Source: an uncultured Kocuria sp.
Lineage (GTDB): Bacteria; Actinomycetota; Actinomycetes; Actinomycetales; Micrococcaceae
DNA length: 64,000 nucleotides
Assembly: GCF_947500125.1 (NCBI RefSeq)
Contig: NZ_CANMRA010000001.1
Coordinates: forward strand, 124,001 to 188,000
Direction: 5' to 3'
A model generated the notes under the pieces. That model was not told the DNA's origin. It saw only the letters and a list, made by a program, of their open reading frames with translations, and ran no database searches. Positions 1 through 64,000 of this stretch are shown piece by piece; within the stretch, counting starts at the first letter, position 1, and each line of letters opens with the position of its first letter. The translations under genes were made by a program, and so were the position numbers.

Positions 1-176
1 CGGAGCACGGCGACGGCGGCGTGCGGTGCTCCCACGCTACGAACCCCGTGTTTCCGGCCCCGACGGGAGGGGTAACGCCCCGGTGCACGTTCACTCACAG
101 CGCCGGGCCGCCCGTGTGAGGCCCCCGTGCGCCCCGGCCACGCCGAACCCCCAGCCACCAGCGCCCCCATGCAGCG

Positions 177-240
177 AGTCCCCAGCCCGGTCGCATTTCC
201 CCACGTGGATGCGTGGGGAAATGCGACCGGGCTGGGGACT
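177..240. terminator. Long perfect inverted repeat (29-bp arms, 6-nt loop), likely terminator of the 278..1507 gene or an intergenic palindrome
   Basis: AGTCCCCAGCCCGGTCGCATTTCCCCACG (177-205) / exact reverse complement 212-240, directly downstream of the minus-strand stop at 278. Confidence 0.75.
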
Positions 241-277
241 CAGCGGTCGGGCCGGAGCGGCGGGGCCGCGCGGTGGG

Positions 278-1507
278 TCAGCGGGCGGCGACGCTCCTCG
301 AGATGCGCTTCGAGGTGCGGGCCACCAGCTTCTCGAGCGGGCCCTGCCCCACCGCGCGCTGCCAGGCCACGGCCAGCAGCCCGAAGACGGCCACCTGCAT
401 CCAGAACCAGAACCCCGGGTGCAGCTCGTAGACCATCGTGGCCAGGAACAGCAGGTGCAGGGTGTAGAGCGTGAACGTCATGGACCCGGCGGCCGCCAGC
501 GGCGTGAGCGCCTTGCCGATCAGCCGGGCCAGGAGCAGGAACGCCCCCAGCGCGAACGCTGCCATGCCCAGGCTCAGCAGCAGCGCCACGGGCGTGTTGC
601 TGTGCGGGGCGGGCACCATGAGCCACCACAGCGTGGTGGTCGGCAGGGACGGGTCCGGGCCGAAGACGAGGATCTCGTCGATCTGCTCCTCGGACAGCCA
701 CGGGGTGGCCTCCCAGATCCGGTCGTAGACCCCGAGGACCAGCAGCGCCACCATGGACACCGTCCAGGAGAGCAGGGCCAGCGCCGCGCCGGCGCCCACG
801 AGCCACAGCTGCACCCGCCGGCTCGTGAGGTTCATCCGGCCCAGGGCGATCCCCGCGCACAGGTAGGCCATGTACGGCAGGGCCGGGTAGGTGCCGGTCA
901 GCAGCAGCTGGGACAGGACGGTGACCGGCTCCGTGACCAGGTTCCACAGCGTGGGGTTGCCGTACACGTGGGCGGGCAGGACGTCCACGGCCCACTGCAT
1001 CAGGAACGGAGCGACGAGGGTGAACGCCGCCGCGCTGATCAGCAGGTGCCGGATGCGCAGACCCAGGAACGGGATGGCGAGCAGGAAGAACATCCCGTAG
1101 TAGATGAGGATGTTGTCCACCGGCGGGGCCACGAAGCCCACGAGGAACCCGACGAGGGCGATCACCGCGGCGCGGCCCACCAGCCCCGCCCGGTCCCCGG
1201 CGAGGCGCCGGCCCGTGTGCGGAGTGCGGCCGCCGGAGAGGAACGCGAGGCTCACCCCGGCGAGGGTCGCGAAGAGCGCGGCCGAGTGCCCGGCGAAGAG
1301 GGACCAGCTCAGGGAGGCCCGCTCGTTCTCCGCGTCCCAGTAGGGCAGGGTGTGCACGGCGACCATCCCGAGCAGGGCGAAGCCCCGGGCGGCGTCCACA
1401 CCGACCAGCCGCCGCCGGGTGCGCTTCCCGGAGGCGCCGGGAACGTTGAGCACCGCGGTGCCCCCGCCACGCGTGGCGGCCGCGTGCTCAGCGCTCACGG
1501 GTCGCAC
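278..1507 (-). CDS. Polytopic membrane protein, DUF418/heparan-alpha-glucosaminide N-acetyltransferase-like
   Basis: 409 aa; N-terminal 'RRRLVGVDAARGFALLGMVAVHTLPYWD' typical of DUF418/acyltransferase-like membrane proteins; many TM segments. Confidence 0.75.
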   Translation of the reverse strand: MRPVSAEHAAATRGGGTAVLNVPGASGKRTRRRLVGVDAARGFALLGMVAVHTLPYWDAENERASLSWSLFAGHSAALFATLAGVSLAFLSGGRTPHTGRRLAGDRAGLVGRAAVIALVGFLVGFVAPPVDNILIYYGMFFLLAIPFLGLRIRHLLISAAAFTLVAPFLMQWAVDVLPAHVYGNPTLWNLVTEPVTVLSQLLLTGTYPALPYMAYLCAGIALGRMNLTSRRVQLWLVGAGAALALLSWTVSMVALLVLGVYDRIWEATPWLSEEQIDEILVFGPDPSLPTTTLWWLMVPAPHSNTPVALLLSLGMAAFALGAFLLLARLIGKALTPLAAAGSMTFTLYTLHLLFLATMVYELHPGFWFWMQVAVFGLLAVAWQRAVGQGPLEKLVARTSKRISRSVAAR

Positions 1508-4500
1508 CTCCGGCGGGCACGGCCCCGACGACGTCGGCGTGCAGCGGGCGGATCGGGTTGCCGCCCCAGGTGCTGCCGGCGGGAACCGTCTCCTGGGCCA
1601 TGACCAGAGAGCCGGGGCCCACGGTGGCGCCGGCCTCCACGGTGCTGCCGGGCAGCACGAAGCTGTTGGGCCCCAGGGTGGAGCCCGCCTCCATCGACAC
1701 GGGCTGCAGCCGCATGATGCGGTCGTGGAACAGGTGGGTCTGGAGCACGGTCCCGCGGTTGACGGACACGCCCCGGCCCAGGTGGACGAGGTCGAACTCG
1801 GGCAGCCACCAGGTCTCGCACCACACGCCGCGCTCGATCTTCGCGCCCATGAGCCGGGCCCAGGCGTTGAACACCGGGGAGCCGACGGCCAGCCGGATCA
1901 GGCCGGGCACGGCCAGGGACTCCGCGAAGGTGTCGGCGAGCTCGTTGCGCCACACGAAGGAGCTGAACAGCGGGCGCTCGCCCTCGCGGAAGCGGCCCAT
2001 CAGGGCCCACTTGACCAGCACGGGGACCAGGGCGGCCAGCACGCCGGCGGCGAGCACCACGGGCGTGGCCCACAGCAGCGCCGAGACGATGCCGTCGAGG
2101 CCTCCCCCGGCCCGCATGTACACGGTGGTGAGCACGAACACGATCGCGAGGTCCAGCCACGCGGTGACCATGAACGGCAGGACGCGCAGGGACTCCACGA
2201 GCGTGCGGGCCACGACCAGCCTCCGGCGCGGCCGGTAGGTGACGGCCTCGTCGGCCGCGTCGCTGACGCGGGTGATGGGCTCGGGCATCCGGCCCAGCCA
2301 GGAGGTGCCGCGCTCGGCGTCCGCCGGGGCGGAGGAGAGCACGGCGACCAGGGAGTCCTCGGGGACGTCCCGGTCCGGTCCCACGATCGCGGAGTTGCCC
2401 ACGAAGGAGCGCTCCCCCACGGTCGAGGGGCCCACGTGGATCCAGCCGAAGCCGACGCGGGCGGAGCTGACCATCGAGTGGTCGGCCATGAAGGAGCCGG
2501 ACTCGAAGGTGGTGAGGTGCGGCAGGGTCTCCACGGTGGAGATCTCCACCTGGTCGCCCACCCGGGCGCCCAGGAGCCGCAGGAAGAACGGCGTGGCGAT
2601 GGAGGCGTAGACCGGGTAGGTGGAGACGAGGCTCTTCTGCAGCAGCACGCCCGTGAGCCACACGGCCCAGCCCACGGTCCCGTCGGCGGCGTGGTGGCCG
2701 GGACGGATCAGCAGGGCGAGCGCCCGCACGACGAGCACGAGCACGGCCAGGTAGACGAGGACGGTGAGCACGGCGAAGACGGGCACCCACAGGGCCAGGA
2801 CGGGGAAGACGAGCTCGTAGAACTCGATCCCGCTGACCTGGGTGTAGACGATCAGCGCGCCGGGGACCACGGCCAGCACGGGCAGGATCCCGACCGTGCC
2901 GAGGCCCAGCGCGTACAGCAGGCCGATGAGGAACCGGTTGCTGCGACGGGGGGCCCACTCGAGCCAGGACTCCCCGGCGGCGCCGAGGTCCACGAGCGGG
3001 GAGCCGCCCTGCAGGCGGCCGGCGGGGACGGTGCCGGTGACGTGGGAGCCGGGGTGGACCTCCGCGCCGGCCTCGACCACGGCGCCCGGGCTCAGGAGCG
3101 TGCGGGTGCCGATCCGGGCGTTCTCGCCCACGGTCACGCCGTCGAGGTGGAAGACGTCGCCCTCGAGCCAGTAGCCGGAGAGGTCCACCTCGTGCTCGAC
3201 GGCCGCGCCGTCGCCGATGCGGGCCATGCCGCTGACGGGGGGCATCGTGTCGAGGTGGGCGTGCCGGCCCACCCGGTTGCCGAGCAGCCGGAAGAACAGC
3301 ACCATCACGGGGGTGCCCATGAGGGGCTCGAACTTGTTGAAGATCAGGATCCGCTCGGCCATCCAGACCCGCAGGTGGGTCCAGGAGCCGCGGGCGTGGG
3401 CGCCGGGGCGCAGCCGGAAGGTCAGCAGCCGGATGAACAGAGCGGTGAGCACGAGCCGGCCGGGCAGGGCGAAGAGCACGAGCCAGCCGACCACCAGCGG
3501 CAGCAGCGGCGGGTTCGGGACCCAGCCCGCGCCGAGCAGGTTGAAGAGCAGCCAGACGACGATCGCGGCGCCGACCACGTAGCGCAGCCCCGAGACGGCG
3601 TAGAGGGCCGTGAGGAAGGGGACCTGCACCAGGCCGTTCCAGCGCGGGACGTCGGCCACCCGGCGGGCGCGCGCGGCGTCCTGGGCGACGACGTCGACGC
3701 GGGCCAGCGTGGTCAGGTACTCGTGCATCCCGGCGAGCGTGGGGTTGCGGTAGATCTCGGCGATCTCGGCGTCCGGGTAGGTGCGCCGGAGCTCGGAGAC
3801 CAGCTTGGCCACCGCCACGGAGGTGCCGCCGAGGACGAAGAAGTCGCTGTCCTCGTCGATGGGCAGGGGGCCGAGCTGGTCCGCCCACAGGGCGGCGAGC
3901 CACTCGAGCTCGGCGTCGATCCGGGAGTCCTCCGCGGCGGCGCCGGCGGAGGGCAGCGGCCAGGGCAGGGCCTTGCGGTCCACCTTGCCGGAGGTCTTCA
4001 GGGGTAGCTCGTCCATCAGGGTCAGCGCGGGCACCATCTGGCCCGGCAGGCGGTCGGCAAGCAGGCGGCGGGCGACCTGGAGGTCCACGGATCCGGGGGC
4101 GTCGGCCACGAGGTAGCCCACGAGGACCTGGTTGCCGGCCGGGGTGGTGTGCACGGCGGCGGCGCCGGCCTGCACACCGGGCAGTCGGGTCATCTGCTCG
4201 TCGATCTCGCCCATCTCCACGCGCCGGCCCGAGATCTTGACCTGGTCATCGGCCCGGCCCACGAAGACGATGCCCTCGGGGTCGGCGCGCACGAGGTCGC
4301 CGGAGCGGTAGGCCCGCTCCCAGCCGAGGGAGTCCATGGGCGCGAACTTCTCGGCGTCCTTGGCGGGGTCCAGGTAGCGGCCCAGCCCCACGCCGCCGAT
4401 GATCAGCTCGCCCTCCTCGCCCCAGCGCACGGGGTTGCCGGCGGTGTCCACGATGGCCAGCTCCCACCCGGGCAGCGGCAGGCCGATGCGCACGGGCGGC

Positions 4501-5561
4501 TCGCCGGTGAGCACGGCTCCGGTCGCGATGACCGTGGCCTCGGTGGGGCCGTAGGTGTTCCAGACCTCGCGGCCGGGGTGCGCGAGACGGGCGGCGAGCT
4601 CGTTGGGGCACGCCTCCCCGCCGAAGATGAGCAGGCGGATGCGGCTCAGCGCCTCGGCCGGCCACATCGACGCGAGCGTCGGCACCGTGGAGACGGCGGT
4701 GATGTCCCGCTCGACGAGCCACGGGCCCAGGTCGGTGCCCGAGCGCACGACCGCGCGCGGGGCCGGGACCAGGGCGGCGCCGGAGCGCCAGGCCAGCCAC
4801 ATCTCCTCGCAGGAGGCGTCGAAGGCCACGGAGAGGCCCGCCATCACGCGGTCGCCCGGGCCCAGCGGGCGCCGGGGCAGGTAGAGCTCGGCCTCGGCGT
4901 CCACGAGGGCGGCGGCCGAGCGGTGGCTGATCGCCACGCCCTTGGGCTTGCCGGTGGACCCGGAGGTGAAGATGATCCAGGCGTCGTCGCCCGTACCGGG
5001 CTGGCGGCAGTCCGCGGCCGGCCGGACGCCGCTGCGCGGTCGCAGGGCCAGGCCCGCGCCGTAGACGGCGCACACCCCGGCCTCCTCCCAGACCGTGTTC
5101 GCACGCTCGTCCGGGTCGTCGAAGTCGACCGGGACGTAGGCGGCGCCGGCGAAGATCGTGCCGAGGACGGCCACGTAGAGGTCCACGGTCCCGGAGGGCA
5201 CGCGGATGCCCACGCGGTCCCCGCGGCCGATGTCGAGGTCCCACAGACGCTGGGCCTGGGCCTCGACGCGCTCGAGGAACTCGGCGTAGCTGAGCTCGGT
5301 GGTCCCGTCGTCGACGGCCACCGCGTCCGGGTGGCGCGAGACCGTGTCCATGACGATGTCCACGAGCGTGCGCGGCGCCGGCGCGGACGAGACGGGGAAG
5401 ACGGCGCGGCCCGGGACCTGCGGCAGGGGCTGCGTGTGCAGCGCGCGGTCGAGGACCTCCCCGTCCTCCAGCCGGTCCTGCTCCGGGTACCGGTCCTCGA
5501 GCAGGTGCCGTCCGCTCCCCTGGCGGGTCGAGCCGCTGCGCGTGCTTGGGCGCACTGTCAT
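1488..5561 (-). CDS. Pls/PosA-family NRPS-like synthetase (adenylation domain, PCP, TM domains, hexapeptide-repeat domains); epsilon-poly-amino-acid synthetase-like
   Basis: A-domain motifs IIFTSGSTGKPKG, AFDASCEEMWLAW, NTYGPTEATV, YRSGDLVR, KTSGKVDRKAL; PCP 'FFVLGGTSVAVAKL'; then several TM blocks and left-handed beta-helix hexapeptide regions. ATG chosen at 5561 (MTVRPSTRSG...) after GGGGGAATCA. Confidence 0.88.
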   Translation of the reverse strand: MTVRPSTRSGSTRQGSGRHLLEDRYPEQDRLEDGEVLDRALHTQPLPQVPGRAVFPVSSAPAPRTLVDIVMDTVSRHPDAVAVDDGTTELSYAEFLERVEAQAQRLWDLDIGRGDRVGIRVPSGTVDLYVAVLGTIFAGAAYVPVDFDDPDERANTVWEEAGVCAVYGAGLALRPRSGVRPAADCRQPGTGDDAWIIFTSGSTGKPKGVAISHRSAAALVDAEAELYLPRRPLGPGDRVMAGLSVAFDASCEEMWLAWRSGAALVPAPRAVVRSGTDLGPWLVERDITAVSTVPTLASMWPAEALSRIRLLIFGGEACPNELAARLAHPGREVWNTYGPTEATVIATGAVLTGEPPVRIGLPLPGWELAIVDTAGNPVRWGEEGELIIGGVGLGRYLDPAKDAEKFAPMDSLGWERAYRSGDLVRADPEGIVFVGRADDQVKISGRRVEMGEIDEQMTRLPGVQAGAAAVHTTPAGNQVLVGYLVADAPGSVDLQVARRLLADRLPGQMVPALTLMDELPLKTSGKVDRKALPWPLPSAGAAAEDSRIDAELEWLAALWADQLGPLPIDEDSDFFVLGGTSVAVAKLVSELRRTYPDAEIAEIYRNPTLAGMHEYLTTLARVDVVAQDAARARRVADVPRWNGLVQVPFLTALYAVSGLRYVVGAAIVVWLLFNLLGAGWVPNPPLLPLVVGWLVLFALPGRLVLTALFIRLLTFRLRPGAHARGSWTHLRVWMAERILIFNKFEPLMGTPVMVLFFRLLGNRVGRHAHLDTMPPVSGMARIGDGAAVEHEVDLSGYWLEGDVFHLDGVTVGENARIGTRTLLSPGAVVEAGAEVHPGSHVTGTVPAGRLQGGSPLVDLGAAGESWLEWAPRRSNRFLIGLLYALGLGTVGILPVLAVVPGALIVYTQVSGIEFYELVFPVLALWVPVFAVLTVLVYLAVLVLVVRALALLIRPGHHAADGTVGWAVWLTGVLLQKSLVSTYPVYASIATPFFLRLLGARVGDQVEISTVETLPHLTTFESGSFMADHSMVSSARVGFGWIHVGPSTVGERSFVGNSAIVGPDRDVPEDSLVAVLSSAPADAERGTSWLGRMPEPITRVSDAADEAVTYRPRRRLVVARTLVESLRVLPFMVTAWLDLAIVFVLTTVYMRAGGGLDGIVSALLWATPVVLAAGVLAALVPVLVKWALMGRFREGERPLFSSFVWRNELADTFAESLAVPGLIRLAVGSPVFNAWARLMGAKIERGVWCETWWLPEFDLVHLGRGVSVNRGTVLQTHLFHDRIMRLQPVSMEAGSTLGPNSFVLPGSTVEAGATVGPGSLVMAQETVPAGSTWGGNPIRPLHADVVGAVPAGGATRER

Positions 5562-5904
5562 TGATTCCCCCATCGATGTTTCCGCCGCCGCGGATCTGCG
5601 CAGCGGCCGGTGCCGACAGAAAGAACGAGCCCAGGGACCGGTCGGACCGGCTGGAAGGCTCCCGGGAGCACGCGCGCCGATCAGCGCGGTGCCGAGAGCG
5701 GTTGTGCGGCCTCGATGCCCCCACATCGGCCTTCCCCCTGAACCGGCTCCCCTGCCAGTTCTACTTACTGCACCGTACGGTCGGTGCTGTTGCATCTGCA
5801 AGCCGGCGGGGGCCCGGAGGCCTGCCGCGGCGGCGCCGTCTCCCCCGTCGTCCCGCGCGAATCCGCGGATGCCGCCCTGACCAGGGACGACGACGAGAGA
5901 TCGG

Positions 5905-6894
5905 TCACGTGTCCCCTGCCGCGCGCTCCGGCGAGCGCTCCCCGGCGGTCATCGCCGCGTCCAGCACCCGGGCCTCGGGCAGCTCGAAGTGGTCCACGCC
6001 CTCGCGGTAGCGCACGCTGGTCCGCTCGTAGCCGGCGTCCTCGTACCAGGCGTGCCCGGCGGCCGCCGCGGAGAGGGCGTCGAACGGGGCCCACGGGTCG
6101 GTGCCGTCGTCCTCGAGGCCCACGTCCCAGTGCAGGACCAGCTGCTCGAGCTGCTCGTCGGTCGGCTCCGAGGAGCCGGAGGACGGCGCGCCGCCCCCGC
6201 CGGAGAGCACCGCGCCGCCGCCCGCCAGGAAGTCCGCGCGGTCGGCCAGCAGCTCGTAGCTGATGAACTCGGCGCCCCCGGAGTAGCCGTGCAGCCAGGT
6301 GCGGGAGCGGTCGAGGTCGTACTCGGCGAAGATCTCCTGCTCGGCGAGGGCCAGGAACCACTCGGCGTTGCCGTCGAGGTCCTCCCACCAGGTGGGCTCG
6401 CCCTGCCGGTCCGGGGTGCGGGGAGCCACGAGCACCGCGTTGTGCGAGCGCGCGACCTCCGCGAGGCAGGAGACCTTGTGCTGCGGGTGGTGGTACTCGT
6501 AGGCGCCATCCCCGTGGAGCCGGAAGACCACGCCCACCGGCTCGCTCCAGTCGATGCCCTCGGCGAAGACGTGGTAGCTGCTGGTCGTGCCGTCGTGCTC
6601 GAAGGCGACGTCGAGCCGGTCGGAGGGGCCCTCCGCCCAGCGCATTCCGCCGGAGCGCACCGGGCCGTCGGAGAGCGGACCGCTCCCGCCGCGCGGGGCG
6701 ATGCTCACGTCCTCGAGTCCGTAGGGGGCGCAGGAGACCTGCTCCTCGGGGGCGGGGGCCGGCTGCCACGCCCAGCGGACGGCGAGCGACGCGGCGACCA
6801 GCGCCAGGAGGGTCCCGGTGAGAATGGCCACATCCACGGCCCAGCGGGAACCGCGGCGCGGCGCGGCCTCGCCCGGTCCCGTCCGTGTTTTCAC
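5905..6894 (-). CDS. Membrane-anchored/secreted alpha/beta hydrolase (esterase/PHB-depolymerase-like)
   Basis: 329 aa; N-terminal TM segment; nucleophile elbow GYSGGAEF; C-terminal GVDHFELP. Confidence 0.65.
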   Translation of the reverse strand: MKTRTGPGEAAPRRGSRWAVDVAILTGTLLALVAASLAVRWAWQPAPAPEEQVSCAPYGLEDVSIAPRGGSGPLSDGPVRSGGMRWAEGPSDRLDVAFEHDGTTSSYHVFAEGIDWSEPVGVVFRLHGDGAYEYHHPQHKVSCLAEVARSHNAVLVAPRTPDRQGEPTWWEDLDGNAEWFLALAEQEIFAEYDLDRSRTWLHGYSGGAEFISYELLADRADFLAGGGAVLSGGGGAPSSGSSEPTDEQLEQLVLHWDVGLEDDGTDPWAPFDALSAAAAGHAWYEDAGYERTSVRYREGVDHFELPEARVLDAAMTAGERSPERAAGDT

Positions 6895-7049
6895 CCGTTC
6901 ATCCTAGGGGGAGGCGCCGCGCGCCGCCCCTCGCCGATTTTTGGGTTCGCAACGTCTCCCCCATAATCGGCCAGGACCGTTCGGGGGGACGGCGCCCCCC
7001 ACTTCCTCCTTCCGTGGTCCGTCCACCGCACCAGAGGAGAAGATTCCGC

Positions 7050-8543
7050 GTGACCATCACCGCACGCCCTCGGGCCGAGCAGAGCGCTCCTGAGATCCAG
7101 GAGCAGCTGCCGTCCCAGGACCGGCTGCGCCGCAGCCTCAAGCCCCGTCACCTGACCATGATCGCGATGGGCGGTGCCATCGGCACCGGCCTGTTCGTGG
7201 CCTCGGGCAACACCATCGCCACCGCCGGGCCGGGAGGGGCGCTGCTGGCCTACGTGGTCATCGGCTTCATGGTCTTCCTGCTGATGCAGAGCCTGGGCGA
7301 GATGGCCACCTACCTGCCGGTCTCGGGCGCGTTCGAGGAGTACTCGACCCGCTTCGTGAGCCCGTCCTTCGGCTTCGCCATCGGCTGGAACTACTGGTAC
7401 AACTGGGCGATCACCGTGGCCGCGGAGCTCGTGGCCGCCGCGCTGATCATGCGCTACTGGTTCCCGGACGTGCCCTCGTGGATCTGGTCCGGGTCCTTCC
7501 TGGCGATCCTCTTCGCGCTCAACGCGCTGAGCGCCCGGGCCTACGGCGAGAGCGAGTTCTGGTTCTCCCTCGTGAAGGTCGTCACGGTCGTGCTCTTCCT
7601 GGGGCTCGGCATCCTGATGATCGTCGGCATCCTGGGCGGGGAGTCGCCCGGCTTCGAGAACTGGACCACCGGGGAGGCGCCCTTCGTGGGCGGCGGCCTC
7701 GGCATCCTGGCCATCTTCATGGTGGCCGGCTTCTCCTTCCAGGGCACCGAGCTCGTGGGCGTGGCCGCCGGTGAGGCGGAGGACCCGGAGAAGAACGTCC
7801 CGCGCGCCATCCGCACCGTGTTCGTGCGCATCCTGCTCTTCTACGTGGGCGCCATCACCGTGATCGGCTTCCTCATCCCCTACACCAGCCCCAACCTGCT
7901 CACGAGCGGGGTCGAGGACATCTCCATCTCCCCGTTCACCCTGGTCTTCCAGAACGCGGGGGTCCTCGCGGCGGCCTCCGTGATGAACGCGGTGATCCTC
8001 ACGGCCATCCTCTCCGCCGGCAACTCCGGGCTCTACGCCTCCACCCGCATGCTCTGGGCCCTGGCCGAGGGCGGCAAGGCCCCGCGCTTCCTGGCGAAGG
8101 TCAACCGCCGCGGCGTGCCCATGAACGCGCTGATCGCCACCACCCTGGTGGGCGGGGCGTCCTTCCTCACCACCTTCATCGGGGACGGGGACGCCTACGT
8201 GTGGCTGGTCAGCGCCTCGGGCCTGGCCGGGTTCATCGTGTGGATGGGCATCGCGTGGAGTCACTACCGGTTCCGCAAGGCGTACACGGTCCAGGGCCAC
8301 GACCTCGCCGACCTCCCCTACCGGGCGCGGTTCTTCCCGCTGGGCCCGGTGGTGGCGCTCGTGCTGTGCGCCGTGGTGATCCTCGGGCAGAACTACCAGG
8401 CGTTCATCGGCGACATGGACCTGATGGCCGCCCTGACCGCCTACATCGGCCTGCCGCTGTTCCTGGTCCTGTGGTTCGGCCACAAGCTGCTCACCGGCTC
8501 GAGGATGGTCCGCTACGAGGACGCCGACCTCACCCGGGCGTGA
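7050..8543 (+). CDS. Amino acid permease (APC superfamily, AAT family)
   Basis: GTG start with AGAGGAGAAG upstream; 'LKPRHLTMIAMGGAIGTGLFVASGNTIATAGPGG' is the classic AAT permease signature. Confidence 0.9.
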   Translation: MTITARPRAEQSAPEIQEQLPSQDRLRRSLKPRHLTMIAMGGAIGTGLFVASGNTIATAGPGGALLAYVVIGFMVFLLMQSLGEMATYLPVSGAFEEYSTRFVSPSFGFAIGWNYWYNWAITVAAELVAAALIMRYWFPDVPSWIWSGSFLAILFALNALSARAYGESEFWFSLVKVVTVVLFLGLGILMIVGILGGESPGFENWTTGEAPFVGGGLGILAIFMVAGFSFQGTELVGVAAGEAEDPEKNVPRAIRTVFVRILLFYVGAITVIGFLIPYTSPNLLTSGVEDISISPFTLVFQNAGVLAAASVMNAVILTAILSAGNSGLYASTRMLWALAEGGKAPRFLAKVNRRGVPMNALIATTLVGGASFLTTFIGDGDAYVWLVSASGLAGFIVWMGIAWSHYRFRKAYTVQGHDLADLPYRARFFPLGPVVALVLCAVVILGQNYQAFIGDMDLMAALTAYIGLPLFLVLWFGHKLLTGSRMVRYEDADLTRA

Positions 8544-8653
8544 TTCCGGCGCAGCACCCGTGGAATACGTCCGCGGCAACCTGAGCTGTGCCTCGTCGTC
8601 CACATGCATCGGTGGCCCCGTTGCTTCGCCGGCCAGCTCATCCTCGAAGGACT

Positions 8654-9139
8654 TCACACCGCCCGGATGTCATCGCAGTACACGGTTCCGGTCGTGCGCT
8701 CTCCGCCCTTCCCGATGTACAGATTGCACCGCGTGACGTGCGTCAGACGCGTCGGGTCCAGGGACTGTCCTTTGTGGTCGGTGTCCCATGGAGCGGCAAC
8801 GAAATTTGCGAAAGGCGCAACGACCATTGTGCCGGACGTCTTGTCCAAATCGAGACGGTGCTCGAAGTATGCCCCGTCCGCGACGATCTGCAGAGTGACG
8901 GCGTTCGAGGACCCGTCGCCCTGCATCCACAGTTCCACAGCGGTGCAGGATGACCAGTCCTGCCCGACCGCTTTGCCGATTCCGGAGTACTCGAAGGCGC
9001 CGACATCGTACGAGAAGGCCAACCCGTAGTCACCGGAACCTGTGTGCGTGGTCGTGAGGGCGATAGTACTCGAGTCGAAGTGCATGTACTTTGCCGAAAG
9101 TGTCGCGTCGTCACCGGCATAGCCTTCGAAGTCGTCCAC
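8654..9139 (-). pseudogene. Carbohydrate-binding-like C-terminal domain (CBM11-like), in frame with and immediately after the GH26 stop codon
   Basis: 'VDDFEGYAGDDATLSAKY...GTVYCDDIRAV'; codon 9139-9137 (GTG) directly follows TGA 9142-9140 in the same frame; no clear SD before the GTG. Confidence 0.65.
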
Positions 9140-10660
9140 TCAGCCATGGGGCAATGGGGATTGCTCGCCGAGCAGGACGATGGCGGAGTCGGTGTGGCTG
9201 CGACGGTTGATCAAGGCCATGACGCTGAGGGTGACCGACCGGTTCTGGGGCCGGGCAGGATCGATCTCCCAGATGGCGGACCAGAAACCGTCCGTGTCCG
9301 GCGTCATGTGCACAGCAGGACCGTGGTCCGCGCTGCAAAACACCTCCGCGCTGGCGGCTCCGGTGATGCTCGCCCTGACCACGATGTCAGTGGTGACCAT
9401 CAGTTCTCCGTCGGTAGGGGTGACCAGGTGCATGAACGGACGGCTTCTGACCGCTCTGGTCTTCGCTGAGAAGACTCCCGCCAGATCGTCCGCGAAAAGC
9501 GTGAAAGGATCCGCCGCGTACCGACGGAAATCGGGCAACAAGGGATGCGCCCCGAGACCATCGTGAGGAGGAAACGGCACGTAGGCGCGGTCCGCACCGC
9601 CCCAGTTCGCCCAAGTCAGCATGTAGGCAATGCGCTTGGCAACAGGGTCTGCTGTGATCGCTGCCAATAGATCGGTGAACCACGTGGGATTCCGGCTCTC
9701 CTCACCGTGCTCGCCGAACTCGGTGTACGCAGGCACCTTGCCACGACTGTCGGCCTGCTCCACGACCATGCGCAGGTCAGCGATCAGTGCCGACAAGAAC
9801 TTGGTCCCACCGGCGGACGGGTCGTAGCTGTCGTATCCGAGCACGTCGACGAAACGATCGCCTGGGTAGGTGGACAGATAACCTCTCGGGTCACCGCCCC
9901 ATGCCCCTCCTGGCGAATAGGCGTACAAAAGGTTGTGGACCGAACATGCGTCGCGGAGGTATTCCACTGTAAACCGGAAGAGTTCGATGTACGCGCCAGG
10001 AGTGGTGTATTTCGTACCCCACCAGAACCAGTCACCGTTGTTCTCGTGCCATGGACGGAAGATGATCGGTATGGGGGTTCCGTCCTCGGTCACGGCACCG
10101 TGACAAACACGCGCAAGGCCATCGAGAAATGACCGGAACGAGGAATGCCGGTCCCCTCCCGGGAGGATGTGGCTGACCACATCTCCACTGGTGTCGTTGG
10201 AGTCGGTGTGGTTGACAAAATTGGGAAGATGGGCGCTGATCGTGGAGATGCCGCCCAACCGGTGGGCGTCCTGCAGCGCGCGGATGAACCCGGCCTCGTT
10301 CTGATGCGGTGCGGCACCTTGGACACCGGGAGCTTCTTTGCCCTGGAGAATAAGAGTGTCCCAGCCGAAAAGTCCGGGATGGTCCCCCACGGCCCTCAGC
10401 GTGTCGGAACGTCTCCCGTCGGGAGTCTCGAAAGTAGAACCATGGGAGATGTCGTTCTGGTGACCGAACACCAGTCCCTGTCCCTCCAGCCCCTTCAAGA
10501 AGGCGAACAGCGACCGTGTTTCGGCGGTGGCTTCATCGTCGACCAGGTCCACCGACGGCCTTCGGCATGCTGCTAGACCGGTATGCACCGTCCCAGAGAT
10601 CACCGAGATGGCGGCCGCGGTGACGAGAAATTTGCGTCGGGTGGGATGACGGCTGTCCAC
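9140..10660 (-). CDS. GH26 beta-mannanase-like lipoprotein with Tat-like signal, truncated or interrupted by TGA before a CBM-like domain
   Basis: 'RRKFLVTAAAISVISGTVHTGLAAC' (twin Arg plus LAAC lipobox); 'GLVFGHQNDISHG', acid/base motif 'FRPWHENNGDWFWWG', nucleophile motif 'YTEFGEHG'; GTG start with AAGGAGAC upstream. Confidence 0.85.
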   Translation of the reverse strand: MDSRHPTRRKFLVTAAAISVISGTVHTGLAACRRPSVDLVDDEATAETRSLFAFLKGLEGQGLVFGHQNDISHGSTFETPDGRRSDTLRAVGDHPGLFGWDTLILQGKEAPGVQGAAPHQNEAGFIRALQDAHRLGGISTISAHLPNFVNHTDSNDTSGDVVSHILPGGDRHSSFRSFLDGLARVCHGAVTEDGTPIPIIFRPWHENNGDWFWWGTKYTTPGAYIELFRFTVEYLRDACSVHNLLYAYSPGGAWGGDPRGYLSTYPGDRFVDVLGYDSYDPSAGGTKFLSALIADLRMVVEQADSRGKVPAYTEFGEHGEESRNPTWFTDLLAAITADPVAKRIAYMLTWANWGGADRAYVPFPPHDGLGAHPLLPDFRRYAADPFTLFADDLAGVFSAKTRAVRSRPFMHLVTPTDGELMVTTDIVVRASITGAASAEVFCSADHGPAVHMTPDTDGFWSAIWEIDPARPQNRSVTLSVMALINRRSHTDSAIVLLGEQSPLPHG

Positions 10661-10827
10661 GATCTGTCTCCTTCGATGCGGCCCATCAGCGTTCCATGGG
10701 CAGACCCCGCCAAGGACGCCCGGTGTACTGCACGAAACAACACGCACTCCCGTGCGGTTCGCTGGTCGTTCCCAGACCGCGAACGACCAACAATGGGCCA
10801 ATGTCCGAGACTGGGTGTGATCCAGTA

Positions 10828-11364
10828 CTACCAACGGGGCTGGACGGTGCCGGGAGCACCCGGGGAGCCGAAGGAGCCGACGTCGATAATGTCCAGATCG
10901 TGTTCGACGCCAGGTTGCTGGTCCAGCACCTGGTTGAACACGAAGTATCGATAGGCCAAGAACCGGAAGATCATGCCCAGAATCAGCCCGATGACTCCGC
11001 CTGCAATGAAATCAGCCGTGAAGGATGTGAATCCCAGCACGTACCGGGAGACGAACTGGCACAGCACCACGATGCCCAGACCTCCACCGTTCATCACCAA
11101 GAACAGCACGAACTCCCGCCATGGTCGGTCGGAGCGGCGGTGTCGAAACGTCCAATATCGGTTGGCGAACCAGGAAAATAGAGTGGCTACGGTGGTGGAG
11201 ACGATGCGAGCCTTGATCGTGCTCTCAGACATCGGCCCATGCCACAACAAAGCGTAGAGGCCGTTGTCGATCACCCATCCGACTCCGCCCACGGCCCCGA
11301 ATTTGGCGATCTCCCGCCATAGCAAGTCGATCAGCTGCAAAGTCCGGTGCACGACAGCTCGCAT
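10828..11364 (-). CDS. GtrA-family membrane protein
   Basis: 'KFGAVGGVGWVIDNGLYALL...FSWFANRYWTFRHRR...FRFLAYRYFVF' GtrA signature. Confidence 0.85.
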   Translation of the reverse strand: MRAVVHRTLQLIDLLWREIAKFGAVGGVGWVIDNGLYALLWHGPMSESTIKARIVSTTVATLFSWFANRYWTFRHRRSDRPWREFVLFLVMNGGGLGIVVLCQFVSRYVLGFTSFTADFIAGGVIGLILGMIFRFLAYRYFVFNQVLDQQPGVEHDLDIIDVGSFGSPGAPGTVQPRW

Positions 11365-11580
11365 GGCACTCCTTCGGGACTTAGACGAAGCACATCCCTG
11401 TTGCAGCCACCCGTATGCGCCTCTCTTGCGGCCGCACCGGTCGGTCTCACAGTCAAGACGCCGGACAACAGGGGATGAGCCCATGGACAACTGATGAGTG
11501 CTGCGGGGAATCGGCTGACGCGCCCGCTGCCATCAAGTTCCAGCAGGACCAGACGGAGTCCGTCACGTGGAGACGCCGGA

Positions 11581-13275
11581 TCAGTCCACCGCATACAGGC
11601 GCCATTCGCCCTGGGGAGTGTCCCAGCTGGTCACCAGATTGCCGAGTCCTGCGCCATCGGCGAAGATCGTGGGCCAACGGATCTGGACGGCATCTGCCGA
11701 TCTGTCCGCTTGGACCAGGATGTACTCGATGCCCTGCTCATGGGGGTCTTCGAGGCGGGACTGGAAATCGTAGTCCGATGTGATCACGAACTGCTGAGGC
11801 TCGGCGCTGTTCATGATGATCGGATATGCGTAGGCGGAGTCGGCGAGCACGGTTCCCTCACCGGGGTCCTCTCGATCTATCCAGGCGGCGATTTTCTGCT
11901 CGGCGCCGAACGTCTGCAGCAGACGCGGATCACTGGTGGGCCGGTCGGGGTAGAACAAGCTACCCAACGTTGGCGCCTCTTCACGGGCAATGTTCAGTGT
12001 CGGGTCCACCATCACACGGGCCTGTACCGGGATGGCCAGCGCGACCGCCAGCAACACAGCCCCGGTGGCCACGATCGGGGCTCCGCGACCGTCTCGGGGA
12101 TCGATGGATCCGACCTTGCGGTCGGCGGTCTGCGGGAACAGCATGCCGATGAGCGCACCGGCCAGAAGGACGGTCAGCGGGATGACCGCGATCTGGAAAC
12201 GGAACCATCCGAAGGAGGCACCCATCAGCAACACCAGCCCTGAGAAAGCGCTTACGGAGCCGCACACCACGATGGGCACCAGCGGCAATGGGTTCCGTCG
12301 GCGGATCATCAGCACCACGGTCACGAGGAGGAGCACAGCGAGCAGCGGCGCTAGTGCGAGGCTCTGCCGTGCCAGATAACCGGAGACCTCCAGGAGTCCC
12401 GTGCCCGTGGCCCCTTGAATGCCCTCTGCACCTTTCGAGACCTGCTCACTGTTGCCGTATTGGGAGCTGAACTGTGGGAACCACATGCCGATCAGAACCT
12501 TGGCAACGCCGGCCCACAGGAAGAAGGTGAACAGGAAGGGCGCTGCGACTAACACCGCGTCGTTGAAAGCCAAGGACAGCCGGTCGGCCGGCCGACCGGA
12601 GGCGCTCAGTACAGTGACTGCGGCCACCAGTGCGGTGACGGCGACCGCCAGCGCGCCGGCTTCGTACCGGGCCAGGTAGGCCAGCCCGAGGACGATGCCG
12701 GCAGCGACCAGCTGGCCGGGTTCACGGTGCTGCATCCACGAGATCAGTGCCGAGGTCGTGAGCATCAGGAACAGCAGCAACATCGCCTCGCTCATGCCGA
12801 TCCCGGCGTAGAAAACGATCATCGGCTGCAGGCCGAAGAGCGCGACGAGAATCCACCGGGGCTTGCGCCGGACACCCAGCTTGCGCAGGCAACTGGACAG
12901 GACTGCCACAGCACCGGCCATGGACAGCGCCGACTGAATGACACCGGCCGCTCCGTGTGTGACGAGAGCGGGGAACAACGACTTGAGCGGCAGGAGTGGT
13001 AACACCGACAGCGAGGGCAGGGGGTTCCAGACGAACCCGATCGCGCCCAGGTGGGGGTCCCGGCTGAACAACACGTAGTAGGCGTTTCCGACTCGGCTGA
13101 GTCCATCATTGAAGACGATGTTGAAATGGATCATCACCGCGCCGGCCAGTAGGTACACCGCTGCGGCAGCGCCGAACAACAACAGCGGCTCACGGGTGCG
13201 AGGGCGTCGCCCGCCGCCCGAGCTCGTGCCGGGCTCGGGGACATGGCGAGGCAGCGTCATGCTCGCGTTTCTCAT
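11581..13275 (-). CDS. Multi-TM GT-C-like glycosyltransferase (PMT/GT39-like)
   Basis: N-terminal TM, lumenal segment 'HFNIVFNDGLSRVGNAYYVLFSRDPH', many TMs; ATGA overlap with upstream GT2 (stop at 13272). Confidence 0.65.
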   Translation of the reverse strand: MRNASMTLPRHVPEPGTSSGGGRRPRTREPLLLFGAAAAVYLLAGAVMIHFNIVFNDGLSRVGNAYYVLFSRDPHLGAIGFVWNPLPSLSVLPLLPLKSLFPALVTHGAAGVIQSALSMAGAVAVLSSCLRKLGVRRKPRWILVALFGLQPMIVFYAGIGMSEAMLLLFLMLTTSALISWMQHREPGQLVAAGIVLGLAYLARYEAGALAVAVTALVAAVTVLSASGRPADRLSLAFNDAVLVAAPFLFTFFLWAGVAKVLIGMWFPQFSSQYGNSEQVSKGAEGIQGATGTGLLEVSGYLARQSLALAPLLAVLLLVTVVLMIRRRNPLPLVPIVVCGSVSAFSGLVLLMGASFGWFRFQIAVIPLTVLLAGALIGMLFPQTADRKVGSIDPRDGRGAPIVATGAVLLAVALAIPVQARVMVDPTLNIAREEAPTLGSLFYPDRPTSDPRLLQTFGAEQKIAAWIDREDPGEGTVLADSAYAYPIIMNSAEPQQFVITSDYDFQSRLEDPHEQGIEYILVQADRSADAVQIRWPTIFADGAGLGNLVTSWDTPQGEWRLYAVD

Positions 13276-14762
13276 GCCTTGACCACGACCAGACCTGAAC
13301 TCGGCGCGAGGTCGAGACCATGCGAAGTCTTCTCCCAGTACGACGGGTTGAACACCAGCTGGTAGGCGGCCTTGACCGCGGCGACACTCATCATCACCCA
13401 GTAGCCGGGCACCAGTAGCGCCGCGCCGAGCAGGGTTGGTTTGTTGATCACGCGGGTCGTCAACAGATTCACGTAGATGACCGCCGCATTGCCGATCATG
13501 AAACAGGCGAGAGCGAAATAGTAGACCGCGGGCGGGAACAACAGGGCAACGCCCTCCGGTTCCTTCAGATACCAGGCAATCGCCAAGGCCCAGAAGACCG
13601 GGTTCATCAGAGCCGTTAGAGGCGTTCCCAGCACGAACAGGTGCAATCCGAGGGCGCCACGCCAACCCAGCTCGCGGTGGACGGCGACGGGTCGGCGCAT
13701 GTGCACCAACCAGGTCTGGAAATACCCCTTGTACCAACGGCTGCGCTGTTTGATCCAGTTGACGAAATCGGAGTTGGCCTCCTCCTCCGTGATCGAATCG
13801 AGGACACCCACCGAGTATCCGAGGCGTGCCAAGCGGATGCCGAGGTCGGCATCCTCGGTGACGTTGTACGGGTCCCAGGCTTCCAGCGCGCGCAGCAGTC
13901 CGGTCCGGAAGTGATTGCTCGTGCCACCGAGTGGGATGGGTGCGCCCAGCGACACCAGCCCGGGCAGCATGAAGCGGAACCAGGTCCCGTACTCGATCGT
14001 GAACCACCGGGTGATGAGGTTCTGTGTTGCGTTGAAATAGCCGAGGCGAGCTTGCACGCACGCGTATCCGTCACCGAGTCGATCCAGGGCAACGACTGCC
14101 CGGCGAAGCTGAAGGGGTTCCGGTCGATCCTCCGCGTCGAAAATGGTGACCAGATCACCGGTAGCCGATTGAAGCCCGAAGTTGCACGCCTTGGGTTTGG
14201 TACGAGGGTCGGCCGGGGGTACCAGCACAATGCTGATACTTGGACTGATCGTCGCTGCAACCCCGGCCCTAGCGGCCGCGATGGTCTCCGCATCGTCGGC
14301 TTCGAGCAACAAACGTACATCCAGCTTGTCTGCGGGGTAGTCCAATGCGGAGACCGAGTCGATAATCTTGGCAATCACGTCTGGTTCCCGATATGCGGGA
14401 ATGAGGACGCTGTAGATCGGTAGCTCCGAAGCCCGAACGGCGAGCGCGTCGGCGTCGGAGATTCGGATCAGTTCCTTGCCACGGAGCCCGCGGCGGACCA
14501 GAACGAGCCGGTACACCAGTGTGGCCGCGTACCACAGGGTTGCCACGGCGACCAGGATCTGCAGTGCGAGGATGAGGTCGAGGATCGCGGCGCCGACGAC
14601 CAGGAGAACGAGAGCGACGACTACGATCTGCTGGCCTTGAGAGAGAACACGATGAGCTGACATCTCCGGAGCCGCTTGCCGGAGGCCGGCGATGCTGCGG
14701 TCCAGCCATTCGAGATCCAGAGCGTGGCGTGTGACGGCAGGGTCCACCGGGTCATTGCTCAT
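13272..14762 (-). CDS. Family 2 glycosyltransferase, membrane-bound processive type (cellulose/hyaluronan-synthase-like fold)
   Basis: 'YSVLIPAYREPDVIAKIIDSVSALDYP', 'TIFDAEDRPEP', 'VTEDADLGIRLARLGY', 'QRSRWYKGYFQTW' (QxxRW); TM segments at both ends. Confidence 0.92.
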   Translation of the reverse strand: MSNDPVDPAVTRHALDLEWLDRSIAGLRQAAPEMSAHRVLSQGQQIVVVALVLLVVGAAILDLILALQILVAVATLWYAATLVYRLVLVRRGLRGKELIRISDADALAVRASELPIYSVLIPAYREPDVIAKIIDSVSALDYPADKLDVRLLLEADDAETIAAARAGVAATISPSISIVLVPPADPRTKPKACNFGLQSATGDLVTIFDAEDRPEPLQLRRAVVALDRLGDGYACVQARLGYFNATQNLITRWFTIEYGTWFRFMLPGLVSLGAPIPLGGTSNHFRTGLLRALEAWDPYNVTEDADLGIRLARLGYSVGVLDSITEEEANSDFVNWIKQRSRWYKGYFQTWLVHMRRPVAVHRELGWRGALGLHLFVLGTPLTALMNPVFWALAIAWYLKEPEGVALLFPPAVYYFALACFMIGNAAVIYVNLLTTRVINKPTLLGAALLVPGYWVMMSVAAVKAAYQLVFNPSYWEKTSHGLDLAPSSGLVVVKA

Positions 14763-15592
14763 CGCCAGCCTCCTGACTCGGTGGCCACCGTGCGGCCGGC
14801 GTGGATCTTAGCGGTGCTGTCGCCGGACCGTCGGTTGGTGATGTGCGCGGCTCCGCGTCCTTCGAGGCGGAGAGCAGCGTTGACGGTCGACATTTGGTGT
14901 TCGCCGGCGGCGGGCGGCAGCAGTGCGCTTTGGATGGAGTCCAGTCCGTCGTCGGCGCTGACCGCTGGGGCGGTCCGGTTGCTCCGGCGGAACCGCACGA
15001 TCGCCAGCAGCAGCGTTCTCACGATGGCTCCCGCCACCAGCAACCCGAGGACCGCTGGGCGCTCCGTGATCTGCGGCATGGCGATGAACGGCAAGAGCAG
15101 GACGAACCGCAGTCGCGCAGTCAGCCGGGTTCCGGCCACTAGCAGGTAGCCGCCGGTGAGGAGCGCGGTGGCCGCGATGATCTGATGTCCGGTCAGCGTC
15201 TGGTCGATCCCGAATCGCTCCGGCCACGCCGCCGTCAGCCACACGCCCCCGCCGATGAAGAACACGGCCAGGATGACGTCGAGCTGCCGATCGTGAACGT
15301 TCGGCTCCCCAGAGGCTGGTGCGGCCCGCAGAGCAATTCCGGCGATGGCGCATGCCGTCACCGCCAGCAGCATCGCGGCGGGCATGCCGCCAGCCAGCAG
15401 CACCTGCCATACGTGGTGGGTCAGTGCTGGAAAAACCGCTAGGACGACGGCAACGGGGATACTCAGCTGCAGCACTCGCCGGACGGGGTGGGGCGCGGGC
15501 CGTGAGGCCGACAAGCGTAGCGCCGACAGCAGACGCATTGGCGCGAAATGCATTCTTGGCCCGGTTTGTACCGCAGCGAAGCTAGCAAACAT
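14759..15592 (-). CDS. Membrane protein of unknown function, first gene of the GT/GH26 operon
   Basis: Alternating hydrophobic TM segments; ATGA overlap with GT2; ATG 15592 preceded by CCGGGGGAAAATC. Confidence 0.6.
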   Translation of the reverse strand: MFASFAAVQTGPRMHFAPMRLLSALRLSASRPAPHPVRRVLQLSIPVAVVLAVFPALTHHVWQVLLAGGMPAAMLLAVTACAIAGIALRAAPASGEPNVHDRQLDVILAVFFIGGGVWLTAAWPERFGIDQTLTGHQIIAATALLTGGYLLVAGTRLTARLRFVLLLPFIAMPQITERPAVLGLLVAGAIVRTLLLAIVRFRRSNRTAPAVSADDGLDSIQSALLPPAAGEHQMSTVNAALRLEGRGAAHITNRRSGDSTAKIHAGRTVATESGGWR

Positions 15593-16255
15593 GATTTTCC
15601 CCCGGAGATAAGTGCAGAACCAAGTTGCCCGCAGCCCCCCGGCCACAGGTTGATGACCACCTTGGGTCACTGCAGGCATCGTGGCAGGAAGTTGATCGCG
15701 ATGTGCGCGGATTCACCAAAGCAATCAGGGAATGGCGTTCATTTTTGGAACGCGAATAGAGTCCTATTCATTCATTGCGTGTGCAAGAGTTGTTACTGTT
15801 TCCTTGTCACCGCAGGCAAGATCGCCCTGGACGCTCGTGGGGAGCAGCTTGACTGTGGGCAGATCAGTGGGCATCGGCCGGTGCTTGTGTCCCCCGATTC
15901 GTCGACAGTCCGATGGTCGCGATTCCTTTCCGCGTGACACTGTGTTGCACACCGTGACCAAGTGAACTCGATGACTCGAGAGCCGAATCCGGGACTGCTG
16001 ACGCATGGCGACGCGTCGGCCTTCCACTGCGGGCGCCGAGGGAGGGGGACGCGCACAACTTGTCAGCGACCTCGAACGCCAACATCGGGTTCCTTCACCC
16101 GCCGGCGGTGCTATGCCGGGCAGCAGGGCCTGATGGAGGGCTGGACGGTACGAGTGTCCATGTGGCGGAGTTTCATCGCCTGCTGACGTCCGTGCGCTGC
16201 GCTAGCCGGGGAATGCCGGAGGAATCGCTTTCCCGCGTCAGTTCCGGACGCGGCA

Positions 16256-16975
16256 TCAGACCGAGCGGTAGCGGGAGACCACCACGTCCACGAGCTCGGG
16301 CGGGACCTCTCCGTCCGGCACGGCCAGCGGCTCGGTGTCCACGTCCGCGCCAGCAGCCCGCGAGAGGTCCAGGAAGTAGCCGGGCGCCAGCAGGTAGTTG
16401 GCGACGACGACGCGGCCCCCGTCCGCCAGGCCGGCCCGGGCGTCCGAGACCGCCTCGGCCACGCGGGGGCGCGCGGCGGCCAGGTAGGACACGGTCACGG
16501 GCCGGTCCAGCTCCTCGGCCAGCAGCTCCGCCACCGCGGCGCAGTCGGCCACCGCCCGGCGGTCCGAGGAGCCGGCGGTGGCGAGCACCACGGCGTCGCG
16601 CTCCCCCAGCGGCGCCCCGGCGGCCGCGCACGCCTCGTGCACCCGCCGGGCGAGCAGCCGGGCCAGCGCCCGGTCCGGGCCCAGGGCCGCGGAGACGCGG
16701 TGGAGGTCGTCGGCGGCGACCGCCTCGGCCACGTCCACGTAGACGTGGTAGCCGGCGGAGAGCAGCAGCGGGACCACCACCGCCGGGCGCCCGGCGCACT
16801 GCTGGGTGCGCTCGGCCAGGTCCGGGGTCTGCACGTCCACCCACGTGGGCACCACTTCGACGTCCGGCAGCTCGGCGGCGACGGCGTCCACGAGGCGCTG
16901 CACGGCGGTGCGCCCGGCCGGGAACCGGGTGCCGTGGGCGCAGGCGAGCAGGACGGGGGGCTCGGAAGTCGTCAT
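16256..16975 (-). CDS. Sirohydrochlorin chelatase CbiX/SirB-like
   Basis: 'PPVLLACAHGTRFPAGRTAVQRLVDAV', 'VVVPLLLSAGYHVYVD'. Confidence 0.85.
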   Translation of the reverse strand: MTTSEPPVLLACAHGTRFPAGRTAVQRLVDAVAAELPDVEVVPTWVDVQTPDLAERTQQCAGRPAVVVPLLLSAGYHVYVDVAEAVAADDLHRVSAALGPDRALARLLARRVHEACAAAGAPLGERDAVVLATAGSSDRRAVADCAAVAELLAEELDRPVTVSYLAAARPRVAEAVSDARAGLADGGRVVVANYLLAPGYFLDLSRAAGADVDTEPLAVPDGEVPPELVDVVVSRYRSV

Positions 16976-17109
16976 GGTTCCCAGCCTACGATCGGCGCCC
17001 GGAGCAGGGCGCCCGCGTCACACGGCGTCACGGGGGCAACCGTACCGAAACACGAGTGCCGCATCCTGGTAGGGACGCACGACCCCCCGCTCGCCCCCTG
17101 GAGGACCGC

Positions 17110-18132
17110 ATGCTGCTGACCGCCGACCTCACCGACGTCCCGGTGCTCGTCCTCGGTGACCCGCACGACGCCCGGCGCGCCCGGCACCGGTACGAGGCGG
17201 CCGGTGCGGCCGTCCGCTCCGTGGCCGAGCCCGCGCTGCTCGCTCCGGCGGACCTGGCGGGCGTCGCCCTCGCGGTGGTCGTCGGCCCGGCGGCGCAGCG
17301 CTGGCGTGAGACGCTGCACGCCGCCGGTGCCCGGGTGCCCGTGGTGCAGGAGCCCGCGGCCCGCACCGGGGGCCGCGTGACCCTGGTGGGCGGCGGCCCC
17401 GGCGCGGACGACCTGCTGACCGTGCGCGCCGTGGCGGCCCTGCAGGACGCCGACGTGGTCTTCGTCGACCGGCTCGCCCCCGCGGGCGCGGTGGCGGCCG
17501 CGGCCCCCGGCGCCGAGATCATCCCGGTGGGCAAGACCCCCGGCCACCACCCCGTTCCGCAGTCGCAGATCCAGGACCTGATGGTGGAGCACGCCCTAGC
17601 CGGCCGCTCGGTGGTGCGGCTCAAGGGCGGGGACCCCTACGTCTTCGGCCGCGGCGCCGAGGAGCTCGCCGCGTGCGCCGCCCACCGCATCCCCGTGGAC
17701 GTGGTCCCGGGCATCACCAGCGCGGTCTCGGTGCCGGGCGCGGCCGGGATCCCGGTGACCTTCCGCGAGGTGTCCCGGATGTTCACGGTCGCCTCCGGGC
17801 ACGTGCCGTTCTCCGAGGCGGAGCTCGCCCACTTCGCGGGTCTCGGCGCGGGCGGGGGCACGCTCGTGGTGCTCATGGGGGTGGCCACCCTCCCCCACCT
17901 CGTGGCCGGGCTGGTGCGCAACGGCGCCGACCCCGGGACCCCGCTGGCCGTGGTCGAGCGCGGTTTCACCGACCGGCAGCGCTCCACGATCACCACGCTC
18001 ACGAACGCGGTCGCGGACACCGCGGCGGCGGGCTGCGGCTCGCCCGCCGTCGTCGTGGTGGGGCCCGTGGTCCGCCTGGCGACCGCCGAGCGGGACGCGT
18101 TCCTCGCGGAGGTGAGCGCCCATGGCTGCTGA
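17110..18132 (+). CDS. cobA: Uroporphyrinogen-III C-methyltransferase
   Basis: 'GRVTLVGGGPGADDLLTVRAVAALQDADVVFVDRL', 'VVRLKGGDPYVFGRGAEE', 'VVPGITSAVSVPGAAGIPVTFREVS'. Confidence 0.92.
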   Translation: MLLTADLTDVPVLVLGDPHDARRARHRYEAAGAAVRSVAEPALLAPADLAGVALAVVVGPAAQRWRETLHAAGARVPVVQEPAARTGGRVTLVGGGPGADDLLTVRAVAALQDADVVFVDRLAPAGAVAAAAPGAEIIPVGKTPGHHPVPQSQIQDLMVEHALAGRSVVRLKGGDPYVFGRGAEELAACAAHRIPVDVVPGITSAVSVPGAAGIPVTFREVSRMFTVASGHVPFSEAELAHFAGLGAGGGTLVVLMGVATLPHLVAGLVRNGADPGTPLAVVERGFTDRQRSTITTLTNAVADTAAAGCGSPAVVVVGPVVRLATAERDAFLAEVSAHGC

Positions 18133-18973
18133 GGACCTGCCCCTGGCCGGACGGGTGGTGGGCGTGACCGCGCACCGACGCTCCGAGGACCAGATCGCGG
18201 CCCTCGAGCGTCGCGGCGCCCGCGTGCTGCACGCCCCCGCGCTGCGGGTGGAGCCGGTCGGCGAGGACGCCGGGCTGGCGGCCGCCTCCCGGGCGATGTT
18301 CGAGGCCCGCCCGGACCTGGTGCTGCTGACCACGGGCTATGGACTGCGCCGCTGGCACGACGCCGCGGTGGCCCAGGGCTTCGACGCCGACCTGCTGCTG
18401 TGCCTGCGCGAGGCCGCCGTCTACGTGCGCGGGCCCAAGGGCCGGGGCGCGGTGCGCGGCCTGGGCCTCGAGGACGCCGGGATGTCCGCGGACGAGACCA
18501 CCGCCGGACTCGTGGACCTGGTCCTGGCCGAGCACGGCGGGGACCTCACCGGGCGCACGATCGGCCTGCAGCTGCACGGGATCGCCGACGTGGTCCAGCG
18601 CCGCCGGCTCACCGACGCCGGGGCCCGGGTGCTGACCGTGACCCCCTACCGGTGGGCCTCCGCCGACGACGCCGGTCAGGTGCCGGTGCTCGTGCGCGAG
18701 GCCGCCGCCGGGCGGGTGGACGCCGTGACGTTCACCGCCGCCCCGGCCGTGGACGCCCTCTTCAGCACGGCGGAGGAGCTGGGGCTGCACGAGGAGCTGC
18801 TGGCCGCGTTCCGCGCGGGGATGCTCGCCGCGACCGTGGGGCCCGTGACGGCCGCGCCGCTGCTGGAGCTCGGGATCGAGCCGCTCGTGCCCGAGCGGTT
18901 CCGGATGGGCGCGATGCTCAAGCAGCTCACGGAGGCCCTCTCTGGGACGGGAACCGACGACGACGCACAGTAG
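18122..18973 (+). CDS. hemD: Uroporphyrinogen-III synthase
   Basis: 'LAGRVVGVTAHRRSEDQIAALERRGARVLHAPALR', 'TFTAAPAVDALF'; overlaps the end of cobA. Confidence 0.82.
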   Translation: MAAEDLPLAGRVVGVTAHRRSEDQIAALERRGARVLHAPALRVEPVGEDAGLAAASRAMFEARPDLVLLTTGYGLRRWHDAAVAQGFDADLLLCLREAAVYVRGPKGRGAVRGLGLEDAGMSADETTAGLVDLVLAEHGGDLTGRTIGLQLHGIADVVQRRRLTDAGARVLTVTPYRWASADDAGQVPVLVREAAAGRVDAVTFTAAPAVDALFSTAEELGLHEELLAAFRAGMLAATVGPVTAAPLLELGIEPLVPERFRMGAMLKQLTEALSGTGTDDDAQ

Positions 18974-19291
18974 GCGCCCCGACCGCGGCCGCACGCGGGC
19001 GCAGGACGATTGCGGGGGCGCGCCGGAGCGGGGGTCAGGGGAACCGGGGGTACCCCGACGCACCCCTGCGACCGCTCAGCAACCGCCGACGTCGCAGGTC
19101 AGGCGGACCTTCGGTCCGCGTGCACTGAATGTAGCAGAATGTTCCGGATTAGCGAACACTTTCCTGATGTAATGGTGACGGAATGGTCACGGCCGCCGGG
19201 CTCGGCGGTGCTCTCCACCGGGCCTCGGGCGGACGTTCCGGCGGCGGCCGGTAGGCTGGGCGCGACCCGCCCGACCGTCGAAAGGCCGCCC

Positions 19292-19945
19292 GTGACCACC
19301 CCCCAGCTCGCCCCGTACGTCGACCACACGCTGCTCAAGCCGGAGGCCTCCCGCAAGCAGATCGCCGCCCTGTGCGCGGAGGCCCATGAGTACGGCTTCG
19401 CCTCGGTGTGCACCAACCCGGTGTGGACCGGCTTCGTGCGGGAGCAGCTGGCGGGCAGCGACGTGCTGACCTGCGCGGTGGTCGGCTTCCCGCTGGGCGC
19501 CTCCGCCACGGAGGTCAAGGCCTTCGAGACGGCCACGGCCGTGGCCGCCGGGGCCGAGGAGATCGACATGGTCATCGACATCGCCGCCGCTCGCGCCGGC
19601 GAGCGCGAGCGGGTCGAGGCGGACGTGCGCGCCGTCGCCGAGGCCGCCCACCGGGGCGGGGCCCGGCTCAAGGTGATCATCGAGACGTGCCTGCTGACCG
19701 ACGAGCAGAAGGTCCTCGCCTGCGAGGCCGCCGTGGCGGCAGGCGCGGACTACGTGAAGACCTCCACGGGCTTCTCGACCGCCGGAGCCACCGTGGCGGA
19801 CGTCCGCCTGATGCGGGCGACCGTGGGCCCGGACATCGGGGTGAAGGCCTCCGGCGGGATCCGCACCCGCGAAGACGCCCTGGCGATGATCGAGGCCGGC
19901 GCCTCCCGGATCGGCGCCAGCAGCGGTCCCGCGCTGCTGGGCTGA
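19292..19945 (+). CDS. deoC: Deoxyribose-phosphate aldolase
   Basis: '[16 protein letters not shown]', '[14 protein letters not shown]', '[17 protein letters not shown]', '[10 protein letters not shown]'. Confidence 0.95.
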
Positions 19946-19977
19946 TATGGGGTTCCTGCTTGTCAAGAGGGCAGGGT

Positions 19978-20015
19978 GAAGCGGGGCACTCATTGATCGG
20001 TGAGTGCCCCGCTTC
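19978..20015. terminator. Perfect 15-bp inverted repeat between deoC and the IS110 transposase
   Basis: GAAGCGGGGCACTCA-ttgatcgg-TGAGTGCCCCGCTTC. Confidence 0.75.
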
Positions 20016-20252
20016 GTCGTTCACGGTGGGGTGGGGGTGGTCTCTGCGGGCGTGTTGTCTCGACGCGTGGTCAGTCTGATATCCGCGGGTTGGTGACCGC
20101 ATGACGCTGGTTTCGGCGCGAGGAGCGATGCTGGTCTGAGGTCGAGCGTGGCCACGAGGATCTCGTGACTGCTCACAGCCCACTCGCTGGTCTCCTCGGC
20201 GCGCGGCACGCAGGAGATTCCCCGTGACCGGGTCCGTGAACGGGTCTGTGGG

Positions 20253-21359
20253 TCAGGCCTCCATGGTCGCCAGCGACCAGCACCAGCCGGCCAGCTCTCG
20301 AGCGATCGCGGTGTTCGCGACCGTGTGACGCTTCTTGTGCTCGCTGAGCACCTGCCAGCGGTGATGCAGCCGCCGGTTGCCCGCGTCCGCGCGTTCGGCC
20401 ACGGCTGCCGGTGCCAGGGCCCACCGGTCCCGCATCGTCTTGCCCGGCCGGTACTGGGGCTTGTGGTGCCAGGCGGCCTCGATCAGCAGCCGGCGGGCGT
20501 GAGCGTTGCCGGTCTTGGTGATCCGGCCCTGGGAACGGGTCTGCCCGGAGGAGTGCTCCGAGGGCACCAGCCCGAGGTAGGAGGCGATGTTGCGACCCGT
20601 GAAGCGGTCCCAGTCGCCGATCTCCACCGCCAGGGAGAACGCGGTCAGGGTCGAGATCCCGCGCAGGCAGGCCAGGCGCCGGGTGGTCGTGGTCCACGCG
20701 GAGTCGGCGGCCAGGGCCAGGATCTTCGCGTCCAACCGGTCCCGGCGGGCCAGGGCGTGGGCGACCGCGTCGGAGTAGTCGTCGAACACGCTGCGGGAGA
20801 GCTCACCGAACACGGCGCTGTCCTGGCGGGCCATCTGCTGCATCCAGGCCTCGTGCTTCCCGGTCCATGCCTCACCACCGGTGTAGATGTGGCCGTGGCG
20901 CAACAGGAACTTCCCCAGCCGGTGACGGGCGCTCATCAGGTCCCGGCGCACGTCGTCCCGGGCCCGCACCAGGTCCCGTGCCACCTCGCGGGACCGGTCG
21001 GGGACCGTGACCTCGGTGATGTCGTCATTGCGGGCCAGCCGGGCCAGCAGCCAGGCGTCGTTCTTGTCGGTCTTGACCCTCTCCCCGGAAGGCCGCAACA
21101 GCTTCGAGGGCGCTGCGACCTGGACCCGATGGCCGGCCTCGATCAGGGTCCGGGCGAGCTCGTAACCGGTCGGTCCGGCCTCATAGGTCACCTGGACCGG
21201 GCCGTGCTCGCGGGCCAGAGCCTCGACGAACTCGCCCACCACGACCGTGTCAGCGGCCAGGGTGTGATGCATGATCTCCCCGGTCAGGGAGTCGATCGCG
21301 CAGGCCTTCACGCTGCGGGCATGGACATCCAGTCCCAGACTTGTACGCTCGGTGAACAC
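20253..21359 (-). mobile_element. IS110-family transposase (DEDD), intact ORF
   Basis: 368 aa; 'LGLDVHARSVKACAID', 'TYEAGPTGYELARTL', 'KTDKNDAWLLARL', 'LACLRGISTLTAFSLAVEIGDWDRFTGRNIASYLGLVPSEHSSG..ITKTGNAHARRLLIEAAW'. Confidence 0.93.
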
Positions 21360-21592
21360 CGGGGCCTCCTATGCATGTCGGCACCCCGACCCACACCGGT
21401 CAGGGCGATCCACGTACTCTGCATAAGCGGGGCCCCGGCCACAAGACCCAGGCACCGCCTACCCCCATAGCGTCTGAGCCCGCTGCGCCCTCCGCGACGC
21501 ACCTCCGCGTGCTGCGCCCGAGCGACTAGACTGACCGCGACCGCCTCCGCGGCCGGCGACGGCCGCCACCACCGTGAAGAAGGATGAGATCC

Positions 21593-22033
21593 ATGGCCAA
21601 CCGAGCCCAGTCGTCCACCAGCGTCTCGGAGGACGCCGCGCCCCGCGGTCGCAGCGGCGGCGCCGACGTCCGCTCCCACTCGGGCCAGGGGCGCACGGTC
21701 AACAACCTCGTCTTCCTCGCGGTCTGCATGGCCATCATGATCGGCAGCTTCATCGCCTTTGCCAGCTACCCCAACAGCCCGCTGATCTGGATCGTCGGCC
21801 TGGGCCTCTACGCCCTGGCGCTGCTCGTGCCGGTCAGCATCCTGCAGACGAGCACCGCCAAGAAGGCCGAGGGCGGGCGCACCATCGCCATGGACGTCCC
21901 TCCGACCACGGAGGTCGCCGGCGTGCCCACCACCGCGGAGAGCTTCCCGGACCGTCCCCGGGACATCGGCGCCCGGGACGCCCAGGTCCGCTCCGAGCAC
22001 AAGGACGACACGCTGGGCAAAGCGACCCAGTAG
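21593..22033 (+). CDS. Small two-TM membrane protein, paralog A
   Basis: MANRAQSSTSVSEDA...; two hydrophobic helices; GAAGAAGGATGAG upstream; near-identical core with 22277..22717. Confidence 0.75.
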   Translation: MANRAQSSTSVSEDAAPRGRSGGADVRSHSGQGRTVNNLVFLAVCMAIMIGSFIAFASYPNSPLIWIVGLGLYALALLVPVSILQTSTAKKAEGGRTIAMDVPPTTEVAGVPTTAESFPDRPRDIGARDAQVRSEHKDDTLGKATQ

Positions 22034-22053
22034 TCCACCCTGCACGACGACGC

Positions 22054-22089
22054 ACGGCCCCCTCCCGCGACGGCGCGGGCGGGGGCCGT
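22054..22089. terminator. Rho-independent-type hairpin after paralog A
   Basis: ACGGCCCCCTCCCGCG-acgg-CGCGGGCGGGGGCCGT, 16-bp stem with one mismatch. Confidence 0.7.
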
Positions 22090-22123
22090 CGGCGTTCCGG
22101 TGGGGACGCGGTCACGCCAGGTG

Positions 22124-22175
22124 GCCACGTGAGGTAGCCACGTGAAGTAGCCACGTGAAGTGGCCACGTGAGGTC
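22124..22175. repeat. Tandem repeat, 4 x 13 bp, consensus GCCACGTGARGTN
   Basis: gccacgtgaggta / gccacgtgaagta / gccacgtgaagtg / gccacgtgaggtc; each unit contains the CACGTG palindrome; a degenerate extra unit precedes it (22111-22123). Confidence 0.95.
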
Positions 22176-22276
22176 GTCACGGACAGCGACCGGGCTGTCG
22201 GCCCGTGCGATTAGACTGGACCCGAATGCATCGCGGCCGTCCGTGGCCGCCCCCACCGTGAAGAAGGATCGGATCC

Positions 22277-22717
22277 ATGGCCAACAGAGCCCAGTCGCCC
22301 ACCAGCACCTCGGCGGACGCGTCGACCGGCCGCAGCGGCGGCACCGTGCGCTCGCACTCGGGCCAGGGGCGCACGGTCAACAACCTCGTCTTCCTCGTGG
22401 TCTGCATGGCCATCATGATCGGCAGCTTCATCGCGTTCGCCAGCTACCCCAACAGCCCGCTGGTCTGGATCGTCGGCCTGGGTCTCTACGCCCTGGCGCT
22501 GCTCGTCCCGGTCAGCATCCTGCAGTCCAGCACCGCCAAGAAGGCCGAGGGCGGGCGCACGGTCCTCATGGACGTCCCCTCCTCCACCGAGGTGCCCGAC
22601 ATGCACCGGGGCCGCATCGCCGCCTCGTTCGACGACGGGCCCCGGGACGCCCGCGAGCGCGACGCCCGCACCGCGGCCGTCCACCACGACGACAAGTACG
22701 GCAAGGCCGCCGAGTAG
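22277..22717 (+). CDS. Small two-TM membrane protein, paralog B
   Basis: 'SHSGQGRTVNNLVFLVVCMAIMIGSFIAFASYPNSPLVWIVGLGLYALALLVPVSILQSSTAKKAEGGRT' nearly identical to paralog A. Confidence 0.75.
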   Translation: MANRAQSPTSTSADASTGRSGGTVRSHSGQGRTVNNLVFLVVCMAIMIGSFIAFASYPNSPLVWIVGLGLYALALLVPVSILQSSTAKKAEGGRTVLMDVPSSTEVPDMHRGRIAASFDDGPRDARERDARTAAVHHDDKYGKAAE

Positions 22718-22874
22718 GACCGCACCGGCCGGATATGCCGGGGCCCGCACCCCGAGGGCCCAGGGGACGACGACACCGACGCCGGAGTCCCGCGCCCTGG
22801 AGACCGTCACCGCTCCGGCCCCGAGGCCGAAGTCCCTCGCACCGCAGGTCCTGACGGCGCGGGCATCCACGCAC

Positions 22875-22909
22875 AAAGGTCCCCTCCCGCACCGCGGGAG
22901 GGGACCTTT
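22875..22909. terminator. Bidirectional terminator between convergent genes
   Basis: AAAGGTCCCCTCCCGC-acc-GCGGGAGGGGACCTTT, perfect 16-bp stem, T/A-flanked on both sides. Confidence 0.9.
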
Positions 22910-22952
22910 TGGCGTGCCCGGCCGGCCGGGCCGCTGCCGGGGCGCGCCCGGC

Positions 22953-25900
22953 TCAGGCCGTGGCGGGCTCCTTCGCGAAGACGGACTCGACCACGCCGCG
23001 CGCCCACGCGAGCACCGCCCCGTCCACGAGGTCCTTGCCGCCGATCCGCTCGGTCTTGGGCTTGGGGATCAGCACCTGGGAGGTGTCGGTGCCGGGCACC
23101 GTCTTGATCTGCGCGCCCGGGTAGAGGCGGGTGAGCCGCATCTGCCGGGACTCGGGGAGATCGGCCGGGGCGAAGCGGACCATGTTGCCCTGGGCCGCGA
23201 CGTCGGTGAGGCCGGCGGCGCGGGCGGCCACCCGGAACCGGGCGACCTCGAGCAGGTTCTGGACCGGCTCGGGGACCTCGCCGTAGCGGTCCACGAGCTC
23301 GTCGGCGACCTCCTGGATCGCCTCCTCCGTGGCGGCGTTGGCGAGGTTGCGGTAGGCCTCCAGGCGCAGCCGCTCCCCCGGGACGTAGTCGTGCGGCAGG
23401 TAGGCGTTGACCGGCAGCTCGATCTTCATCTCGGTGGGACGCTCGTCCTCCTCGCCGCGGTACTCGGCGACGGCCTCGCCCACCAGGCGCAGGTACATGT
23501 CGAAGCCCACCCCGGCGATGTGCCCGGACTGCTCCCCGCCCAGCAGGTTGCCGGCGCCGCGGATCTCGAGGTCCTTGACGGCCAGCTGCATGCCGGCGCC
23601 GAGCTCGTTGTGGGCGGCGACGGCCTTGAGCCGCTCCAGCGCCGTCTCGGAGAGCGGCTTCTCGGCCTGGTACAGGAAGTAGGCGTAGGCCCGCTCCCGG
23701 CCGCGACCCACGCGCCCGCGCAGCTGGTGGAGCTGGGAGAGCCCGTAGCGGTCCGCGCCGTCGACGATCAGGGTGTTGGCGTTGGCGATGTCCAGGCCGG
23801 TCTCCACGATCGTGGTGCACACCAGGACGTCGAACTTCTTCTCCCAGAAGTCCACGATGATCTGCTCGAGCCGGGACTCGGACATCTGCCCGTGCGCCAC
23901 GGCGATCCGCGCCTCGGGCACGAGCTCGGCGATCTCCTTCGCCTTGCGCTCGATCGAGGACACCCGGTTGTGGATGTAGAACACCTGGCCCTCGCGCATG
24001 AGCTCGCGCCGCACCGCGGCGGAGACCTGCTTGTCGGTGTAGGCGCCCACGTAGGTGAGCACGGGGTGGCGCTCCTCCGGCGGGGTGGCGAGGGTGGAGG
24101 TCTCGCGGATGCCGGTCAGCGACATCTCGAGGGTGCGCGGGATCGGGGTCGCGGACATCGCCAGGACGTCCACGTTGGTGCGCATCGCCTTGAGCTTCTC
24201 CTTGTGCTCCACGCCGAAGCGCTGCTCCTCGTCGATGACCACGAGGCCCAGGTCCTTGAACTGGACCTCCTTGGACAGCAGCCGGTGCGTGCCGATCACC
24301 ACGTCGATCGACCCGTCCTTGAGCCCGGCGAGCGTCTCCTTGGTCTCCTTGGCGGACTGGAACCGGGAGAGCGCGGCCAGGCGCACCGGGAAGCCGGAGA
24401 ACCGCTCGGTGAAGGTCTCGGCGTGCTGCTGGGCGAGCAGCGTGGTGGGCACGAGCACCGCCGCCTGCTTGCCGTCCTGCACGGCCTTGAACGCCGCGCG
24501 CACGGCCACCTCGGTCTTGCCGTAGCCCACGTCCCCGGAGATCAGCCGGTCCATGGGGACCTCCCGCTCCATGTCCGCCTTGACCTCGTCGATGGTGGTC
24601 AGCTGGTCCGGGGTCTCGATGTAGGGGAACGCCTCCTCGAGCTCGCGCTGCCACGGGGTGTCCTCCGCGAAGGCGTGGCCGCGGGAGGCCATCCGCGCCG
24701 AGTACAGGCGGATCAGCTCGTTGGCGATGTCCCGGACGGCCCGCTTCGCGGCGCGCTTGGTCTTGTTCCAGTCCGTCCCGCCCATCTTGGACAGGGTCGG
24801 GGCCTCCCCGCCCACGTAGTTGGTGACCTGGTCGAGCTGGTCGGTGGGCACGAACAGGCGGTCCCGCGGGCTGTTGCGCTTGGACGGCGCGTACTCGAGC
24901 ACCAGGTACTCGCGCACGGGCTTCGGCTGCCCGGGCTTGATCATCGCCCCGGCGATGGGCCGCTGGATGAGCTCCACGAACTGGCCGATGCCGTGCTGCT
25001 CGTGCACCACGAAGTCGCCCTGGCTCAGCGCCAGCGGGTCCACGGCGTTGCGCTTGCGCCGCACCGGGAGCTTGCGCATGTCCTTGGTGGTGTACGGGCT
25101 GGCCTTGCCCAGCAGGTCCGCCTCGGTGAGCAGCACGATCCGCGGCCCGTCCAGGGCGAAGCCCTTGCCAGCCACCGCGGTGGTGAGCTCCACGATCCCG
25201 GGCTGCGGCTCCTCGGCGAGGTTCTCGCGGCGGGCGGCCGGGATCCCGGCCTCGTGCAGCAGCTCCGCGATCCGGGTCAGCGGGCCGGGGCCTTCGGTGA
25301 CGGCGACGACGCGCCAGCCGTCGGCCACCCGCCCCTGCAGGAACTCGAGCATCGCCTCGACGTCGCCGTGGAAGCCCAGCGGGTCCCGGGCGGCCACGCT
25401 GAGGGTGTCGGCGTCCGAGTCGAGCAGGGCGATGTCCTCCGCGGAGGTGTCCGCGTCCACGTCCTGGCCGGCCACCGCGTTGACGTTGAGCGCGGTGACG
25501 GCCCACCAGCCGAGACCGGTCTCCAGCGCGGTGGCCCTGGCCTCGGCGAGGGTCTGGAAGGACCCGGAGGCGAGGGTGCGCCCTTCGCCGTCGTCGGCCC
25601 GGACGGCGTGCTCGGCGGAGCTGATGTCGATGGGCGCGGACTGCCCGTCCGAGGCGGAGTCCCAGGCGGCGAGCAGGAACTCCTCGTTGGTGGCCACGAG
25701 GTCGTGGGCGCGGGTGCGGACCTTCTCGGGCTCCATGACCACCACGAGCGAGCCGGGCGGGAGCAGGGACAGCATGGGCACCAGGCCGTCCACGAGCAGG
25801 GGCGCGAGGGACTCCATGCCCTCCACGTAGATGCCGCCGGCGATCCGCTCGAGCATCGACTCGGCCCCGGGCAGCGAGTTCTTGAGCTTCGCCGCCCGGG

Positions 25901-26672
25901 ACATCACGGACGAGGTGATGAGCACCTCGCGGCACGGCGGGGCCACGAGCCGGTCCGGGTGGTCCCCGGTGGTCAGCGTGCGCTGGTCGGCGACGGCGTA
26001 CCAGCGCAGCTCATCGACCTCGTCCCCGAAGAACTCGATCCGCACCGGGTGGTCCTCGACCGGGGAGAAGACGTCGATGATCCCGCCGCGCACCGCGAAC
26101 TCCCCGCGCCGGGTCACCATGTCCACCCGGGCGTAGGCGGCCTCGGCGAGCGCGGTCACGGCGGCGTCGAAGTCAAGTTCCTCCCCGCGGGCGAAGCGCA
26201 CCGGGTCCATGTCCCCCAGGCCTTCGACGACGGGCTGGAGCACGGAGCGGACCGGTGCGGTCAGCACCCGCAGCGGGCGCTCGGTGTCCCGGCCGGCCAG
26301 CCGGCGCAGCACGTCCAGGCGGCGGCCCACGGTGTCGGAACGGGGCGAGAGCCGCTCGTGCGGCAGGGTCTCCCAGGCCGGGAACTCCGCGACCTCCTCC
26401 CCCGGCAGGTACGCGCCCAGGGCCGCGGCGAGGTCCTCGGACTCGCGGCCGGTCGCGGTCACGGCCAGCAGCACCGGGGCGCGGGAGTCGGCCGGCGCCG
26501 GGGCGTCGTCGAGGGCGCCGCGCAGCTGGGCGGTGAGCACCGCGCGCATCCCGTCCGGGGCGCTGATCACGGTCTCGGCGCTGCGCTCCCCCGGCGGCAG
26601 GCCGGCCTGGGTGCGGAGATTGGCGAAGGAGCGCTCCGCCCCGAGGGCGGCGAGCAGTCCGGACAAGGTCAT
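22953..26672 (-). CDS. mfd: Transcription-repair coupling factor
   Basis: 1239 aa; 'FVVHEQHGIGQFVELIQRPI', 'DRLISGDVGYGKTEVAVRAAFKAVQDGKQ', 'VVIDEEQRFGVEHKEKLK', 'TTIVETGLDIANANTLIVDGADRYGLSQLHQLRGRVGRG'. Confidence 0.98.
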   Translation of the reverse strand: MTLSGLLAALGAERSFANLRTQAGLPPGERSAETVISAPDGMRAVLTAQLRGALDDAPAPADSRAPVLLAVTATGRESEDLAAALGAYLPGEEVAEFPAWETLPHERLSPRSDTVGRRLDVLRRLAGRDTERPLRVLTAPVRSVLQPVVEGLGDMDPVRFARGEELDFDAAVTALAEAAYARVDMVTRRGEFAVRGGIIDVFSPVEDHPVRIEFFGDEVDELRWYAVADQRTLTTGDHPDRLVAPPCREVLITSSVMSRAAKLKNSLPGAESMLERIAGGIYVEGMESLAPLLVDGLVPMLSLLPPGSLVVVMEPEKVRTRAHDLVATNEEFLLAAWDSASDGQSAPIDISSAEHAVRADDGEGRTLASGSFQTLAEARATALETGLGWWAVTALNVNAVAGQDVDADTSAEDIALLDSDADTLSVAARDPLGFHGDVEAMLEFLQGRVADGWRVVAVTEGPGPLTRIAELLHEAGIPAARRENLAEEPQPGIVELTTAVAGKGFALDGPRIVLLTEADLLGKASPYTTKDMRKLPVRRKRNAVDPLALSQGDFVVHEQHGIGQFVELIQRPIAGAMIKPGQPKPVREYLVLEYAPSKRNSPRDRLFVPTDQLDQVTNYVGGEAPTLSKMGGTDWNKTKRAAKRAVRDIANELIRLYSARMASRGHAFAEDTPWQRELEEAFPYIETPDQLTTIDEVKADMEREVPMDRLISGDVGYGKTEVAVRAAFKAVQDGKQAAVLVPTTLLAQQHAETFTERFSGFPVRLAALSRFQSAKETKETLAGLKDGSIDVVIGTHRLLSKEVQFKDLGLVVIDEEQRFGVEHKEKLKAMRTNVDVLAMSATPIPRTLEMSLTGIRETSTLATPPEERHPVLTYVGAYTDKQVSAAVRRELMREGQVFYIHNRVSSIERKAKEIAELVPEARIAVAHGQMSESRLEQIIVDFWEKKFDVLVCTTIVETGLDIANANTLIVDGADRYGLSQLHQLRGRVGRGRERAYAYFLYQAEKPLSETALERLKAVAAHNELGAGMQLAVKDLEIRGAGNLLGGEQSGHIAGVGFDMYLRLVGEAVAEYRGEEDERPTEMKIELPVNAYLPHDYVPGERLRLEAYRNLANAATEEAIQEVADELVDRYGEVPEPVQNLLEVARFRVAARAAGLTDVAAQGNMVRFAPADLPESRQMRLTRLYPGAQIKTVPGTDTSQVLIPKPKTERIGGKDLVDGAVLAWARGVVESVFAKEPATA

Positions 26673-26912
26673 GGGTGAGCAGTCTCCTGGGACGCTGAGT
26701 GGGGTGCTGGTGGAGCACAGAGGCTGTCGGAGCCAACGTTCGCGGGTCCCAGCTTACTCCCGGGCCCCGACAGGGCCCGGTCCGGAGTGGAGAACCCGGA
26801 GCGCAGGGCCCGGAAAGCTGGACCCGGCGCCCACGGCCCGGAGGCCCGGCGCCCGCCTACCATGGGAGCACGCAACCGCCGCTGCCCATCCGCCGCTACC
26901 GAGGAGCCCTCC

Positions 26913-27410
26913 ATGGCCGTCACCGCCTCCACCATCGTCCCCGCGCCCGTCGACCAGGTCGTGGTGACCTTCTCCGACGAGGAGTTCATCCGGCACGTGA
27001 CCCATCGCGCCGGGGCCACCCTGGAGTCGGTGGAGGTCGCCGGGGACGTCGAGGCCCAGTTCGCCGTGACCACGGTGCGGACCATGGCCGCGGACCGGCT
27101 GCCCGAGATGGCCCGGAAGTTCGTGGGCTCCTCGGTGCAGCTCACTCAGGTGGACACCTACCACACCGCCGACGCCGACGGCATCCGGGTGGTGCGCACC
27201 GAGATCTCCGTGGCCGCCCTGCCGGTCTCCGGCTCCGCGACCCAGACCCTCACCCCGCAGGGCGAGGCCACCGACGTGCACGTGCACTGCGTGGTGAAGG
27301 CCAATATCCCGTTCGTGGGCAAGATGGTGGCCGAGGCCGCCGAGCCGTTCATCGGCAAGGCCCTGTCCCTGCAGTCCCAGGAAGCCGAGGCCTGGCTCGC
27401 GAACCGTTGA
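26913..27410 (+). CDS. DUF2505-like protein (START-like fold)
   Basis: 'MAVTASTIVPAPVDQVVVTFSDEEFIRHVTHRAG...VKANIPFVGKMVAEAAEPFIGKALSLQSQEAEAWLA'. Confidence 0.75.
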   Translation: MAVTASTIVPAPVDQVVVTFSDEEFIRHVTHRAGATLESVEVAGDVEAQFAVTTVRTMAADRLPEMARKFVGSSVQLTQVDTYHTADADGIRVVRTEISVAALPVSGSATQTLTPQGEATDVHVHCVVKANIPFVGKMVAEAAEPFIGKALSLQSQEAEAWLANR

Positions 27411-27523
27411 GCCCTTCGGTGCTTCCGCGGTCGCCCACCACTCCCGACAGGACAGTCAGCCCGATCACAGCACGGTCGTAGACTGACCTCTGATCTTCCC
27501 CGACGACGAACAGGAGTCCGACT

Positions 27524-28816
27524 GTGAGCGCAGCCGAGACGGACGAGCACGGGCCCGGGCTGGGCAACTTCCTCCGCAAGGACCTGGTGGGCGGCGTGCT
27601 GCTGCTGGTCGCGATGCTCTCGGCGCTCGTGATCGCCAACTCCCCCCTGGCGGAGGGCTACTTCGGTCTGCGGGACACCCACATCGGCATCGACTTCCCC
27701 GGCCTGGACCACACCGTGGGCGAGTGGGCCTCGGAGGGCCTGCTCGCGATCTTCTTCTTCCTGGTGGGCCTGGAGCTCAAGACCGAGTTCGTGGACGGCG
27801 AGCTGCGCAACCTCAAGAAGGCGATGCTGCCCATCGTGGCCGCCTTCGGCGGGGTGATCGTCCCGGCGCTGATCTACGTGGCCGTCAACCGGATCAGCAA
27901 CGCGGACCCGACCACCATCGACGGCTGGGCGATCCCCACGGCCACCGACATCGCCTTCGCGGTCTCGGTGCTCGCGGTGGTCGGGGCGTCGCTGCCCACG
28001 GCCATGCGCACCTTCCTGCTCACCCTCGCCGTGGTGGACGACCTCATCGCGATCGTCATCATCGCCTTCGTCTACACCGACGGCGTGCAGACCGAGTTCC
28101 TGCTGCTGGCCCTGGTCCCCCTGGCGCTGTTCTACGTCCTGACCCAGCGCTTCATGATCTTCTTCCTGACCCGGCCCTGGGCCGCGTGGGTAATCCTCAT
28201 GCCCATCGGCGTCCTCACCTGGCTCTTCGTGCTCGAGGCCGGCGTGCACGCCACCATCGCCGGCGTGCTGCTGGGCTTCATGGTCCCGGTGCTGCACGTG
28301 AAGCCCCGCGTGATCCGCGGCGACGTCCCCGAGCTGGGCCTCGCCCCCACGCTCGAGCACCGCTTCCGGCCGCTGTCCAACGGGCTGGCCATCCCGGTGT
28401 TCGCGTTCTTCGCCGCCGGCGTGGCCGTGGGCGGGGCCAACGGCGTGGTGACGTCCCTGACCGACCCCGTGGCGATCGGCATCGTCCTGGGCCTGGTGGT
28501 CGGCAAGCTGATCGGCATCTTCGGCGCCGCCTGGCTCATGGACCGGTTCACCCCGGCCACCAAGGACGACGACTACACGTGGCTGGACCTGGGCGGCCTG
28601 GCCATGGTGGCCGGCATCGGGTTCACGGTCGCGCTGCTCGTGGCGGAGCTGAGCTTCGGCATCGGCAACCCGCACAACGAGCACGCGAAGGTCGGCATCC
28701 TCACCGGCTCGGCGATCGCGGCCGTCATCGGCGGCACGCTGCTGGCCGTGCGCAACGCCCACTACAAGAAGCTGCGCGCCCAGGGCGTGGTGGTCGACAA
28801 GCTCGACGCCGTGTGA
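27524..28816 (+). CDS. nhaA: Na+/H+ antiporter NhaA
   Basis: 'DLVGGVLLLVAMLSALVIANSPL', 'FFLVGLELKTEFVDGELRN', 'GWAIPTATDIAFAVSVLAVVG', 'LAVVDDLIAIVIIA'. Confidence 0.95.
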   Translation: MSAAETDEHGPGLGNFLRKDLVGGVLLLVAMLSALVIANSPLAEGYFGLRDTHIGIDFPGLDHTVGEWASEGLLAIFFFLVGLELKTEFVDGELRNLKKAMLPIVAAFGGVIVPALIYVAVNRISNADPTTIDGWAIPTATDIAFAVSVLAVVGASLPTAMRTFLLTLAVVDDLIAIVIIAFVYTDGVQTEFLLLALVPLALFYVLTQRFMIFFLTRPWAAWVILMPIGVLTWLFVLEAGVHATIAGVLLGFMVPVLHVKPRVIRGDVPELGLAPTLEHRFRPLSNGLAIPVFAFFAAGVAVGGANGVVTSLTDPVAIGIVLGLVVGKLIGIFGAAWLMDRFTPATKDDDYTWLDLGGLAMVAGIGFTVALLVAELSFGIGNPHNEHAKVGILTGSAIAAVIGGTLLAVRNAHYKKLRAQGVVVDKLDAV

Positions 28817-29527
28817 CTTCGGAGCCAACACACACGGCCGTCCACAGGGACCTACGAACTGATCCTGCCGAAGTAGAACACCCCAGCCCTCACTGGGCAC
28901 ATTTTCCCGACCATGAAAGACGTTCGGGCAACGGCCTTCACGCCACTGCTGGATAGGCTGGGGCGGTCGCTGACGTGGGACTGCGGCAGGAAGCCCTCCG
29001 CCTGTGCTCTGTTCAGGGAGCCGACCACGGTGCGCGTCCACTTCGCCGATGCGAACCACCTTGGACAACCAGGTAGCAACGAACACGTCAACGGGCCGCT
29101 GGACTGCCACGGCTCCCGTTGGCAGGTCAAGGAAGCCAGGCAGTCCCCTTTGAGCTGACACCATCAATCTCGCACCGGTTGGGAACGTCATCGTTGCACG
29201 CAGCATGAGATGACAACCAGTTTCCTCGTCTGCGGATAATGCTTCCCCCTGGAAACCTGACAAATATTGAGAGAATCGGCTCTCGCCCCCAGTGAAAGCG
29301 TGGTTGTCCCCACTTGTGTGGGTACTACGTCCTGAATGTTTGGAGTCTGATATGAGCGGACGCTCAAAGAGGCACGTCCGTCTCTGTGACGACTCACCGC
29401 TCGAAGTATCCGCGCTTTCTGGATCCTTGCGGACAGCGTCGCCATCACCATTCGGGGGGCTCGCATGCATCGGCATTGGAACACGCCACCAACAGTTCAT
29501 GGCGGGCAGGGGCACCGCAATGGGAGG

Positions 29528-32098
29528 ATGAACGCGGCCGGAACGCCTCAGAGTCGTCCTGGAGCCCTGTGGGACTGGATACGTTCCTTGGCGCTCACAA
29601 TGGTCGTTCTGTTCGGCGCAACCTCTGTGCTGTTACCGCTTGCGCCGGCGGCCGCTGAACCCACCGAGCTGATCGTCAATGGCACGCTGGCCGAAGGCCG
29701 CACCGTGCCGACGTGTTTCCTGTCCGTGGGCTTTGGCACTCACAAAACGAAGGTCAAGATGACCAATGACGTGCCGGCGGGGTCAGCGACGGGCACCAGG
29801 TCCTACTCGATCAACATGACCTCCCACACCTCCGGTGACGTGAAGCTGATCCAGGACGAGGCCGCCGGATGCGCCCCGACCGTCAGTGCAGGCCAGAGCT
29901 ACGACGTCTCGGTCGACTACAAGTCCACCAGCGACAAGAACTCCATCACGGTCTTCGCCCACACCGCCGACGGTTGGGACTACTGGAAGGACCTCAAGAC
30001 GCTTCCCCCCAGCGCGGACTGGACCACCGCGCAGGCACGCATAGACAACGTCCCCGAAGGCGTGGACCGGCTCTCCTTCGGAGTCTCGCTGTACGGAGTG
30101 GGAGAACTCAAAACCACCAACTACTCCCTGATGGAAATCCCACCGCCACCACCACCACCCGGGGACGGAGAACTGATCGTCAACGGCTCGCTGAGTGCGG
30201 GGTCCACCGTTCCGACGTGTTTCCTGTCCGTAGGCTTGGGCACCCACCAGACGGAACGCACAATCGACACCGATGTGCCGGCGGGGTCAGCGACGGGCAC
30301 CAGGTCCTACTCGGTCAACATGACCTCCCACACCTCCGGTGACGTGAAGCTGATCCAGGACGAGGCCGCCGGATGCGCCCCGACCGTCAGTGCAGGCCAG
30401 AGCTACGACGTCTCGGTCGACTACAAGTCCACCAGCGACAAGAACTCCATCACGGTCTTCGCCCACACCGCCGACGGTTGGGACTACTGGAAGGACCTCA
30501 AGACGCTTCCCCCCAGCGCGGACTGGACCACCGCGCAGGCACGCATAGACAACGTCCCCGAAGGCGTGGACCGGCTCTCCTTCGGAGTCTCGCTGTACGG
30601 AGTGGGAGAACTCAAAACCACGAACTACTCCCTGAAGCAGGTTGCGCTGGAGACTCCGCCCGGATCACAGGATCCAGCGCTGATCGGCTCTTGGGAAGTC
30701 CTCGAGAACCCCTTGCCGGTGCGCGCCATCCACTCGACTCTGCTGGAAGACGGTCGGCTGCTGCTGATCGCCGGATCCGGCAACGACGGCAACGACTTCG
30801 CCGCAGGGACCTTCAAGGCCGTGGTGTGGAACCCAGGAGACAACAGTTTCACGGACGTCCCGGTGCCCTACGACATGTTCTGCGCCGGACACGTCACCCT
30901 GCCCGACGGGAAGGTTCTGCTGGCCGGCGGCACACAAGCCTTCCCGACAGGTGGGGAAGGACCCAACGCCTTCGAAGGCTCCAAGTTCAGCTACTACTTC
31001 GATCCGGCGGACAACCAGTTCCACCCGGTGACCGACATGGCCGGAGCACACTGGTACCCAAGCCTGACCAAGCTTGGCAATGGTGACGTCTGGGCCGCCG
31101 GGGGCCTCAATGAAACGGGAGACGGCACAACCCTGACCGAGCTGTTCCAATATTCATCGATGAGCTGGTTGCCGCAGAGCAGCGTGCCGCAGACCTGGAG
31201 CTACTGGGGGACCTACCCACACATGTTCCTGCTGGACGACGGGAAGATGTTCTACACCGGTGGTCACACATTCGGCAATGGGTTGCCCGGGACCGGGGCA
31301 TCCATCTATGACTGGAAGACCGCCCAAATATGGGACGTTCCGGGATTGCGAGAAAAGGACATGCGAGATCAAGCGGGCTCGGTGTTCATCGGCCCCGCCC
31401 AGGATCAACGGCTGATGATCGTGGGCGGGGGCAACACCGACACCAACAACCCGGCAATCAATCTCGTCGACATCATCGACCTCAACGCCCCGGAGCCGAC
31501 CTTCGAGCCTGGTCCTAACCTGCCCGGGCCGGGCAAACTGTACGTGAACCTGATCAATCTCCCGGACCGCACAGTATTGGCCGCCAACGGCGCCCAGTAC
31601 AACCGCTCCGGCGACGTCCTCACGGCAGCCGTGTACGACCCGCAGACCAACAACTGGCTCTCCATAAACCCGGATCCCACGGGACGGAACTACCATTCGA
31701 GTTCCGTCCTGCTGCCCGATGGCCGGGTAGCAGTGCTTGGGTCCAACCCTGCCGACAACTCATTTGAACTCCGGATCTCCGTCTACAGCCCCTCGTACCT
31801 GCACCGCGGGGAAAGGCCGCAAATTACGCAGGCTCCGGAAACTGCGGGGTACGGAGACATCCTGAATCTGGAGGTAGAGGGGGAGGTAACCGCAGCGTCG
31901 TTGATGGCACCGATGTCCTCGACCCACCAGACCGACACCAATGCCCGTCTCATCGATCTGCCCCTGGCCGGATCCGGAAGTTCCCGGACCGTCCAGGTGC
32001 CAGACAACCCCAACCTAGTGCCTCCGGGCCCCTACATGCTGACCGTCCTCGATGCGGACGGCGTTCCCAGCCAGGCCAAGTGGGTGAGGATCTCATGA
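29528..32098 (+). CDS. Secreted galactose-oxidase/GlxA-like radical copper oxidase with two tandem N-terminal carbohydrate-binding-like domains
   Basis: Signal peptide; duplicated ~165-aa domain; kelch-like repeats with 'DMFCAGHVTLPDGKVLLAGGT', 'GRNYHSSSVLLPDGRVAVLGSNP' and 'SSTHQTDTNAR' typical of copper-radical oxidases; C-terminal DUF1929-like segment. Start in the 29465-29528 region is uncertain. Confidence 0.85.
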   Translation: MNAAGTPQSRPGALWDWIRSLALTMVVLFGATSVLLPLAPAAAEPTELIVNGTLAEGRTVPTCFLSVGFGTHKTKVKMTNDVPAGSATGTRSYSINMTSHTSGDVKLIQDEAAGCAPTVSAGQSYDVSVDYKSTSDKNSITVFAHTADGWDYWKDLKTLPPSADWTTAQARIDNVPEGVDRLSFGVSLYGVGELKTTNYSLMEIPPPPPPPGDGELIVNGSLSAGSTVPTCFLSVGLGTHQTERTIDTDVPAGSATGTRSYSVNMTSHTSGDVKLIQDEAAGCAPTVSAGQSYDVSVDYKSTSDKNSITVFAHTADGWDYWKDLKTLPPSADWTTAQARIDNVPEGVDRLSFGVSLYGVGELKTTNYSLKQVALETPPGSQDPALIGSWEVLENPLPVRAIHSTLLEDGRLLLIAGSGNDGNDFAAGTFKAVVWNPGDNSFTDVPVPYDMFCAGHVTLPDGKVLLAGGTQAFPTGGEGPNAFEGSKFSYYFDPADNQFHPVTDMAGAHWYPSLTKLGNGDVWAAGGLNETGDGTTLTELFQYSSMSWLPQSSVPQTWSYWGTYPHMFLLDDGKMFYTGGHTFGNGLPGTGASIYDWKTAQIWDVPGLREKDMRDQAGSVFIGPAQDQRLMIVGGGNTDTNNPAINLVDIIDLNAPEPTFEPGPNLPGPGKLYVNLINLPDRTVLAANGAQYNRSGDVLTAAVYDPQTNNWLSINPDPTGRNYHSSSVLLPDGRVAVLGSNPADNSFELRISVYSPSYLHRGERPQITQAPETAGYGDILNLEVEGEVTAASLMAPMSSTHQTDTNARLIDLPLAGSGSSRTVQVPDNPNLVPPGPYMLTVLDADGVPSQAKWVRIS
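29771..30630 (+). repeat. Near-identical tandem duplication (~355 bp, 504-bp period) within the oxidase gene
   Basis: 29771-30126 and 30275-30630 differ at only a few bases seen (tcgatcaac/tcggtcaac, accaccaac/accacgaac); PPPPPPPG linker between domains. Confidence 0.93.
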
Positions 32099-32736
32099 AT
32101 ACCAGAATACGAATCCGACTCCGACTCGCAGTCGCCGCGAGCACTGCGATGCTCCTGATACTCCTGGCAGGCCTGGTGTGGCAGTCCGGTGCCATCGGCG
32201 GCCCGCAGCCGACGGCACACGCGGTGGGGCACGAAGCCCCTGGCGCCACCCCGTCGGCTGGCCCCGGAAACGGCGGTGATTCCGGGCCGGAAAGCTTGGA
32301 ACAGGTGGCCAGCCGGGACCACGGGCGCAAGCTTCCGCCGGAGGCCCAGGGGGCCCGGTTGAGGGACGTCGCCAGTCAGAAGGGCCCGGGCGACCGTCGA
32401 TCTTCCAAAGCGCGCAACAGGACAGAAGGTCTGACCGAGCGCCGGGACATCAAACCCGAGGAGGTCCTGGGTGACGTGTCGCGACGGGCACCAGGAGGTT
32501 GTCTGTCCGAGTACGGCGAGGACGGCCAATGCCTTCCGGCGGTCCCCCCGAGCATGGCCAAGCACGTGCAGGAAATGAAGGACGCAGGCCTGGATCCAAA
32601 CACCATGGAGCACCGTTGGACTTGTGCCGAGGTGCGCGAATACTTCTCGGAGGGGATCAAGGTCAGAAGTGCAGGCAAGGATCCACAGCAGTTGGACGCG
32701 AACAAGGACGGTGTCGCCTGCGGCCCCGGCGATTGA
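32095..32736 (+). CDS. Membrane-anchored/secreted protein with C-terminal Excalibur calcium-binding motif
   Basis: N-terminal TM; 'CAEVREYFSEGIKVRSAGKDPQQLDANKDGVACGPGD'; ATGA overlap with the oxidase stop. Confidence 0.82.
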   Translation: MNTRIRIRLRLAVAASTAMLLILLAGLVWQSGAIGGPQPTAHAVGHEAPGATPSAGPGNGGDSGPESLEQVASRDHGRKLPPEAQGARLRDVASQKGPGDRRSSKARNRTEGLTERRDIKPEEVLGDVSRRAPGGCLSEYGEDGQCLPAVPPSMAKHVQEMKDAGLDPNTMEHRWTCAEVREYFSEGIKVRSAGKDPQQLDANKDGVACGPGD

Positions 32737-33025
32737 GCACCCATTGCTTGTCCATTACCTTCCCGGCCGCGAGCTGGCCGGCCCGTTGCCCCCACTCAGC
32801 TTGTCGTTCGACCTGTGGTTCGCAGGTCATCCGCGCTGGTGGGGCGCAGCCGGGTCGTCTTATGGGAGCGTGGTGGGCAGCTCTGGCATCGATTTTCGCC
32901 GCTCAGGGAGCACCGTCCAGGCCGGGGTGAAAGCTTACAGATTTCCAGCCGTGGGGAATTTCTGGCGAATGCACTCTATCTTGCGCAACCCGTTGGTCAT
33001 TTCCTAAAGCACTCCATTAGTAAGA

Positions 33026-33066
33026 CTGTGAGGGTCAGGTGTTCCCGGGCGTCCTGACCCTCACAG
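33026..33066. terminator. Perfect 14-bp inverted repeat (terminator-like)
   Basis: CTGTGAGGGTCAGG-tgttcccgggcgt-CCTGACCCTCACAG. Confidence 0.7.
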
Positions 33067-33324
33067 CGATCACCCCGTGGGGCTACCTTGGTGCCGAAGG
33101 TGCTCTCGCAGTATCCTGATCCGCAATCCGATCGACCCCAGCTCGGTGTCATTCCTCGGACTTCTCGGTTGTTCGGGAGCACCTCCGGCGAAGCCCATCG
33201 GTCTCGCCGGAACCACGTGACCCAAGAAGGGCCTGACGGGAATCCGTCTCATTACTGTCGTGTCCGGGTGTCTGGTTCGGCCGAGGGCAACCAATTGTTG
33301 CTGCTCGGCCTCAAGAGGCCCGCG

Positions 33325-34405
33325 ATGAAGGACCCCGCCAGCTCCTCGTCCCCGGTCGTTATCGGCGGGGTCGACATGCACAAGGATCTGCACATGGCCG
33401 CGGTGATCGATGCCTGCGACACCGTCATCGCCGCCCAGGCGATCTCCACTGCCCGCGCCGGCTGCCGGTCCATGTTGCGCTGGATGCGTTCCTTCAGGGA
33501 CATCGCCCGGATGTGAGTGGGGTGCTCCGGCTCCTACGGTGCCGGGCTGCTGTGCCACCTCGAGAACGCCGGGATCGAGGTCGTGGAAGTCACCACCGGC
33601 GACCACGCCAAACCGGCTCCTGCGCGTCGTCGACAACCCATCGACGCGTAGAACGCCGCCCATGCCGCCTTCGCGCGCCGGCGCACCGTGACCCCGCGGG
33701 CACGCGACGGGATAGTCGAGTCCCTGCGCGTGCTCAAGGTTGCCCGCAAGTCCGCTATCCACACCCGGCGCACTGCCCTGCAGCTGATCCAGATGCAGAT
33801 CGTCTCCGCTACGGACGAGCTGCGGGACCAGCTGCGCAACCTCACTCGGATGCAGCTGATCCGCATCCTGGCCGCCTGGCGCCCGGACGTCACCGGGTTC
33901 CGGGATCCCGTAGTGGCTACACGAATCGCGATGAGGTCCATGGCCCGGCGCTATCTGGAACTCCACGACGAGATCGCCGACCTCCAGCAACTCATGCACG
34001 CCCTGGTCGAAGAACTCGCACCGGACCTGCTCCCCCGCCCGAGCTGATGTCTACGAGGCCGCGGCGCAATTGCTGATCACCGCCGGGACGCCCCCGATCG
34101 GCTCACCAGCAGGTCTCCTTCGCCATGCCTTGCGGGCTGGCACCGTTGCCGAGGTCCTTGGGCAAGACCACCCGGCACCGACTCAACCGGGGTGGAGACC
34201 GCTTCGCCAACAGCGCCCCGCACATGATCGCGGTCGTGCGCTGGCACCTGGACCCGGTGACGAAGGCCTACGTGGCTGGGAAGATCGGTGAGGTCCACTC
34301 CAATCCCGAGATCTTCACGTGCCTCAAGCGCTCCATCGCCCGGAGGGTCTACTGCCCACTGCGCAACCAACAACGCCAAGCCGGACAAACCCTCATCGCC
34401 GCTTG
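33325..34405 (+). pseudogene. Decayed IS110-family transposase
   Basis: 'VVIGGVDMHKDLHMAAVIDACDTVIAAQAIST', then stop/frameshift; 'GAGLLCHLENAGIEVVEV', 'RDGIVESLRVLKVARKSAIHTRRTALQLIQMQIVSATDELRDQLRNLT'; C-terminal pieces in other frames. Confidence 0.82.
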
Positions 34406-34419
34406 ACACGTAGAAGGGC

Positions 34420-34545
34420 GTTCGCGGCTTGCTGTCCGAGGTCAAGCTGATCCGTAACGAGGGACCCTGGGAATCGATTGACCGACAGCAGGTTGCGGTG
34501 GCCGAGTATGGTTCGCCAAACAGCGGCCTCTCACCTTTTAAAATG
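34420..34545 (+). pseudogene. Fragment of IS3-family OrfB transposase
   Basis: 'GLLSEVKLIRNEGPWESIDRQQVAVAEY' resembles the C-terminal OrfB block 'GLYKTELIRNKGPW..DDVEIATAEYVDWFN'; frameshift follows. Confidence 0.55.
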
Positions 34546-34655
34546 GGAGCGCGGGGGGGCGTTGTCGTACGGACGCGGGTTCAGGTCGGCTTTCCCGAAG
34601 CACGTCACACCGTGCATTTCCTGCACCTCGGCCCAGCGGATTAGGGCCGAGTCGT

Positions 34656-35780
34656 TCATAGGACGTCCGTGTTGCCGCGTTGCTTGAGTGAGGCCACGGC
34701 GTCCTTCACCCGCTGCGCGTGCTCCTGCGTAGTCACCAGCATTGCGTCGGGGGTGTCGACGACGACGATGTCCTCCACCCCGATCAGCGCGATCAGTCGA
34801 CCGGTGTCGGAGACGACGATGCCAGTGGAACTGTCGGCGAGTACCCGACTGTTGTCGCCAAGAACGGTGACGCGCGGGTCGCTTTGCGGGTCGACGTGGT
34901 TGAGCCGGCTGATCGCGGCGAAGTCTCCGACGTCGTCCCAGGTGAACGTCGCAGGCACCATGGCCACGTCTCCGGCGGCGGCGGCCGGTTCGGCCACGGC
35001 GTAGTCGATGGCTGTCTTGGGAAGTTCAGGCCACACCCGGTCCACCACGCTGTCCTGGGCCGGGGTGCCCCACGCGTCGGCGATCTCGGCCAGACCGGCA
35101 TGCAGCGTGGGTTCGTTGTTGGCCAGATGACGCAGCATCAGCCAAGCCGGTGCCACGAACATTCCGGCATTCCACGTGTAGTTGCCGCTTTGCACGTAGG
35201 CGCGGGCTGTAGTCTCGTCCGGCTTCTCCACGAATTGCTCGACCTGGAGGGCATGCGGTGCGTCATCGAGACCGAGGGGAGCTCCGGCGCGGATGTAGCC
35301 GAAGCCGGTGGCAGGGGAACTCGGTGGAATACCGATGGTCACGATCCGTCCCGAGGCCGCCACCGCGATCGCCTCCCGGACGACGCACTGAAACGCCCCA
35401 ACGGGCTCGATGACGTGGTCCGCGGCAAAGGACCCCACGATCGCGTCCGCATCTCGACGCTCGATGAGCATGCAGGCCAGACCGATCGCCGCCGCAGAGT
35501 CCTTCGGCGACGGCTCGAGCACCAGATCGGATTCGCATACCTCGGGCAACTGGGCGCAGACCGCGGGAGCGTGCGTGCGCCCGGTCACGACCATGACCCC
35601 GGTGGCACTGAGTCCGGCGAGCCGATCATAAGTGGCCCGCAGCAAGGACGAGCCCGATCCGGTCAAGTCCAGCAGGAATTTTGGGGCATCAGCCCGGGAA
35701 AGCGGCCACAGCCGAGAGCCGACTCCACCAGCCGGGATGAACGGGTAGAAATGCGAGAGCGAAGAGGTCACGAACCTCAC
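34656..35780 (-). CDS. manC: Mannose-1-phosphate guanylyltransferase
   Basis: 'YPFIPAGGVGSRLWPLSRADAPKFLLDL', 'LVLEPSPKDSAAAIGLAC', 'FVEKPDETTARAYVQSGNYTWNAGMFV'. Confidence 0.93.
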   Translation of the reverse strand: MRFVTSSLSHFYPFIPAGGVGSRLWPLSRADAPKFLLDLTGSGSSLLRATYDRLAGLSATGVMVVTGRTHAPAVCAQLPEVCESDLVLEPSPKDSAAAIGLACMLIERRDADAIVGSFAADHVIEPVGAFQCVVREAIAVAASGRIVTIGIPPSSPATGFGYIRAGAPLGLDDAPHALQVEQFVEKPDETTARAYVQSGNYTWNAGMFVAPAWLMLRHLANNEPTLHAGLAEIADAWGTPAQDSVVDRVWPELPKTAIDYAVAEPAAAAGDVAMVPATFTWDDVGDFAAISRLNHVDPQSDPRVTVLGDNSRVLADSSTGIVVSDTGRLIALIGVEDIVVVDTPDAMLVTTQEHAQRVKDAVASLKQRGNTDVL

Positions 35781-35889
35781 GATACGGCTCGTCAGAGGGC
35801 CTTGTACCTTTGGTGCGGAACACTACGCAATGGCCGATCCGCCGAGCCGGGTACGGCAGCCCTACGCGATACCGACTCCGCGGCACGGC

Positions 35890-36468
35890 TCAGCGGGAGT
35901 GGAACCGCTGCTGCGCCTCGAGCAGGCCCTTCTCGACGAGCTGTTCGACCGCGTCGGCGGCGTCGTCGAGCAGGAAGGGCAGCTCCTTGCCCTCGGTGGA
36001 GGAGAACGGTTTGAGCACGTACGAGGCTGCGTCCATCCGGCCCGGCGGCCGGCCCACACCCACGCGCACCCGGTAGTAGTCCTTGGTGGACAGGGCCTTG
36101 GACATGTCCCGCAGGCCGTTGTGCCCGCCCTCTCCTCCGCCGATCTTGAGCTTCAGGGCGGCAAAGGGAATGTCGATCTCGTCGTGCACGGCGATGACCC
36201 GCTCGGCGGGAATGCCGTAGAACTTGGCGAGGCCGGCCACGGGGCCGCCGGAGGTGTTCATATAGGTCATGGGCTTGGCCAGCACCACCCGCGGCCCGCC
36301 CGGGCGCAGCCGCGACTCGAGGACCTGGGCACGGACCTTGTGAACCTTGAAGGTCCCGCCGAGACGGGAGGCGAGCTCGTCGAGGACCATCTGCCCCACG
36401 TTGTGGCGGGTGCGGGCGTACTCGGGGCCGGGATTTCCCAGCCCCACGACCAGCCATGCGTCGGACAT
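35890..36468 (-). CDS. pth: Peptidyl-tRNA hydrolase
   Basis: '[29 protein letters not shown]', '[16 protein letters not shown]', '[13 protein letters not shown]'. Confidence 0.96.
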
Positions 36469-36566
36469 CGGTGCCTCCATCGAAGGTGAGAAGTGTGCTG
36501 TCATGCGAAGTGCGGGACGGCCCGGAAGCCGCCCCGCACTCCGGAGGATCAGTCGAGCGGTGAGGC

Positions 36567-37178
36567 TCAGGCCTCGTTCTCGGGGACGACGTCGCCCTCG
36601 GGGGCCTCGGTCTCGCCCGCGGACTCGCCGAGGTCCTGGGCCTGGGGCTCGGAGACGTTGATGACCAGCAGCTCCGGGTCGGAGACCATGGTCACGCCCT
36701 CGGGCAGGCGCACGTCGGCGGCGTAGACGTGGTCGCCCACGCCGTGGCCGTCGAGGTTGATGACGACGTCCTCCGGCACGTTCAGGGCGTCGGCCTCGAC
36801 CGTGAGGGTGTTCTCCTCGACGTTGTGCACGGCGTTGGGCTCGACCTCGCCGATGACGTGGACGGGGATCTCGACCTCGACCTTCTCGCCGCGGCGCACG
36901 GCGAGGAGGTCGACGTGCAGGATCTCCGGGCGGGTGGCGTGGCGCTGGATGTCCTTGACCATGACCAGCTCGGTGCCGCCGTCGAGCTGGAGCTCGAGCA
37001 CGGCGTTGGAGTGGCGCACGGCCAGCATGGTCTCGTGACCGGGGATGATCACGTGCTTGGGCTCGGCGCCGTGGCCGTAGACGACCGCGGGGATCTGATC
37101 GTTGTTGCGGATGCGGCGGGCGTAGCCCTTGCCGAAGTCGCTGCGCGTGGTGGCGGGGATGCGGATGGTGTCAACCAT
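36567..37178 (-). CDS. rplY: 50S ribosomal protein L25/general stress protein Ctc
   Basis: '[26 protein letters not shown]', '[35 protein letters not shown]'. Confidence 0.95.
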
Positions 37179-37431
37179 GGGAACTCCTCGAAGTCGGGTC
37201 TGTCGTCTGAATGGCCAGGCGATACCGGCCGCAGACCCTCCCCCGCGTTCTGGACGCACCGCGGGACGCCCCGAAGGGCGACACACCGCAAGGGGTGGGA
37301 ACGTTCAACCAGCCGTCGTCGATCACGGGACCCGCACGGGTCCCCTCGCCTTGGCAACCGCACCAGGCTAGCACGGCGGATGGGACCTGGCGGGCCCGGA
37401 CAGATGGCCCCGGCCCCGGCGCGCAGTCGGC

Positions 37432-38232
37432 TCAGGCTCCCGCGCTGCGACCCGCTTCCCGCCGGACGGCCTTGGCCGCCAGGAGATAGGCGAGGATCCA
37501 CGGCTCGACGACATACCGGTGGCCCAGCCGTTTCGGCTGCGTCACGAGCCGGTACGCCCACTCCAGCCCGATGGGCCCGAGCCACCGCGGCGGTGGCTTC
37601 TGGATGCCCGCGTACTCGTCGATCCCGCCGCCGACGGCCGCGTAGATCGCCGTGGGCAGCTCTTCCCAGCGCCGGCTCAGGAACTCCTCCTGCAGCGGCA
37701 TGCCCAGGCCCACGATGACGAAGTCCGGCCGGTACTCCTGGAGGGACCGGACGATGTGGTCCTCGAGCGCGGGGTTCCAGCCCTCCCCCGGCCAGCCCTC
37801 GACCTGACCGGCGGGAGCGTCCCGCCGGAGCATGTCCACCGTGCGGGCGTTGCCCGCAGGGGTCGCGCCGACGACGGCGACGCGCCGCACCGGGGTGCGC
37901 CGCATCAGGCCGGGCAGCCAGTCCAGGGTGCCGAGGCGGTGCCGCTTGGCGCTGAGCTCGCGCCCGGACCGCCACTTGGCCAGCTTCAGGACGGGGAACC
38001 CGTCCGTCAGCACCACGTCGGCCTTCTCGTAGAAGGCACGGAACGTCGGATTGACCTCCCACGTGTAGAGACTGTGCAGGTTGTGGGCGAGGACCGCGGC
38101 CTGGCGCCGCTCCTGCCACGTCGCCGAGATCCAGCGGTGCAGCTCCTCGGCGTCCATGGGCGTCACCCGGACACCGCTGACCGGGATCTCGATCGGACCC
38201 GTGCTCTGGGCACGGGACTGGTGCTTCAACAT
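37432..38232 (-). CDS. WecG/TagA/CpsF-family (GT26) glycosyltransferase
   Basis: 'VLAHNLHSLYTWEVNPTFRAFYEKADVVLTDGFPVLKLAKW', 'FVIVGLGMPLQEEFLSR', 'YAAVGGGIDEYAG.QKPPPRWLGPIGLEWAYRLVTQPKRLGHRYVVEP'. Confidence 0.92.
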   Translation of the reverse strand: MLKHQSRAQSTGPIEIPVSGVRVTPMDAEELHRWISATWQERRQAAVLAHNLHSLYTWEVNPTFRAFYEKADVVLTDGFPVLKLAKWRSGRELSAKRHRLGTLDWLPGLMRRTPVRRVAVVGATPAGNARTVDMLRRDAPAGQVEGWPGEGWNPALEDHIVRSLQEYRPDFVIVGLGMPLQEEFLSRRWEELPTAIYAAVGGGIDEYAGIQKPPPRWLGPIGLEWAYRLVTQPKRLGHRYVVEPWILAYLLAAKAVRREAGRSAGA

Positions 38233-38517
38233 GTGTCTTCCCCCTGTGCTGCGCGTCTGCGACGCCTCGCTCCCCCGCCGGGATCCCGTGACCGGGCCGA
38301 CTTCTTCGCTGGGCGCACCGTCCATGGTGCGGCAGGATCCCCCCGGATCCCGCCGGCGAACCGGCACCCCCTGGCGCACACGTCCCGCATCCACCAGCCC
38401 TGGTGACCGGGATCATGCACCTGCATTTACGCTAGCAAAGCCAGTGCCGCGTCATGCCACTCAGGACTGTCCCCAGTTAAGGGCCTGTTTGCATAGATGT
38501 GCACTTGTAAAGTCATC

Positions 38518-38573
38518 GATGGGGGCCGGAACCACGCCGGGGGGGGCGTAGGAGGAGTGTTCCGGCCCCCATC
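38518..38573 (+). promoter_or_regulatory. Structured 5' leader hairpin directly upstream of the first glycosylphosphotransferase
   Basis: GATGGGGGCCGGAAC (38518-38532) / GTTCCGGCCCCCATC (38559-38573) perfect 15-bp stem with a nested ACGCC/GGCGT hairpin; GTG start at 38587. Confidence 0.6.
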
Positions 38574-38586
38574 ACACTCGGGGGGA

Positions 38587-40071
38587 GTGACCAACGTGCT
38601 CAAGAAGAACATGTCCGTGCGACCTGCCGCCTGGCGGGAGACCCACATCAGGAGCCTGCGCCACGTGGACGCGGCCGCCCTGGCCGCCACGCTGATCCTG
38701 ACGCAGCTGGTGCGCTTCGGCTTCGAGCAGGAGGCGCTCAGACTGGGTCAGTTCACCATGCCGTACTGGCTGGTGGGCGCCGTGCTGGGTGGGACCTGGT
38801 GGGGCTGGCTGGAGCTGCGGGGCGCCCGCGACGTGCGCCTGATCGGCTACGCCGTGGAGGAGAACCGGCAGGTCGTCTCGGCCACACTGGTGCTCTTCGG
38901 CGCCCTGGCCATCCTGTCCTACGTGCTCAACGTGCCGATGGCCCGCAGCTACGTGGTGATCGCCCTGCCGCTGGGCACGCTCCTGCTGCTGGCGGGACGA
39001 GGCGTGGTCCGGCGGGGGCTGACCCGCCGCCGGCTGGCCGGCGAGGCGATGTCCCGGACCCTGGTGGTCGGGCGCGTGCCGGGGGTCGTGGAGATGCTCA
39101 AGTCCCTGCAGCAGAATCCGGCCGCGGGCTTCGACCCGGTGGCGGTCTACGCGCCGTCGTCGTCCCGGATTCTGCCGCACCACCTGGCCCGGGTGCCGAT
39201 GCCCGAGAACATGCTGCCGGCCGGGGAAGTGCCCAGCGTGGAGGGGATCGTGGCCGCGTGCCGCGCCCACCGGATCGAGACCCTGGTGATGGCCGCGAGC
39301 GCCCCGCTGAGCTCGGAGGAGGTCCGGCACCTGAGCTGGTACCTGGCCGACGAGCGCATCCGCCTGGTCCTCGACACCGGGCTCACCGACATCGCCGGCC
39401 CGCGCATCCACACCCAGCAGATGGCCGGACTGCCGCTGATCCACGTCTCCACCCCGCGGATGAGCCGGTCCCGGCTGCTGCTCAAGCGCCTCGTCGACCT
39501 CGCCGGCGCCGTCACCGCACTGGTGGCCCTCTCCCCCGTCATGCTCGCGCTGGCGATGATCGTCAAGGCGCACGACGGCGGGCCTGTGCTCTTCGCCCAG
39601 GAGCGCACCGGCCTGGACGGAACGACCTTCAGGATGCTGAAGTTCCGCTCGATGTACACCGACGCCGAGGAGCGCAAGGCCGAGCTCATGGCCGCCAACG
39701 ACGCCAAGGGCGGCGTCCTGTTCTTCATGGCCGACGACCCCCGGGTCACGGCACCGGGTCGGTGGATGCGCAAGTACAGCCTCGACGAGCTCCCGCAGTT
39801 CCTCAACGTGCTCAAGGGTGAGATGTCCCTGGTGGGCCCGCGCCCGCCGCTGCCCTCCGAGGTCGCCCAGTACGAGGAGCACGTCCACCGCCGGCTACGC
39901 GTGAAGCCAGGCATCACCGGCCTGTGGCAGGTCTCGGGCCGCGACGACCTGGACTGGGAGCAGGCCGTGCGCCTGGACCTCTACTACGTGGAGAACTGGT
40001 CCCCGGTTCAGGACTTCGTGATCCTGCTCCGCACCGTCAAGGCCGTGGTGGCCAAGGAGGGCGCGCACTGA
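38587..40071 (+). CDS. Polyprenyl glycosylphosphotransferase (WbaP/CpsE-type initiating sugar transferase), paralog 1
   Basis: N-terminal TMs; 'SRSRLLLKRLVDLAGAVTALVALSPVMLALAMIVK', 'LKFRSMYTDAEERK', 'YSLDELPQFLNVLKGEMSLVGPRPPLPSEV', 'RRLRVKPGITGLWQVSGRDDLDWEQAVRLDLYYVENWS'. Confidence 0.96.
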   Translation: MTNVLKKNMSVRPAAWRETHIRSLRHVDAAALAATLILTQLVRFGFEQEALRLGQFTMPYWLVGAVLGGTWWGWLELRGARDVRLIGYAVEENRQVVSATLVLFGALAILSYVLNVPMARSYVVIALPLGTLLLLAGRGVVRRGLTRRRLAGEAMSRTLVVGRVPGVVEMLKSLQQNPAAGFDPVAVYAPSSSRILPHHLARVPMPENMLPAGEVPSVEGIVAACRAHRIETLVMAASAPLSSEEVRHLSWYLADERIRLVLDTGLTDIAGPRIHTQQMAGLPLIHVSTPRMSRSRLLLKRLVDLAGAVTALVALSPVMLALAMIVKAHDGGPVLFAQERTGLDGTTFRMLKFRSMYTDAEERKAELMAANDAKGGVLFFMADDPRVTAPGRWMRKYSLDELPQFLNVLKGEMSLVGPRPPLPSEVAQYEEHVHRRLRVKPGITGLWQVSGRDDLDWEQAVRLDLYYVENWSPVQDFVILLRTVKAVVAKEGAH

Positions 40072-40273
40072 AAGCCGGACTCAGGCTTGGAGGCTGGGGC
40101 CCCCGCGCTCGCCACGGTGAAGTCGGCTCGAACCAGTCGACGAACCGATCGATTCGCATACGTCCCAGTAGTTCCATCCCGTGACGCACCCGGTGCCGGA
40201 TCTTTACCCGATCTCCGAAACAGCCTCTGACTAGCGGCGTAGTCTCGATCTTGCCTACTCATCGGGGGGAAGA

Positions 40274-40702
40274 ATGAAAAATCTGCGCGGGAGGATCGCC
40301 GCCGCCATGATGGCCGGCGCGCTCATGACCGGAGCCTTCGTGGCACCGGCTTCGGCATCGGCAGGCGTTTCGGAGTACAGGTCCGGCGATGCCCCGGCCA
40401 GTCTGCAGATCGCTGAGAAGAAGCCTGACAAGAAGTACAAGAAGCACGACCAGTACATCCAGGTCAGCCACTGGAAGTACGACCACAAGTACAAGCAGTG
40501 GCATCGCGTGGAGTACTACAAGCACAGCCACCACAACTGGGCCGCGAAGTACGCCGCCGACAAGTGCGACGCGAAGTACAACTGGGCTCACAAGAAGGCC
40601 CAGTACGTCGAGAAGCACGATGTGAAGCATTGGTCCGAGGTGTGCAAGTACAAGAAGCACAACACCTGGTACCAGGTCCGGTACGCCGACAACAGGCACT
40701 GA
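40274..40702 (+). CDS. Small secreted Lys/Tyr/His/Trp-rich protein of unknown function
   Basis: Sec signal peptide 'MKNLRGRIAAAMMAGALMTGAFVAPASASA'; mature region 'KKPDKKYKKHDQYIQVSHWKYDHKYKQWHRVEYYKHSHHNWAAKYAADKCDAKYNWAHKKAQYVEKHDVKHWSEVCKYKKHNTWYQVRYADNRH'; SD GGGGGGAAGA. Confidence 0.85.
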   Translation: MKNLRGRIAAAMMAGALMTGAFVAPASASAGVSEYRSGDAPASLQIAEKKPDKKYKKHDQYIQVSHWKYDHKYKQWHRVEYYKHSHHNWAAKYAADKCDAKYNWAHKKAQYVEKHDVKHWSEVCKYKKHNTWYQVRYADNRH

Positions 40703-40847
40703 TCAATCGGTCGCACCCGGGAAATGCCCCGTCGAAGCGCCGGCGGGGCATTCCCATGCACCGTGCACCCAGACGCCGCGGGCGATCCCATTGGGCAGGA
40801 TGACGCCCCAGGATTATCGACCCCGCCGGCGCGGTCACCGTCCTGGC

Positions 40848-40944
40848 GGATCTCCCCTACGGAGAGAACTGGTCCCCGGTCCAGGACTTCGTGATTCTGC
40901 TGCGCACCGTCAAGGCCGTGGTGACCGAGGAGGGCGCGCACTAA
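40848..40944 (+). pseudogene. 3'-terminal remnant of a third glycosylphosphotransferase paralog
   Basis: 'ENWSPVQDFVILLRTVKAVVTEEGAH*' nearly identical to the C-terminus of 38587..40071. Confidence 0.85.
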
Positions 40945-41353
40945 CGGTCGTCGGCGACCTCTGCCTCCACCTGGGTTCGTCGGCTCCTCCCCACACCGCC
41001 ACCACGAGCAGGAAGTACAGTGCGCCGACGAGCACGACGTGGAGTCCCAGCCCGGCCGAGTACAGTCCCCCGGCCAGCAGCAGCAGCGCCACGGCGACGG
41101 GGACGACCTTGGGGCCTCAGCCCGGGGCTTGTACAGTCCGCTGGCGTGACCCCCGACACGCCATGGAGGTGCGCGCTGGACAATGGTCCACACGAAAGCA
41201 CTTCCTGCATAGGGAGTGGGGCGCGGCAATAGACTTTTGTCCGGTCCGATGGGGACCATGTGGGGACAGAAATCCGCCCCCACTAGGGCCGTCGCGTGGA
41301 TACGATCAATGCACCCACCGATCCGTACCCCTCGACGGACAAGCGAGAATCCG

Positions 41354-41815
41354 ATGCGTACATCCCCCATTTCCACCGACGTCCAGCACTACCTCGAGTC
41401 CTGCTCCCCCGCGGGCCTCACCCTCCTGGAGCTCGACATCGTCGAGGACGTCGCCGAGCTCACCCTGGCCTTCACCCCCGAGGCCCTCGACCGCGTGCTG
41501 CGCACCCAGCTGCGTACCGCCGGCACCCCGAGCGACTGGGACTGCCCGAAGGCGTCCATGGACGTCGGCACCCCCACCTGGGCCTACGCCCTGGAACTGG
41601 CCGGCCTCTTCAACGAGCACTACTTCGGCCATGTGGTCCTCGAGCGCCACGAGGCCGCCCTGCAGGAGATCCTCGCCGCCCACGGTCACGAGGGCACACC
41701 CATGGTGATCCGCCCCGCCTACGCCCCCAGCTGCCTGGCGCTGAACCTCCGCCGACTGAAGGCCGAGCACCTCCGCACCGCCGGCCTCACCGGCTCGCAC
41801 GCTCGCGCCGCTTGA
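41354..41815 (+). CDS. Hypothetical cytosolic protein
   Basis: Codon-biased ORF, 'MRTSPISTDVQHYLESCSPAGLTLLELDIVEDVAELTLAF...'; no family recognised. Confidence 0.55.
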   Translation: MRTSPISTDVQHYLESCSPAGLTLLELDIVEDVAELTLAFTPEALDRVLRTQLRTAGTPSDWDCPKASMDVGTPTWAYALELAGLFNEHYFGHVVLERHEAALQEILAAHGHEGTPMVIRPAYAPSCLALNLRRLKAEHLRTAGLTGSHARAA

Positions 41816-42118
41816 GCCGTACCCCCAAGGGCACCACAGTCCCCCGGTTGGGGGACACGCGACGGCACCGTCCGCGTCGGGGCAGACTTCCCCACCCGAC
41901 GACGTGACCCCCGTCACCACTAGGCACAATGCCAATCCGCGAGTTCCCGGCACAGTCAAGTGCAAGTGCAAACACCTTTCGTCATAGAACCGGTTTCATT
42001 GATTTGCGCCACTAAACTGGTGACAAGTGCAATGCAGCGCGCGGTCCACCGTCTCCCCCACGGGCTGGGAGAAGACAACCCCAGGTGGCCGCGTGCTTTT
42101 CGGGGAGGGAGCACCACC

Positions 42119-43654
42119 ATGCTCAAGGTCAACGAGATCAGCCGAGCGGACGACCACCGGCGTCCGCAGCTCAACGCCGCACGCGCCGCCGCCCGCGACG
42201 CCGCGTCCCGTTCTGGCTGGCGATCCACCTACCTCACCCGTATGCGCTGGGCCGACGGCCTGGCGCTGATCGTCACCCTCATCGGCGCTCACCTGCTCAG
42301 GTTCCAGCTGGAGAACGCCGGCCTCGACCTCGGCCCCCTGTCGGTCCCCTACTGGATCGTGGGCATCGCTCTGGCCCTGACCTGGTGGATGCACCTGGGC
42401 GCCCGCGGCGCCCGGGACGTCCGTCTCATCGGCCACGGCCTTGAGGAAACCCGCCAGGTGGTGCACTCGAGCCTCATCCTCTTCGGCGCGATCGCCATCA
42501 TTTCGTTCGGCTTCGACCTCCCCACGGCCCGCAGCTACGTCCTGCTGGCCCTCCCCCTCGGCCTGGGATTCCTGATCCTCGGCCGCTTTCTGGTGCGAGA
42601 TCGACTCGTCAAGGCCCGGTACAAGGGTGAGGCACTCTCCAAGACCATGGTGGTGGGACGGCTGGCCGGCACGTGCGACCTCATCAAGTCCCTGCGCCAG
42701 CACCCGACCTCGGGGCTCGACGCGGCCGCCGTCTACGTCCCCGAGACCCGCAAGCCGATCCCAGCCGAGCTGCAGCGCATGAGCCTCCCGCCCAACGCGC
42801 TCGCCCCGGGTGCGCGCCCCACCGTGGAGGGCATTGTCGACGCCTGCCACGAGCGCGACATCGAGACCGTGGTCCTGTCCTCCAACGTCCCCCTGGGCAC
42901 CACTGAGATCCGCCACCTCAGCTGGCAGCTCGCCGACGCCCACATCCGCCTGGTCATGGACACCGGCCTCACCGACATCGCGGGCCCCCGCATCCACATG
43001 CAGCAGGTGGCCGGCCTCCCCCTCATCCACGTGGCAACCCCCAAGCTGAGCCGTAGCCGCGCCATGACCAAGCGCCTCATGGACATCCTCGGCTCCGGGG
43101 CCGCCCTCCTAGTCCTCTCCCCCGTCCTGATCACCCTCACGCTGGTCGTCAAAACGCACGACAAGGGCCCCGCCTTCTTCGCCCAGGAACGCATCGGCCA
43201 GGACGGCAGCCGCTTCAAGATGCTGAAGTTCCGCAGCATGCGCACCGACGCCGAGCAGGTGCTGCAGCGCCTCAAGGAGCAGAACGAAGGCGCCGGCCTG
43301 CTCTTCAAGATGAAGGACGACCCCCGTGTCACGAGCCCGGGCCAGTGGATGCGCCGCTACAGTCTGGACGAGCTCCCCCAGTTCCTCAACGTCCTCAAGG
43401 GCGAGATGTCACTAGTAGGTCCCCGCCCACCGCTCCCCGCGGAGGTGGAACAGTACGAGGACTACGTCCACCGCCGGCTGCGCGTGAAGCCCGGAATCAC
43501 CGGCCTCTGGCAGGTATCCGGACGCTCGAACCTCGATTGGGAGCAGTCGGTGCGCCTGGACCTCTACTACGTGGAGAACTGGTCTCCGGTGCAGGATGTC
43601 TTGATACTCGGCCGGACGATTAAGGCGGTCGTGGCCAAAGAAGGCGCGTATTAG
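42119..43654 (+). CDS. Polyprenyl glycosylphosphotransferase, paralog 2
   Basis: 'LKFRSMRTDAEQVLQRLKEQNEGAGLLFKMKDDPRVTSPGQWMRRYSLDELPQFLNVLKGEMSLVGPRPPLPAEV...'; GGGGAGGGAG SD; strong similarity to 38587..40071. Confidence 0.96.
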   Translation: MLKVNEISRADDHRRPQLNAARAAARDAASRSGWRSTYLTRMRWADGLALIVTLIGAHLLRFQLENAGLDLGPLSVPYWIVGIALALTWWMHLGARGARDVRLIGHGLEETRQVVHSSLILFGAIAIISFGFDLPTARSYVLLALPLGLGFLILGRFLVRDRLVKARYKGEALSKTMVVGRLAGTCDLIKSLRQHPTSGLDAAAVYVPETRKPIPAELQRMSLPPNALAPGARPTVEGIVDACHERDIETVVLSSNVPLGTTEIRHLSWQLADAHIRLVMDTGLTDIAGPRIHMQQVAGLPLIHVATPKLSRSRAMTKRLMDILGSGAALLVLSPVLITLTLVVKTHDKGPAFFAQERIGQDGSRFKMLKFRSMRTDAEQVLQRLKEQNEGAGLLFKMKDDPRVTSPGQWMRRYSLDELPQFLNVLKGEMSLVGPRPPLPAEVEQYEDYVHRRLRVKPGITGLWQVSGRSNLDWEQSVRLDLYYVENWSPVQDVLILGRTIKAVVAKEGAY

Positions 43655-43719
43655 ATTTAGACGGTATTAGATAACTGTGAGGAGTTTCCTTCGTAGCCCT
43701 CAGCCTGCCGTTTAATCTC

Positions 43720-44395
43720 TGATGCTGGTGAGCCACGCGGATGTGATGCGGGGCCTGGCGTCAAGGCGGCCACCGCGTGATCCTTGGACGTTGCGAGGCT
43801 TCAAGGGAGCGGCGGTGGCCGCAATGAGCAGTATGGTTCTCAGTCCTGGCGTTATCCAGGCCCCGATGACGGTGCGGACTGATCTGCCGCACCAGTTCCG
43901 CGGCGGTCGGTATCGGTGCCTGATCCGACGCGCGGATGAGCTGTTGGCACTGCCCCGACTTACGTTGACTCAAGGAAACCCGGGCAGTCCCGAGATCAGC
44001 GAGGAGTATAGGCCCTCCCGACGCAGGTACGCCCCGCCATGCCGCTCCTGGCAGGCCTGCTCCTAGGCAGCCAAATGGGCCAGCTTCTGAGCCAGGGTGA
44101 ACCATCGGAGCCGGGACGGGCCCCCTGCACGGGGCTGGGAACTGCTCATTCCCCCATTATCGGCGACCGCCAACCATGATGACGGAAACGTGGAACTGCT
44201 CATGGTGGTCGATCCTGAACTCGCCCTGCGTCATGCGGACTTGCTGTGAACCACTGGACTCAACTCACCAGGACACGCAGGGAGTGGTCAGCGACCGCCA
44301 ATATCGTGGGGGCCCCGCCGTCATTAGCGGAACCACACGGGTGGGGAATTTCGGTGGGCAGGACCGGGGAGTTTCACCTGGGAGTCATTAAGGGG
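43720..44395. mobile_element. Degraded IS debris (possible transposase N-terminal fragment)
   Basis: 'LPHQFRGGRYRCLIRRADELLALP' resembles the N-terminal block of some actinobacterial transposases; no intact ORF; GGGGTCAGCTTGAAGTG at 44392-44408 resembles an IS end. Confidence 0.35.
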
Positions 44396-45838
44396 TCAGC
44401 TTGAAGTGTTCAGCCTGACCGCAGGTAGGTTCTTCGATTTGTACTGATAGGGACTGTGGTAGGGCCGGGCCGGCAAAAGCAGCCATACCGCGTACCGCCA
44501 GAGCGTGTAGGCGGCCAAGAGCGCCAGAGAGTAGTAGAGCATCCGGACGCTGGACCGCAGGTTGTACTGAATCACGTAGAGCAGGAACAGTGCCGTGAGC
44601 CCTATGTGTGCGAAGGCGATGAGCTGGTGCCCCCGGGAAGTCAGAACTTGCAGGTGTCGGTCGAGCAGAGATAGATATAGCCCAACTAAGAGGAAGAACA
44701 CGACGAGGGTAAGCGTCCCGTGGTGGAGTAGCTCGCCCACACCGGGTGTAGGCGTGAAGGCGTTAAGTCGCATCGATTGTGCGATGTCGTACCAGCCGGC
44801 GCTTTCACCGGGCCGCGGGTCCAAGGACGTGATCAGCGCCTCCGATGGCAACCGTGTGGTCACGGCGGTGCCGATGAGCGGAACGCTGATGAGTACCGTC
44901 TTCGCTGCAGTGCCAAGTCCCAGGTCGGAACCGAGGTAGTCACCGAGCGAGTTCAAATAGGGGAATAGGCCGTGGGTGTCCAATGTCCGCCAGTACAACG
45001 GAAGTGGAACAAGGAGCAGAGCGCCCAACACTCCTAGTGCTAGTAACCGGCCGGATATTTTGTCGTGGCGAGCGACGTAATACCCGATAGCCAGCAACAC
45101 CGGGATAGCTGCAAAGCGCCGAGATCCGGTCGATATCATGAGTGTGGTGAACATCAGGACATTTAATAACACCAGCAGCCAAGTGAGACTGCGCTGAGTG
45201 TGGAGCAGATACCCGCAAATCGCCATCGATACAATGCCCGCGAGCGAAAGGGCCCCACCAAAACCTCCAGCGCTTCCCTCAGCGAGATAGGACCTTCGTT
45301 CCAGCAAACTGTCAAGACCTCGAGTCGCGATGAGCATCATGGTGGGAACCGCTGTGGCGAGCACGAGCAGCGCGCGGATCCGGGGGCGCATGTGCAGGTT
45401 TCCAATGCGGAGCCGCCCTGTCGGTTGCTTGACCCACGGCATGACGGCCAGAGCTCCGGTGCTTGTCGCGAAGCTTGCATAAATCAGCGCCCAGAAGCCG
45501 GTCGTGATCCGTTCTGGATCCGCTGGCATCCGGATGCCAGCCGCGTGGGGGACGTCCTCTAGCGCGGGGTAAAGAAAATAGCCAGCGACGGCGACAATCA
45601 AGAGGCCACCCGAGACTAGCAACACGGGCGACACCAAGGACCTACCCATAAACTTCACCGCCAGGGCGAACGTCGCCACGGCTGCCACCAGTACCGCTGT
45701 TCGCGGGAACTCCAATACGGCGGCCATAAGTACAATGCTGGCGACGAGGAACCAGGGAAGCAGGCCCCGGCCGCCGCGATCGGGCAAGAGCCTGGAGACT
45801 GCTTGGTCTAAGGCGGAGGCGTTGGCAGTGCTTCGCAT
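44396..45838 (-). CDS. Wzy-like polysaccharide polymerase (multi-TM)
   Basis: 480 aa, ~11-12 hydrophobic segments, 'YLLHTQRSLTWLLVLLNVLMFTTLMISTGSRRFAAIPVLLAIGYY' typical of oligosaccharide polymerases. Confidence 0.7.
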   Translation of the reverse strand: MRSTANASALDQAVSRLLPDRGGRGLLPWFLVASIVLMAAVLEFPRTAVLVAAVATFALAVKFMGRSLVSPVLLVSGGLLIVAVAGYFLYPALEDVPHAAGIRMPADPERITTGFWALIYASFATSTGALAVMPWVKQPTGRLRIGNLHMRPRIRALLVLATAVPTMMLIATRGLDSLLERRSYLAEGSAGGFGGALSLAGIVSMAICGYLLHTQRSLTWLLVLLNVLMFTTLMISTGSRRFAAIPVLLAIGYYVARHDKISGRLLALGVLGALLLVPLPLYWRTLDTHGLFPYLNSLGDYLGSDLGLGTAAKTVLISVPLIGTAVTTRLPSEALITSLDPRPGESAGWYDIAQSMRLNAFTPTPGVGELLHHGTLTLVVFFLLVGLYLSLLDRHLQVLTSRGHQLIAFAHIGLTALFLLYVIQYNLRSSVRMLYYSLALLAAYTLWRYAVWLLLPARPYHSPYQYKSKNLPAVRLNTSS

Positions 45839-45847
45839 TCGCTCGGG

Positions 45848-47002
45848 TTACCTTTCACCGATGTTGGGAGAGCTCAAGACGACGCCTGTCGGATCGGTCG
45901 TTTGGGTCGCTAAAGATGAAGATTCGCGACGACGGGCTCGTAGGACAGACCAGGTTCGCAGGACCCACCAAAGCGCTCCGAGGTAGCCGACGGAAAAAAC
46001 AACAGCTACGTAAGCATTCGGGATAGTCACCTGCGCTGCAAAGAGGTTGATGATGATGTTGCCTGCGGTGAAGGAGACAAGCGCGGATCCACCGAATGGC
46101 CCTGGCCGAGAGCGGTCAAGCAACCTGGTGTGGAGCTCCACCCGTCGGGCCAGCGTCAACCAGACGACCACACTAAATAACCCGAACAAGAAGTAACCGG
46201 GGTGATTCTCTGGGCGGAAGTCACTCAGGAACCCGCGGACTGCACCGACCGGTCCGGCCACCAGCACGACCGTCAGAAGCCCAACTGTGCAGGCAACCGC
46301 GATGATACTAACGGTCCATCTCGCCTCCGGTGAAGACGGCGCCTTGATCCATTGGCCGATCGCCATTCCGGTGACCACCAGCGGCAACGCATGCAGCACA
46401 CTCGGTCCAAAAAGGTCTCCGATGCCGAGAAGGCGAGACATCAGAAAGACGAGGTCCTCAGATGCCCCTTGCGGCGGTGAGAGCAAGGCGGCAACAGGCC
46501 ACCAGAGCAAGGTGATAGCGAGGGTCGGCAGTATTCCAAACCGTTGCCGCAGAGGCAGCAAAGCAAGGACCAGCACCATGGCAATGGTGTAGAAAATGTA
46601 AATATTGCCATTCAGAATTGACCCCGTGAATAGCAACCCAGAGACAACACCTGGGGCGGTCATCGACCCGCCCACTAGAGCCGCAAGACCAATGAGCGCG
46701 GCAGCCCAATAACACTTGAGAGCACGAATCAACACACGTCGCACCACCGTGCTGGGATCGGAGATCCAGCGCCTCGTGTAGGCAAACTCGATAGACGCTC
46801 CGAAGAGCACGATGAATGTGGGAGTAGCTGTCCGTGTTGCCGCCCGGAGCACCGTGAGCCAGTCGGCTTGGTCGTCGATCGCTTCCCAGCCTTCGACCGC
46901 GAGAAGGCAATGAGAGAAAAGGGCCAGCCCGATGGCGAGGCCACGGACCCAGTCCACATAATGGATGCGACGGGCTTGGGTTGTGACTACGGGGGGATTC
47001 AC
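45848..47002 (-). CDS. Membrane acyltransferase (acyltransferase-3/OpgC-like)
   Basis: 'RRIHYVDWVRGLAIGLALFSHCLLAVEGW', 'TPTFIVLFGASIEFAYTRRW'; polytopic. Confidence 0.72.
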   Translation of the reverse strand: MNPPVVTTQARRIHYVDWVRGLAIGLALFSHCLLAVEGWEAIDDQADWLTVLRAATRTATPTFIVLFGASIEFAYTRRWISDPSTVVRRVLIRALKCYWAAALIGLAALVGGSMTAPGVVSGLLFTGSILNGNIYIFYTIAMVLVLALLPLRQRFGILPTLAITLLWWPVAALLSPPQGASEDLVFLMSRLLGIGDLFGPSVLHALPLVVTGMAIGQWIKAPSSPEARWTVSIIAVACTVGLLTVVLVAGPVGAVRGFLSDFRPENHPGYFLFGLFSVVVWLTLARRVELHTRLLDRSRPGPFGGSALVSFTAGNIIINLFAAQVTIPNAYVAVVFSVGYLGALWWVLRTWSVLRARRRESSSLATQTTDPTGVVLSSPNIGER

Positions 47003-47134
47003 CCGTCGAATCTAACCAATACGGCCCACACCTTTCGCCCTGACACGGGCCGCTTCGGTAATGTGACGCCCCTGACGATCCGCATCCAATGAGACTTGCG
47101 GCCATGAGCGCCGGAGTAGGTCAGTCAGGGCTAT

Positions 47135-48215
47135 CTAGTGGCCCGTCCTTGAAGTGATTGGTTGGTTGGCTTTCTTGAGGATCTCGGCGCTGGTCTTGGT
47201 CCAGACGAAGGGGTGACAGCGGTCGTTCCAACCGGTGACGAACGCCCGAATTTTCTCGTTCAGCTCGGGTGCCGAGGCGGCATCGGCTCGGTGCAGGGCC
47301 TGGCGTTCGGCGATGCCGAACCACACCTCGACCAGGTTCAGCCACGAGGCCGAGGTCGGGATGAAGTGCACCTGGAATTGGGGGTTGCCTGCCAGCCACG
47401 CTTTCACCTCGGGGGTCGTGTGCACGGCGTAGTTGTCCATCACCAGGTGCAACGGCGCCTCCGGGTAGGCCCGGGCGACCTGGTTGAGAAAGGCCAGGAG
47501 CTCCTGGCGCCCGAGCCGCGGTTCGCAGGCGGCGGTGACGTGACCGGTGGCGATCTCCAACGCTGCGAACACGGTGGAGGTCCCGTGGCGGATGTAGTCG
47601 TGGGTGCGGTCCGCCGGCTTCCCGGGCTGCTTCGGCAGTTCCGGGGAGGTACGCTCGAGCGCTTGGATCTCGGACTTCTCGTCCACGCAGAGCACGATCG
47701 CGTTCTCCGGTGGTGCCAGGTAGAGGCCGACGACGTCGACGACCTTGGCCACCAGTTCGGGGTCGGTGAGAATTTGAAGGTGTCTTCTCGACAGCGGTGA
47801 ACCCCGTACTCCCGTCAGGCCTTGGCCACAGTGGTGTGATCAATGCCCAGCCGGGACGCCAGCAGCCGGGAGGACCAGTGCGTGACGCCGAGTTTTTTTC
47901 GGCGAGGGTCGCAGGGTGGCGGCCACGATCGCCCGGTGATCGATCCGCCGGGGCCGCCCGGATCGGTCGTGGTCGGCCAGCCCGGCGATGCCGGCCTGTT
48001 CGTAGCGGGCCAGCCAGGCGATCACGGTGTTGCGTGTCGTGCCGACCTTCTGCGCGATCTCGGTGTTGGAGATACCCTCGGCGGCCAGCAGCACGATCCG
48101 CCCCCCGCTGGGCCAAACCGGCGCGCACCAAGGTGGAGCGCACCAGCCTCTGCAGCGACTCCCGGTCGCCCTCGCGTAACAGCAGCGGGGCCGCAGGATG
48201 ATTTGCCATCATCCA
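47135..48215 (-). pseudogene. Decayed IS630-family transposase (multiple frameshifts and a nonsense codon)
   Basis: N-terminal HTH 'LLAAEGISNTEIAQKVGTTRNTVIAWLARYEQAGIAGLADHDRSGRP'; DDE part 'IVLCVDEKSEIQALERTSP...LHLVMDNYAVHTTPEVKAWL...VHFIPTSASWLNLVEVWFG' in another frame; VAKA*REYG between them. Confidence 0.9.
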
Positions 48216-48259
48216 TGATCCCACCGCGCCAACTGATGAGGAACCTGCCCCCCTCGGCA

Positions 48260-49666
48260 CTAGGACCTTCCCTTTTGGTGCTTGGCGGCAATCAGCCAGA
48301 AGCTCCTCTTGGCCTTCCCAACTGCCCGCTTAGCATAAGATGGTTTGCTCCAGCGATCATAAGCCGCAATAAGGGGAATCATTCCCTTCAAGTAATGCTC
48401 CAAATTGCCCGCCTCTTTCGCAGTCTGGAACAGGCCAAAGCTCGCCGCCGAAAGCTGCCGACGCTGACGAATTACCCCCAGCCGCTGACGAGTGATGCCG
48501 GCATACCCTGGTATAACTCTTTTTCGAGGGACCCACCGACCAGACTTGATGTCGTCCATCAATCGCGCACGGAGTCCAAGACGTCGGTGACGATAATTGC
48601 CTGCCTGTGCCTTCGCAACTGCGTCAACCTCGAGCGGTTCAACCTCCAATAACCCCGAAGTAAAACCGTTCGAAATTATTTCGTCAATGACTTCGTTGCG
48701 CGTCACTACGATGTTATGACCGCGCCAGTCTGCCTCATACTTAGGCAACCAAGCATCCGCGAAAACCACGTCCGCCGTCTCTGCATAGATGTCGTCACAG
48801 AAGTTACAGGCATTAGGCTGAAACACCGAATGGCCCCAGCTACCGCCGACCAGTTCCATGGGGGACGAAGTCTTGTAGTTGTCTTCTCCAATGGCTCGAA
48901 CACCGAACTGGTAGCCTCTCGAACCGGCTTTCGGATTCTTGATCCGGAAGTCGACCTGACCAATGGCATCCGGCTCAACACCCAATTGCCAAGCCATGGA
49001 TTCAGCATATGCGGAGGACTTCAAGTGCCCGCAGACCAGGCCTAGGTAGTAGATGATCTGCTCTTGCAAAGTGGCATCTATTTCGGCCAGCGAACGAACG
49101 GCCTTGACGAAACACGGAATGCCGACGAAAGCGTAGCGGCGCCCGTCCCCACGTATACTTTCCAGAACCTCCGCAAAAGAGACAGAATAGTACATGGACT
49201 TCCGGTGGGTGATAATTTCATCGACCGTGGTAGAGACGCGGTACTCGAAAAGCTTGTCGCCCGCGGCGCCACCCACGTGGATGACACCGTCCACGAGGCC
49301 TTCTTCGAGAAGTCGTTGCGCAACCCAACTCGTCATGCCGCCGGAGCTGCTTCCCTCAACTCTCTCCTGTTCGACGACCCTCGCTGCCATAGTGCTCCTG
49401 TACATACCGATTCGCTCGTCCTTAGCCAGCGCAGGGTCGAAAAGTCGTGCCGCCATGGCCGTCTCGTCTTCCGATTCATCAGCCCAAGGGCAAACTTGAC
49501 TGGCGATGGCCAAGGAGTCAGGTTCCATGCCGTGGACGTCGGCCTGAAACAGACCAATCTCATTGAAAAATACCTTCGCGCCTCCACCTGTGGAAACGCC
49601 GCAACCGCCGCATCCGATGCAGCAGTCATTCGCAACGACCTTTGATATCGACTCAGTCATCGTCAA
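48260..49666 (-). CDS. FrhB-like (coenzyme F420 hydrogenase/dehydrogenase beta-subunit family) protein of EPS loci
   Basis: 'CCIGCGGCGVSTGG', 'RVEGSSSGGMTSWVAQRLLEEGLVDGVIHVG', 'VGIPCFVKAVRSL', 'ACNFCDDIYAETADVVFADAWLPKYEADWRGHNIVVTRN'. Confidence 0.88.
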   Translation of the reverse strand: MTMTESISKVVANDCCIGCGGCGVSTGGGAKVFFNEIGLFQADVHGMEPDSLAIASQVCPWADESEDETAMAARLFDPALAKDERIGMYRSTMAARVVEQERVEGSSSGGMTSWVAQRLLEEGLVDGVIHVGGAAGDKLFEYRVSTTVDEIITHRKSMYYSVSFAEVLESIRGDGRRYAFVGIPCFVKAVRSLAEIDATLQEQIIYYLGLVCGHLKSSAYAESMAWQLGVEPDAIGQVDFRIKNPKAGSRGYQFGVRAIGEDNYKTSSPMELVGGSWGHSVFQPNACNFCDDIYAETADVVFADAWLPKYEADWRGHNIVVTRNEVIDEIISNGFTSGLLEVEPLEVDAVAKAQAGNYRHRRLGLRARLMDDIKSGRWVPRKRVIPGYAGITRQRLGVIRQRRQLSAASFGLFQTAKEAGNLEHYLKGMIPLIAAYDRWSKPSYAKRAVGKAKRSFWLIAAKHQKGRS

Positions 49667-49673
49667 AACCTCT

Positions 49674-50891
49674 CTATTCTTTTTCGTTTTTCCGTGACGG
49701 TATGCGTACCCAAAACACCGTCAGCACCGTCAATTGAAAAATGATGCCGATAACGTATCCCGCGGCACCCGACTCCAGCCCACCGTACGCGCTCCCAAAC
49801 CATAGGCCGGCCAGCGAGATTAAGGAGCCGGTCATCGAAATACGAGAAACAAGGGCGTGCCGGCGCAGTCCCTGCATCGCGGCGTTTACCATATAAATCA
49901 TAGACAGCCCCACAAAACCGAAAAAGTAAATGAGGGTGACCGGGACAGCTGAGCTGAACTCCTCGCCGAGAACCAAGGCGATAAGCGGTTCGATAAATAT
50001 TGCTATTACAAGCAAAATGGTAGCGATAAAAGCCGTTACAAAACCGGCACCCAGTATAAACTTGCGCTTAGGAAACGTTCGGGCCGCCGACGTCTTCGGG
50101 AGCACCAACGTTGCCAATGACGTCGGAATCATCATGATCGGTGACCCGATTTTTGACGGCACGGCCAGGAGACCGGAGGCGGTCGGCCCGAGTACGAAGC
50201 CCACTACCACAACGTCCAATAGGCGCACCTGGCCACTTATCGTGTCCCACCAATAGTGCTTCGACTCCCGGAGGATCTTCCGCACGTCAACAGATGGCTT
50301 GCTTGCCGGTGCGAAATCAATCCTGCGCCGCAACCGCCAGTTGCATACGGCTTCGGAAACCGCGATCGATAATGAAAAAGCAAATGCAACCGGCAGGGAG
50401 AACAATACTCCGGCAACAAATATTGCCAACGCAAGGATGCGCCGAAGTGCCAGATTGCTCGAGAACAGTCCGGTTTGACCATCGGCAACGGCAATGCTGT
50501 TCAGAACGGCGGCGTCTCGCTGAAATCCGAGGGCGAGGACAAAAGGAAGGAACCACCAGGCGCGACTGTCCCAGAGCATCGTCATCAGGACGATCACGCA
50601 CAGCAGAGCCACGAGGGCAGAATTGACAAATCTGTTGAGTCGGTAAATCCCCTGGACGTCCCTGTGGTTTTTGTCCCTCGCTCGTACCACGCTCATATAT
50701 GGCCCAAGACCCAGCCCAAGCATCCAGGCCATGGCCGTGACGCCTGCTTGGACAGCGATGACAAGTCCGAAGTCGCCCGTACTCGACCAACGAGCTAGTA
50801 GCACTAATGAACAAGTTTGGGCGACTGCAGCCACGACCCTGCCTGATAGGAGACCGGCGACCTGCCGACCGAGGTTCCTACCTTTGAACAA
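49674..50891 (-). CDS. Wzx-like polysaccharide flippase (MOP superfamily)
   Basis: Polytopic, 'GRQVAGLLSGRVVAAVAQTCSLVLLARWSSTGDFGLVIAVQAG', 'GFVLGPTASGLLAVPSKIGSPIMMIPTSLATLVLPK'; probable TTG start near 50891. Confidence 0.82.
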   Translation of the reverse strand: MFKGRNLGRQVAGLLSGRVVAAVAQTCSLVLLARWSSTGDFGLVIAVQAGVTAMAWMLGLGLGPYMSVVRARDKNHRDVQGIYRLNRFVNSALVALLCVIVLMTMLWDSRAWWFLPFVLALGFQRDAAVLNSIAVADGQTGLFSSNLALRRILALAIFVAGVLFSLPVAFAFSLSIAVSEAVCNWRLRRRIDFAPASKPSVDVRKILRESKHYWWDTISGQVRLLDVVVVGFVLGPTASGLLAVPSKIGSPIMMIPTSLATLVLPKTSAARTFPKRKFILGAGFVTAFIATILLVIAIFIEPLIALVLGEEFSSAVPVTLIYFFGFVGLSMIYMVNAAMQGLRRHALVSRISMTGSLISLAGLWFGSAYGGLESGAAGYVIGIIFQLTVLTVFWVRIPSRKNEKE

Positions 50892-51990
50892 AGTTTGGGT
50901 CTTTCCGGGCTGCTTGAGAAGGCACGGCGATGATCTGAGATTCGATGGTCTTGAGTTGCTCGTGAGCAGCCGTAACTCCGGCCCGAATTTCTTCACGACG
51001 ATTGAGCACGGAATGGAGGAATTTGAGCATTTCGGTACTCGATGCATTCTCAGCGTCCTGGGTGATACCCAAGATTCCCGCAGCCTGGAAATGAGTCCTG
51101 ACTTTACTGCTGGGCGTCGGGACAACTTCACAGGGAAGGCACCCTCCGAGAGCTGCCAGGATCAGCACGTGCAGCCGATCGCTGATGACCATAGTCGCCT
51201 CGGCGTACATCCCGCGGAGCAATTGCTCCTGCTCAATGTCATCTCTATTGCCGAAATCAACGCACTCACCACCCAAGGCGGTAGCGAGTTCCGCGGTCCG
51301 GATTTCGTCCTGACGAACCTGAGCGACACAGGTAATCGACAGTCCTTGCTCGTGTGCGAGTCGTCGTACGGCTTCTTCCCAAGCAGCCGACGGCCGAGGA
51401 CGTAACCCGCGCAGGCTAATCAGCAGCCGGTGACGGGAGGGAGACTTGTCTCCGTAGGGTGACTCACTGAAAGCAATGTCGGGCACCACACGTCCCATGC
51501 CCACCAGTCTCCGGCTATCGGACTCCCGCCAGAGGTTCACAGTAGACAGCTGTAATCCCAACTTATGCAAGAAGGTCAGAGCCCGGGAGGGGTGACTTAA
51601 CGAACGAGGCGGTCGGATTACTCGTCCGCCTTTGAAGCGGGTCATGATGACGAACAAGAGCACCATGACTTCCCACTTGTACTGGTTCAGCCTCAAGTCC
51701 ACCTCACCCGGCTCAAGGACAAGGGTGTACCCGCGCGGCGCCCGTAGCATCGCTACAAGCCACGCTCTGATGTTGGCCTGCTGATAGACGTCATCTCGGG
51801 ATGTCAGACCAATTTGTCGACACCACATGTCCGGCGCCCGGCCGATGAAGGCAGCCACCGGCTGTCCGCACAAGCGGGCCCAGGCAAGCGATCGGCGGCG
51901 GATCAAGGCGTCACCGATATTTGGGTAGTCGCCGGTGAGGGTGACAAACACCCGATTTTCGGACTGGTTGCCAGTCATTGCATTAGTCAT
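50878..51990 (-). CDS. Polysaccharide pyruvyltransferase family protein
   Basis: 'VFVTLTGDYPNIGDALIRRRSLAW', 'LVLEPGEVDL', 'ATMVISDRLHVLILAALGGCLPCEV'. Confidence 0.82.
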   Translation of the reverse strand: MTNAMTGNQSENRVFVTLTGDYPNIGDALIRRRSLAWARLCGQPVAAFIGRAPDMWCRQIGLTSRDDVYQQANIRAWLVAMLRAPRGYTLVLEPGEVDLRLNQYKWEVMVLLFVIMTRFKGGRVIRPPRSLSHPSRALTFLHKLGLQLSTVNLWRESDSRRLVGMGRVVPDIAFSESPYGDKSPSRHRLLISLRGLRPRPSAAWEEAVRRLAHEQGLSITCVAQVRQDEIRTAELATALGGECVDFGNRDDIEQEQLLRGMYAEATMVISDRLHVLILAALGGCLPCEVVPTPSSKVRTHFQAAGILGITQDAENASSTEMLKFLHSVLNRREEIRAGVTAAHEQLKTIESQIIAVPSQAARKDPNFVQR

Positions 51991-51991
51991 G

Positions 51992-52999
51992 TCAGTTCGT
52001 TCCTCCTGGTCGCACGGAACCCCATTTCTTGGCGTGATGACGTCGGTAGATCGTGCCGTAAATTTGCGGCGACCACCTAAGCGCCGCCGCTTTGAGTGTT
52101 ATGGCCAGATGACCCCGACGCCAGGAAGAGTAGATCATTGGCGGGGTGATGTTGGCGCGGTAAGGAATTTTGGACACGTCGCGATTGGCCCCGGACAGCA
52201 CACTATTCGCAGCGGGGATCATAACGTGAGACCAGGTGAAAAGCCGTAGGTCGTCGTTGAGTCGTGACCCGAGGTCGTTTTTTTCCACAACCTCCTCGGC
52301 CGTTTCTGCGCACTGGATGAGGTTTTCCCACTTGTAATCGGCGGACTGCAATATGGAACCGTCGTGGACGTCGTAGAAGTACTTTTCCCCCGGAACAGCG
52401 GCGACCCTGCGTGACGCCACGACCAGGCGTATGATTCCGGCGAGATCTGAGTGGGCTCTCATCGCCGGAAAAGGGTACTTCTCCAGCCTTGCTCTCCGAA
52501 TTAACTTGTTCCACAAGTGGCCCTGGAGCTCGCCGCGCAGGATGCGCTGCAACGCGTCTTCACCGGCGATGATCTCGCGCACCGGTGCGTCTTGGATCGA
52601 GGAGGTGTGGCCAGTCTTGGCCACTACTCGCCGGGCGTCGCAAACTACCATGTCCACCTCCGAGCACGACACTCCGCTCCATAGGTGAAAAAGGATGTCG
52701 GAAGACCACGAGTCGTCACCATCGACGAACCAGACAAACTCGCCCGACGCCTCGGCGACCGCCGCATTCCGCGCTATAGCCACCCCGCACGTTGCGGCAT
52801 TTTCAATGATCAGATGCGGGATCGAAGCAGATCGGCTCCAGTCCCGCAGAACGTCCGCTGTTCCATCGGTGGACCCATCATCGACGATAATCAGTTCCCA
52901 CGAGTCAAATTCCAAGCTCTCGATGCCAGTTAGGGCGTTTTCCAGGTATTTGAGCCCATTTCGGACAGGCATAATCACGGATATTTTGGGACCCGTCAT
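51992..52999 (-). CDS. Family 2 glycosyltransferase
   Basis: 'KISVIMPVRNGLKYLENALTGIESLEFDSWELIIVDDGSTDGTADVL', 'FVWFVDGDDSW'. Confidence 0.92.
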   Translation of the reverse strand: MTGPKISVIMPVRNGLKYLENALTGIESLEFDSWELIIVDDGSTDGTADVLRDWSRSASIPHLIIENAATCGVAIARNAAVAEASGEFVWFVDGDDSWSSDILFHLWSGVSCSEVDMVVCDARRVVAKTGHTSSIQDAPVREIIAGEDALQRILRGELQGHLWNKLIRRARLEKYPFPAMRAHSDLAGIIRLVVASRRVAAVPGEKYFYDVHDGSILQSADYKWENLIQCAETAEEVVEKNDLGSRLNDDLRLFTWSHVMIPAANSVLSGANRDVSKIPYRANITPPMIYSSWRRGHLAITLKAAALRWSPQIYGTIYRRHHAKKWGSVRPGGTN

Positions 53000-54168
53000 C
53001 GGACTGGCTCCAACTGGGCTCCGGCTTCCTGACCCTCTCGAAGAACGTCCCGGTACAGGGTGTCAAGATCGGCACCTATGCGGCGAAGGTCGAATTGCCG
53101 CTCCACCAGCCCTCTGGCGGCAGCCCCCATCTTCGAGCGTAAAGGCCCGTTATTGACAAGCTCACGAATCGACTCAGCGAGAGCCGATCCGCTGCCATCA
53201 ACCACAAACCCCGCGTCAGCGGCAACGATCTGCTCGCTCAAGCCGCAAGTGTCGGTGATAACAACCGGCTTGCCTGCCGCCATCGCCTCTATGACCGACA
53301 TCGGAAATGGCTCATCGACGGAGGGCAACACGTAGATGTCGCACTCTTTCAACCGAGCCTGGGTTTCACCCGGGCCCAGAAAGCCCTCATAAGTGATGTG
53401 GTCCGAAAATCCGGACTCCTCGATCGTGTGCTGCACCTCGGAAGCTTCCCCTTCGTCCGGGCCCACGAGTTTGAACGACGCCGAGATCCCACTGTTCAAC
53501 AGCACCTTGGCCGCTTCGACGAAAGCCTTTGGCCGCTTGCGACTGTGCAACCGTGCGAGGTATAGGACCTCGGCGACTGTTCCCGTATCGACCGCCCGCT
53601 CGGCCACGTCGTCAGCCGAGAGGTCCACTCCGTTAGGAAGATGCCTCAACACAAGATGCTGCCCAGCGACATCCCTGAGATCCTGCCGCTCTCGTTCCGT
53701 CAGGTACAGGACCGTCCGTGCGGTTCCTAGGACACGGCGTGTGAGAAACCAATCCAGTGGCACGGCCAGCGGGTTGTCGGTCCGGTCGATCATGCCGTGC
53801 GTCTGGACGACGAGCGGTTTGTTCGCCAGCAGCGTGAGGAGGGCCGAGGGCAGCGTGACCAAGTCCCGTGCCAGGTGGACGTGGACCACGTCCGCGCCGC
53901 GCATGGCCCGCGAGAGCCAATGGAGCAGGCCAGGCGATGTAAGACCGGCAAATCCGGAATTCGGGATCACCTTACGGGCGGGGAAGAGTCGAACCGGGAA
54001 GCCGTCGAATTCGGTCGGCAGCGGACCCTTGAAGCCGCCTGATGCGGCCGCGACCAACACGTCGTGGCCGAGTTCAGTGAGCGCCTTCGCCTGATTGATG
54101 GCCACCCTCACAGGACCGCCATAGGCGCCATCCGGGCTGATGTAGGTGACGACCTGCAGTATCTTCAC
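52996..54168 (-). CDS. Family 4 glycosyltransferase
   Basis: 'KILQVVTYISPDGAYGGPVRVAINQAKALTELGHDVLVAA', 'YEGFLGPGETQARLKECDIYVLPSVDEPFPMSVIEAMAAGKPVVITD'; GTG start at 54168. Confidence 0.92.
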   Translation of the reverse strand: MKILQVVTYISPDGAYGGPVRVAINQAKALTELGHDVLVAAASGGFKGPLPTEFDGFPVRLFPARKVIPNSGFAGLTSPGLLHWLSRAMRGADVVHVHLARDLVTLPSALLTLLANKPLVVQTHGMIDRTDNPLAVPLDWFLTRRVLGTARTVLYLTERERQDLRDVAGQHLVLRHLPNGVDLSADDVAERAVDTGTVAEVLYLARLHSRKRPKAFVEAAKVLLNSGISASFKLVGPDEGEASEVQHTIEESGFSDHITYEGFLGPGETQARLKECDIYVLPSVDEPFPMSVIEAMAAGKPVVITDTCGLSEQIVAADAGFVVDGSGSALAESIRELVNNGPLRSKMGAAARGLVERQFDLRRIGADLDTLYRDVLREGQEAGAQLEPVR

Positions 54169-54773
54169 GGCTGTTCCGCCCTCGCCCCGACCGCAAAGCG
54201 CCGGCCCTTGGTATCCGCCTTCGGAGGCCCAAGAACCACGTTCGGCCCGACGTCCCGGTTCACCAATGTCAGCGGCTGCACGAGCGCCGAGCGCCCCACC
54301 GTCACTCCCCCGGTGACTACGCAGCGGGAGGTGACCCATGCCCCGTCTTCAATGGTCACCGGGCGGGTGATGAGGCCCATGTCCTTACGGTGCGCATGGC
54401 TACCGGTGGTGATGAAGGTTTCCTGCGACACGACCGCATCGTGGCCGATCGTGACCTGGTCCTGGTTGTGGATCCACACGCCCTCGCCGATCCACGAGCG
54501 GTCGCCGACTTCCAGGTTCCATGGGAACTTGATGCGCGTGCGGGGCCGGATGATGACACCGTCGCCGATCTTGGCACCGAAGGCGCGGAGTGCCTTTGTC
54601 CGCAGGCCGGAGCTGATCTGCCACGGGTTGGTGACGAGGACGAGCTCGGTGGCTGACCACAGGTAGATCATCCACTTAGGCCTGTTCCAGGCCTCGCCCT
54701 CACCGGGCGCCTGGGAGAGGTCAATGACAGGAACGTCGGAGTCGGCAGGGTTGCGCTCAGCGGCGGTGGCCAT
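54165..54773 (-). CDS. WcaF-like hexapeptide acetyltransferase
   Basis: 'ISSGLRTKALRAFGAKIGDGVIIRPRTRIKFPWNLEVGDRSWIGEGVWIHNQDQVTIG' typical of putative colanic acid acetyltransferases. Confidence 0.88.
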   Translation of the reverse strand: MATAAERNPADSDVPVIDLSQAPGEGEAWNRPKWMIYLWSATELVLVTNPWQISSGLRTKALRAFGAKIGDGVIIRPRTRIKFPWNLEVGDRSWIGEGVWIHNQDQVTIGHDAVVSQETFITTGSHAHRKDMGLITRPVTIEDGAWVTSRCVVTGGVTVGRSALVQPLTLVNRDVGPNVVLGPPKADTKGRRFAVGARAEQP

Positions 54774-54947
54774 GAATACCTCTGCTTGTGGGGGGCGGGG
54801 AGGTTATGTGAGCTGAACCACGGGCCGACGTGGGGCGTCGTCCCAGAGCTGAATGCGCTCACATGTATCGTCTGATTTATACCCCATCCCCTCCGGTGGG
54901 CCGCTGATCCCCGTCGGCGTTGCTCCCAGTGTGACGAAAGCATCTCC

Positions 54948-56183
54948 ATGCCCCCTCGTTTGACGATCATCGGCATCAACTACGCTCCAGAGTCCAGCGG
55001 CAATGCTCCCTACACCACGGCCCTGGCCGAAGGAATGGCTGAGCTCGGGTGGGACGTCCGGGTCATCACCGGGTTCCCGCACTACCCGCAGTGGCAGGTT
55101 TATGACGGCTACGACGGCCGGACGCTGGAAGAGGCTCACGGCGGGGTCCACATCCTGCGCCTGCGCCACTACGTACCCGCGGAACCGAAGCTGCTCAATC
55201 GGCTGCTGATGGAAGTCCACTTCGGCGTCCGCGCCGCAGCGGCGAACTGGGGCCGCCCGGATGTGGTGCTCTTCGTGAACCCCGGGCTTTTCTCCTCGGG
55301 CGTTGCAGCTCTCCGCGCCAAGCTCGGCCGGCGCCGTCCCGGGACAGCGATCTGGATTCAAGACCTGTACTCCCGCGGACTCGAGGAGGTGCACACCTCG
55401 GCTGTCGCGCTGGCCCCCGTCATGCGGCAGGTCGAGGGCCTGGTGCTGCGCGCCATGGACCGCGTGATCGTGATCCACGACCGGTTCCGCCGCCACGCGG
55501 TCAACGAACTCGGTGTGGCGCCGGAGCGGGCACTCATCCACCGGAACTGGTCCCACATCACTCCTCAGCACGAGATTGACACCGCGGCGGTCCGCGCTCG
55601 TCGGGGCTGGTCCGAGGAAGAGGTGGTCGTTCTGCACGCCGGCAACATGGGCGTGAAGCAGTACCTCGAGAACGTGGTGGAGGCCGCCCGGCTCGCCGAT
55701 GAGCGGAACTCCCGTGTCCGGTTCGTCCTGCTCGGTGCGGGCAGCCAGTTGCCGCGACTCAAAGAGCTGGCGGCGGGTGTGGAGAGTCTGGAGTTCGTCG
55801 ACCCCCTGCCCGACGAGGAGTACACCGCGGCTCTTGCGGCCGCAGACGTCCTGCTCGTCAACGAGAAGCCCGAGCTCCGGGAGATGTGCGTGCCGAGCAA
55901 GCTCACGTCCTACTTCGCCACCGGGCGCCCTGTCCTGGCTGCGGTGGACGACGAGAGTTCGTCCGCCGGCGAGATCGAGTCCTCCGGGGCTGGGCGCGTT
56001 GTCCCCTCCGGCGATCCCGCAGGCTTGCTGCGGGCCGCTGAGGAGCTCGGCGGCGACCGGGCTCTGGCCTCGGAGATCGGCAGGCGCGGTCCCGGATACG
56101 TCGCCGAGCACCTCGCCGCGGACGCCGCGATGCGCCGGTGGGACGAGGTGCTCCGATCTTTGACGCAACATGTCCGGCTCTGA
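54948..56183 (+). CDS. WcaI-like family 4 glycosyltransferase
   Basis: 'LTIIGINYAPESSGNAPYTTALAEGMAELGWDVRVITGFPHYPQWQVYDGY' WcaI signature. Confidence 0.9.
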   Translation: MPPRLTIIGINYAPESSGNAPYTTALAEGMAELGWDVRVITGFPHYPQWQVYDGYDGRTLEEAHGGVHILRLRHYVPAEPKLLNRLLMEVHFGVRAAAANWGRPDVVLFVNPGLFSSGVAALRAKLGRRRPGTAIWIQDLYSRGLEEVHTSAVALAPVMRQVEGLVLRAMDRVIVIHDRFRRHAVNELGVAPERALIHRNWSHITPQHEIDTAAVRARRGWSEEEVVVLHAGNMGVKQYLENVVEAARLADERNSRVRFVLLGAGSQLPRLKELAAGVESLEFVDPLPDEEYTAALAAADVLLVNEKPELREMCVPSKLTSYFATGRPVLAAVDDESSSAGEIESSGAGRVVPSGDPAGLLRAAEELGGDRALASEIGRRGPGYVAEHLAADAAMRRWDEVLRSLTQHVRL

Positions 56184-56262
56184 TCACCGGCTTCGTCCAT
56201 TCATTCACTAGCATAAAGCTGTCCCCTCAACGGCCCACGCCTCATCCCCCCGAAGGACGATC

Positions 56263-57294
56263 ATGCACGCCACCCCCAAGAAGGCTTTCATCACCGGGAT
56301 CACCGGTCAGGACGGCTCCTACCTGGCGGAGCTGCTGCTCGCCAAGGGCTACGAGGTGCACGGGCTGATCCGTCGCGCCTCGACCTTCAACACCCACCGG
56401 ATCGACCACCTCTACACGGACCCGCACGAGGCCGACGCGAAGCTGTTCCTGCACTACGGCGACCTCAGTGATGGCAGCCGTTTGGTGACGTTGATGGCGC
56501 AGATCCGCCCGGACGAGGTCTACAACCTCGCCGCCCAGTCCCATGTGAAGGTCTCCTTCGAAGAGCCCGAGCACACCGGGGACACCACCGGCCTCGGCAC
56601 CGTCCGCCTGCTCGAGGCCATGCGCCTGGCCAACGTGGACGCCCGCTACTACCAGGCCTCCACGTCCGAGCTGTACGGCGCCACCCCGCCGCCGCAGCAC
56701 GAGGACACCCCGTTCTACCCCCGCTCCCCCTACGGGGCGGCGAAGATCTACTCCTACTGGATCACCAAGAACTACCGCGAGGCCTACGACATGTACGCGG
56801 TCAACGGGATCCTCTTCAACCACGAGTCCCCCCGCCGAGGGGAGACCTTCGTGACGAGGAAGATCACCCGCGCGGTGGCCGCGATCAAGGCCGGCACCCA
56901 GGAGAAGCTCTACATGGGCAACCTCCAGGCCATCCGCGACTGGGGCTACGCCGCGGAGTACGTCGAGGGCATGTGGCGGATGCTCCAAGCCGACGAGCCC
57001 GAGGACTTCGTGCTCGCCACCGGCCACCCGTGCACGGTGCGGGAGTTCCTGGAGATCTCTTTCGACCACGCCGGGCTGGACTGGCGCGAGCACGTCGAGT
57101 TCGACGAGCGCTACCTGCGTCCCACCGAGGTCGACGCCCTCATCGGTGACCCCGCCAAGGCCAAGGACAAGCTCGGCTGGGAAGCCACCGTCAAGGCCCC
57201 CGAACTGGCCCGCCTCATGGTCGACGCCGACATCGCCCTGCTCGAGAACGACGCCTGGATCGACACCGTCGACCTCGCCTCCTGGGCCAAGTGA
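56263..57294 (+). CDS. gmd: GDP-mannose 4,6-dehydratase
   Basis: '[46 protein letters not shown]', '[21 protein letters not shown]'. Confidence 0.98.
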
Positions 57295-57308
57295 GACAGG
57301 GCGCAACG

Positions 57309-58310
57309 ATGACAGCAGAGACCACCGAGAAGACCGCTGACGCGACGACGTCGTTCACGCCCGGCCCGCTGGATCGCACCGCCCCGTTCTACGTGGCCGG
57401 TCACCGGGGCCTGGTCGGCTCCGCCATCTGGCGCAGACTCCAGGCCGAGGGCTTCACCGACCTCATCGGCCGCACCTCGGCCGAGCTGGACCTCAAGGAC
57501 CGCGACGCGGTCTTCGCCTTCTTCGCCCGCACCAAGCCGCGCTACGTGGTACTGGCCGCGGCAAAGGTCGGCGGCATCCTCGCCAACAATACCTACCCGG
57601 TCGACTTTCTGAGCGAGAACCTGCGGATCCAGGTCAACGTCCTCGACGCCGCCCTGGAGCACGGCGTGGAGCGGGTCCTGTTCCTGGGGTCCTCCTGCAT
57701 CTACCCGAAGCTGGCGCCTCAGCCGCTGAAGGAGGAGTACCTGCTCACCGGGCACCTGGAGCCCACCAACGACGCCTACGCGATCGCCAAGATCGCCGGG
57801 ATCCTCCAGATCCAGGCCGTCCGCCGCCAGTACGGGCTGCCCTGGATCTCGGCGATGCCCACCAACCTCTACGGGCCCGGGGACAACTTCTCCCCCACCG
57901 GCTCCCACGTGCTCCCGGCGATGATCCGCCGCTACGAAGAAGCCCGCATCAGTGGCGCCGAGTCGGTGACCAACTGGGGCACCGGCTCCCCACTGCGGGA
58001 GTTCCTGCACGTCGACGACATGGCCGAGGCCTGCCTGCACCTGCTCGAGCACTACGACGGCCCCGAGCACGTCAACGTGGGCACCGGCACCGACGTCACC
58101 ATCAAGGACCTCGCCGGTCTCGTGGCCGAGGCCGTGGGCTACGAGGGCCGCATCGAGTGGGACACATCGAAGCCCGACGGCACCCCCCGCAAGCTCATGG
58201 ACGTCACCAAGCTGGCCGAGGCCGGCTGGACCGCCCGCATCCCCCTGCACGAGGGCCTGCGGTCCACCGTCGAGTGGTTCCGCGAGCACCAGGACGGCAT
58301 CCGCGAGTGA
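57309..58310 (+). CDS. fcl: GDP-L-fucose synthase
   Basis: 'FYVAGHRGLVGSAIWRRLQAEGF', 'AAAKVGGILANNTYPVDFLSENL', 'LFLGSSCIYPKLAPQPLKEEYLLTG'. Confidence 0.97.
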   Translation: MTAETTEKTADATTSFTPGPLDRTAPFYVAGHRGLVGSAIWRRLQAEGFTDLIGRTSAELDLKDRDAVFAFFARTKPRYVVLAAAKVGGILANNTYPVDFLSENLRIQVNVLDAALEHGVERVLFLGSSCIYPKLAPQPLKEEYLLTGHLEPTNDAYAIAKIAGILQIQAVRRQYGLPWISAMPTNLYGPGDNFSPTGSHVLPAMIRRYEEARISGAESVTNWGTGSPLREFLHVDDMAEACLHLLEHYDGPEHVNVGTGTDVTIKDLAGLVAEAVGYEGRIEWDTSKPDGTPRKLMDVTKLAEAGWTARIPLHEGLRSTVEWFREHQDGIRE

Positions 58311-58354
58311 CTTCTACCCCTCCCCCCACCCCCGAGCCGATCCCGAGGAGAACC

Positions 58355-60052
58355 ATGGAGCACCTTGACGCAGAGCGGGAAGCCCCCGCTCTCGATGCAC
58401 GGGACCTCCTCCGGCTCGTGCGCACGCACTGGCGGGCCATCACGCTGATCACGCTGCTGTGCACCCTCCTGGCGCTCGGCTGGACGCTGATCCAGCCGAA
58501 GATCTACTCGGCCACGGCGTCCGGCCTGGTCGTCGCCACCGGTGAGCAGGACCTGGCCAGCGCGCTGGCGGGCAACAACCTGGCGCAGTCCAAGGCGGTC
58601 TCCTACGAGTCGCTGGCGACATCGAAGCCAGTGGCCGAAGGCGTGATCGACGAGCTCGACCTCGACGCCACGCCGGAGGAGCTGCTGCAGCGCATTGCCA
58701 CGGACGTTCCCGTGGACACCCCGGAGCTGCGCATCACCGCCGACGCCGAGGACCCGACCGAGGCAGCCGATCTGGCCAACGCCTGGGTCGTGGCGCTGGC
58801 CGGTCAGGTGCAGGAGCTCGAGAGCCAGGGCGACGAGGACGCCATCAATCGCGTGGCCGTCCAGCCGCTGAGCAACGCCTCGCTGCCGCTGGCGCCGTCC
58901 TCGCCGAACCTCAAGCTGAACCTGGCCCTCGGCTTCGTGGGCGGTCTCGGTCTGGGCATGCTCTACGCCTTCGCCCGGTACAAGATGGACCGCCGCATCA
59001 AGTCCGTCGAGGAGATCCGCGACGGCTTCGGTGTTGCGGTCCTCGGTGTCATCCCCACGGACGACCGGCTGGCCGACCACCGCGAAATCGTCGAGACCGG
59101 CTTCTCCTCCGGGCGCGGGCATCACGAGTTCTCCGAGGCTCTGCGCGAGCTGCGCACCAACCTCAGCTTCGTCTCCGTGGACAACCCCCCGAAGATGATC
59201 GTGGTCACCTCCGCCCTGCCGGGTGAGGGCAAGTCCTCGATCACGGCGAACCTGGCGGTGGCCATCGCCTCGACCGGGCGCAACGTCGTCGTCGTGGACG
59301 GGGACCTCCGCCGGCCGGTGATCACCGACCTGTTCGGGCTCGTGCCCGGCGTGGGTGTCACCGACGTGCTGACCGGGCAGGTGCAGGTGGACGAGGTCCT
59401 CCAGACCTACGACAAGTTCCCGAACCTGCAGGTGCTCGGCGCCGGCCGCACGGCGCCGAACCCCACGGAGCTGCTGTCCTCGAAGGCCATGCACGCCATG
59501 CTCGAGACCCTCGCCGAGGACGCCCTGGTCCTGGTGGACGCTCCCCCGCTGCTGCCGGTCACCGACGCCGCGCTGCTCACGGCCTCCGCCGACGGCGCGA
59601 TCATCGTGGCCACCGCGCAGCGGACCACCACGGACGAGCTGTCCAAGGCCCTGGAGAACCTGCACCAGGTCCACGGCAACGTGCTCGGCGTGGTGCTCAA
59701 CCGCGTGCCCACCACCGGTGCGGACGCCGGGTACTACGGATACTATGGCAAATCCTATTACGCGAACTCGGACGAGCAGGCGGCGCCGAAGACCGGCGCT
59801 CAGCCGGTGGTCGCTGCACCGGCTGCCCAGCAGCCGTGGGGCACGGCACCGCGCGCGGAGGGCTCCGAGGCCCAGCATGCGGGTTCACCCCGTACTCGGC
59901 AGGAGCCCACGGCTCCCGCGGCCGAGGACGCGGCACCCGCTTCGCGGCCTCAGCAGTCCAACGGTCAGGGTTCTCCCGAGCACGAGACCTTCGGCCTCGA
60001 GGCCTGGGGCCAGTCGGGCTCGCACAGCGGGTCCACCGCCACGGGGCACTGA
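58355..60052 (+). CDS. Bacterial tyrosine kinase/chain-length determinant fusion (Wzc-like BY-kinase)
   Basis: N-terminal Wzz domain; Walker A-like 'VVTSALPGEGKSSITANLAVAIAS', 'VVVVDGDLRRP', 'LVLVDAPPLLPVTDA'; C-terminal Tyr cluster 'AGYYGYYGKSYYAN'. Confidence 0.95.
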   Translation: MEHLDAEREAPALDARDLLRLVRTHWRAITLITLLCTLLALGWTLIQPKIYSATASGLVVATGEQDLASALAGNNLAQSKAVSYESLATSKPVAEGVIDELDLDATPEELLQRIATDVPVDTPELRITADAEDPTEAADLANAWVVALAGQVQELESQGDEDAINRVAVQPLSNASLPLAPSSPNLKLNLALGFVGGLGLGMLYAFARYKMDRRIKSVEEIRDGFGVAVLGVIPTDDRLADHREIVETGFSSGRGHHEFSEALRELRTNLSFVSVDNPPKMIVVTSALPGEGKSSITANLAVAIASTGRNVVVVDGDLRRPVITDLFGLVPGVGVTDVLTGQVQVDEVLQTYDKFPNLQVLGAGRTAPNPTELLSSKAMHAMLETLAEDALVLVDAPPLLPVTDAALLTASADGAIIVATAQRTTTDELSKALENLHQVHGNVLGVVLNRVPTTGADAGYYGYYGKSYYANSDEQAAPKTGAQPVVAAPAAQQPWGTAPRAEGSEAQHAGSPRTRQEPTAPAAEDAAPASRPQQSNGQGSPEHETFGLEAWGQSGSHSGSTATGH

Positions 60053-60249
60053 TCCCGGCCGGTGTCCGGCTCAACCGTTCACGGGGCGTCTTCCTGCGGG
60101 AAGGCGCCCCGAACGCGTTGCAGGACCTCCGCAGGGCTCACTGCCCGGCGGCCTCCGGATCGGTCATTCCGACGATCATGACCAGGTGGCCGCACGTGTC
60201 GTCGAGCACCGCGGTGATGACCGGACCCGTCGGGACACCAGCGGCCGCC

Positions 60250-60612
60250 TCAGCAGGGGGTCTGCTGGTGCACGACCAGCTTCCAGCCCCGCTCCCGGCG
60301 GGCGTAGGTGCTGCTGACGAGCGCCTCGTACGGAGCGGATTCTCCCCGGCGGGCCTGCACGCGGTAGAAGACCACCGCGGTGTCGGACGTCGGATACAGC
60401 ACCCGGAGGTCGGACAGCTCGTAGGAGGACCACGGGATGCCGGACAGGGAGGCCACGATCGCCGCGCGGTCGTCCAGGAGCAGGCCGCCGGGCAGCAGCA
60501 TCAGCGGCTCCTGGTCCAGGACGTCGTCGTAGAAGGCCGCGGCCTGCTCGCCGGTCGAGGACAGGGCCTGCCAGCCCTGCTGCTCCAGACTGCTCGGATC
60601 GGTGCTCTCCAT
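60250..60612 (-). CDS. NTF2-like/DUF4440-type small protein
   Basis: 'MESTDPSSLEQQGWQALSSTGEQAAAFYDDVLDQEPLMLLPGGLLLDDRAAIVASLSG...YARRERGWKLVVHQQTP'. Confidence 0.78.
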   Translation of the reverse strand: MESTDPSSLEQQGWQALSSTGEQAAAFYDDVLDQEPLMLLPGGLLLDDRAAIVASLSGIPWSSYELSDLRVLYPTSDTAVVFYRVQARRGESAPYEALVSSTYARRERGWKLVVHQQTPC

Positions 60613-60789
60613 GGGCCCATGATGGCACCGGCCGGCCGCGTTCGACACGGATGACGACGACGCCTCCCCGTCCCGAGGGGCGTCCACCTGCCCACGGCGC
60701 AGGGCCGGACGTATGCTCAAAATCGGTCGGATCGATCCGGGCAGCGCAGTCGGGAACCCGACGGCAACGACGCCCGCGGAGGAGACACG

Positions 60790-63180
<2,391 letters not shown>

Positions 63181-63231
63181 GCGCACCACCCGTCCTCAGC
63201 ACCGCCCCGGAAGAGCCGGGTCGCAGCGAGA

Positions 63232-63840
63232 TCAGCCCGCCGGCCCCCGCTCCGCGTAGCGGCGCTCGAAGGCGAGGATCGCGTCCGTGGCCTCGAACAG
63301 CTCGTCCGCCATCTGCTGGAGCACCGCGTCCTCCTGGCGGTAGGGGTCGACCACGTCGTTGCGCTCCGGGTGGCGCACCGGCACCCGCTGACGCAGCCGC
63401 GGCGCCTGCTGCACCAGCCACGCCCAGCGCTCGGCGCGGTCCGCCGGCACCGCGTGGTCGAGCTCCGGGTCGGTGGAGAGGTACTGCAGGATCCGGGCGA
63501 ACTCCCGCAGGGTGAAGACCTTCTTCAGCAGCCGCGGGGACTGCTGGAGCACCGGCTGGGTGTGCTCCCGGGCCATCACGAGCACCAGGTCCACGTCCCG
63601 CAGCACGTCCGGGGTGACCTGCCGGGCCCGGTGCGCGGCGGCGGCCTCCAGGCCGCGGTCCCGGGCCAGCTTGCCCACCCGCTGCTCGAAGCCCTCGTCC
63701 ACCAGCGCGTGCATCCCGGCGCTCGTCACCTCGAAGCCGCCGGGCGAGATCTCGTTGAGGCCGTGGTCGAGCTCGACCGCCGCCATGGGCGAACGGCAGA
63801 TGTTGCCCGTGCAGACCGTCAGGATGCGCGTGGGGGCCAT
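63232..63840 (-). CDS. Low-molecular-weight protein tyrosine phosphatase (Wzb-like)
   Basis: 'RILTVCTGNICRSPMAAVEL' (CX5R P-loop) and C-terminal 'DVVDPYRQ' Asp motif. Confidence 0.92.
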   Translation of the reverse strand: MAPTRILTVCTGNICRSPMAAVELDHGLNEISPGGFEVTSAGMHALVDEGFEQRVGKLARDRGLEAAAAHRARQVTPDVLRDVDLVLVMAREHTQPVLQQSPRLLKKVFTLREFARILQYLSTDPELDHAVPADRAERWAWLVQQAPRLRQRVPVRHPERNDVVDPYRQEDAVLQQMADELFEATDAILAFERRYAERGPAG

Positions 63841-64000
63841 GGTTCTCCTCTGGGGGTCGAGTCCGGTTCATCGTATCCGGGCGACAGCCCTGAGCAGGGC
63901 GTTCACCGGCTCACCGGGAGCGCGCCGCGGACGGGAGCGGGAAGGCGGCAGGTCCGTCGTCGTCGTTCCCCGAGCCGGATCACCGGACCCAATCACTACG

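Follow-up and report, generated by a model that had tools for sequence, protein, structure and literature searches.

A Pls/PosA-family synthetase locus of Kocuria, probably for epsilon-poly-L-lysine, with a transmembrane acyltransferase gene in the position of pldII

Four genes of the window (the whole stretch of 64,000 nucleotides that was analysed) are listed in Table 1, together with the domains of the synthetase gene pls. The hydrolase gene lies upstream of pls; on the other side, the last 20 bases of pls are shared with the acyltransferase gene.

Table 1. Coordinates of the genes and domains at the pls locus and the evidence for each assignment.
Feature	Position	Strand	Evidence and details
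Transmembrane acyltransferase, HGSNAT/TmAT type	278..1507	(-)	PF07786, TmAT motifs, fold, synteny
pls, epsilon-poly-L-lysine synthetase-like (longest frame)	1488..5801	(-)	TIGR02353, Pfam, best solved relative 7wew
Candidate ATG starts of pls	about 5573 or 5561	(-)	
Adenylation (A) domain of pls	3966..5345	(-)	Pocket code DAESIGTVIK
Carrier (T) domain of pls	3714..3905	(-)	PF00550, E 9.1e-10; phosphopantetheine Ser609 in GGTS
Membrane-embedded polymerisation region of pls	1551..3614	(-)	TIGR02353, Hexapep, hydropathy; 6 TM segments and hexapeptide-repeat domains
Alpha/beta serine hydrolase with a membrane anchor, 5′ of pls on the same strand	5905..6894	(-)	Triad, TM, fold, synteny
Probable lysine permease of LysP type, divergent	7050..8543 (longest frame from 6885)	(+)	PF00324; 661 bits to 9eyd

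The reading frame of pls was free of interruptions, and the gene is intact. In the encoded protein, Pfam found a single AMP-binding domain (E 4.5e-60), a single PP-binding domain and hexapeptide repeats, and no condensation or thioesterase domain. The hydropathy scan placed exactly six membrane segments in the C-terminal half, arranged in three pairs (residues 681-743, 905-986, and 1153-1219), which is the pattern known for the Pls/PosA family (PMC10522769, PMC8117764). Moreover, the Pls/PosA model TIGR02353 matched over positions 7-695 of 695 and scored 544.8 bits, above its cut-off of 423.1. These results confirmed the content described in the initial annotation (one A domain, one GGTS carrier, membrane and hexapeptide regions, no condensation or thioesterase domain) and supported its assignment to the isopeptide homopolymer synthetases of the Pls/PosA type. 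The Pls of Kocuria polaris was 95% identical to that of the window. The gene is an intact Pls/PosA-family synthetase gene, ordinary for its kind, and its product adds a member to an established family. Two more synthetases of this family are encoded in the genome (G000), one at G000:C19:2840-6712 (L099:2609-6718) with the code DFEYLGTVTK and one at G000:C1:27616-31507 (L086) with the code DFECLSVVTK; these codes suggest diaminopropionate- or diaminobutyrate-type polymers. The second one is split over two frames, being frameshifted or misassembled, and its counterpart in G093 has a long frame.

The acyltransferase matched HGSNAT_cat (PF07786) in Pfam with an E of 3.6e-12. Its motif residues, read from an alignment of 20 relatives, were D38xxR41, F79xxxxG84, R106/R112, G219/G223, and Y348; the marks of the TmAT superfamily are DxxR, FxxxxG, an Arg in TMH3, a Gly in TMH6, and a Tyr in TMH9 (PMC12423673). 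In addition, His52 has the spacing of the AT3 motif DxxRx10H. The sequence gave no matches to solved structures, and only the comparison of folds was informative. The predicted structure had a pLDDT of 91, and its sole convincing fold match was human HGSNAT (E 3e-4, probability 1.00), with a modest TM of 0.46-0.49. By its motifs and its predicted membrane fold, the product belongs to the TmAT superfamily. Proteins of the TmAT/HGSNAT type move acyl groups through the membrane onto an acceptor outside.

The same family has at least 20 copies in this genome, mostly away from synthetases; several paralogues adjoin two-component systems and others adjoin different genes. With 20 genomic copies, many of them elsewhere, a family exclusive to synthetase loci was ruled out. 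The paralogues, at 44-65% identity, were found on contigs C1, C14, C16, C18, C22, C33, C37, C39, C40, and C53 of G000; the one-contig relative G104 had 20, and most other Kocuria had 0-11. Relatives of the acyltransferase were also found at or near Pls/PosA synthetases distant from the lysine type (G083:C63:84597-89641 and G083:C53:70309-77708).

The survival of a producer in the presence of its own polycation is usually ascribed to PldII, an M1-family aminopeptidase that degrades epsilon-poly-lysine. An M1 peptidase of this type lay 3′ of pls in 56 of the 61 loci L020-L080, whereas the acyltransferase gene lay there, directly or after dapA, in 15 of the first 16 relatives, the sixteenth being at a contig end. 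The acyltransferase-linked pls genes came from Micrococcaceae and Corynebacterium, and the PldII-linked ones from most other Actinomycetota sampled. On the tree of 83 synthetases, each partner label corresponded to a single change (SH-aLRT 99), and none of 500 shuffles was as low; one Arthrobacter metagenome assembly (L041) fell within the acyltransferase group with neither partner visible. In the 27 Kocuria genomes, for which adjacency was taken from the coordinates, the acyltransferase was beside pls in all 16 testable copies of the window type, and an M1 gene was beside pls in all five copies of the other type. The family survey of 91 genomes agreed, with the acyltransferase beside pls in 11 of 11 window-type copies. 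At the window locus, no M1 peptidase directly follows pls, and the acyltransferase gene occupies the operon position held by PldII in other Actinomycetota. In Paeniglutamicibacter antarcticus (L010:3530-12885), two divergent pls genes, one of each clade, stand side by side; an M1 peptidase gene comes after the one, and dapA with the acyltransferase gene after its neighbour.

The initial annotation had proposed a model of import, polymerisation and trimming. Its core synthetase was retained, but the model omitted the acyltransferase gene, which is the most constant neighbour of pls. This enzyme may act on the polymer, or in self-protection or finishing of the product, an assignment to which we give a little less than even odds. 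A narrower and less likely version is that producers among the Micrococcaceae and Corynebacterium would achieve protection or finishing by acylating the free amines of the polymer outside the membrane with this HGSNAT-like enzyme, in replacement of PldII, with an N-acylated epsilon-poly-lysine as the natural product. A PldII-like M1 peptidase is encoded elsewhere in this genome, unlinked (G000:C20:19943-21259), and the cell may therefore be protected by means outside the operon. At E 1e-20, no PldII homologue was found in seven pls-bearing Kocuria genomes (G061, G084, G098, G099, G102, G103, and G111).

Alternatively, the acyltransferase might modify a wall polymer or lipid of the envelope for tolerance of the polycation and leave the polymer untouched, which is a serious possibility although short of a probable one. 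TmAT enzymes acylate many envelope acceptors (PMC12423673), and the 20 family copies here, like the 20 in the one-contig relative, mostly lack an adjoining synthetase, so that the acceptor need not be the polymer. However, in 15 of 16 loci the gene overlaps or is closely coupled to pls, or to dapA after pls, which argues for a role tied to the polymer; an envelope target is still compatible with this.

The presence of a membrane-anchored alpha/beta hydrolase next to the synthetase, as originally annotated, was borne out by a single N-terminal membrane helix (residues 18-43 by hydropathy) and an intact catalytic triad, S205/D262/H302, which was invariant in the alignment. Like PldII, the enzyme is probably located outside the membrane. 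Its sequence gave nothing meaningful among the solved structures. The structural model (pLDDT 83) matched esterases and also, distantly, the poly(aspartic acid) hydrolase PahZ1 and a PHB depolymerase, but these matches are generic for alpha/beta hydrolases (917 at E 0.001) and serve as a lead only. Besides the window, linkage of this gene to pls was seen in five further loci of Kocuria, in Nesterenkonia, and in a single Corynebacterium. In the 91-genome survey, it was linked in 6 of the 11 pls genes of the acyltransferase clade, and none was seen beside a PldII-type pls. The description of the hydrolase as dedicated is partly supported; roughly half of the clade lacks the gene beside pls. About 18 kb from pls there is another hydrolase-acyltransferase pair, with no synthetase between its two genes, whose products are 55% and 65% identical to those of the pls-linked pair (G000:C1:106045-108337; L085:5983-8449).

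Polyol esters of epsilon-poly-lysine exist, and the hydrolase could conceivably cleave the polymer or an ester at its end, which we regard as a tentative assignment. A stronger role is also conceivable, though again on the less probable side: the hydrolase might be the functional substitute for PldII, cleaving epsilon-poly-lysine, with the acyltransferase as secondary. The anchor, the probable location outside the membrane and the intact triad would suit such a role, as would the distant fold matches to polymer-cleaving enzymes and the position of the gene immediately 5′ of pls in several Kocuria. On the other hand, about half of the clade has no hydrolase beside pls, Nesterenkonia has the hydrolase together with an M1 peptidase, and the fold matches are generic.

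The divergently transcribed amino acid permease beside the locus was confirmed by PF00324. Its nearest solved relative was the lysine-specific permease LysP (PDB 9eyd), matched over residues 29-497, and its score for NCBIfam PRK10836, 722.5, was slightly below the cut-off of 735. A close LysP-like gene was present in all 27 Kocuria genomes searched, but it stood beside pls only in G000, G093, G104, G110, G096, and G106, which are the genomes with the most similar Pls; G093, G104, and G096 had a second LysP-like copy elsewhere. As the linkage was confined to these six close Kocuria genomes, the permease was ruled out as a conserved partner of pls. The initial annotation had called it dedicated, a claim that is weak for a core Kocuria gene. 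It is unlikely that the permease imports lysine as a service to the pls locus.

The A domain of Pls was 63.6% identical to that of Streptomyces albulus Pls (PDB 7wew) over 494 aligned residues (668 bits). Nine of the ten pocket residues were shared between DAESIGTVIK in the window and DAESIGTVVK in 7wew; the sole difference, V331I, is inside the pocket and counts against a reading as lysine. The acidic pocket residues D235 and E239 were present, with Ala at 236. Mutation of the residues equivalent to D235 and E239 abolishes the activity of PosA, and Ala at 236 is typical of Lys-activating Pls/PosA members (PMC10522769). The code check proposed earlier thus turned up the acidic pair expected for a diamino acid, in a code that departs from that of S. 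albulus at a single position. DAESIGTVIK also occurred in Kocuria, Arthrobacter, Zafaria, Citricoccus, Paeniglutamicibacter, and one Corynebacterium, DAESIGTIIK in two other Corynebacterium loci, and DAESIGTVVK in the remaining actinobacterial copies. On the tree of 83 synthetases, which held no experimentally proven Pls, the window Pls clustered with the Lys-code Pls, with the DFEYLGTVTK paralogue as a far row, which is an indirect indication of the Lys type.

Evidence independent of the pocket code came from dapA (DHDPS), the first dedicated gene of the lysine/diaminopimelate pathway. In five relatives from Arthrobacter, Citricoccus, Nesterenkonia, and Paeniglutamicibacter, it was found between pls and the acyltransferase gene, overlapping or abutting pls (E 1e-69 to 1e-78 in four of them, and recognised with an HMM in the fifth); it was not found at the pls loci of Kocuria, that of the window included. 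Its occurrence in five sister operons points to lysine as the monomer, and the pls-dapA-acyltransferase operon is a simple genomic marker for it. The LysP-like neighbour fits lysine as a second piece of context, and the two PPTase-family genes of the genome were also counted in favour of epsilon-poly-lysine. We strongly infer that the substrate is L-lysine and the product epsilon-poly-L-lysine, and we put the probability that the locus synthesises epsilon-poly-lysine at about 0.87. The substrate, left as unknown in the initial annotation, can thus be named from the A-domain code.

It is improbable that this Pls/PosA enzyme makes another polymer (of ornithine, diaminobutyrate, or beta-lysine) or else a short, capped oligomer. 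The pocket departs from that of S. albulus Pls at one residue, the product cannot be predicted with certainty from a code, and PosA surprised its authors (PMC10522769). However, the known non-Lys codes differ at several positions (DMEHNGTVSK in PosA and DGESISVVNK for beta-Lys), dapA and LysP point to lysine, and the two other synthetases of the genome have clearly different codes. That the synthetase acts alone among mere bystanders is very improbable; the permease is indeed a Kocuria core gene usually located elsewhere, but the acyltransferase accompanied pls in every testable window-type copy of the Kocuria set and of the family survey, and across genera including Corynebacterium.

Given the observed family, pocket code, motifs, folds, synteny and partner switch, we infer each activity of the following mechanism. 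From the family and the pocket code, the A domain would activate L-lysine, the carrier domain would hold it, and the membrane-embedded C-terminal region would join the lysines through the epsilon-amino group; the divergent LysP could bring lysine in. The acyltransferase would take acyl groups, probably acetyl, from cytosolic acyl-CoA. Its acceptor would be extracytoplasmic, most likely the amino groups of the emerging polymer, or else an envelope target, and the acylation would serve self-protection or finishing of the product. The anchored serine hydrolase might trim the polymer or cut an ester end.

Epsilon-poly-lysine is an antimicrobial polymer used as a food preservative, with Streptomyces as the industrial source. 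An intact gene for such a synthetase was present in most Kocuria genomes searched and also in relatives belonging to soil and skin genera. The polymer may be protected or finished differently here than in the PldII-bearing relatives. The clade with the acyltransferase in the PldII position makes a second route of self-protection or product finishing testable, and likewise the natural occurrence of acylated poly-lysines. In the open-licence literature, to which the search was confined and which gives weak evidence of absence, no description was found of pls with dapA, of pls in Kocuria, or of poly-lysine acetylation as self-resistance. The TmAT acyltransferase in the PldII position, with dapA in some operons, is an operon variant for which that literature gave no description.

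Compared with known systems, the acyltransferase resembles human HGSNAT and other TmAT proteins in having DxxR, FxxxxG, the TMH3 Arg, and the TMH9 Tyr (PMC12423673), but differs from HGSNAT in carrying the AT3-type His of DxxRx10H and in an identity of only about 14%. The permease is like LysP (9eyd), but it is a Kocuria core gene that adjoins pls in the closest relatives only. PldII, directly 3′ of pls in the other clade, is absent at the window locus, and the local alpha/beta serine hydrolase is unrelated to it. The window Pls is of the Lys-type actinobacterial kind, like the coryneform Pls of Corynebacterium variabile and others (PMC8117764). The main text of that study makes no mention of Kocuria or of an acyltransferase, and a peptidase partner was reported in C. 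variabile, unlike in the window. The C. variabile pls produced epsilon-poly-lysine when expressed in Streptomyces coelicolor, but no polymer could be detected in C. variabile itself (PMC8117764), which indicates that such loci can be silent. PosA, the delta-poly-L-ornithine synthetase of Acinetobacter baumannii (PDB 8g95-8g98), shares the family and the essential Asp/Glu pair (PMC10522769), but its code is different and the A domains are distant. S. albulus Pls has the same domain order, TIGR02353 region, and A-domain similarity given above, with Ile for Val at 331 as the difference in the pocket. In S. albulus, translation of pls is coupled to that of pldII (PMC9223678), whereas in the window it is followed by the transmembrane acyltransferase gene.

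Follow-up and report, generated by a model that had tools for sequence, protein, structure and literature searches.

A probable divergent member of an undescribed Kocuria family of small secreted two-Cys proteins, encoded at a variable site of an EPS locus

The gene at 40274-40702 of the window (the whole stretch of 64,000 nucleotides of Kocuria DNA that was analysed) is real, and its product is an exported, very positively charged small protein. Judging from profile comparisons, this protein almost certainly belongs to an undescribed Kocuria family of small secreted two-Cys proteins. The best explanation as a whole, to which we give a probability of about 0.4, is that it is a divergent exported member of this family, stapled by a disulfide, which would bind anionic polymers outside the cell.

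The gene and its product

The features of the locus are as follows.

40083-41175 (no strand): accessory stretch of 1,093 bp flanked by conserved EPS segments; in the related genome G003 it measures 169 bp (locus comparison)
40168-40185 (+): 18-nt motif GTAGTTCC-ATC-CCGTGAC, located some 105 nt ahead of the start codon, common to other family genes at the same distance
40264-40271 (+): ribosome-binding site (RBS) GGGGGGAA, conserved as GGGGGAA in relatives
40274-40702 (+): gene for the K/H/Y/W-rich secreted protein of 142 aa (ORF call, composition, homology)
40274-40363 (+): Sec signal peptide, residues 1 to about 30 (sequence; same signal type in all relatives)
40364-40441 (+): variable linker, residues 31-56, different in each relative (alignment)
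40442-40699 (+): family domain, residues 57-142, predicted beta-beta-alpha-beta-beta with low confidence (profile matches; AlphaFold2 model, pLDDT 63)
40565-40567 (+): conserved Cys98, terminating the predicted helix (alignments)
40643-40645 (+): conserved Cys124 in the third predicted strand, in a probable disulfide with Cys98 (alignments)
40817-40946 (+): remnant of a third sugar-transferase gene (middle pieces and tail), 3' of the ORF (repeat families D3 and D6; tail matches in G003, G023 and G014)

The frame is intact, with an ATG start and a TGA stop after 142 codons. The N-terminus, MKNLRGRIAAAMMAGALMTGAFVAPASASA, has the look of an ordinary Sec signal, and since neither a sortase signal nor a lipobox was seen in the 142-aa sequence, the exported protein would be soluble or adhere to the wall. 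The mature part of 114 aa contains 18% K, 11% H, 11% Y and 5% W (45% together), 11% D+E and two Cys, with a net charge of +11 (K+R-D-E) and a pI of about 9.5. The sequence-only reading had described a secreted, cationic and aromatic protein with two Cys, which is borne out by these values, and the K/Y/H/W repeats that it quoted are all found in the protein. It had also called the composition unusual, and the content of K+H+Y+W is indeed far above chance for the genome group, the mean being 9.6% (sd 6.1) across 213 called genes no shorter than 90 aa, a sample confined to the window and the loci of the relatives; the 12 highest values of this sample all come from the window gene and related ones. 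Codon use is native (AAG 20 versus AAA 1, TAC 13 versus TAT 0, GC3 0.89) and matches the genome, and the composition is therefore set by the amino acids and not by a foreign or AT-rich stretch. The antisense ORF 40259-40699 was rejected as a gene, as it is the mirror image of the K/Y/H codons.

A Kocuria family and its wider kin

No family match was obtained with the window protein in Pfam, NCBIfam and PDB sequence searches, in line with the earlier statement that no family was recognised, and as a direct query it had no match in public genome, viral or plasmid collections. Within the genus it gave a single weak match (31%, E 5e-4) to a two-repeat secreted protein of Kocuria dechangensis (G005), and the family emerged only once a K. 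dechangensis relative replaced the window protein as the query. The protein is thus not the orphan it had been taken for, since relatives were found in Kocuria by profile and relative-based searches. Roughly one in three of the Kocuria genomes searched carries the family, to which nothing corresponded in the scans of Pfam, NCBIfam and PHROGs. Several candidate matches were discarded: Pfam Tudor, MWFE, DUF3679 and similar models scored far below cut-off, the PDB sequence matches were attributed to chance, as was the composition match of locus L046 (from a MAG labelled 'Proteobacteria'), and the weak matches L003, L004, L006 and L008 of the Micrococcaceae search were judged unrelated on inspection. 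Chaplins (PF03777) were not matched in Pfam at E values up to 10, either by the window protein or by the four Val-rich proteins described below.

Scored against profiles built without it, the window protein reached 29.6 bits (four Cys-bearing relatives), 24.6 bits (seven relatives) and 22.3 bits (ten relatives), and for each profile none of 10,000 composition-preserving shuffles reached the corresponding score. A score of 29.8 bits was likewise not equalled by any of 10,000 shuffles with the Cys fixed, nor with Cys and Ala fixed. The alignment shows a common order of elements: a pair of strand-like segments is followed by a helix-like segment carrying A-x3-A-x3-C or a near variant and then, after a loop, by one strand that ends in Cys and a final one. 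All Cys-bearing members have counterparts of Cys98 and Cys124 in the alignment, at the helix end and before the last strand, and one Cys98-Cys124 disulfide is probable. Both Cys are missing from the branch that includes the two-repeat proteins, so that some members do without the disulfide. In the tree the window protein groups with members from G006 and G016 and two from G005 (97/97), on the longest branch and with an unsure exact placement; from these comparisons it is to be regarded as an extreme, divergent member.

The Kocuria K/H-rich relatives (e.g. K. dechangensis NZ_BMEQ01000035, L045) resemble the window protein in their Sec signal, which is of the same type throughout, in domain order and in RBS; the closer ones also conserve the two Cys, and the Cys-bearing branch has the upstream motif in common with the window gene. 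They are, however, only 17-35% identical to the window protein and sit elsewhere in the genome. The remaining K-rich members have a basic pI as well (8.8-9.3), and most relatives carry strong charge of both signs (D+E 17-28%), whereas the window copy is mostly basic and richer in Tyr and Trp. A second K-rich copy lies in the window's own genome (G000 contig 1, 26745-27125, about 97 kb before the window start), together with a third, compact copy on a different contig.

AlphaFold2 predicted a beta-beta-alpha-beta-beta arrangement for the window protein (pLDDT 63, pTM 0.52) from a very shallow alignment of three rows, drawn from window and L045 sequences only, and a model of the K. dechangensis domain has nearly the same order of elements (pLDDT 52). 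The fold is thus proposed with low confidence. A known domain of unrelated function was not found by structure search: Foldseek gave no significant match (best E 0.78), and VIA-align found no significant fold either, its best Z of 5.5 being of the order that common arrangements reach. The best Foldseek match, the fold of the colicin E3 immunity protein, is similar to the model in its order of strands and helix but is not significant (E 0.78, probability 0.18, Z 3.3). The colicin E3 immunity protein acts inside the cell.

The 18-nt motif is present in the window as GTAGTTCCATCCCGTGAC, and it was found at equal distance in eight family genes (the window gene and seven others). Its exact pattern, GTAGTKCCNNNYCGTGAY, occurs five times in 27 Kocuria genomes and four of these five lie upstream of family genes, a count that holds for the exact pattern, looser matches also occurring elsewhere in the genomes. 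A copy in G005 contig 10 is followed by no family gene and was taken as chance. By its distribution the motif appears to be almost private to the family. GTTCC and GTGAC stand 10-11 nt apart, a spacing reminiscent of response-regulator sites; against the MtrA consensus of S. coelicolor, K-T-R-A-C-C-N5-G-T-K-A-C-N (PMC5650626), the right half GTGAC fits and the left half AGTTCC fits in its last two bases only. A promoter scan found no sigma-70 site, and a regulator binding the 18-nt site would probably switch the gene on. The Cys-lacking branch has a different conserved upstream element, TTAAC...GAAATTTGCTTGTG (L017, L022, L024, L016 and L002), which points to two types of control within the family.

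The compact members of the family have a mature part of 65-70 aa with 11-15% K+H+Y+W and 0-3% His. The window protein matches the core Kocuria members with 25.5 bits, and in the Cys-bearing orthologues the core and compact members match each other with 15-33 bits (0 of 2,000 shuffles in both cases); against the compact profile, the more divergent members score low or give no match. The compact members are in turn connected to Val-rich two-Cys secreted proteins from other genera of the Micrococcaceae with 16-37 bits (0 of 2,000 in both directions), the genome matches to these far kin having E values from 1.5e-6 to 1e-2. The window protein had no direct match to them, and the link is therefore a chain through the compact members. 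Four of these proteins (L124, L125, L127 and L131) have the same signal as the family, a VxVxVG start, a helix-like stretch ending in Cys and a second Cys before the final strand. They differ in lacking any K/H/Y/W enrichment, with a mature part of about 70 aa, and are linked to the family via the compact Kocuria members only. Neither the compact members nor the Val-rich kin match a Pfam family, and the gene neighbourhoods of the far kin have nothing evident in common. K/H/Y/W-rich members were not found outside Kocuria in 395 genomes of the family, 396 of the order and 345 of the class, two marginal matches in the family-level search (E 0.007 and 0.02) both being short. Similarly, profile A3 detected no member outside the genus in the order and class samples, wider kin being reached only via the compact members. 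On the simplest reading a plain two-Cys secreted domain would be ancestral and the K/H/Y/W surface a later change in one clade, a direction that we infer.

Genomic setting

The core copy of the family occupies a single conserved place in six genomes (G000, G003, G005, G006, G014 and G016), where it precedes genes for Holin-X (Phage_holin_3_6), a NIPA-like membrane protein and a GT4 glycosyltransferase, near genes that by eye we take to be rpsB-tsf-pyrH-frr. Beside the core copy in G003 (L051:3163-9258) and G000 (L047:10448-16556) lies a gene for a 1396-aa protein with AMP-binding, carrier, membrane and hexapeptide parts, which resembles a cationic homopoly(amino acid) synthetase and has a class III aminotransferase alongside; in G000 an apparent frameshift near residue 662 breaks it in two, and in G014 and G006 it is missing from this place. 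The relatives are found beside Holin-X, gnd or resolvases, and none lies in the EPS cluster of the window.

In the window, the gene is flanked by two sugar-transferase genes and by the gene for a conserved 153-aa protein without a Pfam match. The latter (41354-41815) also lies between the sugar transferases and is 62-92% identical in G023, G003 and G014. The EPS segments on either side of the accessory stretch, 37462-40082 and 41176-43653, match G003 at 93% and 84%. In G006 some 160 bp separate the two sugar transferases, and other genes occupy the same site over about 2 kb in G014 and about 3.5 kb in G023; this cargo (L086:12050-14250 in G014, L084:2900-6560 in G023) presumably includes VOC-like and MFS-like genes, named by eye. 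The site thus looks like a small cargo hotspot of the EPS locus with differing genes in each relative. The sugar-transferase remnant suggests recombination between sugar-transferase tails. As the relatives of the window gene lie elsewhere and the site is variable, the EPS setting is a landing site and incidental; the gene would have arrived as an accessory gene, bringing along a control region of its own, and not as a part of EPS synthesis.

Possible functions

We tentatively consider the binding of anionic polymers (wall, EPS or DNA) as the most likely function, on the basis of composition, export and the probable disulfide. Outside the cell, the protein would form a small alpha/beta domain stapled by one Cys98-Cys124 disulfide, whose surface, dense in Lys, Arg, His, Tyr and Trp, may bind wall teichoic or teichuronic acid, acidic EPS and extracellular DNA through charge and aromatic contacts, in the role of a matrix or wall-associated binder. 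Given the strong charge of both signs in most relatives and the low K+H+Y+W content of the compact members, polycation binding cannot have been the ancestral function of the fold.

A secreted antimicrobial or competition protein appears unlikely. The cationic, amphiphilic and aromatic composition with two Cys would suit it, as would the lineage-specific expansion with fast divergence, the resolvases adjoining several relatives and the variable site of the window gene. However, no immunity or ABC transporter gene was seen adjacent to the window gene, the neighbours being the sugar transferases and the 153-aa protein, and the core copy is chromosomal and fixed at one place in six genomes. PADLOC gave no match and the Pfam search no bacteriocin family, lactococcin 972-type bacteriocins (PF09683) included, only the sub-threshold Tudor and MWFE models being listed.

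The protein is improbable as a dedicated EPS cross-linker that evolved with the cluster and condenses pyruvylated EPS, perhaps aided by the copper oxidase. It is strongly cationic, and its gene has a sugar-transferase gene on either side, in a cluster where a pyruvyl transferase is weakly matched. Nevertheless, the same EPS genes occur in G003, G006, G014 and G023 with no trace of the window protein in their EPS loci, so that synteny with the two glycosyltransferases, put forward earlier as a check, fails in these four genomes; with family members elsewhere, the proposed tie to the EPS locus is positional and not functional. The oxidase-linked Tyr chemistry that had been suggested does not fit either, because the nearby oxidase (29759-32095, about 8 kb from the gene) is galactose-oxidase-like, and the substrates that this family oxidises are alcohols and not tyrosine. 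Neither a specific cross-linking of EPS nor an oxidase chemistry is supported; a Lys-aldehyde link to oxidised galactose would be conceivable. The EPS cluster also encodes an FrhB/FdhB-type protein beside polysaccharide pyruvyl transferase-like (weak match) and flippase-like proteins (48260-51990, minus strand).

Metal or haem binding or buffering is similarly improbable: the mature window protein is rich in His, and K. dechangensis proteins with similar signal peptides reach 24-25% His, but the His positions vary across the family, the conserved residues are the two Cys only, and the compact members have next to no His. The two K. dechangensis (G005) proteins in question, L013:1492-1947 (-) and L014:1501-1839 (+), have closely similar signal peptides and His-rich sequence of the type CHHHEGxKHxH..., and are candidate metal binders. 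A decaying paralogue or a recombination-carried relic without present function is very unlikely, as the longest branch, the adjoining sugar-transferase remnant and the occurrence of the window copy in only one genome of the genus sample are set against an open frame, native codon use, both Cys, the domain core, the RBS and the upstream motif, all retained.

Beyond anionic-polymer binding as such, a Micrococcaceae two-Cys domain might have been rebuilt in one Kocuria clade with Lys/His/Tyr/Trp surfaces, a fixed core and a shared, dedicated regulatory site, and would then represent a folded matrix or adhesive protein of a new type, a proposal that we regard as doubtful. The family would offer an example of a small secreted fold whose surface composition was rebuilt within one genus while the two Cys and the core were retained. 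The former orphan now stands in a family whose regulatory element can be tested and whose members vary naturally in charge design.
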